Shown in pieces: positions 1-39,183 of a stretch of 39,183 bases of DNA. The stretch covers positions 1-39,183 of the forward strand of contig LFSE01000002.1 in NCBI GenBank assembly GCA_001513075.1, given 5' to 3'. Each line of letters begins with the position of its first letter. Positions within the stretch are counted from its first letter, which is position 1. The DNA is from Clostridiales bacterium DTU074 (GTDB taxonomy: Bacteria; Bacillota; Clostridia; Caldicoprobacterales; Caldicoprobacteraceae). The position numbers were made by a program, and so were the translations under genes. The notes beneath the pieces were generated by a model that was not told the origin of the DNA, ran no database searches, and worked only from the letters and a program-made list of their open reading frames with translations.

Positions 1-96
1 CAGACTTGGGAAGTGGGTTACACTGGAAAAAACTAATAAGATATAATTAAATTAAATATAGTAAGAAAAAAATAAAAATATAGGGGGTATAAAGGT

Positions 97-831
97 ATGG
101 GGAAAATTAGAGTAACAGTATGGAATGAATTCAGGCATGAGAAAAATGATCCTGAAGTAGCGAAAATTTATCCTGACGGGATTCACAATGCCATTGCTGA
201 TTTCTTGAAGGAGCAGGGACAATTCGAGGTAAGGACTGCTACTCTTGACGAACCGGAACATGGTTTGACCGATGAGGTATTACAGAATACCGATGTTATG
301 ATTTGGTGGGGGCATCTTGCCCATGAAGAAGTCAAAGACGAAATTGTTGAAAAAGTTCACAGAAGAATACTCGATGGGATGGGACTTATTGTTCTTCATT
401 CAGGTCATGCTTCTAAGATTTTTAGAAAGATTTGCGGAACAAACAGTGAAAGGCTAAAATGGCGGGAAAGCGGCGAAAAGGAGAGATTATGGGTAATAGA
501 GCCTGGGCATCCCATAGTAGAGGGCTTAGATGAATATATTGAAATTCCCAATGAGGAAATGTACGGAGAAAGGTTTGATATTCCGGCTCCCGACACCTTG
601 ATTTTTATTAGCTGGTTTGAGGGTGGAGAAGTGTTTCGTAGTGGCTGTTGCTATAGACGGGGCAGAGGAAAAATATTTTACTTCAGGCCAGGTCATGAGA
701 CTTTCCCCGTTTATTATCAAAAAGAGGTCCAGAGGGTTATTATCAATGCAGTAAAATGGGCAGCGCCGGTTAATGGACCGAAGCCGGTTTATGGAAACTA
801 TAAACCGCTGGAAAGCATAGATAAGAATTAA
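97..831 (+). CDS. ThuA-like protein (trehalose-utilisation / class I glutamine amidotransferase-like fold)
   Basis: The 244-residue protein resembles the ThuA family: an N-terminal Rossmann-like region ([11 protein letters not shown]), then a [10 protein letters not shown] segment, VLHSGHASK near residue 107, [14 protein letters not shown], and a C-terminal [16 protein letters not shown]. These are the usual landmarks of ThuA proteins found beside sugar dehydrogenases and transporters. Length matches the family. In rhizobia ThuA takes part in trehalose or 3-keto-sugar metabolism; the exact reaction here is not known and substrate is not inferable. An AGGGGG ribosome binding site lies 9 bases before the ATG. 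No trehalose genes lie within the window; its true partners may be upstream, outside the window. The family call is confident, the function is not. Confidence 0.88.
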
Positions 832-1000
832 CACAAAAGATGTTTCAGAGCTAATAAAAGACCTGCATTGTTGTGCTACCTTAGGGGAAGTGGCTGTACA
901 GGCATGGATAAACAAGGATTTTTTGGACAGTTTGTACTTAACTTTTAAGAATTTGATCAAAGGAAGATGTTTAATTGGAAACAAATGCTATAGTCAGTAA
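821..1000 (+). pseudogene. unrecognised open frame without start codon, possible gene remnant
   Basis: Between the ThuA-like gene and the MetH-like gene one frame stays open for 59 codons, from just after a TAG at 818-820 to the TAA at 998-1000. It reads as plausible protein (KDVSELIKDLHCCATLGEVA... then AWINKDFLDSLYLTFKNL) with an amphipathic, helix-like pattern and a balanced composition. It contains no ATG, GTG or TTG early enough to explain translation of the whole stretch, and it overlaps the last codons of the ThuA-like gene in the +1 frame. It may be the tail of a decayed gene, or chance. I do not recognise the family. Confidence 0.3.
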
Positions 1001-1030
1001 TTTGATGCCCAGGATGGAAAGGAATGAAAG

Positions 1031-2734
1031 ATGGTGGATTTTAGGAGTGCGCTGAACAAACAATTGATTGTGTTTGACGGAGCTATGGGTACCATGATCC
1101 AGCGCCATGGGCTAAAGCCTGGCCAGATGCCTGAAACCTTCAATGTGCTCTGCCCTGACGTAGTTAAAGGGATCCACAGGGAGTACATACAGGCCGGAGC
1201 CGATGTGATAACTACCAACACCTTTGGTGCCAATGAACTGAAGCTCAAGGGCACCGGCTATACAGTGGAGCAGGTAATAAGCAGGGCGGTGGATTTAGCC
1301 CGTCAGGTGGCGGGTGACCGGTGGGTAGCTCTGGATATCGGACCTATCGGCCAGCTTATGGAGCCTATGGGCACTCTTTCCTTTGAGGAGGCTTATAATA
1401 TGTATGCCAGGCAGGTCAGGGCGGGTGCTCAGGCCGGGACTGACCTTATTCTAATAGAAACCATAGGAGATTTATATGAAGCCAAGGCTGCCATTCTGGC
1501 GGCCAAGGAGAACAGCCACCTACCAGTGATTTGTACCATGACCTTTGAGCAGAGCGGAAGGACTTTGATGGGGGCCGATCCCAAAACTGCTGTTGTAGTA
1601 CTGGAGGGCCTTGGGGTTGATGCCCTGGGGGTCAACTGTTCACTGGGGCCAGAAGAATTGCTGCCCATTGTAAAACAAATCCTGTCCTATGCTGCCGTTC
1701 CTGTCCTGGTACAGCCAAATGCAGGCCTTCCCGAGATGGTTAACGGGCAGGCGGTTTACCCGATGAAGCCTGAGCTTTTTGAGCGCTATGCCTCCGTTAT
1801 GGTACAGCTGGGAGTTCGGATGATAGGAGGCTGCTGCGGAACCACTCCCGATTTCATAAGGGCTGTGAGGAAAGCGGTGAATCGTTTAGCTCCCGTATAC
1901 ACCTCGGTTGATAGAACTGCGGCTGTGGCCTCGGGGTCCAGAACCGTAGTACTGGATCAAGGAGTCAGGATTATCGGCGGGCGAATAAATGCCCGGCATA
2001 ATGAGGATATTATGCGTGCCTTGATGAGCAATGGCTTTGGTGACCTGCTCTCGGAAGCCATAGACCAAAGAGGGCGGGGAGCGGATATACTGGCTGTTGA
2101 TGTTGGGCTGCCGGACACGCTCGAGGGCAAGATTGCTGAACATGAGCTATTGCCCGGTGTGATACGTGAGATTCAGGCGGTTGTAAATTTACCTCTTGAG
2201 ATCAGCAGCAGTTGTCCGGCTGCTTTGGAGGCAGGTATGAGAGCGTATAACGGCAAACCTCTTGTTCGTTGGACGGCCCGGGAGACGGCTTCAATGGAGC
2301 CCTTGCTGCCACTTGTGAAAAAGTACGGGGCTTGCATCCTGGTATCGGCTGCGGGCAAAAACGGATCACCGGACAATGCCGTAGAAGGATTCAAAGCTGC
2401 TGAAGATATTGTTGGTTTTGTACAGTCATACGGTGTGCCCAAGGAGGACATAATTGTGGATTGCGGGGTTCCCTACAAAGCAGACCGGCTCGGTGAAAAT
2501 ATGGAAGCTATTGAGATGATCCGATTGGTTAAGAATAAGCTAGGCCTGAAGACTGCCTTGAGTATAGAGAGGGCCTTTGCTGGTTTATCCCATAGGTACG
2601 ATGAGCCTGTAGTCAGTACTTTTCTGGTTATGGCATTGGCCAATGGTTTGGATGTTCTCGTTTCGGAATCCATGTCCTCCTATCTGATGGAAACCGTTAA
2701 TGCTTTTCGCTCGCTTACAATAAGGGGTGAATAA
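1031..2734 (+). CDS. two-module MetH-like protein: homocysteine S-methyltransferase domain plus pterin-binding-like domain
   Basis: The protein has 567 residues. Residues 1-290 form a homocysteine S-methyltransferase barrel with the zinc cysteines in place: Cys203 in VNCSLGP and Cys268/Cys269 in GGCCGTTP. Residues 310-567 resemble the folate (pterin-binding) barrel of cobalamin-dependent methionine synthase. The protein stops where the cobalamin module would begin, and no cobalamin DxHxxG motif follows in the downstream sequence, so a separate corrinoid protein would be needed. The folate-like half differs at expected motifs: IGGRINARH for IGERIN-type, AVDVG where DVN-G is usual, and GKPLVRWTARE where GKPL-NS is usual. 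A methyl acceptor role for homocysteine is therefore well supported; use of methyl-tetrahydrofolate is not. GGAAAGG precedes the ATG. A strong terminator follows. Confidence 0.88.
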   Translation: MVDFRSALNKQLIVFDGAMGTMIQRHGLKPGQMPETFNVLCPDVVKGIHREYIQAGADVITTNTFGANELKLKGTGYTVEQVISRAVDLARQVAGDRWVALDIGPIGQLMEPMGTLSFEEAYNMYARQVRAGAQAGTDLILIETIGDLYEAKAAILAAKENSHLPVICTMTFEQSGRTLMGADPKTAVVVLEGLGVDALGVNCSLGPEELLPIVKQILSYAAVPVLVQPNAGLPEMVNGQAVYPMKPELFERYASVMVQLGVRMIGGCCGTTPDFIRAVRKAVNRLAPVYTSVDRTAAVASGSRTVVLDQGVRIIGGRINARHNEDIMRALMSNGFGDLLSEAIDQRGRGADILAVDVGLPDTLEGKIAEHELLPGVIREIQAVVNLPLEISSSCPAALEAGMRAYNGKPLVRWTARETASMEPLLPLVKKYGACILVSAAGKNGSPDNAVEGFKAAEDIVGFVQSYGVPKEDIIVDCGVPYKADRLGENMEAIEMIRLVKNKLGLKTALSIERAFAGLSHRYDEPVVSTFLVMALANGLDVLVSESMSSYLMETVNAFRSLTIRGE

Positions 2735-2842
2735 ACGGTTTGTTTCCCAATGGGAATTCTGTGTCGGATTTGGATTTCCGAACGCATTAACAACAATATA
2801 CAGATACCTAATGAAGGCTGTCATTAGCCGTAATCGATTATT

Positions 2843-2893
2843 GGGCCTCTGGGAGGAATTCTGTTTTGCAAATTTCTTCCCGGGGCCTTTTTT
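2843..2893 (+). terminator. Rho-independent terminator after the MetH-like gene
   Basis: A GC-rich hairpin of about 14 pairs (GGCCTC-T-GGGAGGAA against TTCTTCCCGGGGCC, one bulged base and a few G-U pairs) is followed directly by six T. It separates the MetH-like gene from the membrane phosphatase-fold gene. Confidence 0.85.
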
Positions 2894-2968
2894 GTAGTCA
2901 GTTGATATATTTGCACAGGGAGGTATGTCAGAGATTATTTCGGGAAAGATCTAGATGAGGTGAGCATC

Positions 2969-5362
2969 TTGATACGGATATTCTGGTTGCCGGTCATACT
3001 TGCTGCTTTGCTGATTTGTATTTTAATTGTTCCGGCAGGTGGTGTGGATGCTGGGATTTGGTTCCGGCACACCCAAGGGGATAGGGAGGCAGGTTATATT
3101 AGCGATAGCGGATTGGATCTTTGCGCTGAATCCGATGCAACAACAGCCGAGCGTAATATGACGACCCATGAGGCCCACATAACGGCAGCCGGAACGGAGC
3201 AGGTATCCGCCGGGTCATCAGGCAAATATGGGAAACTCGAGAAGGGGAAAGTAGTTCTTGTAGTCCTGGACCGGATCGGTTGGAAGGATATTTATGAGGC
3301 CGATACTCCAAACATTGATCGGCTTATGGATATGGGGGCCATAGGTCTTATGACCACCAATACGGCGGGCAGTCGTTCGTGCAATAACCTGTATGTTACC
3401 ATGGGGGCTGGAGCCCGGATTACCGGCTCGGCCAATTCCCCCCTTGCCTTTTCGTCCCGGGATGTCTATCAGGGGCAGAGGATAACGGATCTGTATTACC
3501 AGATAAGCGGGAAGGCTCTTCCTGATGGTGCAATAGCCAACCTTGGAATTGCCCAGGTTTATAGAAATAATCTTAACAGACCTTATCCGGTCATGATTGG
3601 AGCCCTGGGCACCGCTTTGCGGCAAGGGGGGTATTTGGTTGCAGTAGTAGGCAACAGCGATACACCGGATAAATATCGAAGATATCTCCAGTCCATGATG
3701 ATGGATGATGAAGGGCTTGTGCCCGCGGGCGATGTAGGCGAATCACTTATTGCGAAGGACGGCTCACGGCCTTTTGGTATAAGGGTTGATGCCGACGCAA
3801 TGGCCAGGGCGGTAGACAGGGTGTGGGATAAGGCCGATGTTATAGCTGTGGAATGGGGAGATACGCACAGGGCAGAGGATTACAGGTACAATCTTATGGA
3901 TTATATGCTTGAAGTACATAGGCGAAAGGCTCTGGAGGATGGAGATGCTTTTATAGGAAGGCTTTTAAACAAGCTGGATATGGGTAGGGACCTTATCATG
4001 ATAATTACGCCCCTTGGCCCTTTAAAGGAGCTACAGAACAATAACCGCCTTACCCCCATAATAATTGCGGGGAAGGGAGTGAATAAGGGATGGGCGATCT
4101 CTGCCTCCACCCATCGAGCAGGTGTGGTGACCAATCTGGATGTTGGAGGAACCATATTGAATTTCTTTGGAATATCTCCCCTCCCCGGTCAGGGTGGGGC
4201 AGCAATAAGAAGCGTATATAATGATACGGGAATTGAGGGGATTTTAGCTTTTAATCAAAGGTTGGTGGAGATCTTTAATCAGCGTTCTTTTCTCATCCGG
4301 AGCTTTGTGCTTTCCCTGATTGCGGTGGTGGGTACATCGCTGTTTGTCCTGTTTTTCAAAAACCGGTACCTGAACCTGATAAAGCCCTGCCTTCTCTTTA
4401 TAATGCTTGTTCCCCATGCCTATTTGCTGCTGCCTCTGGTACACCAATCCGTCCTGGTGGGCAGCGTGCTGGTTTCCCTGTTGATAGCTCTGATATTTAC
4501 GTCTTTTATATGGTATATTTTTTCTGATACGCTGGACAGAGTTCTGGTAATTTGCGTTTTATTGGTAATCCTTTTATCAGTAGATCAATGGACCGGTGCC
4601 CGGCTAATACAGGGTTCACCGTTGGGATACGACGTAATAAGCGGGGCCAGATTTTACGGGATAGGAAATGAATACATGGGAGCGCTGGTAGGAGCTGCCT
4701 GCATAGGCGGAGCCTGCATAATTGAGAAATTTGCCCGGTACGGCAGATGGGTAATCAGAGGCGTACTGCCGTGCTTGGCAATGGTTTTACTGATATTGGC
4801 CGTTCCCTGGTGGGGAGCAAATGTGGGGGGCGCTGTTACGGCTTTTGCAGCTTTTGGGGTATTGGCAATGCTGGTAATCCGACGCTCTGTTACTTGGCAA
4901 CATGTAGCGGCTATGCTTGCGGTCTCGGTTATTTTCATTGGTGGGGTTTTCATCCTGGATAGTTTTAGGGCGGTTGAAAGCCAATCCCATATGGGGCAGA
5001 CGGTAAAACTAGTAAAGGAAAATGGAGTGCAGGAACTGTTCAATATAGCTTACAGAAAGATATACATGAATATTCGTCTTTTCAGGTATACCATATGGAC
5101 CCGGGTATTTCTGTCATCCCTTATCTCCATGGTGATCCTTTTTTACCGACCGGCGGGAATCTTTAAGGATGTCAGGGAGCGATATCCGTACCTGTTTCAT
5201 GGTTTTATAAGCGGGCTGGTTGGAAGCATTACAGCCTTTCTAGTCAACGATTCGGGTATAGTGGCAGCGGCTACCTCCATGATTTATGTTGGGCTGTCGT
5301 TTATGTTGGTAATCATCCACCGTTTGCAGGAAATTATAATGGAAAAAAAGAACGCTGCTTAA
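2969..5362 (+). CDS. membrane protein with extracellular alkaline-phosphatase-superfamily domain
   Basis: About 797 residues. One N-terminal membrane segment (IFWLPVILAALLICILIV) is followed by a serine/threonine-rich linker, then an exported domain of the alkaline phosphatase/phosphopentomutase fold (VVLVVLDRIGWKDI near residue 77, TPNIDRL, then RLTPIIIAGKGV and THRAGVVTNLDVGGTILNFFG near residue 390). From about residue 425 the chain has roughly ten hydrophobic membrane segments. The canonical metal-binding SDHG-type motif is not obvious, so catalysis is uncertain. I prefer the TTG at 2969, which has GAGGTGA five bases upstream; a GTG at 2960 gives three more residues but lies inside that site. 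It is followed 76 bases later by a glycosyltransferase, suggesting a role in a cell-envelope glycan or teichoic-type polymer. That role is inference. Confidence 0.75.
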   Translation: MIRIFWLPVILAALLICILIVPAGGVDAGIWFRHTQGDREAGYISDSGLDLCAESDATTAERNMTTHEAHITAAGTEQVSAGSSGKYGKLEKGKVVLVVLDRIGWKDIYEADTPNIDRLMDMGAIGLMTTNTAGSRSCNNLYVTMGAGARITGSANSPLAFSSRDVYQGQRITDLYYQISGKALPDGAIANLGIAQVYRNNLNRPYPVMIGALGTALRQGGYLVAVVGNSDTPDKYRRYLQSMMMDDEGLVPAGDVGESLIAKDGSRPFGIRVDADAMARAVDRVWDKADVIAVEWGDTHRAEDYRYNLMDYMLEVHRRKALEDGDAFIGRLLNKLDMGRDLIMIITPLGPLKELQNNNRLTPIIIAGKGVNKGWAISASTHRAGVVTNLDVGGTILNFFGISPLPGQGGAAIRSVYNDTGIEGILAFNQRLVEIFNQRSFLIRSFVLSLIAVVGTSLFVLFFKNRYLNLIKPCLLFIMLVPHAYLLLPLVHQSVLVGSVLVSLLIALIFTSFIWYIFSDTLDRVLVICVLLVILLSVDQWTGARLIQGSPLGYDVISGARFYGIGNEYMGALVGAACIGGACIIEKFARYGRWVIRGVLPCLAMVLLILAVPWWGANVGGAVTAFAAFGVLAMLVIRRSVTWQHVAAMLAVSVIFIGGVFILDSFRAVESQSHMGQTVKLVKENGVQELFNIAYRKIYMNIRLFRYTIWTRVFLSSLISMVILFYRPAGIFKDVRERYPYLFHGFISGLVGSITAFLVNDSGIVAAATSMIYVGLSFMLVIIHRLQEIIMEKKNAA

Positions 5363-5438
5363 TAGTTGAATAGGCTGATGGACATCATCGGCCAATGTAA
5401 AGACAAAAGGGCGTTGTAAGAGCAGAGAGGAGAATGGG

Positions 5439-6596
5439 ATGTTGGGAGCCAATGGAATTAAGGTGGCGGAGATCATACGTCAGGCCTGCGGAGGAATGAA
5501 GGAGCATTATATTACGCTGTTAAAGGGCTTGAAAGAAAGGGACTTTGACGTGCTTGCCCTGTGCAATTTCAGCCAACCCGATATGGAAGAACTCCGGGAT
5601 GCGGGGGTGATGGTATACCCCCTCACAATTCCGGGAGATATACAGCCCTATCGGGATATTGAACGAGCAATAGAGATTTTTTCGGTGATAAAGAAATGCG
5701 ATGTTGATGTGGTTCATTGCCATGGCTTCAAAGCAGGTGTGGTGGGAAGATTGGCAGCTTTGTTGGCCGGATGCCCGAGGATATATACCGTCCATAACTT
5801 TATACTGCCCATAGTAAAACCGGCTAGGAGGTGGGTGCTTCATAAGGCGGAGCGGATTATGTGTAAATATACCCAGGCTGTTATCACCGTATCCCACGCA
5901 TTGAAGGAGGAGCTGGTTCGGAGCTGGGGGATATCCGCCGACAAGATCCATGTGGTGCATAACGGAATACCCTTTTACAAAGAACCAAACGCTGACACTG
6001 CCTGCTTTGCCATTGGTTTAAGGCGACGCCTTAACATAGGAGAGGATGCGATTCTGGTGGGGACGGCGGCACGGCTTATCCCTTCAAAGGGTATTGATTA
6101 CTTTCTGGATGCCATTCCCAAGGTACTCAGGCATATCAAAAACATACACTTTGTAGTCATAGGGAGCGGACCTTACGAACAGGAGCTGAAGAAAAAGGCC
6201 GAAAGATTGCATGTTCAGGGCAATATTACCTTTCTCGGCTACGTCAACAATGTTATGGATTATATAAATGCCGTTGATATATTCGTGCTGCCCAGTCTGT
6301 CTGAAGGGTTTGGAATATCAGTGCTTGAGGCTATGGCAGCAGGAAAAGCCGTGATTGCTTCCAATGTAGGAGGAATACCCGAAATAGTTAATCATGATGA
6401 CAATGGATACCTGGTGCCTCCCGGAGATGCCAGCGAGCTGGCACTGGCTATAGCATACCTGGCTGCCAATCCGCAGGTGCGCGGGGATTACGGGCGAAGA
6501 GGCTGCCGGGACGTAAGGGAGCGTTTTTCGGTGGATAAAATGGTAGACCGCACTGCAGATATCCTGCTCAGATATGCTAAAAACGGCTTGAAGTAA
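5439..6596 (+). CDS. family 4 glycosyltransferase (GT-B fold)
   Basis: The 385-residue protein has the GT4 layout: an N-terminal acceptor lobe (GGMKEHYITLLKGLKERDFDV, then DVVHCHGFKAGVVGRLAAL), and a C-terminal donor lobe with VGTAARLIPSKGIDYFLDA near residue 208, the nucleotide-sugar-binding PSLSEGFGISVLEAMAAGK near residue 287 with both glutamates of the EX7E motif, and VGGIPEIV. It should transfer a sugar from a nucleotide donor to an envelope lipid or polysaccharide on the cytoplasmic side; sugar and acceptor cannot be read from sequence. GAGAGGAGA precedes the ATG. Its nearest neighbour upstream is the phosphatase-fold membrane protein, likely the same transcript because no T-tailed hairpin separates them. 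Confidence 0.9.
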   Translation: MLGANGIKVAEIIRQACGGMKEHYITLLKGLKERDFDVLALCNFSQPDMEELRDAGVMVYPLTIPGDIQPYRDIERAIEIFSVIKKCDVDVVHCHGFKAGVVGRLAALLAGCPRIYTVHNFILPIVKPARRWVLHKAERIMCKYTQAVITVSHALKEELVRSWGISADKIHVVHNGIPFYKEPNADTACFAIGLRRRLNIGEDAILVGTAARLIPSKGIDYFLDAIPKVLRHIKNIHFVVIGSGPYEQELKKKAERLHVQGNITFLGYVNNVMDYINAVDIFVLPSLSEGFGISVLEAMAAGKAVIASNVGGIPEIVNHDDNGYLVPPGDASELALAIAYLAANPQVRGDYGRRGCRDVRERFSVDKMVDRTADILLRYAKNGLK

Positions 6597-6688
6597 TGGG
6601 AGCTCCTGCCCGGAAGGAGCTGTGACTGTCATAAAAACCAGATGCTGTATTTTGGTTCAGTGAGATCAAATCAAAGGCCAAAAACTGC

Positions 6689-6720
6689 TTGACAAGTTTG
6701 ACAGGTTAAGCTATTATAAT
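6689..6720 (+). promoter_or_regulatory. promoter of the tRNA-Val gene
   Basis: TTGACA at 6689-6694 is followed 17 bases later by TATTAT at 6712-6717, which overlaps a perfect TATAAT at 6715-6720 (20-base spacing). The tRNA begins 18 bases after it. This fits a strong vegetative promoter. Confidence 0.7.
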
Positions 6721-6738
6721 AATGCAAAGTCTGAATAT

Positions 6739-6814
6739 GGGGCGTTAACTCAACTGGCAGAGTGCCATCTTGACGTGGTGGAAGTTACAGGTTCAAGTCC
6801 TGTACGCCCCACCA
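6739..6814 (+). tRNA. tRNA-Val (anticodon GAC), CCA encoded
   Basis: A full cloverleaf can be drawn. The acceptor stem GGGGCGT/ACGCCCC pairs over seven bases (6739-6745 with 6804-6810). The D stem ACTC/GAGT encloses a loop with GG. The anticodon stem CCATC/GGTGG (one G-U) holds loop TTGACGT with anticodon GAC at 6772-6774, reading valine GUC and GUU. The T stem ACAGG/CCTGT encloses TTCAAGT. Discriminator A and genomic CCA (6812-6814) end the gene. It stands alone, with its own promoter and terminator. Confidence 0.97.
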
Positions 6815-6821
6815 GATGAAA

Positions 6822-6851
6822 GGGAGGTTTTGATTAAACCTCCTATTTTTA
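6822..6851 (+). terminator. terminator of the tRNA-Val gene
   Basis: Hairpin GGAGGTTT/AAACCTCC (6823-6830 with 6836-6843) with a five-base loop, followed by TATTTTTATT, eight bases after the CCA end of the tRNA. Confidence 0.8.
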
Positions 6852-6909
6852 TTGCGGACCTGTTCCATTGTTTTTTATTATTTAGCTGTTATTATAATCT
6901 ACAAGCATG

Positions 6910-6918
6910 TGGTATAAT
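6910..6918 (+). promoter_or_regulatory. extended -10 promoter element for the small membrane protein
   Basis: TGGTATAAT is a perfect extended -10 (TG-N-TATAAT), 64 bases before the chosen start at 6982. No good -35 is seen at the right distance, as is common for extended -10 promoters. Confidence 0.45.
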
Positions 6919-6981
6919 GTTATCGAAAAAGCAATTGTCATATTTTCAATATGTATAATATATTGTATGGGAGGGGTTTGT

Positions 6982-7431
6982 ATGTACAAACAAGAGGACG
7001 TGCAGGAAGTGCGAAGGCAGTTAATACGCATGCTTACTGTGATTGGTGCTCTTTTTCTGGGGTTTCTAATTATCTCCATTGTTCTGGCCAATACCGTTAA
7101 CAATAGATTGGGTATGTTCATCCTGGTCATTGGAGTATGCCTAGATATTTTTGTATGGGGTATGTACGCAAGCCCCATTCTGGCCTACTATAATTTTCTT
7201 AAGGATATTTTTAGTGGAAGAATCAGGGTTGAGTCGGGTATAGTTAAAAACGTTAATACAAAACCCGTATATAAGGACAACAAGCTCTTTTATTACGAGG
7301 TATTGATTGACGATGGAGAAGTTGAACGTCTGCTGCTTATAGACGCAAACAAACCGTTACCAGCATTTGATATAGGTAAAAAGTATGAATTTGAGGTTTT
7401 TCAGAATTATGTAGTAAATGTCCTGCAATAA
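6982..7431 (+). CDS. small two-helix membrane protein, function unknown
   Basis: 149 residues when started at the ATG at 6982, which has GGGAGGGG 6-9 bases upstream; a longer in-frame reading from 6907 would put the start inside the promoter and lacks a binding site. Two membrane segments lie at about residues 17-38 (LTVIGALFLGFLIISIVLA) and 43-68 (LGMFILVIGVCLDIFVWGMY), followed by a soluble tail of about 80 residues with alternating beta-type pattern (GIVKNVNTKPVYKDNKLFYYEVL). I do not recognise the family. It is transcribed alone and converges on the lipoprotein gene at 7490. Confidence 0.7.
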   Translation: MYKQEDVQEVRRQLIRMLTVIGALFLGFLIISIVLANTVNNRLGMFILVIGVCLDIFVWGMYASPILAYYNFLKDIFSGRIRVESGIVKNVNTKPVYKDNKLFYYEVLIDDGEVERLLLIDANKPLPAFDIGKKYEFEVFQNYVVNVLQ

Positions 7432-7489
7432 TTGGTAGCAGAATATAATATGGGTAAACCCTTCTAAAGTTTGTTTAGCCAAAAAACCG

Positions 7490-7939
7490 TTAGTCATCTG
7501 TAATGGTTTGGCTGGTGTAGCCAAGTGTATTGCCGTTTTGATCCATGTATACCGTAAAGCATTTATTATATTCATGGTTTAAAGATTTTTTTGATGGATA
7601 TAGGACTATTCGCATATAGTCTCCTTTGTGGGTTATAGGCTTGCCGCTTACATCATAGAATATCAGGGCTTCCCGCTCACTGCGATGCACTGATATCTCG
7701 GTTTCTTCAAAAGCTACCTTTTCACCCCGTTTTTTCAGGTGATCGGTAGCTCTTTTAATTATTTCCAGATCGGTCATAAACAGGATGGCGGAATGACCCT
7801 CCTTCACTTCAGCGGCTTTATCTGCATCTTTATGTGGGGAAGCAACACTGTTGTTTGAAGTATATCGGGAACTGCAGCCGCTAAGAAGAAGAAAAACAAT
7901 GCAAAGTGCGAAAAACGGTTTGTATCCGAGCATGGCCAT
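7490..7939 (-). CDS. lipoprotein, function unknown
   Basis: 149 residues with a clear lipoprotein signal: a hydrophobic stretch (PFFALCIVFLLL) ending in lipobox LLSGC, cysteine near residue 22. It should be anchored to the outer face of the cytoplasmic membrane. The mature part is a charged linker followed by an alpha/beta domain (DLEIIKRATDHLKKRGEKV... then KSLNHEYNKCFTVYMDQNG). I do not recognise the family. On the minus strand AAAGGGG lies about six bases before the ATG; a second in-frame ATG two codons later is also possible. A 21-base AT-rich palindrome lies just upstream. Confidence 0.75.
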   Translation of the reverse strand: MAMLGYKPFFALCIVFLLLSGCSSRYTSNNSVASPHKDADKAAEVKEGHSAILFMTDLEIIKRATDHLKKRGEKVAFEETEISVHRSEREALIFYDVSGKPITHKGDYMRIVLYPSKKSLNHEYNKCFTVYMDQNGNTLGYTSQTITDD

Positions 7940-7959
7940 GAATTACCCCTTTGCATCAT

Positions 7960-7980
7960 ATATGATTACTTTAATCATAT
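7960..7980. repeat. 21-bp palindrome upstream of the lipoprotein gene
   Basis: ATATGATTA and TAATCATAT form a perfect 9-base inverted repeat around a 3-base spacer. It ends about ten bases from the ribosome binding site of the minus-strand lipoprotein gene. It may be an operator or a leader hairpin; sequence alone does not decide. Confidence 0.5.
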
Positions 7981-8035
7981 GCCGGCCGGTTTCAAAAAAG
8001 AAGCTTTGATGTTGTAGAATAAGAATCTTTTTCGA

Positions 8036-8356
8036 TTATCTAAGGGTTTGCAGTGCAAACATTGCAAGTATTCCTATGATAATGGTCCAAAAAATATTCT
8101 TGCTTTTGATTGCTACAGCAAAACACAGGATCGATGCAATAAGGGTGTTATTATCCAGGGAAATTGCCAGCCGGCCTTGAGGCATAAATATAGCCGGAGC
8201 AAGAAGGGCCGATAGCACGGCAACGGGAATAAATTGAAGCCATCTCCGAAAGAGAGGGGGCAGCTCAAATTTAGACAATACTACCAGAGGCAGTGCTCTT
8301 GGCAGGTATGTAACCAGGCTCATTCCTATGATGATAAGTAAAATTTTCTGTTCCAT
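8036..8356 (-). CDS. azlD: AzlD-type branched-chain amino acid export subunit
   Basis: 106 residues from the ATG at 8356. A longer frame continues upstream but lies inside azlC in another frame, so I reject it. Four hydrophobic segments, an early TYLPRALPLVVLSKFELPPLFRRWLQFIPVAV-type signature (residues about 14-45), and the position right after azlC identify the small partner of the AzlCD exporter. The gene overlaps the end of azlC by 31 bases, indicating coupled translation; GGAGTGAG lies nine bases before the start. The pair exports branched-chain amino acids or their analogues across the cytoplasmic membrane. Confidence 0.88.
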   Translation of the reverse strand: MEQKILLIIIGMSLVTYLPRALPLVVLSKFELPPLFRRWLQFIPVAVLSALLAPAIFMPQGRLAISLDNNTLIASILCFAVAIKSKNIFWTIIIGILAMFALQTLR

Positions 8357-9021
8357 AGATTTATACTCACTCCAATGGTTGCTGCCAGCATAGTGGCTAA
8401 AATTATGTTCCATCCGTTCCCCAGCGTCATTGTCAGCAGTATTGACAACGCTCCCGAATATATTGCTACCAGGATATCCATTTTTTCTTTCATATGTATG
8501 CACAGCAGGGCTATAAACATTGCCGAAAGGGCAAAATCTATACCCCAGCGGGTGGGATCGGATATCAGGTTTCCCAGGATTCCGCCTGCAAGAGTACTTA
8601 TTACCCAGGCTGCGTGGGCGACGGCGTGTAGACCCAGGAAAAAGGCTGCCGATGATTTGTGTTTCTGACAGTGGGTTATATCTACCGCATAGGTTTCATC
8701 GGTAAGTCCAAAAGATAAAATCGCCTGCAGGGATGAGGGTATATGCTTCAGGTAAGTTGAAAGGGAGGCGCTCATAAGCATGTGGCGCATGTTTATCAAT
8801 AGGGTAGTCAGGATTATGGAGGCCGGGCTGACTCCTGAAGCTATCATGGCCGAGGCGATAAACTGGGAGGCGCCCGCATATACCATAAAGGACATTAGAA
8901 ATATTTCGAAGGTTGATAGTCCCTGATGATTGGCCAGTATCCCAAAGGCCAGACCAATCGGGATATAGCCCAGTACAACAGGAATTGCTTTATTTACGCC
9001 GGTTATGAAGTCGCGATTCAT
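8326..9021 (-). CDS. azlC: AzlC-type branched-chain amino acid export permease
   Basis: 231 residues with six to seven membrane segments. Family landmarks are GYIPIGLAFGILA near residue 18, VYAGASQFIASAMI near residue 47, TLLINMRHMLMSASL near residue 73 and LTDETYAV near residue 106. The family is the large subunit of the AzlCD (LIV-E) exporter. AGGGAGGGT lies six bases before the ATG. On the minus strand TTGATC-17 bases-TAAAAT lies about 75 bases upstream as a candidate promoter. azlD follows with an overlap. Confidence 0.92.
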   Translation of the reverse strand: MNRDFITGVNKAIPVVLGYIPIGLAFGILANHQGLSTFEIFLMSFMVYAGASQFIASAMIASGVSPASIILTTLLINMRHMLMSASLSTYLKHIPSSLQAILSFGLTDETYAVDITHCQKHKSSAAFFLGLHAVAHAAWVISTLAGGILGNLISDPTRWGIDFALSAMFIALLCIHMKEKMDILVAIYSGALSILLTMTLGNGWNIILATMLAATIGVSINLWNRKFYLSS

Positions 9022-9183
9022 TGGGTTACCCTCCCTTTGTTAAGCTGTCAACGCCTGTATGGTACTTACAGAACATTTTATAAGAAATGACGTGAAGGAT
9101 CAATAGTAAACGACTTATGACAAATTGTTTTGAAGAATGTAATGGAAATTACCTTATTTATATTATAGCCGTTCGTGATTTTG

Positions 9184-9192
9184 TGGTAAAAT
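9184..9192 (+). promoter_or_regulatory. candidate extended -10 promoter element
   Basis: TGGTAAAAT matches an extended -10 box 42 bases before the start at 9234, in the gap between divergent azlC and the next plus-strand gene. No convincing -35 is seen. Confidence 0.3.
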
Positions 9193-9233
9193 ATAAACAT
9201 AAAGCTGATAATCGGGGTGGGAAAGGAAGGAAC

Positions 9234-10112
9234 ATGAGGGCAATACAAACATTTATTGCAGCTGTGCTGGTTGTTGTTCTTGCCATCAATCTGGCTGCTG
9301 TAGGACTTGTATTGACGGTTAGGACTACTTTAATGCGCCTTGACTTCTATGATAGTGTATTTCAAAAAAGCCGGTTTTACGGGCAAATAAGGCAGTGGCT
9401 TTTCAGCAGGGTGAGCACCGAACTGCCCAATGGACGGGAGGCCATTCCATATCTGGAGGAGGTATTAACTGAGAACTGGCTGAGACAGGAGCTGCTATTT
9501 TTTGGCAGGCAATTGTTTATGTTTTTGAAAGCCGAAACCGAGCAGTTGCCGATAGTGCCGGTATACAAAATGTTTGAGGAACTCGATGCCAATATGAATG
9601 ATATACCCCCGGCTCAAAGGGAGAAATTAATAGATTATTGGTTTGGCGGTGTACCCGAACGGGTAAGGCTTCAGGATATCGGATGGGTTGAACCTTTCTG
9701 GCTTGCCCGTGAGCTTATCGGTGTATTTCAAAGGACTGTATGGCTGATTTTTGGTGGCCTTATATTAGTGGTTGGTTTATTCGCTTTGACTCTGCGTAAT
9801 TGGAAGAACACCCTGGTTGGTCTGGGAGCTGCGCTGGCGGCAGCAGGAGGCATTATAATAGAGATTAGTCTTTTTTTAAACTGGGCAATAATGAACAGCG
9901 AGTCAGTCAGAATATGGATTACCGGAATGGGAAAGCAGATGTTTCCCCAGGATGCAATTGAATCATTGCTTAAGTACTTGCTGGATGGCTTTTTGGGTAA
10001 ATGTTATCTTATAGCTTTCCTGTTTTTTGTGGTCGGTGTGCTGTTCATTCAATTCTGGTCGTCCGGGACAAGATTCAAGGTGATAAAAGGAGGATTTGAT
10101 AATAAGAAATAG
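9234..10112 (+). CDS. four-helix membrane protein, function unknown
   Basis: 292 residues from the ATG at 9234, which has AAAGGAAGG a few bases upstream; a longer in-frame reading from 9117 would start inside the promoter region. Membrane segments lie near residues 5-27 (FIAAVLVVVLAINLAAVGLVL), 165-185 (VWLIFGGLILVVGLFAL), 193-215 and 255-275 (CYLIAFLFFVVGVLFIQF). The loop between the first two, about 130 residues, is helix-rich and probably outside the cell. Similar unnamed proteins occur in Firmicutes, but I cannot assign a function. The next gene begins 62 bases later behind its own promoter and operator. Confidence 0.75.
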   Translation: MRAIQTFIAAVLVVVLAINLAAVGLVLTVRTTLMRLDFYDSVFQKSRFYGQIRQWLFSRVSTELPNGREAIPYLEEVLTENWLRQELLFFGRQLFMFLKAETEQLPIVPVYKMFEELDANMNDIPPAQREKLIDYWFGGVPERVRLQDIGWVEPFWLARELIGVFQRTVWLIFGGLILVVGLFALTLRNWKNTLVGLGAALAAAGGIIIEISLFLNWAIMNSESVRIWITGMGKQMFPQDAIESLLKYLLDGFLGKCYLIAFLFFVVGVLFIQFWSSGTRFKVIKGGFDNKK

Positions 10113-10123
10113 AATAATAATAT
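10096..10123 (+). promoter_or_regulatory. promoter of the redox operon
   Basis: TTGATA at 10096-10101 and TAATAT at 10118-10123 are 16 bases apart. Transcription would begin near 10130, exactly at the edge of the palindrome at 10131-10146, as expected for a repressed promoter. It overlaps the end of the preceding membrane-protein gene. Confidence 0.55.
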
Positions 10124-10130
10124 GAGGACT

Positions 10131-10146
10131 ATGCAAACGTTTGCAT
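10131..10146. promoter_or_regulatory. perfect 16-bp palindromic operator (LacI-type)
   Basis: ATGCAAACGTTTGCAT is a perfect palindrome with the central CG typical of LacI-family operators. It lies directly after the predicted transcription start and 28 bases before the reductase ATG. The operon carries its own LacI-family gene at 13502, the likely cognate. It also matches the catabolite-response consensus except at one position, so CcpA binding is an alternative. Confidence 0.75.
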
Positions 10147-10174
10147 AGGTGATGATAGAATTGGAGGTTTATTT

Positions 10175-11542
10175 ATGGGAAAACATGAGAGATTTCGATT
10201 GTTGGATTTGGATGAATTACAGGAAAAAATCAGCAAGCTGGGGCTTGAAATACCCCTGTCGGATAATCTTGGGCTTCTAGCCCGACCGGTTAAGGTGGCT
10301 GAAAAAACCATTCCCAATGCCTTGTCGGTGCATCCGATGGAAGGCTGTGATGGTACCGTAGATGGTGAGCCGGATGAGCTGACCTATAGGCGTTACAGAA
10401 GATTTGCATCAGGCGGTGCCGGCCTCCTATGGCTTGAAGCCACTGCAGTGGTGCATGAGGGAAGGGCTAACCCCCTGCAGCTATACCTTTGCCGAAAAAA
10501 CAAGGATGCATTTGGAAAGCTGTTTGACACCATAGTTGAGACGGCAAGAGCCGAATTCGGTTCCAATCACGGGGTTTATACCGTTGTACAGCTTACCCAT
10601 TCAGGCAGATATAGCAAGCCCGAGGGGAAGCCAGCACCCATTATTGCAACCAGGAATCCCTATTTGGGCAGAAATCTACCGGAAGACTATCCGGTAATCG
10701 ATGATGAACAGCTGGAGCGGCTGGAGGATTGTTTTGTTGAGGCGGCGGTATTGGCTGGTGAGATAGGTTTTGATGCCGTGGATATAAAAGCCTGTCACGG
10801 CTATTTAAACTCCGAACTGCTATCAGCATACACGCGGGATGGAAAATACGGGGGAGGTTTTGAGAACAGAACCAGATTTCTGCTTAACATAGTTGATAAG
10901 ATCAGGGATCGCTTAGGAGATGCAATAGACATTACGCTCAGGCTCAATGCATATGATGCCGTACCATATCCCTACGGATGGGGGGTGGACCGGGCTGATT
11001 ACAGAAAAGCTGATTTATCCGAACCGATTAAGCTGCTCAGGATGCTTAGAGACAGGGGGATAAAGATGGTTAATATCAGCTGCGGCAATCCTTATTACAA
11101 CCCTCACGTGGGACGGCCGTATGATACAGGTCCGTATATACCTCCCGAACATCCTCTGGAAGGGGTAGCAAGGATGCTGAATATCACTAAGACAATACAG
11201 CAAAGCGTGCCCGATATGGTTGTTATAGCAACGGGTTTGAGCTGGCTCCGGCAGCTATCGCCTTTTGTAGCGGCGGGAGGAATTGAAAAAGAATGGTTCG
11301 GGCTCGCCGGATATGGCCGCCAAGCCTTTGCCTATCCCCAGTTTGCCAGGGATATAGTTGAAAACGGAGCTCTGGATGCGAGGAAGTGCTGTATTGCCTG
11401 CGGAAAGTGTTCCGAGATAATGAGGGATGGAGGCAGGACGGGCTGCGTTATAAGGGATGCAGAAGTATATGCTTCCATATATAGAGCCGGAAGGGAAGGC
11501 AAGCCACCAATACAAAGCAACCGGGTGGCCGAACATGTATAG
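10175..11542 (+). CDS. NADH:flavin oxidoreductase, Old Yellow Enzyme family with C-terminal Fe-S cysteine cluster
   Basis: 455 residues. The FMN-binding TIM barrel spans roughly residues 30-390: HPMEGCDG near 53, GGAGLLWLEATAV near 90, VVQLTHSGRYS near 136, and a catalytic-type DAVDIKACHGYL near 200 followed by GGGFENRTRF. Near residue 405 four cysteines in CIACGKC and a cysteine 11 residues later resemble the 4Fe-4S site of dienoyl-CoA reductase and trimethylamine dehydrogenase. The second FAD/NAD domain of those enzymes is absent; the chain stops about 40 residues after the cluster. The separate flavoprotein encoded next may supply electrons, which is inference. GGAGG lies seven bases before the ATG. 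First gene of the operon. Confidence 0.9.
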   Translation: MGKHERFRLLDLDELQEKISKLGLEIPLSDNLGLLARPVKVAEKTIPNALSVHPMEGCDGTVDGEPDELTYRRYRRFASGGAGLLWLEATAVVHEGRANPLQLYLCRKNKDAFGKLFDTIVETARAEFGSNHGVYTVVQLTHSGRYSKPEGKPAPIIATRNPYLGRNLPEDYPVIDDEQLERLEDCFVEAAVLAGEIGFDAVDIKACHGYLNSELLSAYTRDGKYGGGFENRTRFLLNIVDKIRDRLGDAIDITLRLNAYDAVPYPYGWGVDRADYRKADLSEPIKLLRMLRDRGIKMVNISCGNPYYNPHVGRPYDTGPYIPPEHPLEGVARMLNITKTIQQSVPDMVVIATGLSWLRQLSPFVAAGGIEKEWFGLAGYGRQAFAYPQFARDIVENGALDARKCCIACGKCSEIMRDGGRTGCVIRDAEVYASIYRAGREGKPPIQSNRVAEHV

Positions 11543-11573
11543 GGTGGAGAAAATAGTTTGAAGGAGCGGAAAT

Positions 11574-11618
11574 ATGACCCGGCTCGTAAAATTCGATAAA
11601 AAAGCTTTGAAGGATTAA
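11574..11618 (+). CDS. 14-codon leader reading frame in frame with the flavoprotein gene
   Basis: An ATG at 11574 sits seven bases after a perfect GAAGGAG and reads MTRLVKFDKKALKD before TAA at 11616-11618. The flavoprotein GTG at 11622 is in the same frame just three bases later. It may be a translated leader that feeds ribosomes to the next gene, or the former N-terminus of the flavoprotein cut off by a stop. Confidence 0.35.
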   Translation: MTRLVKFDKKALKD

Positions 11619-11621
11619 AGG

Positions 11622-13505
11622 GTGAAAAAGGAAAACCAAGGGAAAGGATGTGTTGGTGTGAAATATTATGATTGTGATGTACTGGTGGTAGGAGGAGGCG
11701 GAGCGGCGCTGAGAGCTGCTACTGCTGCCAAGGAATTGGAGCCGGAGTGCAAGGTTTTTGTGGTCACCAAGGGTAAGCTGGGCACCACCGGAACAACGGC
11801 CAATTCATGCTCGGACAGGATGGCCTTTCATGCCACCCTCCCCCATACCGAACCCGGCGGGGAAGATGCATGGAAGTATCACGCCGATGATATTTACTTG
11901 CTTGGCGGGCGGGTATCGGATTATGATCTTGCGGCTATATTGGCCAAAAACTCATATGCCGCATTTGAATATCTGGATGCATTGGGAGTGCCCTTTGTTA
12001 AAAAGGACGGCAAAGCCCATCAGTTCGTTACCGACGGCTCAGAGTATGCGAGAGCCTGCTATACCGGTCCTAAAACGGCCATTCACATAGAAGAAGCCCT
12101 TGTTAGGAAGGTAAGGGAACTGGATATCAAGGTTATAGAAAACAGCATGATAGTCAGCTTGCAGGTTGAAGATGGGCAAATAACCGGCGCTATTGGAGTC
12201 AATGAAGATGAGGAAATGATGTTCTTTAGTACTCCTTCTGTTGTGCTTGGCACGGGAGGCGGGGGCGAGGTTTTTTCACAGCATGTGTATCCACCCGGAG
12301 CATCCGGCGATGGCTATGCCCTTGCCCTTAAAGCAGGAGCATCCCTTGTGAATATGGAGTTTATACAGATCGGCATAGCATCGGTGAAGACCAAGCTGAA
12401 CTGTTCGGGCAGCTTTATGCGTGCCGTACCTAGGTTTATCAATGAAGATGGGGAAGAGTTTTTGGTACGGTATTTTCCTGAAGGAACATCTCTGGCATAT
12501 GTTTATAACATTGTATTTGAGAAGGGGGCCAGCTGGCCGGTTTCCTGCGAGCATCCTTCCAGCCAGATAGACATAGCCGTTTTTAAGGAAACAATGAGGG
12601 ACAAGCGGGTTTACCTGGACTTCTCAAAAAATCCCAGGGGCTTTTTCTTTAACCTGCTTAAAGCCGAAAACCGGGATAGATATGTTAGCGAGATAAATAA
12701 CCCCATATCCGATGAACAGCGAAATTCCAGTCCTTTGGCCCGGTTAAGGGAAATAAACCCGGATTCCATCCAATGGCTAAAGGACAACGGGATTAATCTG
12801 GAAAAGGGTGAAATGATAGAGATTGCAGAATCAGCACAGCATTTCCAGGGTGGTGTAAAGATACGGGATAAGGGTGATACCGATATAAAAGGTTTGTTTG
12901 CTGCCGGAGAGTGTGCCGGCGGGCAGCATGGTGCAAACCGCCCCGGCGGGAATGCACTTCTGGATTGCCAGGTGTTCGGTAAAATTGCCGGGGAGGCGGC
13001 GGTATACCATGCCAGAAGCAGGAAGGCAGCAGGCTGGTCCGCTAAGATTCAGCCATGCGATGGCTTAAAACAGGAATGTATCCCTGCAGCTCAGGATGAG
13101 ACATCGGGCAAACCCAGAATTTCCGCTGCCGAACTTAGGCGTGAAATTCAGAGCATTATGGGACGCTATGCTTCCATAGTGCGTACTGAGGAAGGGCTGG
13201 CCAAAGCATGGAAGAGCCTGGAGCAACTGGGCAAATACCATGTGGACAGGGCAGGTTTGAATATTATTGAATATTACGAATGTCTAAATCTTCCCTTGGT
13301 AGCAAAGGCAATTGTCAAGGCCTGCATGCAGCGGCCCGAAAGCAGGGGGCCCCATCTGTATTTTGAATCCGAAGAGGATTTAAGGCCGGCGGGCGGAAAC
13401 CCCGACTACGAAAAATACTTTGTCATTCGTTATATGGACGGAGGATTCAATGTACAAGCCCGGACACCCGTTCGCCCGCAGGAAAGTAAGGGGGCAGAGG
13501 TTTGA
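11622..13505 (+). CDS. fumarate-reductase/succinate-dehydrogenase-like FAD flavoprotein
   Basis: 627 residues. Near residue 20 VLVVGGGGAALRAA is the FAD-binding Rossmann motif, followed by TKGKLGTTGTTANS, where the histidine that binds FAD covalently in fumarate reductases is not evident. HFQGGVKI near residue 406 and LFAAGECAGGQHGANRPGGNALLDC near 426 are hallmarks of the family; the C-terminal helical domain follows. It should reduce or oxidise an unknown substrate in the cytoplasm. The start is uncertain: GTG at 11622 or the in-frame GTG at 11658 (preceded by AAAGGA) that opens directly before the Rossmann strand. It lies between an Old Yellow Enzyme and a LacI regulator, whose TTG start overlaps its TGA. 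Confidence 0.88.
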   Translation: MKKENQGKGCVGVKYYDCDVLVVGGGGAALRAATAAKELEPECKVFVVTKGKLGTTGTTANSCSDRMAFHATLPHTEPGGEDAWKYHADDIYLLGGRVSDYDLAAILAKNSYAAFEYLDALGVPFVKKDGKAHQFVTDGSEYARACYTGPKTAIHIEEALVRKVRELDIKVIENSMIVSLQVEDGQITGAIGVNEDEEMMFFSTPSVVLGTGGGGEVFSQHVYPPGASGDGYALALKAGASLVNMEFIQIGIASVKTKLNCSGSFMRAVPRFINEDGEEFLVRYFPEGTSLAYVYNIVFEKGASWPVSCEHPSSQIDIAVFKETMRDKRVYLDFSKNPRGFFFNLLKAENRDRYVSEINNPISDEQRNSSPLARLREINPDSIQWLKDNGINLEKGEMIEIAESAQHFQGGVKIRDKGDTDIKGLFAAGECAGGQHGANRPGGNALLDCQVFGKIAGEAAVYHARSRKAAGWSAKIQPCDGLKQECIPAAQDETSGKPRISAAELRREIQSIMGRYASIVRTEEGLAKAWKSLEQLGKYHVDRAGLNIIEYYECLNLPLVAKAIVKACMQRPESRGPHLYFESEEDLRPAGGNPDYEKYFVIRYMDGGFNVQARTPVRPQESKGAEV

Positions 13506-14503
13506 TTACAATAAAGGATGTGGCAAAAAGAGCGGGTGTATCCGCCAGCACCGTTTCCCGTGCCCTAAGCGGAAAGGTTCCTGTAGACAGAGAGACAAGG
13601 GATAGGGTTATGGAGGCCGTGCGTGCTCTCAACTATCGGCCGAATGTATTGGCAAAGGGCTTAAAGGAAGGCAGAACCAACACCATCGGGCTTATTATTC
13701 CCAACATATGTAATCCCATATTCCCGGCGGTTGCCCGGGGAGTGGAGGATGTGGCCAGGGAAAATGGTTTTACCGTGGTGCTGTGCAATACCGATGAGGA
13801 TATGGATATGGAAAGAAGTTATGTGGAAAAGTTGCAAAATCGATGGGTTGACGGACTGATATTTGCTACAGCCAGGGAGGAGAGCGAGCATATATTAAAA
13901 CTAAAGCAACAGGCTTTTCCGGTGGTGCTGGTGGCAAGACATATGGGGGCGGCGGTTGATGCGGTTGTTGTGGATAATTATAGCTCATCCGTTGAAGCCG
14001 TTGATTATCTGATAAAAACCGGTCATAAAAAGATCTGTATCGTTGTTGGAGATCGGGATTTGATGCTATACAGAGAGCGATTTGAAGGGTACAGGCATGC
14101 CTTGGAATCGGCCGGTCTTCCCCTTTACCACGCAATGGTGCTGGATGTATCGGGCAGGGATGATAACGGCTATGATGCGATTAAAAGCATGCTTGAAAGG
14201 GGTATAATCCCGGATGCGATTTTTGCTACCAGCGATCCCAGAGCAATTGGGGCTATACGGGCCATCAAGGATTGCGGTCTTAGGGTTCCGGATGACATAT
14301 CCGTAATAGGGTTTGATGATCTGGATATCAGCTTGTATATCGATCCGCCTCTGACTACCGTTTCCCAGCCTTTATATGAAATGGGCAGGGAAGCAGCCCG
14401 GAAGCTTATAAACTTGATCAACGGGGACAAAGATGAAAAGCCTCAAATTACGATTATGGAGACAAGGCTTGTTAAAAGAAAATCCGTTAAACAACGATTA
14501 TAA
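13502..14503 (+). CDS. LacI-family transcriptional regulator
   Basis: 333 residues. The N-terminus MITIKDVAKRAGVSASTVSR is a textbook LacI helix-turn-helix with hinge (RALSG, then PNVLAKGLKEGRTNTIGLIIP), followed by a periplasmic-binding-protein-like sensor domain with VIGFDDLDISLYIDPPLTTV near residue 270. It starts with TTG, overlapping the flavoprotein TGA in TTGA, with AAGGGGG upstream; translation is coupled. It most likely represses its own operon through the palindrome at 10131-10146. The effector is unknown, but sugars or sugar derivatives are usual for the family. Confidence 0.95.
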   Translation: MITIKDVAKRAGVSASTVSRALSGKVPVDRETRDRVMEAVRALNYRPNVLAKGLKEGRTNTIGLIIPNICNPIFPAVARGVEDVARENGFTVVLCNTDEDMDMERSYVEKLQNRWVDGLIFATAREESEHILKLKQQAFPVVLVARHMGAAVDAVVVDNYSSSVEAVDYLIKTGHKKICIVVGDRDLMLYRERFEGYRHALESAGLPLYHAMVLDVSGRDDNGYDAIKSMLERGIIPDAIFATSDPRAIGAIRAIKDCGLRVPDDISVIGFDDLDISLYIDPPLTTVSQPLYEMGREAARKLINLINGDKDEKPQITIMETRLVKRKSVKQRL

Positions 14504-14538
14504 CAGAAAAGATGAATATATGAAAGGTGATGTATATT

Positions 14539-15627
14539 ATGAAGAGCAGGGCAATGGTTTTAACAAATTTTAACCGTCCCCTTGAGCTTAGGGAGTTTCC
14601 CGTTTCAAGGCTTGAAGAGGGCCAGGTATTGGTTAAAATCAGGGCAGCCGGCATTTGTGGTTCCGATGTTCACATGTGGAAGGGTGAAGACCCCAGGACT
14701 CCTCTTCCAATTATACTGGGCCATGAGGGTGTGGGAAGGGTAGTCGATATAAAAGGCAAGCGATATACGGTAGATGGGAAGCAGATCAAAGAGGGTGATT
14801 TCATTCTGTGGAACCGTGGGATTAGTTGTAACATGTGTTATTATTGCAAGGTTTTGAGGGAACCTTCCCTGTGCCGGAACAGAAAGGTATACGGTATCAA
14901 TATGTCGTGCAGCGAGCCCCCTTATTTAAACGGTTGTTACTCCGAATACATCCTTTTAACCGCCGATACCGATATATTTAAGATACCGGAGGATATTGAT
15001 GCTGCTGTAATGGTTTCTTCTTCATGTTCGGGAGCTACAATAGCCCATGGTTTTGATATGATTAATCTGAAGGTGGGGGACACGGTGGTCGTTCAGGGTC
15101 CGGGTCCTCTGGGGGTTTACGCAGTGGCCTTTGCCAAAAAGCTTGGTGCCTCCGAGGTGGTGGTTATAGGAGGTTCTCCTTCACGGCTTGATATATGTAG
15201 AGAAATGGGGGCTATAACACTGAACCGCCATGATACCACAGTTGAAGAAAGAAGGGAGTTCATCATGGAAATGACCGGAGGCAGGGGAGCCGATGTTGTG
15301 GTTGAAGCGGTGGGTTCTAAAGGTGCTGTAGAAGAAGGGATCAAGCTTTTAAGACCAAATGGGGTTTATCTTTCAACAGGCTTTGCCCAGCCTGCGGGCT
15401 TGGAACAGATTGATTTTTACCTGGATGTGGTAAGCAAGAATATTTGCATTCAGGGAGTGTGGGTAAGCGATACCAGGCATACCTGGCAGGTTATTAACCT
15501 TGTGCTGGATAAGCCGGATGCATTCAGCAAAATGATTACACACCGCTTCAGACTGGATGAAGCCAACGATGCCTTGGCGGTTATGGCCAATCGCCAGGCG
15601 CTGAAAGCTGTCATTGAAATGCAGTAA
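14539..15627 (+). CDS. zinc-dependent medium-chain alcohol dehydrogenase
   Basis: 362 residues from the ATG at 14539, eight bases after AAAGGTGA; upstream in-frame GTG 14527 and ATG 14530 overlap that site. Catalytic zinc ligands appear as GICGSDVHMWKGE (cysteine near residue 38) and LGHEGVGRV (histidine and glutamate near 63). Four structural-zinc cysteines lie in CNMCYYCKVLREPSLC. The nucleotide-binding domain has VVQGPGPLGVYAVAFAKKLGA near residue 177. The enzyme should oxidise an alcohol or polyol, or reduce the carbonyl, with NAD(P). Last gene of the operon, 35 bases after the regulator. Confidence 0.92.
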   Translation: MKSRAMVLTNFNRPLELREFPVSRLEEGQVLVKIRAAGICGSDVHMWKGEDPRTPLPIILGHEGVGRVVDIKGKRYTVDGKQIKEGDFILWNRGISCNMCYYCKVLREPSLCRNRKVYGINMSCSEPPYLNGCYSEYILLTADTDIFKIPEDIDAAVMVSSSCSGATIAHGFDMINLKVGDTVVVQGPGPLGVYAVAFAKKLGASEVVVIGGSPSRLDICREMGAITLNRHDTTVEERREFIMEMTGGRGADVVVEAVGSKGAVEEGIKLLRPNGVYLSTGFAQPAGLEQIDFYLDVVSKNICIQGVWVSDTRHTWQVINLVLDKPDAFSKMITHRFRLDEANDALAVMANRQALKAVIEMQ

Positions 15628-15643
15628 ATTTTGACTTTTCCAA

Positions 15644-15719
15644 CCTTTGCATGTATTCGCAGGAAAGGATCCGTGAATAATTAATTATAGCAGATGTCGG
15701 GACAACTTACATGCAAAGG
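15644..15719 (+). promoter_or_regulatory. leader inverted repeat covering the ribosome binding site of the glucan synthase gene
   Basis: CCTTTGCATGTA at 15644-15655 and TACATGCAAAGG at 15708-15719 are perfect 12-base reverse complements separated by 52 bases. The right arm holds the AAAGG of the AAAGGAG binding site used by the ATG at 15729. Folded in the RNA, it would hide that site. The arms also contain TTTGCAT/ATGCAAA, shared with the operator at 10131, so paired protein-binding half-sites are an alternative. Confidence 0.6.
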
Positions 15720-15728
15720 AGAGTTGGG

Positions 15729-18700
15729 ATGTCAAACATAGAAGAGCTTATGCAGCATGCCAGAGAAACGGCAAAAAATCACAGGTTGAGAAAAGGAGCA
15801 GTATTATCCCGCCATATATTTCCCGGGATCGATGAGGATATTGAAATTCTGTTAGAAGCATATAAAACCACAAATGAAGTGGTGAAGGCAAAGGGTTATA
15901 TCGTTCCTGCTGCTGAATGGCTGCTGGATAACTTCTATATGGTTGAAGAACATATAAAGGAGATCCAGCATAGTTTCAGCCAAAAATATTATAAGGACCT
16001 TCCCATTCTGGAAACCGGAAGGCATAGGGGATTGCCGAGGGTATACGGCATTATTGAAGAAATGCTGTCATATACAGACGCCAGGCTGGATGACGAGCAA
16101 ATAAAGGCATTCATATCCGAATACCAGTCGATAACTCCTCTGACCACCCGTGAGCTCTGGGTTGTCCCTATTATGATAAGAATTGCACTTATAAAGAAGA
16201 TACGTGATATTGCATTGCATATAGTGGAATCCCAGAACCACAAAAAGGAGGCGGAAAAATGGGCTGAGCGGCTGCTGAACATCCTGGAGGATTCGGAGCA
16301 GGATATTCAGCAGCTTATCAGGGAACACGACGCTGCCATTGACGCAATGGTGCCTGCCTATGCCGAGCGTTTGCTTCAATGCCTTCGGGAGCATGGCAGA
16401 GATGCCGCTCCCATTATTCGTTGGGTGGATGGAAAGCTGGCGCTTCAGGGAACAAATGCCGATGAGATAATACAGCTGGAACACCAGCAGCAGGCGGCAT
16501 ATAAGGTTTCCATAGGCAATGCTATTACATCCTTGCGGTTTTTATCCGGCCTTAAGTGGGAGGAGCTGTTTGAAGAGCTAAGCGTTGTCGAACGGATATT
16601 AAACCAAGATCCCCAGGGAATCTATCCCAGGATGGAATTCGCATCCCGTAACTATTATCGCCGTCAGATCGAAAGGCTGGCTAGTGAAGCAAATATAAGC
16701 GAATGCGAGGTTGCGCAGGCTGCTGTAGAGTGTGCCAGAGAGTTTGGTGACAATCCTCGTAGCGAGGCCCGGCACAGGCATGTGGGTTATTATATCATTG
16801 GAGAGGGGAGGAAACAGCTTGAAATAAGGCTGAATATCAGGAAGGGTTTAAGAGCAAAGCTTAAGCAACAAGCAATGGATCATCCTTATGTAACCTATTT
16901 TGGTGGTGGCTTGTTGATTGCCGTTGTGCTGCTCGCATTTTGTTATACTATTATACATAAAACCACTGGACTGACCGGAATGGCAGATATTTTGATGGTC
17001 GGTTTTGTTGCCCTTATTCCCATTGTCAGCCTGGCTACAGGTTTGCTGAACCGGTTTGTTACGCGACTGTTTTCTCCTTCCCATCTTCCCAAGCTGGAAT
17101 TAAAGGATGGTATTCCTTCCGAACTTCGTACCATAGTTATAATTCCCACTCTATTGTCCAGTGAGAAAAGGGTAAGAGAACTGGTTGAGCAGATGGAAGT
17201 TTTCTATCTTGCCAATCAGGAGGACAACCTGCATTTTGCCCTTGTGGGTGATTTTAAGGATTCACCCAACCAACATGAGCCTGAGGACGAACGGATCGTT
17301 GAGACGGCTGTAAAGGCCATTGAGGACCTGAATTCCCGTTACAGCAGCGACCGAAAGGACATCTTTTTCTACTTCCATCGGTACCGCCAGTGGAACCCGA
17401 GGCAGAAGTCCTGGATGGGTTGGGAGAGAAAAAGAGGTGCCATACTGGAATTTAATCGCCTTCTTAAGGGCAGGGATGATACGAGTTATTATGTAAAAGT
17501 AGGGGATCTGTCGGTACTTAGCTCCGTCAGGTTTGTTATTACCATTGACGCTGATACCCAATTGCCCAGGGATACTGCAAAAAGGCTGATAGGGACGTTG
17601 GCCCACCCTCTCAACCGTCCCTCTTTGGACCCTTTTTCAACCAGGGTTGAAGAGGGTTACGGGCTGCTTCAGCCCAGAATAGGAGTGGCTGTGGATAGTG
17701 CCAATCGTTCCTTTTTTGCACTGACCTTTTCCGGGCAAAGCGGTATCGATCCGTATACCACTGCGGTTTCGGATGTTTACCAGGACCTGTTTGGAGAAGG
17801 AATATTTACCGGCAAGGGAATTTACGATCTGGATGCATTCCACAGGGTGCTGGATGAGGCCATTCCCGATAATTCAATATTGAGCCACGACTTGCTTGAA
17901 GGTTCTTATGTCAGAGCCGGGCTGGTTACCGATATCGAACTTGTTGACGGCTACCCCTCAAACTATGTGGCATACGCCATGAGGCTGCACAGATGGGTTC
18001 GGGGTGATTGGCAGCTTATTCCATGGCTGTGTTCCCATGTGAAAAATACTAAGGGGAAAAGAGTTACCAACCCGATTAAAGCCATATCTAAGTGGATGAT
18101 AATTGATAATATGAGGCGCAGCTTGTTGCCGCCTTCCATATTTTTGGTGTTGATGCTGGGAATGACGGTATTGCCCGGACCGGTTTGGTTATGGATCGGG
18201 CTGGCCTTCTTTACCCTTTCATTTCCCCTTGTCATGGATGTGGTGGGTAATTTTCTGGCTGCCGGCAGGAGGGAATATGCAGCCGCGAAAATTTCCGATA
18301 TGCTTTTTGAAGCCAAAAACCTATGGTGGCAGATAGTCCTGTCCTTTGTCTTTCTTGCACACCAGGCATATCTGATGGTTGACGCAGTTATACGCACACT
18401 TTTCAGGGTGCTGTTCACCCAAAAGAATATGCTGGAATGGGTGACAGCCGCCGATGCCGAAAGGGGTTTCCGGGGAATCCTTTCCGATTTCTGGCGAAAG
18501 ATGCGTTCTGCCGTAATAATAGCTGTTTTGTTCCTGGTTTGGGTTGCATATTTTAATCCTTATTACCGGCTTCCGGCTGCCATATTTGCATTGATATGGG
18601 CTTTTTCCCCGTATATTGCGTATCACATCAGTATGCCCAAGAAAAGGCAGCTTCCGGATTTATCTCAGGAACAGATATTAAAGCTTAGATTTATTGCCAG

Positions 18701-21700
18701 GAAGACCTGGCGGTATTTTGAAGATTTTGTAGGTTCTGTTGATAATTGGTTGCCACCTGACAATCACCAGGAAGAACCGCCGGTTGGGACGGCTCACAGG
18801 ACTTCACCTACCAATATAGGCTTGTATCTGACATCGGTTCTGGCAGCCCGGGATCTTGGCTATATAGGGACGCTGGAAGCCGTTGAGCGTTTCGAACGTA
18901 CCATTGCAACAATGGAAAGGATGGAACGGTATAAAGGACATTTCTATAACTGGTACAACACCTGCACCCTGCAGCCCTGTAAGCCCCGGCTGATTTCCTC
19001 GGTGGACAGCGGCAATCTTGTGGGTTATTTGATCGTGATAAAGCAGGGAATAAATGATCTTTTGACACGACCAATGGTTGGAAGGGAAATGCTGCTGGGG
19101 CTCAGGGACACCTGCGCGGTATACAAAAACGGGACACCCAGGGAGAAACAGCTGGAAAAAATGATTTCCATGCTGCTCGACAAAGATCGAATGGGACTTA
19201 TTGAATGGAACAATATTCTGCAATATGCAAAAAACAACATGAAAAGCGCGGACAGGAATATACTGCCTTTTATCAGAGAGATTGAAGAGCTGATACCCTG
19301 GCTGACGCTGCTTGTTGGTATGCCTGGAGAATTGAGAGGTCAAAACGGCAACGGTTCGGAAGCGGCAGCCAAGCTGAATAACCTGATAGATAAGCTTGAC
19401 GGCTCATTTTCAATAAAATGGATGCTTGACAACTATTCCTATATTTTAGATGTTTTATCGGAGGTCATGATAGCTTTCCGCCAAAAGCGGAATTCGGGTA
19501 TGAATCATAAAAGGATAATGGAATGGCTGAAAGAGTTTGAACTGGCTATAGCAAAGTCCCATGCGTCCATCAAAGCTTTTGCCAATCGCTGCAGTCAGCT
19601 GAATTCCCGTATTGAAAGGCTTATCCGCGAAACCGATTTCAAGGCTGTATACGATTCGAAGATGGAACTTTTTTCCGTGGGATACGATATTGAGCGGGAT
19701 AGGCTGATAAAGAGCTATTATGATCTGCTGGCCTCCGAAGCCAGGCAGGCAAGTTTTGTTGCCATTGCAAAAGGGGATATCCCGCAGAAGCACTGGTTCC
19801 GGCTGGGCAGGGCATTGACCATGGTGGAGGATTTGAAGGTGCTCCTTTCCTGGAGTGGCACAATGTTCGAATATATGATGCCGCTTCTGATTATGAAGAA
19901 TTATGAGTATACCCTCCTGGATGAGACGTATACGGCTGTGGTTGCTGCTCAGATGCAGTATGGAGAGCAACGGCGTGTTCCCTGGGGGGTATCCGAATCC
20001 GGCTTTTATGCATTCGATCTGCATTTAAACTATCAATATAAAGCCTTCGGGGTTCCCAAACTGGGATTAAAACGGGGTTTGGTAAACGATATGGTGGTGG
20101 CACCCTATGCCACCGCACTGGCGTTGCCCGTCAATCCGGCAGCAGCGGTTAAGAATCTGGAAATGCTCATTGCCGAAGGTGCCGATGGCGAATACGGCTT
20201 ATATGAGGCAATTGACTATACCCCGGAACGCCTGCCGCAGAAAAAAAGACGGATGCTGGTAAAGAGCTTTATGGCTCATCATCAGGGCATGATTTTGCTG
20301 GCCCTTAACAACTTTTTAAATGATAATATTATGCAGAACAGATTCCATTCTGCACCTATGGTGAAGGCTACCGAACTGCTCCTGCAGGAGAGAACCCCGA
20401 AGAAGGAAATATTCCTGAAGGAACACACCGAAAAGGTAATGGATGTTGATACCGAAAAAGTGAGGTATCATCAAATACGTCCCAGAAGGCGTTTTTCAAC
20501 TCCCAATACCGATGTGCCGGAAGTACATCTGCTATCCAATGGAAACTATTCTGCCATGCTTACCAACAGTGGTGGAGGGTTCAGCCAGGTTCACGGCACC
20601 ATCATTAACCGATGGAGGGAGGACTTTACCCGTGAGGATCACGGCATGTTTTTCTATATAAAAAATTTAAACTCGAATGAGTTTTGGTCGGCCACCTATA
20701 ACCCAACAAAAGTTGTTCCCAGCGATTACCGTGTGGTTTTTGAGCCGGATCATGCCGTTTATTTAAGAAGGGACGGTAACATAGAAACTCTTACCGAGGT
20801 GGCGGTATCCACCGAGCATAATGCTGAGGTGCGGCGGGTCAGCCTTACAAACCATAGCCAGCACGGGCGGGTTCTTGAGGTAACCAGCTATTTTGAACCG
20901 GTACTGTCTTCATTGGCCGATGATATGGCTCACCGCGCCTTCAACAACCTTTTTGTGGAGACCGAGTTTATCCCTGATTACAGTGCTTTGCTGGTTAAGC
21001 GGAGGCCCAGACGGGTGCAGCAAAAACCCATATGGCTTGTGCATACCTATGTCCTGGAAGGAGAAGCCATTGGAGAGCCTCAGTATGAGACCGACCGAAG
21101 CCGTTTTATCGGCAGGGGCAGGACTCTGGAATTTCCGCAGGTTATGGAAGCAGAACACCCACTTTCCAATACGGTGGGGGTTGTGCTGGATCCCATCGTC
21201 AGCTTACGGCAGAGGATAGCCATTCCCCCCGGAAAAACAGCCAGGCTTTCCTTCGTGGTTGGCGTGGCGGAAAGCAGGGAAGCCGCCATTGCTTTGGCCA
21301 GAGAATACAGAAATGCCACCGTAACCTCCAGAGTGTTTGAGCTGGCGTGGACCCACAGTCAAGTTGAGATGCGTTATCTAAATATAGCGGCGGGACAGAT
21401 CAATTTGTACCAGCGGTTGGCCAGTCATATAATCTATTCAACCCCGCTGCAAAGAAATAAAGAGGAGTTTATCAGGCAGAACCGGAAGGGGCAGTCAGCT
21501 CTATGGGCTTATGGGATTTCGGGAGATCTTCCCATTGTGCTTGTTGAGGTGAGCAGGATCGAACATATGGAGCTTGTTAAGCAGGTACTGACTGCCCATG
21601 AATACTGGCGTCTAAAAGGGCTTAATGCGGATCTGGTGCTGTTGAACGAATATGGCAGCAGCTATGAACAGCCGGTACAGGAACGGCTTCAGGATTTGGT

Positions 21701-24353
21701 AATGGTAAGCCATGCCAGAGATCTGCAAAACAGGCCGGGAGGGGTATATATATTGCAGGGCAGCCTCATGTCCGACGAGGACAAAACTCTTTTAAAAGCG
21801 GTTGCTCGATTGGTTTTGGTTGGCGACGCAGGAAGCATAGCCTCCCAGCTTAAATCTGACGAGCCAAAGGAAGCCCTGCCACCTCCTGTTACTGTTACGG
21901 TCCAGCCCATAGCCGAACAGCATACGCTAAACACCGAAGAAGACGATGAACTTGTGTTTTTTAACGGTATAGGTGGATTTACCCGGGATGGACGGGAATA
22001 TGTCATTAAAATAGATTACGAGAATGCTACTCCTGTGCCTTGGAGCAACATCATTTCAAATCCCAGGTTTGGATTTTTGATCACCGAATCGGGAGGAGGA
22101 TATACATGGAGCGGAAACAGCCGGCAGAACAAGCTGACCCCGTGGTCCAATGATCCGGTGACCGATCCCCAGGGTGAAGTGATGTATATCAGGGATGAGG
22201 ATACCGGAGAATTCTGGAGTATAACCCCTCTGCCCATCAAGGGACCGCATTCCTATAAGGTTCGCCACGGGCAGGGTTATACTATATTTACCCACACCAG
22301 TCATGGACTGTCGCAAAGCCTTGAGATGTTCGTACCATTGCAAGATCCGGTAAAGATATCCCGCGTTGTCATCAGAAATGAATCCAAGTGGAGTAAAAGA
22401 CTTACTCTGACTTATTATGTGGAATGGGTACTGGGAGTTCAACGTGAAGACGGAAGCCGATTTATTGTCACCGGAATGGATCCTCAAACGGGAACTCTGC
22501 TGGCCAGAAACAATTATAATGAGGACTATCCTAACAGAGTTGCTTTTATGCATGTTAATCTTCCCATAGCGTCATATACCGGAGACAGAACCGAATTTAT
22601 AGGCCGGAACGGTACCCTGAATAGACCAGCAGCTCTTGGCCGAATAGGTCTCTCGGGAAGGGTGGGGGCGGGATACGATCCCTGCGGTGCTGTGCAGGTA
22701 AGAATTGATATAGAGCCTGGTGAACAAAAGGAAATAATCTGTCTGCTGGGCCAGGGAGATGGAATTGAAAATGTGCGTGAGCTAATCCGTTCATATAGCG
22801 ATGCCGCTAAAGCAGGGGAAGCGTTGAGGGCGGTCAAAAAATTCTGGGACAGGACCCTTGAAGTCGTACAGGTCAGCACTCCAGATCCTTCCATGGATCT
22901 GCTGCTTAACAGATGGTTGATATATCAGGCGCTGGCATGCAGGATGTGGGCCAGAACCAGCTTTTATCAGGCAGGAGGTGCTTATGGCTTTAGGGATCAG
23001 CTTCAGGATTCCATGGCATTGGTTTACAGCCTGCCGGAACTTGTAAGGCAGCATATTATTGAAGCCAGTGCACATCAGTTCATTGAGGGAGATGTGCAGC
23101 ACTGGTGGCACATGCCTTATAAGGGGGTTCGCACCCGAATGTCCGATGACCTGTTGTTTTTGCCCTTTGTGGTGGCAGATTATATCCGGATTACCGGCGA
23201 TTGGAGCGTGTTGGATGAAGAGGTCTATTTCCTCGAAGATGAGCCATTGGCACCTCATGAGATGGAGCGCTACAGCGTACCGCACATCTCAGAGAGCAAG
23301 GCTTCCGTCTATGAACACTGCATACGGGCAATAGAACGCGCGTGTCAGTTCGGCCCCCATGGCTTGCCGCTCATAGGTACGGGGGACTGGAACGACGGTA
23401 TGGACAATATAGGCAAAGAAGGCAGAGGCGAAAGCGTGTGGCTGGGCTGGTTCCTGTACACAACATTGCAACGCTTTATACCCATATGTGTAGCAAGAGG
23501 TGATGATAGTGCTGAAAGATACAGAGACACGGCCTGCGGTATCCTTGAAGCCATTGAAAAGCATGGATGGGATGGAGGATGGTACAGGAGGGCTTACTTC
23601 GATAACGGAACGCCCCTGGGTTCGGAGCAAAATGACGAGTGTCAGATAGATTCGATATCCCAATCCTGGGCGGTCATATCGGAGGCTGCAAACCCCAACC
23701 GGGTTCGCGAGGCCATGAGGGCTTTGGAGCATTATCTGATTAGTCGTGAAGACGGCATTATTCGACTGTTTACCCCGCCGTTTGATAAAACCCATCTTGA
23801 ACCGGGATATATCAAAGGGTATGTTCCTGGAGTGAGAGAAAACGGCGGGCAATATACCCATGCGGCGGCGTGGGTGATTATGGCATTTGCCAAGCTGGGG
23901 GTCGGGAACAAGGCTGCGGAACTGTTTAACTTGATCAATCCAATAAACCACGGGCGTACCTGGATTGAGTTGTCAAGGTATAAGGTAGAGCCTTATGTAA
24001 TAGCAGCCGATGTTTATTCAGCGCCGCTGCATGCGGGCAGAGGGGGATGGACATGGTATACCGGTTCGGCGGCCTGGATGTACAGGGTCGGGCTTGAACA
24101 CATACTTGGCTTTAAGCTGGAAGGCGATTGCTTGCTTGTGGACCCATGTATACCCCAATGGTGGAATAAATTTGAGATCTGCTATAATTACAAAAGCAGC
24201 ACATATCATATTGTGGTGGACAATCCACAGGGGGTGAGCAAGGGTGTCAGAACCGTGTTGCTTGATGGGCAGAAGTTACCCGATGGAAAAATTCGTCTTG
24301 CGGACGACGGCATACGCCATGAGGTGCGTGTCATAATGGGGACCGGTACATGA
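15729..24353 (+). CDS. cyclic beta-1,2-glucan synthase (GT84 + glycoamylase-like + GH94)
   Basis: About 2874 residues, the usual size for this family. Residues 1-380 form a helical N-terminal region, followed by membrane segments near 388-408 and 420-441. The GT84 catalytic region begins near 464 (TIVIIPTLL), with DAD at 607-609 for UDP-glucose/metal binding and RLHRWVRGDWQ near 751. Membrane segments follow from about 797 to 968. A glycoamylase-like region spans about 985-1535 (GTAHRTSPTNIGLYL, then GVSESGFYAFDLHLNYQYK, SFMAHHQGMILLAL), assigned to cyclisation in homologues. Two GH94 N-terminal beta-sandwich-like repeats begin near 1595 and 2073, and the GH94 helical barrel from about 2383 contains GTGDWNDGMDNIG with Asp2556 as general acid. 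The chain should make and trim beta-1,2-glucan at the membrane. An ATG at 15711 is in frame but lacks a binding site. Confidence 0.95.
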   Translation: MSNIEELMQHARETAKNHRLRKGAVLSRHIFPGIDEDIEILLEAYKTTNEVVKAKGYIVPAAEWLLDNFYMVEEHIKEIQHSFSQKYYKDLPILETGRHRGLPRVYGIIEEMLSYTDARLDDEQIKAFISEYQSITPLTTRELWVVPIMIRIALIKKIRDIALHIVESQNHKKEAEKWAERLLNILEDSEQDIQQLIREHDAAIDAMVPAYAERLLQCLREHGRDAAPIIRWVDGKLALQGTNADEIIQLEHQQQAAYKVSIGNAITSLRFLSGLKWEELFEELSVVERILNQDPQGIYPRMEFASRNYYRRQIERLASEANISECEVAQAAVECAREFGDNPRSEARHRHVGYYIIGEGRKQLEIRLNIRKGLRAKLKQQAMDHPYVTYFGGGLLIAVVLLAFCYTIIHKTTGLTGMADILMVGFVALIPIVSLATGLLNRFVTRLFSPSHLPKLELKDGIPSELRTIVIIPTLLSSEKRVRELVEQMEVFYLANQEDNLHFALVGDFKDSPNQHEPEDERIVETAVKAIEDLNSRYSSDRKDIFFYFHRYRQWNPRQKSWMGWERKRGAILEFNRLLKGRDDTSYYVKVGDLSVLSSVRFVITIDADTQLPRDTAKRLIGTLAHPLNRPSLDPFSTRVEEGYGLLQPRIGVAVDSANRSFFALTFSGQSGIDPYTTAVSDVYQDLFGEGIFTGKGIYDLDAFHRVLDEAIPDNSILSHDLLEGSYVRAGLVTDIELVDGYPSNYVAYAMRLHRWVRGDWQLIPWLCSHVKNTKGKRVTNPIKAISKWMIIDNMRRSLLPPSIFLVLMLGMTVLPGPVWLWIGLAFFTLSFPLVMDVVGNFLAAGRREYAAAKISDMLFEAKNLWWQIVLSFVFLAHQAYLMVDAVIRTLFRVLFTQKNMLEWVTAADAERGFRGILSDFWRKMRSAVIIAVLFLVWVAYFNPYYRLPAAIFALIWAFSPYIAYHISMPKKRQLPDLSQEQILKLRFIARKTWRYFEDFVGSVDNWLPPDNHQEEPPVGTAHRTSPTNIGLYLTSVLAARDLGYIGTLEAVERFERTIATMERMERYKGHFYNWYNTCTLQPCKPRLISSVDSGNLVGYLIVIKQGINDLLTRPMVGREMLLGLRDTCAVYKNGTPREKQLEKMISMLLDKDRMGLIEWNNILQYAKNNMKSADRNILPFIREIEELIPWLTLLVGMPGELRGQNGNGSEAAAKLNNLIDKLDGSFSIKWMLDNYSYILDVLSEVMIAFRQKRNSGMNHKRIMEWLKEFELAIAKSHASIKAFANRCSQLNSRIERLIRETDFKAVYDSKMELFSVGYDIERDRLIKSYYDLLASEARQASFVAIAKGDIPQKHWFRLGRALTMVEDLKVLLSWSGTMFEYMMPLLIMKNYEYTLLDETYTAVVAAQMQYGEQRRVPWGVSESGFYAFDLHLNYQYKAFGVPKLGLKRGLVNDMVVAPYATALALPVNPAAAVKNLEMLIAEGADGEYGLYEAIDYTPERLPQKKRRMLVKSFMAHHQGMILLALNNFLNDNIMQNRFHSAPMVKATELLLQERTPKKEIFLKEHTEKVMDVDTEKVRYHQIRPRRRFSTPNTDVPEVHLLSNGNYSAMLTNSGGGFSQVHGTIINRWREDFTREDHGMFFYIKNLNSNEFWSATYNPTKVVPSDYRVVFEPDHAVYLRRDGNIETLTEVAVSTEHNAEVRRVSLTNHSQHGRVLEVTSYFEPVLSSLADDMAHRAFNNLFVETEFIPDYSALLVKRRPRRVQQKPIWLVHTYVLEGEAIGEPQYETDRSRFIGRGRTLEFPQVMEAEHPLSNTVGVVLDPIVSLRQRIAIPPGKTARLSFVVGVAESREAAIALAREYRNATVTSRVFELAWTHSQVEMRYLNIAAGQINLYQRLASHIIYSTPLQRNKEEFIRQNRKGQSALWAYGISGDLPIVLVEVSRIEHMELVKQVLTAHEYWRLKGLNADLVLLNEYGSSYEQPVQERLQDLVMVSHARDLQNRPGGVYILQGSLMSDEDKTLLKAVARLVLVGDAGSIASQLKSDEPKEALPPPVTVTVQPIAEQHTLNTEEDDELVFFNGIGGFTRDGREYVIKIDYENATPVPWSNIISNPRFGFLITESGGGYTWSGNSRQNKLTPWSNDPVTDPQGEVMYIRDEDTGEFWSITPLPIKGPHSYKVRHGQGYTIFTHTSHGLSQSLEMFVPLQDPVKISRVVIRNESKWSKRLTLTYYVEWVLGVQREDGSRFIVTGMDPQTGTLLARNNYNEDYPNRVAFMHVNLPIASYTGDRTEFIGRNGTLNRPAALGRIGLSGRVGAGYDPCGAVQVRIDIEPGEQKEIICLLGQGDGIENVRELIRSYSDAAKAGEALRAVKKFWDRTLEVVQVSTPDPSMDLLLNRWLIYQALACRMWARTSFYQAGGAYGFRDQLQDSMALVYSLPELVRQHIIEASAHQFIEGDVQHWWHMPYKGVRTRMSDDLLFLPFVVADYIRITGDWSVLDEEVYFLEDEPLAPHEMERYSVPHISESKASVYEHCIRAIERACQFGPHGLPLIGTGDWNDGMDNIGKEGRGESVWLGWFLYTTLQRFIPICVARGDDSAERYRDTACGILEAIEKHGWDGGWYRRAYFDNGTPLGSEQNDECQIDSISQSWAVISEAANPNRVREAMRALEHYLISREDGIIRLFTPPFDKTHLEPGYIKGYVPGVRENGGQYTHAAAWVIMAFAKLGVGNKAAELFNLINPINHGRTWIELSRYKVEPYVIAADVYSAPLHAGRGGWTWYTGSAAWMYRVGLEHILGFKLEGDCLLVDPCIPQWWNKFEICYNYKSSTYHIVVDNPQGVSKGVRTVLLDGQKLPDGKIRLADDGIRHEVRVIMGTGT

Positions 24354-24371
24354 TTGCCGGTCCTTTCATTT
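24339..24371 (+). terminator. terminator overlapping the end of the glucan synthase gene
   Basis: GGACCGG at 24340-24346 pairs perfectly with CCGGTCC at 24357-24363; the TGA stop lies in the loop, and TTTCATTT follows. The T-run is interrupted, so termination may be partial. Confidence 0.55.
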
Positions 24372-24438
24372 GGAGTCTATACTCAACTTTTAATTCTCAC
24401 TCTTTAATGGAAACTAGATATGCAGATAATTGGCTTTA

Positions 24439-24469
24439 TGAATAATTGCTATTTAGTTTACCAATACTA
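24439..24469 (+). promoter_or_regulatory. forespore-type (sigma G/F-like) promoter for the coat-F-like pair
   Basis: TGAATA at 24439-24444 and AATACTA at 24463-24469 are 18 bases apart. This is close to the Bacillus sigma-G consensus TGAATA / CATACTA, with one mismatch. It lies 59 bases before the GTG of a small spore-coat-like gene, which supports the reading. Confidence 0.5.
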
Positions 24470-24491
24470 ATAATGTTTACTATTTAGTTTA
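24449..24491. repeat. 12-bp direct repeat
   Basis: CTATTTAGTTTA occurs at 24449-24460 and again at 24480-24491, 31 bases apart (three helical turns). The first copy lies in the spacer of the predicted sporulation promoter and the second just downstream. It may bind a regulator such as a developmental protein, or be a chance AT-rich repeat. Confidence 0.4.
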
Positions 24492-24527
24492 TAGTAGTCA
24501 AAATTGATAGCAATGGAGGGAAAATTA

Positions 24528-24746
24528 GTGAGAAAACTATCTGAGGCAGAACTATTAATGCTTACAGAGTTGCTAAAGATGGAAGCTGAGGGGCTCGCAA
24601 CAGCCAGAGCGACCCATATGTTAATTGAAGACAGCGATTTAAAAAAATCTGCAGAAGCGGGTATAATGGCAGCGGAAGCAAGAATAAAAGGAATGCAGCA
24701 ATTTATTAATGAGAATCAAGTTTTAGAGACCGGGGAGGTAAATTAA
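24528..24746 (+). CDS. small spore coat-F-like protein
   Basis: 72 residues from the GTG at 24528, exactly seven bases after GGAGGG; the longer in-frame ATG readings would run through that site. The protein is an alpha-helical, charged repeat (LSEAELLMLTELLKMEAEGL, then KKSAEAGIMAAEARIKGMQQFI) without signal or membrane segment. Small helical proteins of this type stand beside coat-F-domain proteins in clostridial genomes. Its stop abuts the ATG of the next gene, so the two are co-translated. Family assignment rests on context and composition and is less sure than for its neighbour. Confidence 0.65.
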   Translation: MRKLSEAELLMLTELLKMEAEGLATARATHMLIEDSDLKKSAEAGIMAAEARIKGMQQFINENQVLETGEVN

Positions 24747-25052
24747 ATGGGATTAAAAGAGGTGTTAGGCCAGAAAGTGACGAATTTATCTGATGAAACT
24801 ATTGCGAATAACACTTTAACTGTGAAAGCTTCGGCTGCAAGCGCATACCTAGCAGCAACGCTTAAAGCGATAACGCCTGAGTTGAGGCAATTGTTTAGTG
24901 CAAACTTAACACAAATAATTGGTGAACATACAGCATTAACGCAATTGGCTGCAAATAAAGGATGGTTGAATCCGTATGAAAAGCCAGAAAATCAGTTATT
25001 TCAAACATTTAATCAATCAAAAGAAATTTTGGACACCCATATAACTGAGTAA
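24747..25052 (+). CDS. coat-F-domain spore protein
   Basis: 101 residues. The pattern TLTVKASAASAYLAATLKAITPELRQLFSANL... HTALTQLAANKGWLNPYEKPENQ follows the Coat F domain, in which a helical bundle ends in a conserved GW-PY segment; the glycine-tryptophan-x-x-proline-tyrosine is present here. Members are spore coat or spore-associated proteins. The gene follows its partner with no gap; GGGGAGG lies just before the ATG inside the preceding gene. A clear terminator follows. Confidence 0.75.
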   Translation: MGLKEVLGQKVTNLSDETIANNTLTVKASAASAYLAATLKAITPELRQLFSANLTQIIGEHTALTQLAANKGWLNPYEKPENQLFQTFNQSKEILDTHITE

Positions 25053-25055
25053 TGC

Positions 25056-25084
25056 AAGAGAGCTGCAAAAGCTCTCTTTTTTTG
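25056..25084 (+). terminator. terminator of the coat-F-like pair
   Basis: AGAGAGCT (25057-25064) pairs with AGCTCTCT (25070-25077) around GCAAA, followed by seven or more T. A typical Rho-independent terminator, four bases after the stop codon. Confidence 0.9.
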
Positions 25085-25138
25085 TTAACAAACGTCAGCG
25101 GCTCAAAATGGTATAAATGTGGCAAAATTGAAACTAGA

Positions 25139-25291
25139 TCATCTCTTTTTCACAGCCAGATTATATCCGTCGGGCTGAATTTTTTGTTTAGCATATTGTA
25201 ATATTGTATTGCCAGAAATCTTTTTAACAGTGGATATACCGGACGACCAATATTGGTAATTCGGTTTTAATTTTAGCAGAATTTCAGTTAT
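25139..25291 (-). pseudogene. C-terminal remnant resembling an IS200/IS605-type transposase
   Basis: On the minus strand a frame of 50 codons ends in TGA at 25139-25141 and reads ITEILLKLKPNYQYWSSG, then ISTVKKISGNTILQYAKQKI. The spacing W-x-x-G-x-STV-x-x-x-S-x-x-T-I-x-x-Y-x-x-Q matches the C-terminal end of IS200-like TnpA (typically WG-GYFVSTVG-VSEE-I--Y---Q). There is no start codon and no upstream catalytic HUH motif; the frame runs into the promoter region of the next gene. It is best read as a decayed fragment. The identification is by pattern only. Confidence 0.35.
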
Positions 25292-25338
25292 AATAAGAAA
25301 TTGATGAAGCAAGGATAAAAAGATAAGGAGATGATGGG

Positions 25339-26226
25339 ATGTATCTGGCTACCTTTAAAATAGGGGACAAAGAAGATTGGGGCATTGTAAGGCCTGAACT
25401 GGGGCTGGTATGCCCTTCAGGAGTTTGGCTGGGTGAAAGTGCGCTGGCAAACCTTCTTGAGTTTATACGGCTGTCTCATGATGAAGAAAAAGCGTTTTGG
25501 TGTGAAATGCCTTTGCCTGACCAACGATGGCTTACCATAGATGATGTAGAATTGCTGGCTCCCCTCCCCAGGCCGGTTCGTAATATATTCTGCGTCGGGA
25601 AAAACTATCTGGATCACATTGAAGAGCTGAATAAGGACAAGGATATATCAGGAGCCGATACCCAGTACCCGCATTATTTCACCAAAGCCACCCATACCGT
25701 TACGGGACCGTTTGCCGATATTTCTCTGCATTCGAATATTACTTCACTGGTGGATTATGAAGCCGAGCTGGCAGTGGTAATAGGCAAAAGAGGTATCAAT
25801 ATTCCTGAAGACAAGGCAATGGATTATGTGTTCGGTTATACCATCATAAATGACGTTACGGCCAGAGACCTGCAGCGAAATCACAACCAGTGGTTTAAGG
25901 GCAAGAGCCTGGATGGATTTTGTCCCGTGGGACCCTGGATCGTGACCAGGGATGAGATCGGGCAGCCGGTTGAGCTCAACATATCCAGCCGGGTAAATGG
26001 GGAGCTGCGCCAGAGCTCCAATACCCGTAATATGATATTCAGCATTCCTGAGCTCATAAGCATCCTTTCCCAGGGGCTCACCCTGGAACCCGGGGACATC
26101 CTGGCCACCGGTACGCCTGCAGGGGTTGGCATGGGATTTGAACCGCCTAAACTTTTGAAGGCCGGCGATGTGGTGAGGATTGAGATTGAGAAGATAGGTT
26201 ATATTGAGAACAGATTTATCGAATAG
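25339..26226 (+). CDS. fumarylacetoacetate hydrolase family protein
   Basis: 295 residues. After an N-terminal region of about 75 residues, the catalytic FAH domain begins at RNIFCVGKNYLDHIEEL. The metal ligands are visible as Glu141 and Glu143 in VDYEAELAVVIGKRG, followed by GYTIINDVTARDLQ and KGKSLDGFCPVGPWIV. TGTPAGVG near residue 260 ends the active site. Members hydrolyse or decarboxylate beta-diketo and 2-oxo acids in sugar-acid or aromatic catabolism; the substrate is not evident. AAGGAG precedes the ATG and a TATAAT at 25289-25294 may serve as -10. Upstream is an intergenic region with a transposase-like remnant. Confidence 0.92.
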   Translation: MYLATFKIGDKEDWGIVRPELGLVCPSGVWLGESALANLLEFIRLSHDEEKAFWCEMPLPDQRWLTIDDVELLAPLPRPVRNIFCVGKNYLDHIEELNKDKDISGADTQYPHYFTKATHTVTGPFADISLHSNITSLVDYEAELAVVIGKRGINIPEDKAMDYVFGYTIINDVTARDLQRNHNQWFKGKSLDGFCPVGPWIVTRDEIGQPVELNISSRVNGELRQSSNTRNMIFSIPELISILSQGLTLEPGDILATGTPAGVGMGFEPPKLLKAGDVVRIEIEKIGYIENRFIE

Positions 26227-26249
26227 GATATTGGGTAATAGGACAAACG

Positions 26250-26290
26250 CCTCCAGTAATATCTTTTCTACAAGAGAATGTTGCTGGAGG
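26250..26290 (+). promoter_or_regulatory. hairpin hiding the ribosome binding site of the amidase gene
   Basis: CCTCCAGTAA (26250-26259) pairs with TTGCTGGAGG (26281-26290) over ten bases with one G-U. Inside it TCTTTT pairs with AAGAGA around CTAC. The right arm contains the GGAGG that serves the ATG at 26303. No T-run follows, so it is not a normal terminator. Confidence 0.6.
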
Positions 26291-26302
26291 TTTGAAAATA
26301 TT

Positions 26303-27001
26303 ATGAAGGTCATATTTATTACCAGACGGTGGTTAATCCTATTTTGGATATTGCTGGGCATAGCCCTGTTCCTGCTGTGTGCCATAAAATTAAAGGAGGA
26401 TAGGTCTATCTCCGCCGTATTTGGCTCTCCGATAACATCAGGAATCATCGTGATTGATGCGGGACACGGAGGATTTGATCCGGGTGCGGTAAGCGACAGC
26501 GGTACACGGGAGGACGAGATCAATCTGAAGATAGCCAATAAGTTGAAAAAATATCTGGAAAATGAAGGGGCTAAGGTTATAATGACACGGGAAAGCGATG
26601 CGGCGCTGGGCAGAACAAAAAGGGAGGATATGAGCAAACGGGTTGAAATTATAAAAAACAGTGATGCCGATATTGTGGTGAGCATCCATCTCAACAAGTT
26701 TCCGCAGTCGAAATATTATGGTGCTCAGACCTTCTATATGGCTGGAAGTGAAGAAGGACAAAAATTGGCCCAATGTATTCAATCCCGGCTTATAGACGTA
26801 TTGAACCGGGGCAATACCAGGCAGATCAAGGCGGTAAATGATCTGCTTATACTTAAGGCCGGCCAGGCTCCCAGCGTTGTGGTGGAATGCGGTTTTCTGT
26901 CCAATCCTCAGGAGGAGAAACTGCTTAAGGATGATGGGTATCAGGAGCAGGTAGCCTGGGCCATATACTGCGGTATTGTTGATTATTTTGCACAGCAATA
27001 G
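26303..27001 (+). CDS. cwlD: N-acetylmuramoyl-L-alanine amidase, CwlD type (spore cortex)
   Basis: 232 residues from the ATG at 26303, close to Bacillus CwlD in length; a longer in-frame reading from 26204 overlaps the preceding gene and lacks a binding site. An N-terminal membrane segment or signal (LILFWILLGIALFLLCAI) is followed by the Amidase_3 domain: IVIDAGHGGFDPGA with zinc ligand His55, Glu70 in the EDEINLK segment, VSIHLNKF with His129, and VVECGFLSNPQE with the catalytic glutamate. CwlD removes the peptide from muramic acid as the first step to muramic-delta-lactam in spore cortex. GerW/PdaA partners are not in the window. The ribosome binding site lies in a hairpin. Confidence 0.88.
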   Translation: MKVIFITRRWLILFWILLGIALFLLCAIKLKEDRSISAVFGSPITSGIIVIDAGHGGFDPGAVSDSGTREDEINLKIANKLKKYLENEGAKVIMTRESDAALGRTKREDMSKRVEIIKNSDADIVVSIHLNKFPQSKYYGAQTFYMAGSEEGQKLAQCIQSRLIDVLNRGNTRQIKAVNDLLILKAGQAPSVVVECGFLSNPQEEKLLKDDGYQEQVAWAIYCGIVDYFAQQ

Positions 27002-27098
27002 CTCTTTAATGACATAATTTATGTGAGGCCTGAATTCTTTTTGGTTCAAGCAATTAATGTCTGAACGACGCATGCTTAATAAAATTTTATTTTTTGTA

Positions 27099-27129
27099 TT
27101 GACATTAACGTAACGTCAAGGTCTATAAT
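27099..27129 (+). promoter_or_regulatory. MerR-type promoter with 19-bp spacer and internal palindrome
   Basis: TTGACA (27099-27104) and TATAAT (27124-27129) are both perfect but 19 bases apart, the over-long spacing that MerR regulators untwist. The interval contains an imperfect inverted repeat, TTGACATTA / TAACGTCAA (27099-27119). It lies 22 bases before the MerR-family gene, so autoregulation is likely. Confidence 0.75.
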
Positions 27130-27151
27130 GTGAACATCGAGGAGGTGTGAT

Positions 27152-27916
27152 ATGGAATATACCGTACATGAATTGGCAGAGTTAGCGGGGATAACTGCCA
27201 GAACCATCAGATATTATGATGAAATTGGACTTCTTAAGCCAGCCAGGATAAATTCATCGGGGTATCGCATATACCGGGGTGCGGAAGTTGACAGGCTGCA
27301 GCAGATAATGTTTTACCGCGAACTTGGTGTAAGCCTGAATGATATCAAAAACATCATGAACTCTCCGTTGTTCAACAGAGTAGAAGCCCTGAAGGAGCAC
27401 CGTGCCAGGCTTATCGATGAGAAAAAGCGCTTGGAAGTGTTGATTGCCAATGTTGAAAAAACCATTGCAATGCTGGAAGGGAGGATAATTATGACTGACA
27501 GGGAAAAATTCGAAGGTTTTAAACAAAAAATGATTGAGGAGAACGAGCTGGAATACGGCAAAGAAGCAAGGGAGAAGTACGGCGACAAGGCGGTGGATGC
27601 ATCAAATAGGAAGTTGATGAATATGACTGAAGAGGAATATGCTGCTTTGATGAAATTAACAAATGAGCTTAATGAAACCTTAAAAGCGGCATATGAGACG
27701 GGCGATCCCGGAAGCGAACTGGCTCAGAAAGCGTGTGATCTGCACAGGCAGTGACTTATGTTCTTCTGGGGCAGCTATTCCAAAGAGGCCCACATGGGAC
27801 TTGCACAGATGTATGTGGACGATGAGAGGTTTAAGGCATACTACGATAAGATTGTTCCGGGATGTGCCGAGTTTCTGCGTGATGCAATGAAGATATACAC
27901 CGGGATAAAGGAATAA
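27152..27916 (+). pseudogene. MerR-family TipA-like regulator interrupted by an in-frame TGA
   Basis: The N-terminus (YTVHELAELAGITARTIRYY, then DEIGLLKPARINSSGYRIY) is a MerR winged helix-turn-helix; a dimerisation coiled coil spans about residues 75-110. The rest is a TipAS-like antibiotic-binding domain. Translation stops at TGA 27752-27754 after residue 200 (DLHRQ), yet the same frame continues for 53 codons to TAA 27914-27916 with the expected TipAS ending (YSKEAHMGLAQMYVDDERF, then YYDKIVPGCAEFLRDAMKIY). TGA stands where family members usually have tryptophan, one base from TGG. Other genes here use TGA as a normal stop, so a nonsense mutation, or readthrough, is more likely than a changed code. 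GAGGAGGTG precedes the ATG. Confidence 0.8.
27475..27493 (+). promoter_or_regulatory. internal ribosome binding site and start for the TipAS-like domain
   Basis: GGAAGGGAGG ends six bases before an in-frame ATG at 27491, codon 114. Translation from here would yield the ligand-binding domain alone, as known for TipAS from tipA of Streptomyces. Confidence 0.6.
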
Positions 27917-27932
27917 TACTATTGATTTGGAC

Positions 27933-27967
27933 AGCCTTCCTGCCGACTATGGCAGGGGGCTTTTTTG
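27933..27967 (+). terminator. terminator after the MerR-family gene
   Basis: CCTTCCTGCC pairs with GGCAGGGGG (including two G-U pairs) around GACTAT, followed by CTTTTTTG. It lies 16 bases after the distal TAA, not after the premature TGA, which fits the longer gene having been the functional one. Confidence 0.8.
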
Positions 27968-27992
27968 CTTTTATTGATATTGAAGCAGGGGC

Positions 27993-28145
27993 ATGGGATG
28001 TGATAGTCTTATGTTGGAGCTTGCGGTTGACAGGGGTGTTCCATCCAGCCATGTTTTTATGGATCATGCCGGTTTTTCAACATATGAAAGCTTATCTTGG
28101 AAAACCCATTCCCATAGACGGGATGGCGATTCAACAAACGATTAG
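27993..28145 (+). pseudogene. fragment of a SanA/DUF218-family protein
   Basis: In one frame the sequence reads MGCDSLMLELAVDRGVPSSH, then VFMDHAGFSTYESL, before going out of register and ending at TAG 28143-28145. ERGVP-type segment followed by D-AGF-TY-S is the central signature of SanA/YdcF-like (DUF218) proteins. Everything on either side of these roughly 35 codons is missing, so this is a relic. A longer ATG frame overlapping it (27922-28179) shows no recognisable features. Confidence 0.6.
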
Positions 28146-28209
28146 TGCAACAAAACTTTCCAACAATCGTCCAAGATAATAAAAGCTACTTTGATGAGGA
28201 GGGGTTATT

Positions 28210-28575
28210 GTGAAAATTCGAGCTCTTGTCATGGCACTGTTGGCAACGGCATTGCTTATTCTGTCATCCTGCGGCGGTACCGGAAACAACGGTGCTGGCA
28301 GCAAAGATGAGGTGAGTTTTAGGGCTACTGTCCTTGAAAACAACGGTTCAAATCTGCTGGTGGAACCTGAAGAAGGCTCCGCGGAGCTTCGCTCTGCTGA
28401 TAAGATTTCGGTACATGTAAGCGATGATGTGAAGTTATTTGATTCTCAGGATAAGGGAATTAATATTGATGCAATAGAAGCAGGGGATAAGGTTCAAATC
28501 TTCTATAACGGTCTAATTGCAGAGAGCTATCCTGCTCAGATCAACAAATGCTACAAGATTGTGCTAATGGACTGA
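28210..28575 (+). CDS. DUF3221-like small lipoprotein
   Basis: 121 residues starting with GTG, behind a perfect GAGGAGGGG seven bases upstream. A lipoprotein signal (MALLATALLILSSC) ends in lipobox LSSC, with cysteine at residue 21. The mature part (SFRATVLENNGSNLLVEPEE, then KISVHVSDDVKLFD and AGDKVQIFYNGLIAESYPAQI) follows the short beta-barrel pattern of DUF3221 (YobA-like) proteins. It is anchored outside the membrane; function is unknown. It stands as a single gene followed by a strong hairpin terminator. Confidence 0.8.
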   Translation: MKIRALVMALLATALLILSSCGGTGNNGAGSKDEVSFRATVLENNGSNLLVEPEEGSAELRSADKISVHVSDDVKLFDSQDKGINIDAIEAGDKVQIFYNGLIAESYPAQINKCYKIVLMD

Positions 28576-28643
28576 TTCTAAAATCTTCCGTAGCAAGTAT
28601 TTCATTGTTTGCCGGATTTTTTCCTGTCTATATTATTGATGTC

Positions 28644-28696
28644 ATATATGTGGAGCCAGGCATTATTATTGTTTGCCTGGCTACATATATTTTTGA
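28644..28696 (+). terminator. terminator of the DUF3221-like gene
   Basis: TATATGT-GG-AGCCAGGCA (28645-28662) pairs with TGCCTGGCT-ACATATA (28674-28689), 16 pairs with a two-base bulge, followed by TTTTTTG. It lies about 70 bases after the stop codon. Confidence 0.8.
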
Positions 28697-28839
28697 TGGG
28701 GTTTTATGAAAATGGGAATGCCGGAGCCATGCTGAAAAATAGGATATAGTCAATTGAATGAATATAATATATAATGTAATAAAAGATTGTCGCATTCTTT
28801 CAGGAATGCTGAATAACTTACATACTGACATGCTTCAAT

Positions 28840-28868
28840 TTGTCGTAAAGAGATTTTCTGAGTAAAAT
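28840..28868 (+). promoter_or_regulatory. promoter of the sugar/polyol cluster
   Basis: TTGTCG at 28840-28845 and TAAAAT at 28863-28868 are exactly 17 bases apart, about 100 bases before the first gene. No operator-like palindrome overlaps it. Confidence 0.5.
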
Positions 28869-28970
28869 GATAAAAAATTTAGCTTAATTACAATGGTAGA
28901 TATAAATAAGCCGTTATAAGACAGAGTGAAAAGTTGCAGGCGAGCTTATTCGCAGGAGGATGGAACAAAT

Positions 28971-30191
28971 ATGGAAAAAGCTGTAATATTCGGAGCAGGA
29001 AATATTGGCAGGGGATTTATAGGGCAGCTGTTTAGCGAGTCGGGTTACGAAGTAGTCTTTGTTGATATCAATCCGGTTATAATTGATTCTTTAAACAGGG
29101 ATGGCGGGTATCCTATCAGGATTGTTGCCGATGATGAATATACTGAAGTGATGGTTAAGAATGTCCGCGGTGTAAGGGCTGATGATACAGCAGGCGTAAT
29201 CGAAGAAATAGCATCTGCCCATATTATGGCAACTGCGGTGGGGGTTGGCGCCCTTCCCAAGATTGCCAGACCGATTGCCCTGGGACTCAAAAAGCGATGG
29301 GAATTTGGCAATTTTTCGCCTTTAAACATAGTTATTTGTGAAAACCTCATTAATGCGGATGACCACCTTGCCAGGCTGATAGAGCAGGAGCTTCAGGCTG
29401 ATGAAATCGGATGCTTTAAGGATACGGTCGGCTTGGTTGAAGCATCCATAGGGAGAATGGTGCCTGTTATAACTGAGGCAATGCAGGAGGGAAATCCGTT
29501 AAGAGTTTGGGTTGAACCATATTGTGAGTTGCCGGTGGACAAGGCAGGCTTTAAGGGGCAGATTCCTCTGATAAAGAACATGTTACCCTTTGAACCATTT
29601 GATTTTTTTATACAGCGGAAATTGTTCATGCACAATATGGGCCATGCTATAACTGCCTATCTGGGATATCTGTATAACAGGGTTTACATATGGGAAGCCA
29701 TCAGATTGCCTATTGTTAAGCTCTTTGCGTTAAGAGCCCTTGTTGATTCTGCAGCAGCACTGTCCAGGGAGCATAACGTTCCTATGCAGCAGTTGGTGGA
29801 GCATGCCGAGGATCTATTGTACCGGTTTGGGAATAGGCTGTTGGGGGATACGGTTGATAGGGTTGGCAGGGATCCTGCGAGAAAGCTTTCTGAAAATGAC
29901 AGGTTGGTAGGAGCTGCAAGATTGTGCATAAAACATGGAATTAAGCCTGTATATATGGCTTTGGGCATTGCTGCCGGCATAATGTTTGCACCTGCGGGTG
30001 ATGATGGGGCGCAAAAGGTACAGGACATTCTGAACCAAAAGGGTATAGACGGTGTGCTGAGGGATCTATGCCGGTTGACCGATGCTCTTGAACCCTTTGC
30101 CGGGATGACAAAGGAGTTTTATCAGATGCTCAGGGCAGGAACGGATTTTTATAAAATCCTTGAAACTGCCGAAAGGATGAAACGGATTTGA
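28971..30191 (+). CDS. mannitol-1-phosphate 5-dehydrogenase family protein
   Basis: 406 residues from the ATG at 28971 (AGGAGG eleven bases upstream); the in-frame ATG at 28926 lacks a binding site. The N-terminal Rossmann motif VIFGAGNIGRGFIG is the exact MtlD signature. NIVICENL near residue 120 and VDRIVP-like GRMVP follow. The catalytic helix FFIQRKLFMHNMGHAITAYLG with Lys217, Asn222 and His225 is conserved, and VGRDPARKLSENDRLVGAA near 300 matches MtlD. It should oxidise a polyol phosphate with NAD. It is about 20 residues longer than MtlD, and no mannitol PTS is present, so the substrate may be another polyol phosphate made by the FGGY kinase downstream. Confidence 0.88.
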   Translation: MEKAVIFGAGNIGRGFIGQLFSESGYEVVFVDINPVIIDSLNRDGGYPIRIVADDEYTEVMVKNVRGVRADDTAGVIEEIASAHIMATAVGVGALPKIARPIALGLKKRWEFGNFSPLNIVICENLINADDHLARLIEQELQADEIGCFKDTVGLVEASIGRMVPVITEAMQEGNPLRVWVEPYCELPVDKAGFKGQIPLIKNMLPFEPFDFFIQRKLFMHNMGHAITAYLGYLYNRVYIWEAIRLPIVKLFALRALVDSAAALSREHNVPMQQLVEHAEDLLYRFGNRLLGDTVDRVGRDPARKLSENDRLVGAARLCIKHGIKPVYMALGIAAGIMFAPAGDDGAQKVQDILNQKGIDGVLRDLCRLTDALEPFAGMTKEFYQMLRAGTDFYKILETAERMKRI

Positions 30192-30301
30192 CGGAAGAAT
30201 TTTGAGCCAAGCCGGAATTGGGAATTGTGTTAATTAATAATAAGCAGAAGCCCGGAATTCGTTGATTAGGGCTAATATGTAAATAGGAGTGAGGATGTAT
30301 T

Positions 30302-32194
30302 ATGAGGAATATCAGATTAAGCTGGAATGACTATTACGACAAAGTTTACGCCTGCTGGCTGGGTAAGAATTGCGGCGGAACCCTGGGCACGCCCTTGGAA
30401 CGAATGTATGGCAGTGAAGAAATGTTCGATGTATGGTGGTATCCACAGCTTCAGGAGGGTGGCATGCCCAATGATGACCTGGAGATACAGCTTATATGGC
30501 TGAAGGCATTGGAGGAACTGGGTCCCGATATAACAGCCCGGGATTTGGCTGAGTACTGGCTGGATTGTATCCAGTACAATTTTGACGAGTACGGGCTGCA
30601 CAAGACCAACTTGCGCCTGGGTTTACTGCCTCCGATATCGGGCTACTATAACAACTGGTTCAAGAACTGCATGGGTTGCCCTATACGGTCCGAGATATGG
30701 GCATGTATTGCACCGGGACGGCCCGATTTGGCTGCTAAATATGCCTATCAGGATGCCATAGTTGATCACGCCGGCGGGGAATCGGTATACGGAGAGGTGT
30801 TTAATGCCGCTGTGGAATCGGCTGCGTTTATAATTGATGACCGCGATACGCTGTTGGAAATAGGGCTGTCGTATATTCCCAATGACTCGCAGACCGCATT
30901 GGCCATAAGGTGTGCCATCGAAGCCTATAATAGGGGAATGACATGGAGGGAAGCAAGAAATTATGTGCTGAGCAAATGTTATAGCCCCATAGCCCAGTAT
31001 TCTCCCGTTAACCTGGGTTTTCAAACAATAGGCTGGCTGTATGGCGAGGATTTTGCCGATGCTATTTGCAAAGCGGTCAACTGCGGCTATGATACTGACT
31101 GCACCGGTGCCACTTTGGGTTCGATACTGGGTATAATGTACGGTACCAAGGCCATACCGAAGGAATGGGCCGCTCCTCTCAGTGATACTATAACCACCAA
31201 TGCCTCATGGGGTGGCATAATCAATTTGGATGAGCCTAAGAATCTTGACGAGCTGACAAGACGCACCTGTAATATGGGTAAAAGGATACTGGCGTGCAAC
31301 AATTCAAAAATTGTTATCGATGATGATGTTACCGATTTGCAGGATGTGGATGTGGCAGCACTTTATGCAACGGGTGAGATAAAGGCCCTGCTGGAACAAC
31401 CGCCTACCCGTGTCAATTTTAATATTACCACAATAAAAGTATCGCTGGATTACATGGATCATCCGGTTGTAAAAGCAGGGGAAGAAAAATATGTGAAGCT
31501 TATATTGGAGAATCCAAGGCCCATGGAATTGACGGCAAATGTGAAGGTGAGCCTGCCAAATGGATGGAGCTGCAACCCCGATTGTGTAAAGCACGTAGTC
31601 GTACCCCCTAAAGGAAAAAGCGAGATTCTGTTGTGCATAAGCGTTGATAATACAGGTCTTATAAACCAATCTAACCGTGGCAGTATACATATTGAGATTA
31701 AAGGTAGGCCGCAGGGTGAAGATATACCGCTGGTATTGCTGGGCGGCAAGCGTTGGCTGGTATCGCCTGTCGATGCAAGTTTTGATCCTGCTGCTGACGA
31801 TGTAAAGAGCTGGAAGGCGGTTGATTTTATCGACAATGAATTGCCGGTGGAACCGTTTTTTGAGCGAAAATCCGGCAGCATATATCTCTGCCATTATGTC
31901 TATAGTCCTGAAGCTCGAACCGGCCGTGTGGGGGTGTCGTCCAATTGTCCTATGGAGATAATGGTCAACGGGAAAAAAGTACACGAGGCGGCTGAACCCC
32001 GGATTCCCAGACCAAACTACAGCGGAGACGGGGAAAGCTATGCAGATGTATCGATACATGAGGGTTGGAACCAATTCATAATCAAGCTGGTACGTCAGGA
32101 AAAGCCGGTGGACGCTCATTTTACTCTGGCTACGGAACAACCGTATTTTCACGGGATGAGTGATGTTATCCAATGCCGCCTACCGTGGGAGTAA
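30302..32194 (+). CDS. ADP-ribosylglycohydrolase-fold protein with C-terminal extra domain
   Basis: 630 residues. Residues 1-330 follow the ADP-ribosylglycohydrolase (DraG) fold: GKNCGGTLGTPLE, metal-site PNDD at 56-59 (canonical TDD-T), and DTDCTGATLGSILG at 264-277 (canonical D-DT-GA). The four aspartates of the di-magnesium site are thus present. Residues 340-630 hold two beta-rich domains (NVKVSLPNGWSCNPDCVKHV, then a region with KVHEAAEPRIPRPNYSG) of galactose-binding or accessory type. In a sugar cluster, hydrolysis of an N- or O-glycosidic bond of a small molecule is more likely than protein de-ADP-ribosylation, but this is inference. GAGG lies seven bases before the ATG. Confidence 0.88.
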   Translation: MRNIRLSWNDYYDKVYACWLGKNCGGTLGTPLERMYGSEEMFDVWWYPQLQEGGMPNDDLEIQLIWLKALEELGPDITARDLAEYWLDCIQYNFDEYGLHKTNLRLGLLPPISGYYNNWFKNCMGCPIRSEIWACIAPGRPDLAAKYAYQDAIVDHAGGESVYGEVFNAAVESAAFIIDDRDTLLEIGLSYIPNDSQTALAIRCAIEAYNRGMTWREARNYVLSKCYSPIAQYSPVNLGFQTIGWLYGEDFADAICKAVNCGYDTDCTGATLGSILGIMYGTKAIPKEWAAPLSDTITTNASWGGIINLDEPKNLDELTRRTCNMGKRILACNNSKIVIDDDVTDLQDVDVAALYATGEIKALLEQPPTRVNFNITTIKVSLDYMDHPVVKAGEEKYVKLILENPRPMELTANVKVSLPNGWSCNPDCVKHVVVPPKGKSEILLCISVDNTGLINQSNRGSIHIEIKGRPQGEDIPLVLLGGKRWLVSPVDASFDPAADDVKSWKAVDFIDNELPVEPFFERKSGSIYLCHYVYSPEARTGRVGVSSNCPMEIMVNGKKVHEAAEPRIPRPNYSGDGESYADVSIHEGWNQFIIKLVRQEKPVDAHFTLATEQPYFHGMSDVIQCRLPWE

Positions 32195-32338
32195 TGGTTA
32201 TTACAAGCCTCGTACTATGCCAAGCCTTATTGATTCTGTCCCAATTTTGATAAGACAGGAGGCTGGATTGACCTCGAAAGATTAGAACACGGTATTGAGC
32301 GTTTTTGAGCTCAAGGCGGAAGTAGGGGTGGTGTTTAT

Positions 32339-33397
32339 ATGTCTTTATCGGATGGGATTGCCGCCTTAAATCTGGAGATGCCCCCCAGGGTTCCGAGAAC
32401 CGAGTATTCGGCGGAATCTCACTGGGAATTGGTGAAGCAGGTAACGGGAATTGATGTCGTGCCGGAAAGCCCGGCCCAAATAAAAAAGAAAGCCGCCAAG
32501 GCTTTTATAAAGGCCTGGAATTACGATTTCTACTGGAGCACATTAATCGGCGGAGATATATTCGGAAAGCTGCGCACCAATATGGGACATGGGATATATG
32601 CGGCAGGCGGCGAAGATTATGACGATCGAATATACTGTCCGTTTCAAGATCCCGAAGAGGTGTTAAATTTTGATCCTTGGGAAGCGTTTGGAGAACGGGA
32701 TAAGGTTACATTGACAAAGGCTTATGAAAACCATTACCAAACGCTTTGCACTGACTATCCCGATGCTGTTAACATGACGGGTATTTATGTCACCTGCATC
32801 TCCGGTTTAATTGATATTTTTGGATGGGAGATGGTATTACTGGCTGCAGGAATAGACCCCATTCGCTTTGGTGAGCTAACCAACCGGTATGCAGGATGGA
32901 TTATGCAATACTTTGAAGCACTGGCTGAAGCAGATGTACCGGTGGTCATGGTTCATGATGATATTGTATGGACTTCAGGGGCAATATTTCATCCCGAGTG
33001 GTACCGTAAATACGTCTTTCCAAATTATAAAAAGTATTTCGGTCCTTTGCTTGATAGCGGCAAAAAGATCATCTTTACATCCGACGGTAATTATACGGAA
33101 TTTATAGATGATATCGCAGATTGCGGTGTCCATGGCTTTGTAATGGAACCGATGACCGATATGAGGTATATTGCAGAAAAATACGGAAAAACCCATGTTT
33201 TTGTAGGCAATGCCGATACCAGGGTCCTGCTGAGTGGAACGAAGGAACAAATTTATAATGAGGTTAAGCGGTGCATGGACATAGGGAAGGATTGTGCCGG
33301 CTTCTTTATGGCTGTGGGGAACCATATTCCTCCAAATACACCTGTTGAAAACGCCCTATACTATAATGAAGTTTATCAGGAATTGAGCAAAAGGTAG
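32339..33397 (+). CDS. uroporphyrinogen-decarboxylase-fold (UroD/MtaA-like) protein
   Basis: 352 residues with the UroD TIM-barrel pattern: VTGIDVVPESPAQ, DPEEVLNFDPWE near residue 108, GWEMVLLAAGIDPIRFGEL near 162, VPVVMVHDDIVWTSG near 200 and GFVMEPMTDMRYIAEKYG near 265. The uroporphyrinogen-binding arginine motif at the N-terminus is missing, and the position of the zinc H-x-C-G-N of MtaA-type methyltransferases reads TSDGN (247-251). It is therefore neither a heme enzyme nor a typical zinc thiol methyltransferase. Such UroD-like proteins occur in sugar-utilisation clusters, role unknown. AGGGGTGG precedes the ATG. Confidence 0.85.
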   Translation: MSLSDGIAALNLEMPPRVPRTEYSAESHWELVKQVTGIDVVPESPAQIKKKAAKAFIKAWNYDFYWSTLIGGDIFGKLRTNMGHGIYAAGGEDYDDRIYCPFQDPEEVLNFDPWEAFGERDKVTLTKAYENHYQTLCTDYPDAVNMTGIYVTCISGLIDIFGWEMVLLAAGIDPIRFGELTNRYAGWIMQYFEALAEADVPVVMVHDDIVWTSGAIFHPEWYRKYVFPNYKKYFGPLLDSGKKIIFTSDGNYTEFIDDIADCGVHGFVMEPMTDMRYIAEKYGKTHVFVGNADTRVLLSGTKEQIYNEVKRCMDIGKDCAGFFMAVGNHIPPNTPVENALYYNEVYQELSKR

Positions 33398-33453
33398 CCA
33401 GAGCTTAACTTAGATGTTTGTTGCATGATAAAACGATAAGGGGAATGGGGAAT

Positions 33454-34986
33454 ATGCAAAAAAATTTGCTTTTGGGTATAGATTTGGGAACTTCGGGATG
33501 CAAGATGACAGTTTTTGATTTTGAGGGAGATGTGATAGCAACTTGCACTCGGACCTACCGTACCTATTATCCACAAACAGGCTATGTTGAACAGGATGCC
33601 AATGAATGGTGGAAGGTGATATGCGAAGGTATACGGCTAATGTTAAAGGAATATGCCTTTGCCCCTGAACAAATCGCTGCCATTGGCGTTGATGGAACCA
33701 GTTGGGCTTGTTTGCCGGTGGACAGAACTGGCCAACCCCTTAGATATGCAATGTTGTGGCTGGACCGCCGTGCCGAGGAACAGGTCAGATGGATGAAGGA
33801 GACTGCCGGTGAAGAACGATTGATTGCTCTGAGCGGAAATCCGGTTGATGCAGCATATATTGCACCCAAAATGCTGTGGGTTAAGCAAAATGAACCTGAG
33901 ATCTATAAAAAGGCCTATAAGTTTCTCCAGAGCAATGGGTTTATAGTATATAAACTGACTGGGGTGTTTTCCCAGGATTATTCTCAGGGATACGGCTTTC
34001 ATTTTTTCAATATTTCAAAGGGCTGCTGGGATGAGGATGTAGCTGAGATACTGGGCATATCTTTGGACCATATGAGCCCATTATATCACTGTCATCAGGT
34101 GGTGGGAACAGTTACCAGGAAAGCGGCGGATGAATCCGGGCTGACACCCGGAACTCCGGTGGTAGCGGGAGGATTGGATGCTGCATGTTGCACCCTGGGG
34201 GCCGGTGTGATTCATCCCGGGCAAACCCAGGAGCAGGGCGGCCAGGCCGGGGGTATGAGTATAGTGGTTGATCGCCCGTTGATACACCCCAAACTGATAT
34301 TAGGATACCATGTTGTTCCCGGCAGATGGCTGCTGCAAGGCGGGACGGTAGGCGGAGGAGGAGCGCTGAGATGGTTCAGTGAACAGTTGGGTGTTTTTGA
34401 GCAACAGAAGGCAAGGGAAACCGGCCGAAGTCCATATGAGATCATGGATCAGGAGGCGGAGGAGATATCACCGGGCAGCGACGGCCTTATCTTTCTTCCG
34501 TATATGGCAGGGGAGCGCTCTCCATTATGGGACAGCAAAGCCCGGGGAGTGTTTTTTGGACTGTCATATGACAAGACCAGAGCCCATATGATAAGGGCCG
34601 TTATGGAAGGTGTAGGTTTTTCCCTGCTGCACAATTTAAGGACGGCAGAAGAATCGGGGGCATATGTGGGGGATTTGAACAGCGTTGGCGGATCGGCAAA
34701 CAGCAGCGTATGGACCCAGATAAAGGCCGATATCACCAATAAGAGAATAAAGGTGCCTTTTTCGGACCATGCAACCACGCTGGGAGCAGCTATCCTGGCA
34801 GGTGTGGGGGTAGGAATATATAAGAGTTTTGATGAAGCTGTCCAAACAACTGTGCGAATACGAAGAGTTTATTCACCAAACCACGATAATCATCGAGTAT
34901 ATATGGGCTATTATCAACTCTACCTCGAGCTTTATGAAAACCTAAGGAACACCTTTCAAAAGCTTTATATTTTAGCGAATAATTGA
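33454..34986 (+). CDS. FGGY-family carbohydrate kinase (xylulokinase-like)
   Basis: 510 residues from the ATG at 33454; upstream in-frame ATGs at 33418 and 33445 lie before or against the AAGGGGA site. LLGIDLGTSGCKMTVFD opens the first ATPase lobe; DGTSWACLPVDRTGQPL, WLDRRAEEQ and a VVAGGLDAACCTLGAGV segment mark the sugar and ATP sites. The C-terminal GGSANSSVWTQIKADITNKRI is the FGGY signature. It should phosphorylate a sugar or polyol with ATP. Nothing indicates which one: xylulokinase is the closest general type. It is flanked by two dehydrogenases of phosphorylated polyols (MtlD and GatD families). Confidence 0.92.
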   Translation: MQKNLLLGIDLGTSGCKMTVFDFEGDVIATCTRTYRTYYPQTGYVEQDANEWWKVICEGIRLMLKEYAFAPEQIAAIGVDGTSWACLPVDRTGQPLRYAMLWLDRRAEEQVRWMKETAGEERLIALSGNPVDAAYIAPKMLWVKQNEPEIYKKAYKFLQSNGFIVYKLTGVFSQDYSQGYGFHFFNISKGCWDEDVAEILGISLDHMSPLYHCHQVVGTVTRKAADESGLTPGTPVVAGGLDAACCTLGAGVIHPGQTQEQGGQAGGMSIVVDRPLIHPKLILGYHVVPGRWLLQGGTVGGGGALRWFSEQLGVFEQQKARETGRSPYEIMDQEAEEISPGSDGLIFLPYMAGERSPLWDSKARGVFFGLSYDKTRAHMIRAVMEGVGFSLLHNLRTAEESGAYVGDLNSVGGSANSSVWTQIKADITNKRIKVPFSDHATTLGAAILAGVGVGIYKSFDEAVQTTVRIRRVYSPNHDNHRVYMGYYQLYLELYENLRNTFQKLYILANN

Positions 34987-35008
34987 TTTGTTGTAGGGGG
35001 TTATAAGA

Positions 35009-36049
35009 ATGAAAGCAGCAGTATTGCACGATCAAAGGGATATCCGCTATGATGAAATTGTGGTACCGGATATAAAAGAGGATGAAATACTGGTAAAGGT
35101 AAAGGCCACGGGAATCTGCGGCTCCGATATACCGAGGGTACTGGGTAGCGCCGCTCATTATTACCCAATCGTGTTGGGGCATGAGTTCTCAGGCGAAGTT
35201 GTTGAGGTCGGCAGCCAAGTCACCAATGTGAAAGCGGGTGACAGGATATCGGGAGCTCCGCTAATACCCTGTCACAAATGTATTGATTGTACAAGGGGCC
35301 ATTTTTCCCAATGCAAGCATTATTCGTTTATAGGTTCCCGGGTTGACGGAAGTTGGGCTGAATATGTCAAGATGCCCGGAATTAACGCTATAAAGCTTCC
35401 CGAAAAAGTCAGCTTTGTACAGGGTGCCTTTTTCGAACCTACAACGGTGGCGTTGCATGGGCTGTTCGTCATGGATTTTAGGGGAGGTTACGATACAGCG
35501 ATTGTCGGGATGGGCACCATTGGCCTTTTAACCCTTCAATGTGCGAGGATCCTGGGGGCTAGGAGAATATTTGCCTTTGATATAGACAACAAACGACTGG
35601 ATATTGCCAGGGATTACGGAGCCGATGTATGTATAAATACTGGGGACGATGATTTCAGAGAAAAGGTTAATGAACTTACCCGGGGCCGAGGTTTTGACAT
35701 GGTAATTGAAACCGCCGGAGTTGAATTTACCGAGAAGCTGTGTCTTGAGATTGCAGCGAATAAAGGAAATGTAATGTTCATAGGGACGCCGTCCAGGCCA
35801 ATTACACTTCAGCCTCGTGAATTTGAGCATATCAACCGTAAAGAGCTTACCGTAAGGGGTTCTTGGATGTCGTATTCCGCTCCTTTTCCCGGAAGGGAGT
35901 GGGAATTGGCGGGGTGTTATTTTGCTAAAGGTCTTATTCGGATAGAAGAGCTAATTGACAGAATTGTGCCTTTAGAGGATGCAGCGGAAGTATTTAAAGA
36001 TTTTGAAGTTCCAGGCAAGGTGAAAGGGAAAATACTTTTTGAGGTATAA
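35009..36049 (+). CDS. zinc-dependent polyol dehydrogenase, galactitol-1-phosphate dehydrogenase (GatD)-like
   Basis: 346 residues. ATGICGSDIPRV, AHYYPIVLGHEFSGEV, structural-zinc cysteines in PCHKCIDCTRGHFSQC, FIGSRVDGSWAEY, and RKELTVRGSWMSYSAPFPGREWE follow E. coli GatD almost phrase by phrase, including segments not shared with general alcohol dehydrogenases. VGMGTIGLL starts the NAD domain near residue 174. GatD oxidises galactitol 1-phosphate to tagatose 6-phosphate. No gat PTS genes are visible here, so the substrate may be a related polyol phosphate formed by the kinase 22 bases upstream. AGGGGGT precedes the ATG. Last gene of the cluster; I see no terminator after it. Confidence 0.88.
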   Translation: MKAAVLHDQRDIRYDEIVVPDIKEDEILVKVKATGICGSDIPRVLGSAAHYYPIVLGHEFSGEVVEVGSQVTNVKAGDRISGAPLIPCHKCIDCTRGHFSQCKHYSFIGSRVDGSWAEYVKMPGINAIKLPEKVSFVQGAFFEPTTVALHGLFVMDFRGGYDTAIVGMGTIGLLTLQCARILGARRIFAFDIDNKRLDIARDYGADVCINTGDDDFREKVNELTRGRGFDMVIETAGVEFTEKLCLEIAANKGNVMFIGTPSRPITLQPREFEHINRKELTVRGSWMSYSAPFPGREWELAGCYFAKGLIRIEELIDRIVPLEDAAEVFKDFEVPGKVKGKILFEV

Positions 36050-36302
36050 AGGTGGAAGCGCTATGATTAAGCTATATGGTTAAATCAGGTTGAATCAGGA
36101 AAAAATCAAAATTTGGAAACGAGTTGCCAGTAAACGGGAGCATTTTTTCAGTCCAAGACAGGCTTTTCAATGTTTTCGGAATTATTATACGTTATACGGC
36201 AATGTCCCCAAATAATTCAATTATGTGTGGTTGGCTTAATACTTTCAAACGGCTTATCGGCGGCTGGCAAGCCGGCGGTTATGCTCTCAGGGAGAGGTAG
36301 AG
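36050..36302. other. 253-base intergenic region
   Basis: No convincing gene. It contains a short CGGCT-GGCA-AGCCG hairpin near 36262-36278 without a T-run, and a tiny ATG frame at 36063 (seven codons) with an AGGTGG nearby. A 69-codon ATG frame at 36170 overlaps the next gene and has no binding site. The promoter of the next gene probably lies here, but I cannot pick it with confidence. Confidence 0.4.
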
Positions 36303-37826
36303 ATGGAGAAGAAAAGAATAAAATACGCTGTTTTTCTTATCGCTGTGTTTTTGACAATTGTATTTATACCGAATACTGATCCGGCTAAAGCGTTGGAGCA
36401 AAAAGGACAAATAGATATTGTCTATTTCTATGATAACCCCTGTGCGGCATGCGATGAAGAGGGGAAATTTATCGAATTGTTCAATTCTATAGTTGGTGAA
36501 TACAAAAAAGGCGTGGAAATACATCTTTCTATGCATAATGTTTTTCATGAAAGTGGCTGGAATTTGTTGCAGCAATATTACGAAGAATTTGGTGTACCGG
36601 AGGACAGGCAAACCGTTCCCATACTGTTTATCAATAATGAATATCTTTCCGGGAGTACGGCTATTCAGGAAGAACTGAAAGATGTATTTTTGCGGGAGAA
36701 AGGTAAGATAGCAATCGATGAAGTTGATAGCGGGGACGACATTCAGACTACCATTGTGTATTTTTATGTGACGGCATGCAAAGAATGTGAAGAAGTAGCA
36801 AAAATCCTTGACACATTGGAGGAACGGTATCCCCTTGAATTCGATGATGAGGGTAATTACACGTATGTGGAAGTAAAAAAGTTCAATATAGGCGAAGCTG
36901 AAAATTTACAGCTGGTAAGGAAATACTTCGAGGTTTTTGATGTGCCGGAAAAAGAACAATCGGTTCCTATTATATTTGTAGGAGATATCTATTTATCCGG
37001 TCTGGAAGCAATCCGGCAGGAGCTGGTACAAAGAATAAAAGCAGGAGAGGGTATCCGTACTCCGGTTTTAAGTACGGAGGAAAGTGCCGACCCACGCTCT
37101 TCAGTAAGCTTGGAGGGTTATAATGTTGTAGGAGTGCTGTTGACCGGACTTGTAAACGGCTTGAATCCGTGTTCTCTGTCTATGTTGTTGTTTTTCCTAT
37201 CCCTCCTTTTAGCAAAAGGTACCAACATATTAAAGATGGGTTTTGCTTTTTGTTTCGGGAAGTTTCTTGCATATTTGCTATTGGGATCGCTGCTTTTTAA
37301 TGTATTCTTGAAACTGCAGGTTTCTTGGGTTTCTGCCATTGTAAAAGGAATCATTCTTATTATAGCATTTATTATAATAGTTATGAATTTACGGGATTAT
37401 TTTGCTGCAAAAAAAGAAAAATATGATAAAATCCGTATGCAGCTTCCTACAGTATTGAGAAAATATAACCATAAATGGATAAAGAAGTTTACATCAACAG
37501 AGAACGCCAGAATGTTACTTATAGGGAGTTTTTCTTTAGGTATGATTATTTCGGCGGGGGAATTTTTATGCACTGGACAAATCTATTTAGCCACTATTGT
37601 ATATGTTTTAAGAAGCAGTCCCGCTTTTAATCTCCAGGCATTTGCATATTTTATTTTGTATACTCTGGCCTTTATTATTCCTTTACTTGTTATTACAATT
37701 ATAATATATAAGGGGAAAGAGGTATTTGATGTGTCCGAGCTTATCCGTGAGAGAATGCCGATTATCAAGCTGATAAATGCTGCGTTGTTTTTCATTTTCG
37801 GACTGGCTGTGCTTATTTGGTTTTAG
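36303..37826 (+). CDS. two thioredoxin-like domains fused to a CcdA/DsbD-like membrane domain
   Basis: 507 residues. A signal/anchor helix (YAVFLIAVFLTIVFI) is followed by two thioredoxin/glutaredoxin-like domains: the first with CAAC at 47-50 and cis-proline VPILF near 106, the second with CKEC at 159-162 and VPIIF near 222. From about residue 270 there are six membrane segments, with a cysteine in NPCS (Cys290) in the first and another in EFLCTGQIY (Cys423) in the fourth. This pair is the CcdA/DsbD redox couple that passes electrons across the membrane. The protein likely moves reducing power from the cytoplasm to its own two exported domains. GGGAGAGG lies just before the ATG. A small gene follows 35 bases later. 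Confidence 0.85.
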   Translation: MEKKRIKYAVFLIAVFLTIVFIPNTDPAKALEQKGQIDIVYFYDNPCAACDEEGKFIELFNSIVGEYKKGVEIHLSMHNVFHESGWNLLQQYYEEFGVPEDRQTVPILFINNEYLSGSTAIQEELKDVFLREKGKIAIDEVDSGDDIQTTIVYFYVTACKECEEVAKILDTLEERYPLEFDDEGNYTYVEVKKFNIGEAENLQLVRKYFEVFDVPEKEQSVPIIFVGDIYLSGLEAIRQELVQRIKAGEGIRTPVLSTEESADPRSSVSLEGYNVVGVLLTGLVNGLNPCSLSMLLFFLSLLLAKGTNILKMGFAFCFGKFLAYLLLGSLLFNVFLKLQVSWVSAIVKGIILIIAFIIIVMNLRDYFAAKKEKYDKIRMQLPTVLRKYNHKWIKKFTSTENARMLLIGSFSLGMIISAGEFLCTGQIYLATIVYVLRSSPAFNLQAFAYFILYTLAFIIPLLVITIIIYKGKEVFDVSELIRERMPIIKLINAALFFIFGLAVLIWF

Positions 37827-37861
37827 ATTTATCTTTTTTTAGGGGAGAAAGAGGCGGTATA

Positions 37862-38173
37862 GTGGATAAAATGGTTCTATGTTTTTTTGATGATAAAGGA
37901 CAAGCGATAATGGAGAGAAAATTGACTGCCATACCATTAAAAGAGGAAGCCATTATCCGGAGAAGTATAGAATTTTTCAACGATCCTGAGCCTTGCATGA
38001 TTCATAGGTCAGCGGTAATGAAAAGGATTTATATGGAGTTTTATGAATTCTTTAGCCAGAATCTCCAGGAAGGTAAGCATAAATTGTTGTGGAACGAGAT
38101 ACCGGGTGTGTTAAGGGAAATGATGGATGTAAAACGTGAAGTGGATGTGATAACTGTGAAGAGAAAAAAATGA
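37862..38173 (+). CDS. small protein of unknown function
   Basis: 103 residues from the GTG at 37862 (VDKMVLCFFDDKGQAIMERK), preceded by GAGGCGG; an in-frame ATG at 37817 overlaps the end of the upstream gene and is less likely. The first 35 residues look beta-rich, the rest helical with SIEFFNDPEPCMIHRSAVMK. No signal, membrane segment or known motif. Its closeness to the redox gene (35 bases) and to the sensor gene (19 bases) suggests one transcript. I do not recognise the family; the N-terminal length and single cysteines give no metal-site pattern. Confidence 0.6.
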   Translation: MDKMVLCFFDDKGQAIMERKLTAIPLKEEAIIRRSIEFFNDPEPCMIHRSAVMKRIYMEFYEFFSQNLQEGKHKLLWNEIPGVLREMMDVKREVDVITVKRKK

Positions 38174-38192
38174 TTTTTAAGAGGGGGGTGTT

Positions 38193-39146
38193 TTGGGACA
38201 TTATATGGAAATGTCCAGAAAAATGCATAGAAGTAGGATATTTATAAATTTTCTGATTTCCTATTTGGTAGTGATGCTAATTCCGATTATTATCGGAGCT
38301 GTCGCATATAATGGAGCTTTGCAAGTTGTTGAACGTGATGCACGTGAGGCTAATCTCTCTATGCTCGAACAGTGCGTAGCAATATTGGACAGGCGTTTTG
38401 AAGAGGTAGAATGCATAGCGACTCAATTGGCGTTAAACCCAAAACTTTGGGACTTCGCCCGGGAGTTAAGCCCCTATATTGATAGAACTATACCTTATAA
38501 AATAAATGAGATTAGGGATGAAATTGCACCGATAACCACTACCAATAATTTTATTAAAATGCTGTGTATATACTTTAATAAATCAGATGTAACCATTTTT
38601 ACTACCCATTCATGGATTAAACTGGATTATTTCTATGGTAAGACTTTTCAATATGGAGATATGGATACCTCGGAGTGGAGAGATAAAATACTAAACAGAT
38701 GTTTTCATAAAGAATATTTTCCTATAAATTCCGTTATACTTAAAGATCAAAATGATCCAAGCAGATTTATTAGTGAATCCATGTTTATGTTTATTCAATC
38801 GTTTCCGTCCATATATTCCACTAAAGGACAAATAATGGTCTTTATACCAAAGAAAAAAATTGAGGAGCTTTTTAGGCCCATTATTACACAACAGGGCGGA
38901 TATGTCTATATTTTAGATTCAAAAGGCAGGAAGTTAGCTGATTTTTCCTCATCTGAGAAAGCAGTTGAAGCATTCGATTTTACATTTCACGATTCAAATG
39001 GTTTTTTTGTCCATAGTAGTAATGAAGAGGACATGATAGTAACATATAAAACATCGCTATACAATGGATGGAAATATATAGCGGTAATGCCATATAATAT
39101 AGTGATGCAAAGGGTTTTTAATATTGATTGTCCCACAAAAAGCTAG
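38193..39146 (+). pseudogene. cache-domain sensor (histidine kinase or AraC-type regulator), truncated at the C-terminus
   Basis: 317 residues starting at TTG, four to five bases after GAGGGGGG; an ATG at 38205 is too far from the site. The first membrane segment (IFINFLISYLVVMLIPIIIGAVAY) is followed by an extracellular dCache-like domain to about residue 305, ending in YNGWKYIAVMPYNIVMQRVFNI. In YesN/AraC- and YesM-type proteins this point is followed by a second membrane helix and a HAMP, kinase or AraC domain. Here it is replaced by DCPTKS and TAG. The truncated product could bind a ligand but not signal. Insertion of a mobile element at about 39120-39130, continuing past the window, would explain it. 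Confidence 0.7.
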
Positions 39147-39183
39147 AAAATATAAACAAATATAGCAAAATATGATATAATAA

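Follow-up and report, generated by a model that had tools for sequence, protein, structure and literature searches.

A conserved FGGY kinase–GatD gene pair as a candidate entrance to the tagatose 6-phosphate pathway

Gene content of the locus

The window, that is, the whole stretch of DNA analysed (39,183 nucleotides), is the entire contig C116 of the 2.56-Mb draft genome G000. Five open reading frames lie on its + strand within 28971–36049 (Table 1). A first-pass annotation had placed them in the MtlD, ADP-ribosylglycohydrolase (ADPRH), UroD-fold, FGGY kinase and GatD families; the same-strand reading frames and the Pfam matches, all above cut-off, bear out both the families and the placement, as well as its remark that no transporter or PTS gene occurs among the five. 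The intergenic gaps measure 110, 144, 56 and 22 nt, and a terminator scan returned no + strand terminator-like site in any of the four; with this layout a shared transcript is plausible. The upstream promoter-like site comes from a consensus scan that gave 27 sites in the region against 22.6 in shuffles, not above chance. Compared with G005, a genome of the same genus, all five genes are under purifying selection: dN/dS is 0.12 for MtlD (234 codons), 0.09 for ADPRH, 0.08 for the FGGY kinase, 0.07 for GatD and, over its first 103 codons only, 0.10 for UroD, a second fragment of which was misaligned (21% identity) and dropped.

Table 1. Coordinates of the genes and of the promoter-like site in the window
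Feature	Position	Strand	Remarks
Promoter-like site TAGTCA-17-TATAAT, upstream of the five-gene run	28747-28775	+	consensus scan only
MtlD-like long-chain polyol(-phosphate) dehydrogenase	28971-30191	+	406 aa; Pfam Mannitol_dh + Mannitol_dh_C
ADP-ribosylglycohydrolase-fold hydrolase (ADPRH)	30302-32194	+	630 aa; Pfam ADP_ribosyl_GH, residues 17-288
UroD-fold TIM-barrel protein	32339-33397	+	352 aa; Pfam URO-D
FGGY-family carbohydrate kinase, proposed hexitol kinase	about 33454-34986	+	about 510 aa; Pfam FGGY_N + FGGY_C
GatD-type zinc dehydrogenase, proposed hexitol-1-phosphate 5-dehydrogenase	35009-36049	+	346 aa; Pfam ADH_N + ADH_zinc_N

Since no gene reaches a curated NCBIfam equivalog cut-off, MtlD, GatD and the other names are used here as family labels only. 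The best names were mannitol-1-phosphate 5-dehydrogenase for MtlD (best sub-model, 309 bits, cut-off 356), xylulokinase for the kinase (364.1 bits, cut-off 380.25) and galactitol-1-phosphate 5-dehydrogenase for GatD (333 bits, cut-off 550; the best model by 132 bits). ADPRH scored 31.7 and 29.6 bits against DraG and Tri1 (cut-offs 337 and 490), and UroD scored 25.4 bits against hemE (cut-off 303) and 50.9 against MtaA/CmuA (cut-off 235).

Two further reading frames near the contig ends may be mentioned. One (1031–2734) encodes a short MetH-like protein which, by eye, has a homocysteine methyltransferase-type half and a pterin-binding-type half; the other (38193–39146) encodes a Cache-type sensor, has its stop codon 37 bases from the contig end and may be truncated.

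A conserved pair among recent neighbours

Real and correctly placed as they are, the five genes do not form one conserved cluster. The first-pass annotation had proposed a survey of neighbourhood conservation and regarded a cluster that is not conserved as speaking against its model; the outcome is divided, the kinase–GatD pair being conserved and the five-gene set not. Among 30 genomes of the order, G000 included, the ADPRH protein (E ≤ 1e-60) was found in eight and the UroD protein in four, and the full five-gene order recurred in G005 only. There it is spread over two contigs, which overlap by 196 bases at 99%, and the UroD gene is broken: its reading frame covers roughly the first 195 of 352 residues, with an internal stop in one contig copy. 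A third genome of the genus, G006, carries at this site the kinase and GatD only (84% and 83%), without MtlD, ADPRH and UroD, and shares with the window the adjoining DUF3221, TipA and NdvB genes. MtlD, ADPRH and UroD are recent, partly decaying neighbours of the kinase–GatD pair. The TipA-like MerR regulator of the window (27152–27916) has an in-frame TGA at 27752, after which the TipAS domain resumes in frame; the G006 copy reads N from the TGA stretch onward and hence allows no comparison.

The reach of the pair was surveyed with the kinase (queries began two codons upstream, at 33448) in 291 genomes of the class (20 matches at 1e-120) and 398 of the phylum (16 matches at 1e-150). With G000 and one repeat left out, stretches of only 6–19 kb around 33 kinase loci were examined. 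Among the loci compared in this study, those rich in GC may include false reading frames. GatD adjoins the kinase in 31 of the 33 (18/19 in the first set, 13/14 in the second) and is missing from the other two because the contig ends at the kinase. To judge from these sequences, the pair is a conserved, old unit inside the five-gene run and a constant pair in many bacteria. Its companions are LacI (21 loci), an aldo-keto reductase (AKR; 20), GatY (14) and GatZ (11; GatY and/or GatZ in 23), FucU, an L-fucose mutarotase (10), and a LacC-like, tagatose-6-phosphate/1-phosphofructokinase-like kinase (10); rarer are the fucosidase families GH29 (4) and GH95 (1) and a GalM-like gene (1). In L109, L110, L112 and L121 the module has a GH29 or GH95 neighbour. 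The partner queries were drawn from L109, L114 and L123, which therefore match themselves. Against curated models FucU and GatY score above cut-off and GatZ slightly below, and the LacC-like protein of L109 lies above the 1-phosphofructokinase cut-off and below that of LacC. GatY, GatZ and the LacC-like kinase are the enzymes that would consume the product of GatD.

MtlD, ADPRH and UroD occur in none of the 33 stretches as fetched, with one exception to the UroD zero: L199 was read to 12 kb, and further along the same contig (L026) the order is FGGY–GatD–GatZ–LacI–GHL6–ABC transporter, then UroD.

The association holds for whole genomes as well. AKR (E ≤ 1e-110) is present in 26 of the 291 class genomes and in 18 of the 20 with the kinase, the exceptions being G016 and G056 (Fisher 1.4e-20 which, the genomes being related, is no true probability); the control, MtlD, occurs as by chance, in 3/20 kinase genomes versus 34/291 overall (p 0.42). 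The kinase is missing at threshold from 8 of the 26 AKR genomes, a point against the route proposed below. A DsbD-like membrane protein with two thioredoxin-like parts is encoded downstream of GatD in the window (36303–37826), and relatives (48%, 36% and 30%) lie near AKR in three other genomes (L171:6376-7854, L110:9692-10612, L112:5431-6069).

MtlD and ADPRH outside the module

The MtlD-like protein is 37% identical to E. coli MtlD and retains the K-x4-N-x2-H stretch, which we take to be the active site. As a member of the module it was rejected: its relatives at 16 loci have no context in common with the module, AKR, FucU, LacC and GH29 being absent from all 16, while weak matches to FGGY, GatD and GatY (26–35%) turned up at two loci, and to LacI at one. 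At seven loci (L129, L131–L133, L135, L136, L138) MtlD-like relatives (45–55%) adjoin a kinase that by eye is of PfkB type, and these loci often carry a protein of about 180–200 aa, a sugar theme unlike that of the window.

ADPRH belongs to its fold family by Pfam PF03747 and has a long C-terminal half (residues about 370–630), with strands in a predicted model that is too poor (pLDDT 40.6, from a two-sequence alignment) to define its fold and was set aside. The first-pass annotation saw in this hydrolase the enzyme that releases the sugar or polyol, a role against which its closest relatives speak: in G002 (81%) and G004 (80%) the gene lies beside a GH78 rhamnosidase, without FGGY–GatD. The G004 rhamnosidase was identified by likeness to the G002 copy, and near ADPRH in G002 there are also a TIM-barrel protein resembling xylose isomerase and a second FGGY kinase, which groups in the tree with E. 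coli rhamnulokinase. The literature searched held nothing relevant on ADPRH with rhamnose or glycosidases. We regard MtlD and ADPRH as accessory or unrelated neighbours, outside the conserved module.

The kinase and GatD as proteins

The kinase is 84% identical to its G005 and G006 counterparts, 73% to those of G021/G023 and about 28–29% to E. coli XylB, LyxK and LsrK. In a tree of 31 rows (the L119 kinase was left out), E. coli XylB falls outside a 20-row clade of module kinases, with the E. coli rows long-branched and the backbone weak there. GatD is 41% identical to E. coli GatD; pairwise alignment shows conservation of the Cys/His/Glu positions, which we take to be the zinc ligands, and of the GatD-specific stretch GSWMxYSxPxPGxEWE. 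In the PDB it matches E. coli GatD (4a2c) best, at 276 bits versus 173 for the next, and these comparisons put the protein much nearer to true GatD than to anything else compared. The substrate of E. coli GatD is phosphorylated, the enzyme converting L-galactitol 1-phosphate to D-tagatose 6-phosphate.

Other parts of the proposed pathway in the genome

Further parts are encoded elsewhere in G000: contig C67 has a LacI–AKR–GH29 run (AKR 77%, LacI 73%), and on C21 a GatY (70%) adjoins a LacC-like kinase (50%). G006 likewise has AKR–GH29 and GatY–LacC. In G005, a draft 94% complete which has the kinase–GatD pair, no AKR match was found at 1e-20, and only distant GatY (46–48%) and LacC (35%) are present. 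G000 also has GalT and L-fucose isomerase (found in 17 and 11 of 21 genomes tested, respectively), which gives it a standard route for each of D-galactose and L-fucose.

Many module loci share a palindromic LacI operator, about AGCTAAACGTTTAGCT. Nine sites from L109, L113, L114, L115 and L121 served to train the motif, which was recovered outside training in L116, L118, L122 and L125, and three times around the LacI–AKR–GH29 run of C67; over 224,690 bases the MtlD loci gave 7 matches scoring 11 bits or more. Near the window genes (28500–36100) there is no such operator, and loose matches are fewer than in shuffles. Co-regulation with the AKR locus thus lacks support, which counts against the explanation we favour.

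Proposed route and alternatives

The families, their gene associations and the presence of the parts in G000 are read from sequence, and on this footing we propose, with a probability of roughly 0.55, that the kinase–GatD pair (33454–36049) is the functional core of a PTS-free route via a sugar alcohol into the tagatose-6-phosphate pathway. In the first step AKR (C67 in G000) would reduce an aldohexose at C1, after ring opening by a FucU-type mutarotase in genomes that have one; the FGGY kinase would phosphorylate the hexitol; GatD would oxidise the hexitol phosphate to D-tagatose 6-phosphate; and a LacC/FruK-like kinase and GatY aldolase, with or without GatZ, would yield triose phosphates (adjacent on C21 in G000). 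These reactions, their order and all substrates are what we infer, the substrates from the neighbouring genes, and they are most likely galactose-configured: L-galactose, D-galactose or galactitol itself. A galactitol kinase making L-galactitol 1-phosphate would replace the PTS. The sequence of kinase then oxidation without a PTS, as first annotated, fits the conserved pair with its GatY, GatZ and LacC-like companions. The step before it, invisible from the window alone, is more likely a reduction: the module includes AKR and, in G000, a GH29 glycosidase is encoded with it on another contig; AKR and mutarotase together would put an aldose first. Weighing against the proposal, 10 of the 33 loci lack GatY/GatZ and 13 lack AKR, within stretches of 6–19 kb.

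A more specific version, which we put forward tentatively, starts from L-galactose. Some GH95 and GH29 enzymes accept L-galactosides. L-galactose might be released by a fucosidase-type glycosidase, opened by FucU and reduced by AKR to galactitol, from which a PTS-independent galactitol kinase and GatD would produce D-tagatose 6-phosphate. Reduction of L-galactose gives galactitol, so that L-galactose would reconcile the fucose-type genes with the tagatose-type ones; galactitol being meso, the L-sugar would join D-sugar metabolism without epimerase or isomerase. If true, this would account for the sharing of operons by genes of L-fucose type and D-tagatose type, and would amount to an elegant chemical means of consuming an L-sugar.

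Several alternatives were weighed. First, oxidation could precede phosphorylation, as in dehydrogenase-then-kinase polyol routes: the GatD homologue would act on the unphosphorylated hexitol, taking galactitol to tagatose, and the FGGY protein would then phosphorylate the ketose, giving tagatose 6-phosphate. Ketoses are frequent substrates of FGGY kinases, the one here scores best against xylulokinase, falling only 16 bits short of the cut-off, so that a ketose or pentitol substrate is possible, and the downstream enzymes would be identical. We nonetheless consider this order unlikely, since GatD retains the GatD-specific stretch of the E. coli enzyme and its 276 bits compare with at most 173 for free-polyol dehydrogenases.

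Second, the sugar might be L-fucose, which AKR would reduce to L-fucitol, the kinase convert to L-fucitol 1-phosphate and GatD to a keto-phosphate for an aldolase of shifted specificity. The FucU score above the L-fucose mutarotase cut-off and the GH29 or GH95 genes beside the module and beside AKR in G000 are what one would then expect. L-fucose nevertheless fits badly, because GatD-type oxidation of L-fucitol 1-phosphate would give 1-deoxy-tagatose 6-phosphate, unusable by LacC and GatY, and because G000 has L-fucose isomerase. GatY-type products, moreover, have the C3/C4 configuration opposite to L-fuculose 1-phosphate, and taken together these points make L-fucose decidedly improbable.

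Third, the route might be one for a pentitol or xylulose, with xylulose or a pentitol as substrate of the FGGY kinase and a pentitol or its phosphate as that of the GatD homologue. Besides the near-miss of the kinase at the xylulokinase cut-off, this is favoured by a gene annotated as galactitol-1-phosphate dehydrogenase which, in the excerpt of PMC6685057, sits in an arabitol operon. The neighbours GatY, GatZ and LacC are six-carbon enzymes, and an unsystematic look among the neighbours revealed no pentose isomerase or transketolase; we hold the pentitol route to be very unlikely. Finally, the single five-gene pathway of the first-pass annotation, in which ADPRH frees a sugar or polyol for the kinase and two dehydrogenases, has in its favour the common strand, short gaps, purifying selection and repeated order in G005, and is given hardly any credence in view of the 0/33 count, the pair alone at the G006 site, the broken UroD of G005 and the rhamnose genes accompanying close ADPRH relatives.

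Relation to known pathways

The proposed route resembles the E. coli gat pathway (GatABC PTS, GatD, GatY/GatZ) in having homologues of GatD (41%, window), GatY (49–52%) and GatZ (48%), and in that the product would be tagatose 6-phosphate and then tagatose bisphosphate. It differs in that the module is without a PTS and has an FGGY kinase in its place, and in that AKR and mutarotase suggest a sugar, not a polyol, as input. With the LacC/LacD-type tagatose-6-phosphate pathway of galactose it shares a LacC-like kinase and a tagatose-bisphosphate-type aldolase, whereas its tagatose 6-phosphate would derive from a hexitol phosphate rather than galactose 6-phosphate. Possibly it has the substrate of L-galactose catabolism (Phocaeicola vulgatus; the lgu genes of Luteolibacter). 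The known L-galactose routes are, in the excerpt of PMC12632266, oxidative, an L-galactose dehydrogenase leading to L-galactonate and tagaturonate; the first step of the module would instead be a reduction.

In the excerpt of PMC5583593 only two routes are named for galactose, and two for fucose. The open-access literature, outside which most subscription papers lie, yielded no description of an FGGY-type galactitol kinase or of L-galactose use via galactitol and tagatose. We put the pair forward as a good candidate, and one open to test, for a new way into the tagatose-6-phosphate pathway. If this is right, the pair would be a third entrance to tagatose 6-phosphate across one large phylum, and many ‘xylulokinase’ and ‘galactitol-1-phosphate dehydrogenase’ annotations would change in genomes without a galactitol PTS.

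The UroD-fold protein

The UroD-fold family, with 54–74% identity in intact copies, has members in records under the names Clostridia, Planctomycetota, Chloroflexi and Spirochaetes. By BLAST a GH29 gene lies within the stretch at 7 of 29 UroD loci, of which L006 and L055 are one genome, and Pfam adds GH29 at L012, L014 and L016; for the Pfam families around UroD an alignment of unrelated proteins (A1) served solely for counting. The UroD gene adjoins AKR in L027; in G004, whose copy has an internal deletion, a single gene separates the two. We view the protein as an optional companion within this sugar theme, recurring with fucosidases and AKR in other lineages and decaying in relatives.

Its predicted structure (pLDDT 93.8) appears closest to MtaA-type methyltransferases and UroD: the best Foldseek match is the M. 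mazei methyltransferase 4ay8 (TM 0.65), with up to 0.67 to UroD. MtaA/CmuA methyltransferases have a His-x-Cys metal motif. The window protein shares the fold and differs in having Thr-Ser-Asp-Gly at that place; in alignment A2, TSDG stands there in most of 23 UroD homologues, with D and G invariant. H84, H206-D207-D208, S248-D249-G250 and E270, invariant or nearly so, are candidate active-site residues. Corrinoid O-demethylation of a methylated fucose was considered and is not supported, the metal motif being absent and no B12-binding motif occurring in the reading frames of 25 UroD loci. Nothing relevant on UroD-fold proteins with fucosidases was found in the literature searched.

A further putative glycosidase family turned up in these surveys. 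GHL6, a hypothetical glycosidase, is encoded in L026/L199 and L110, and also on contig C90 of G000 (L182:1083-9699), in one run with a GH78 rhamnosidase, a LacI and L-fucose isomerase.
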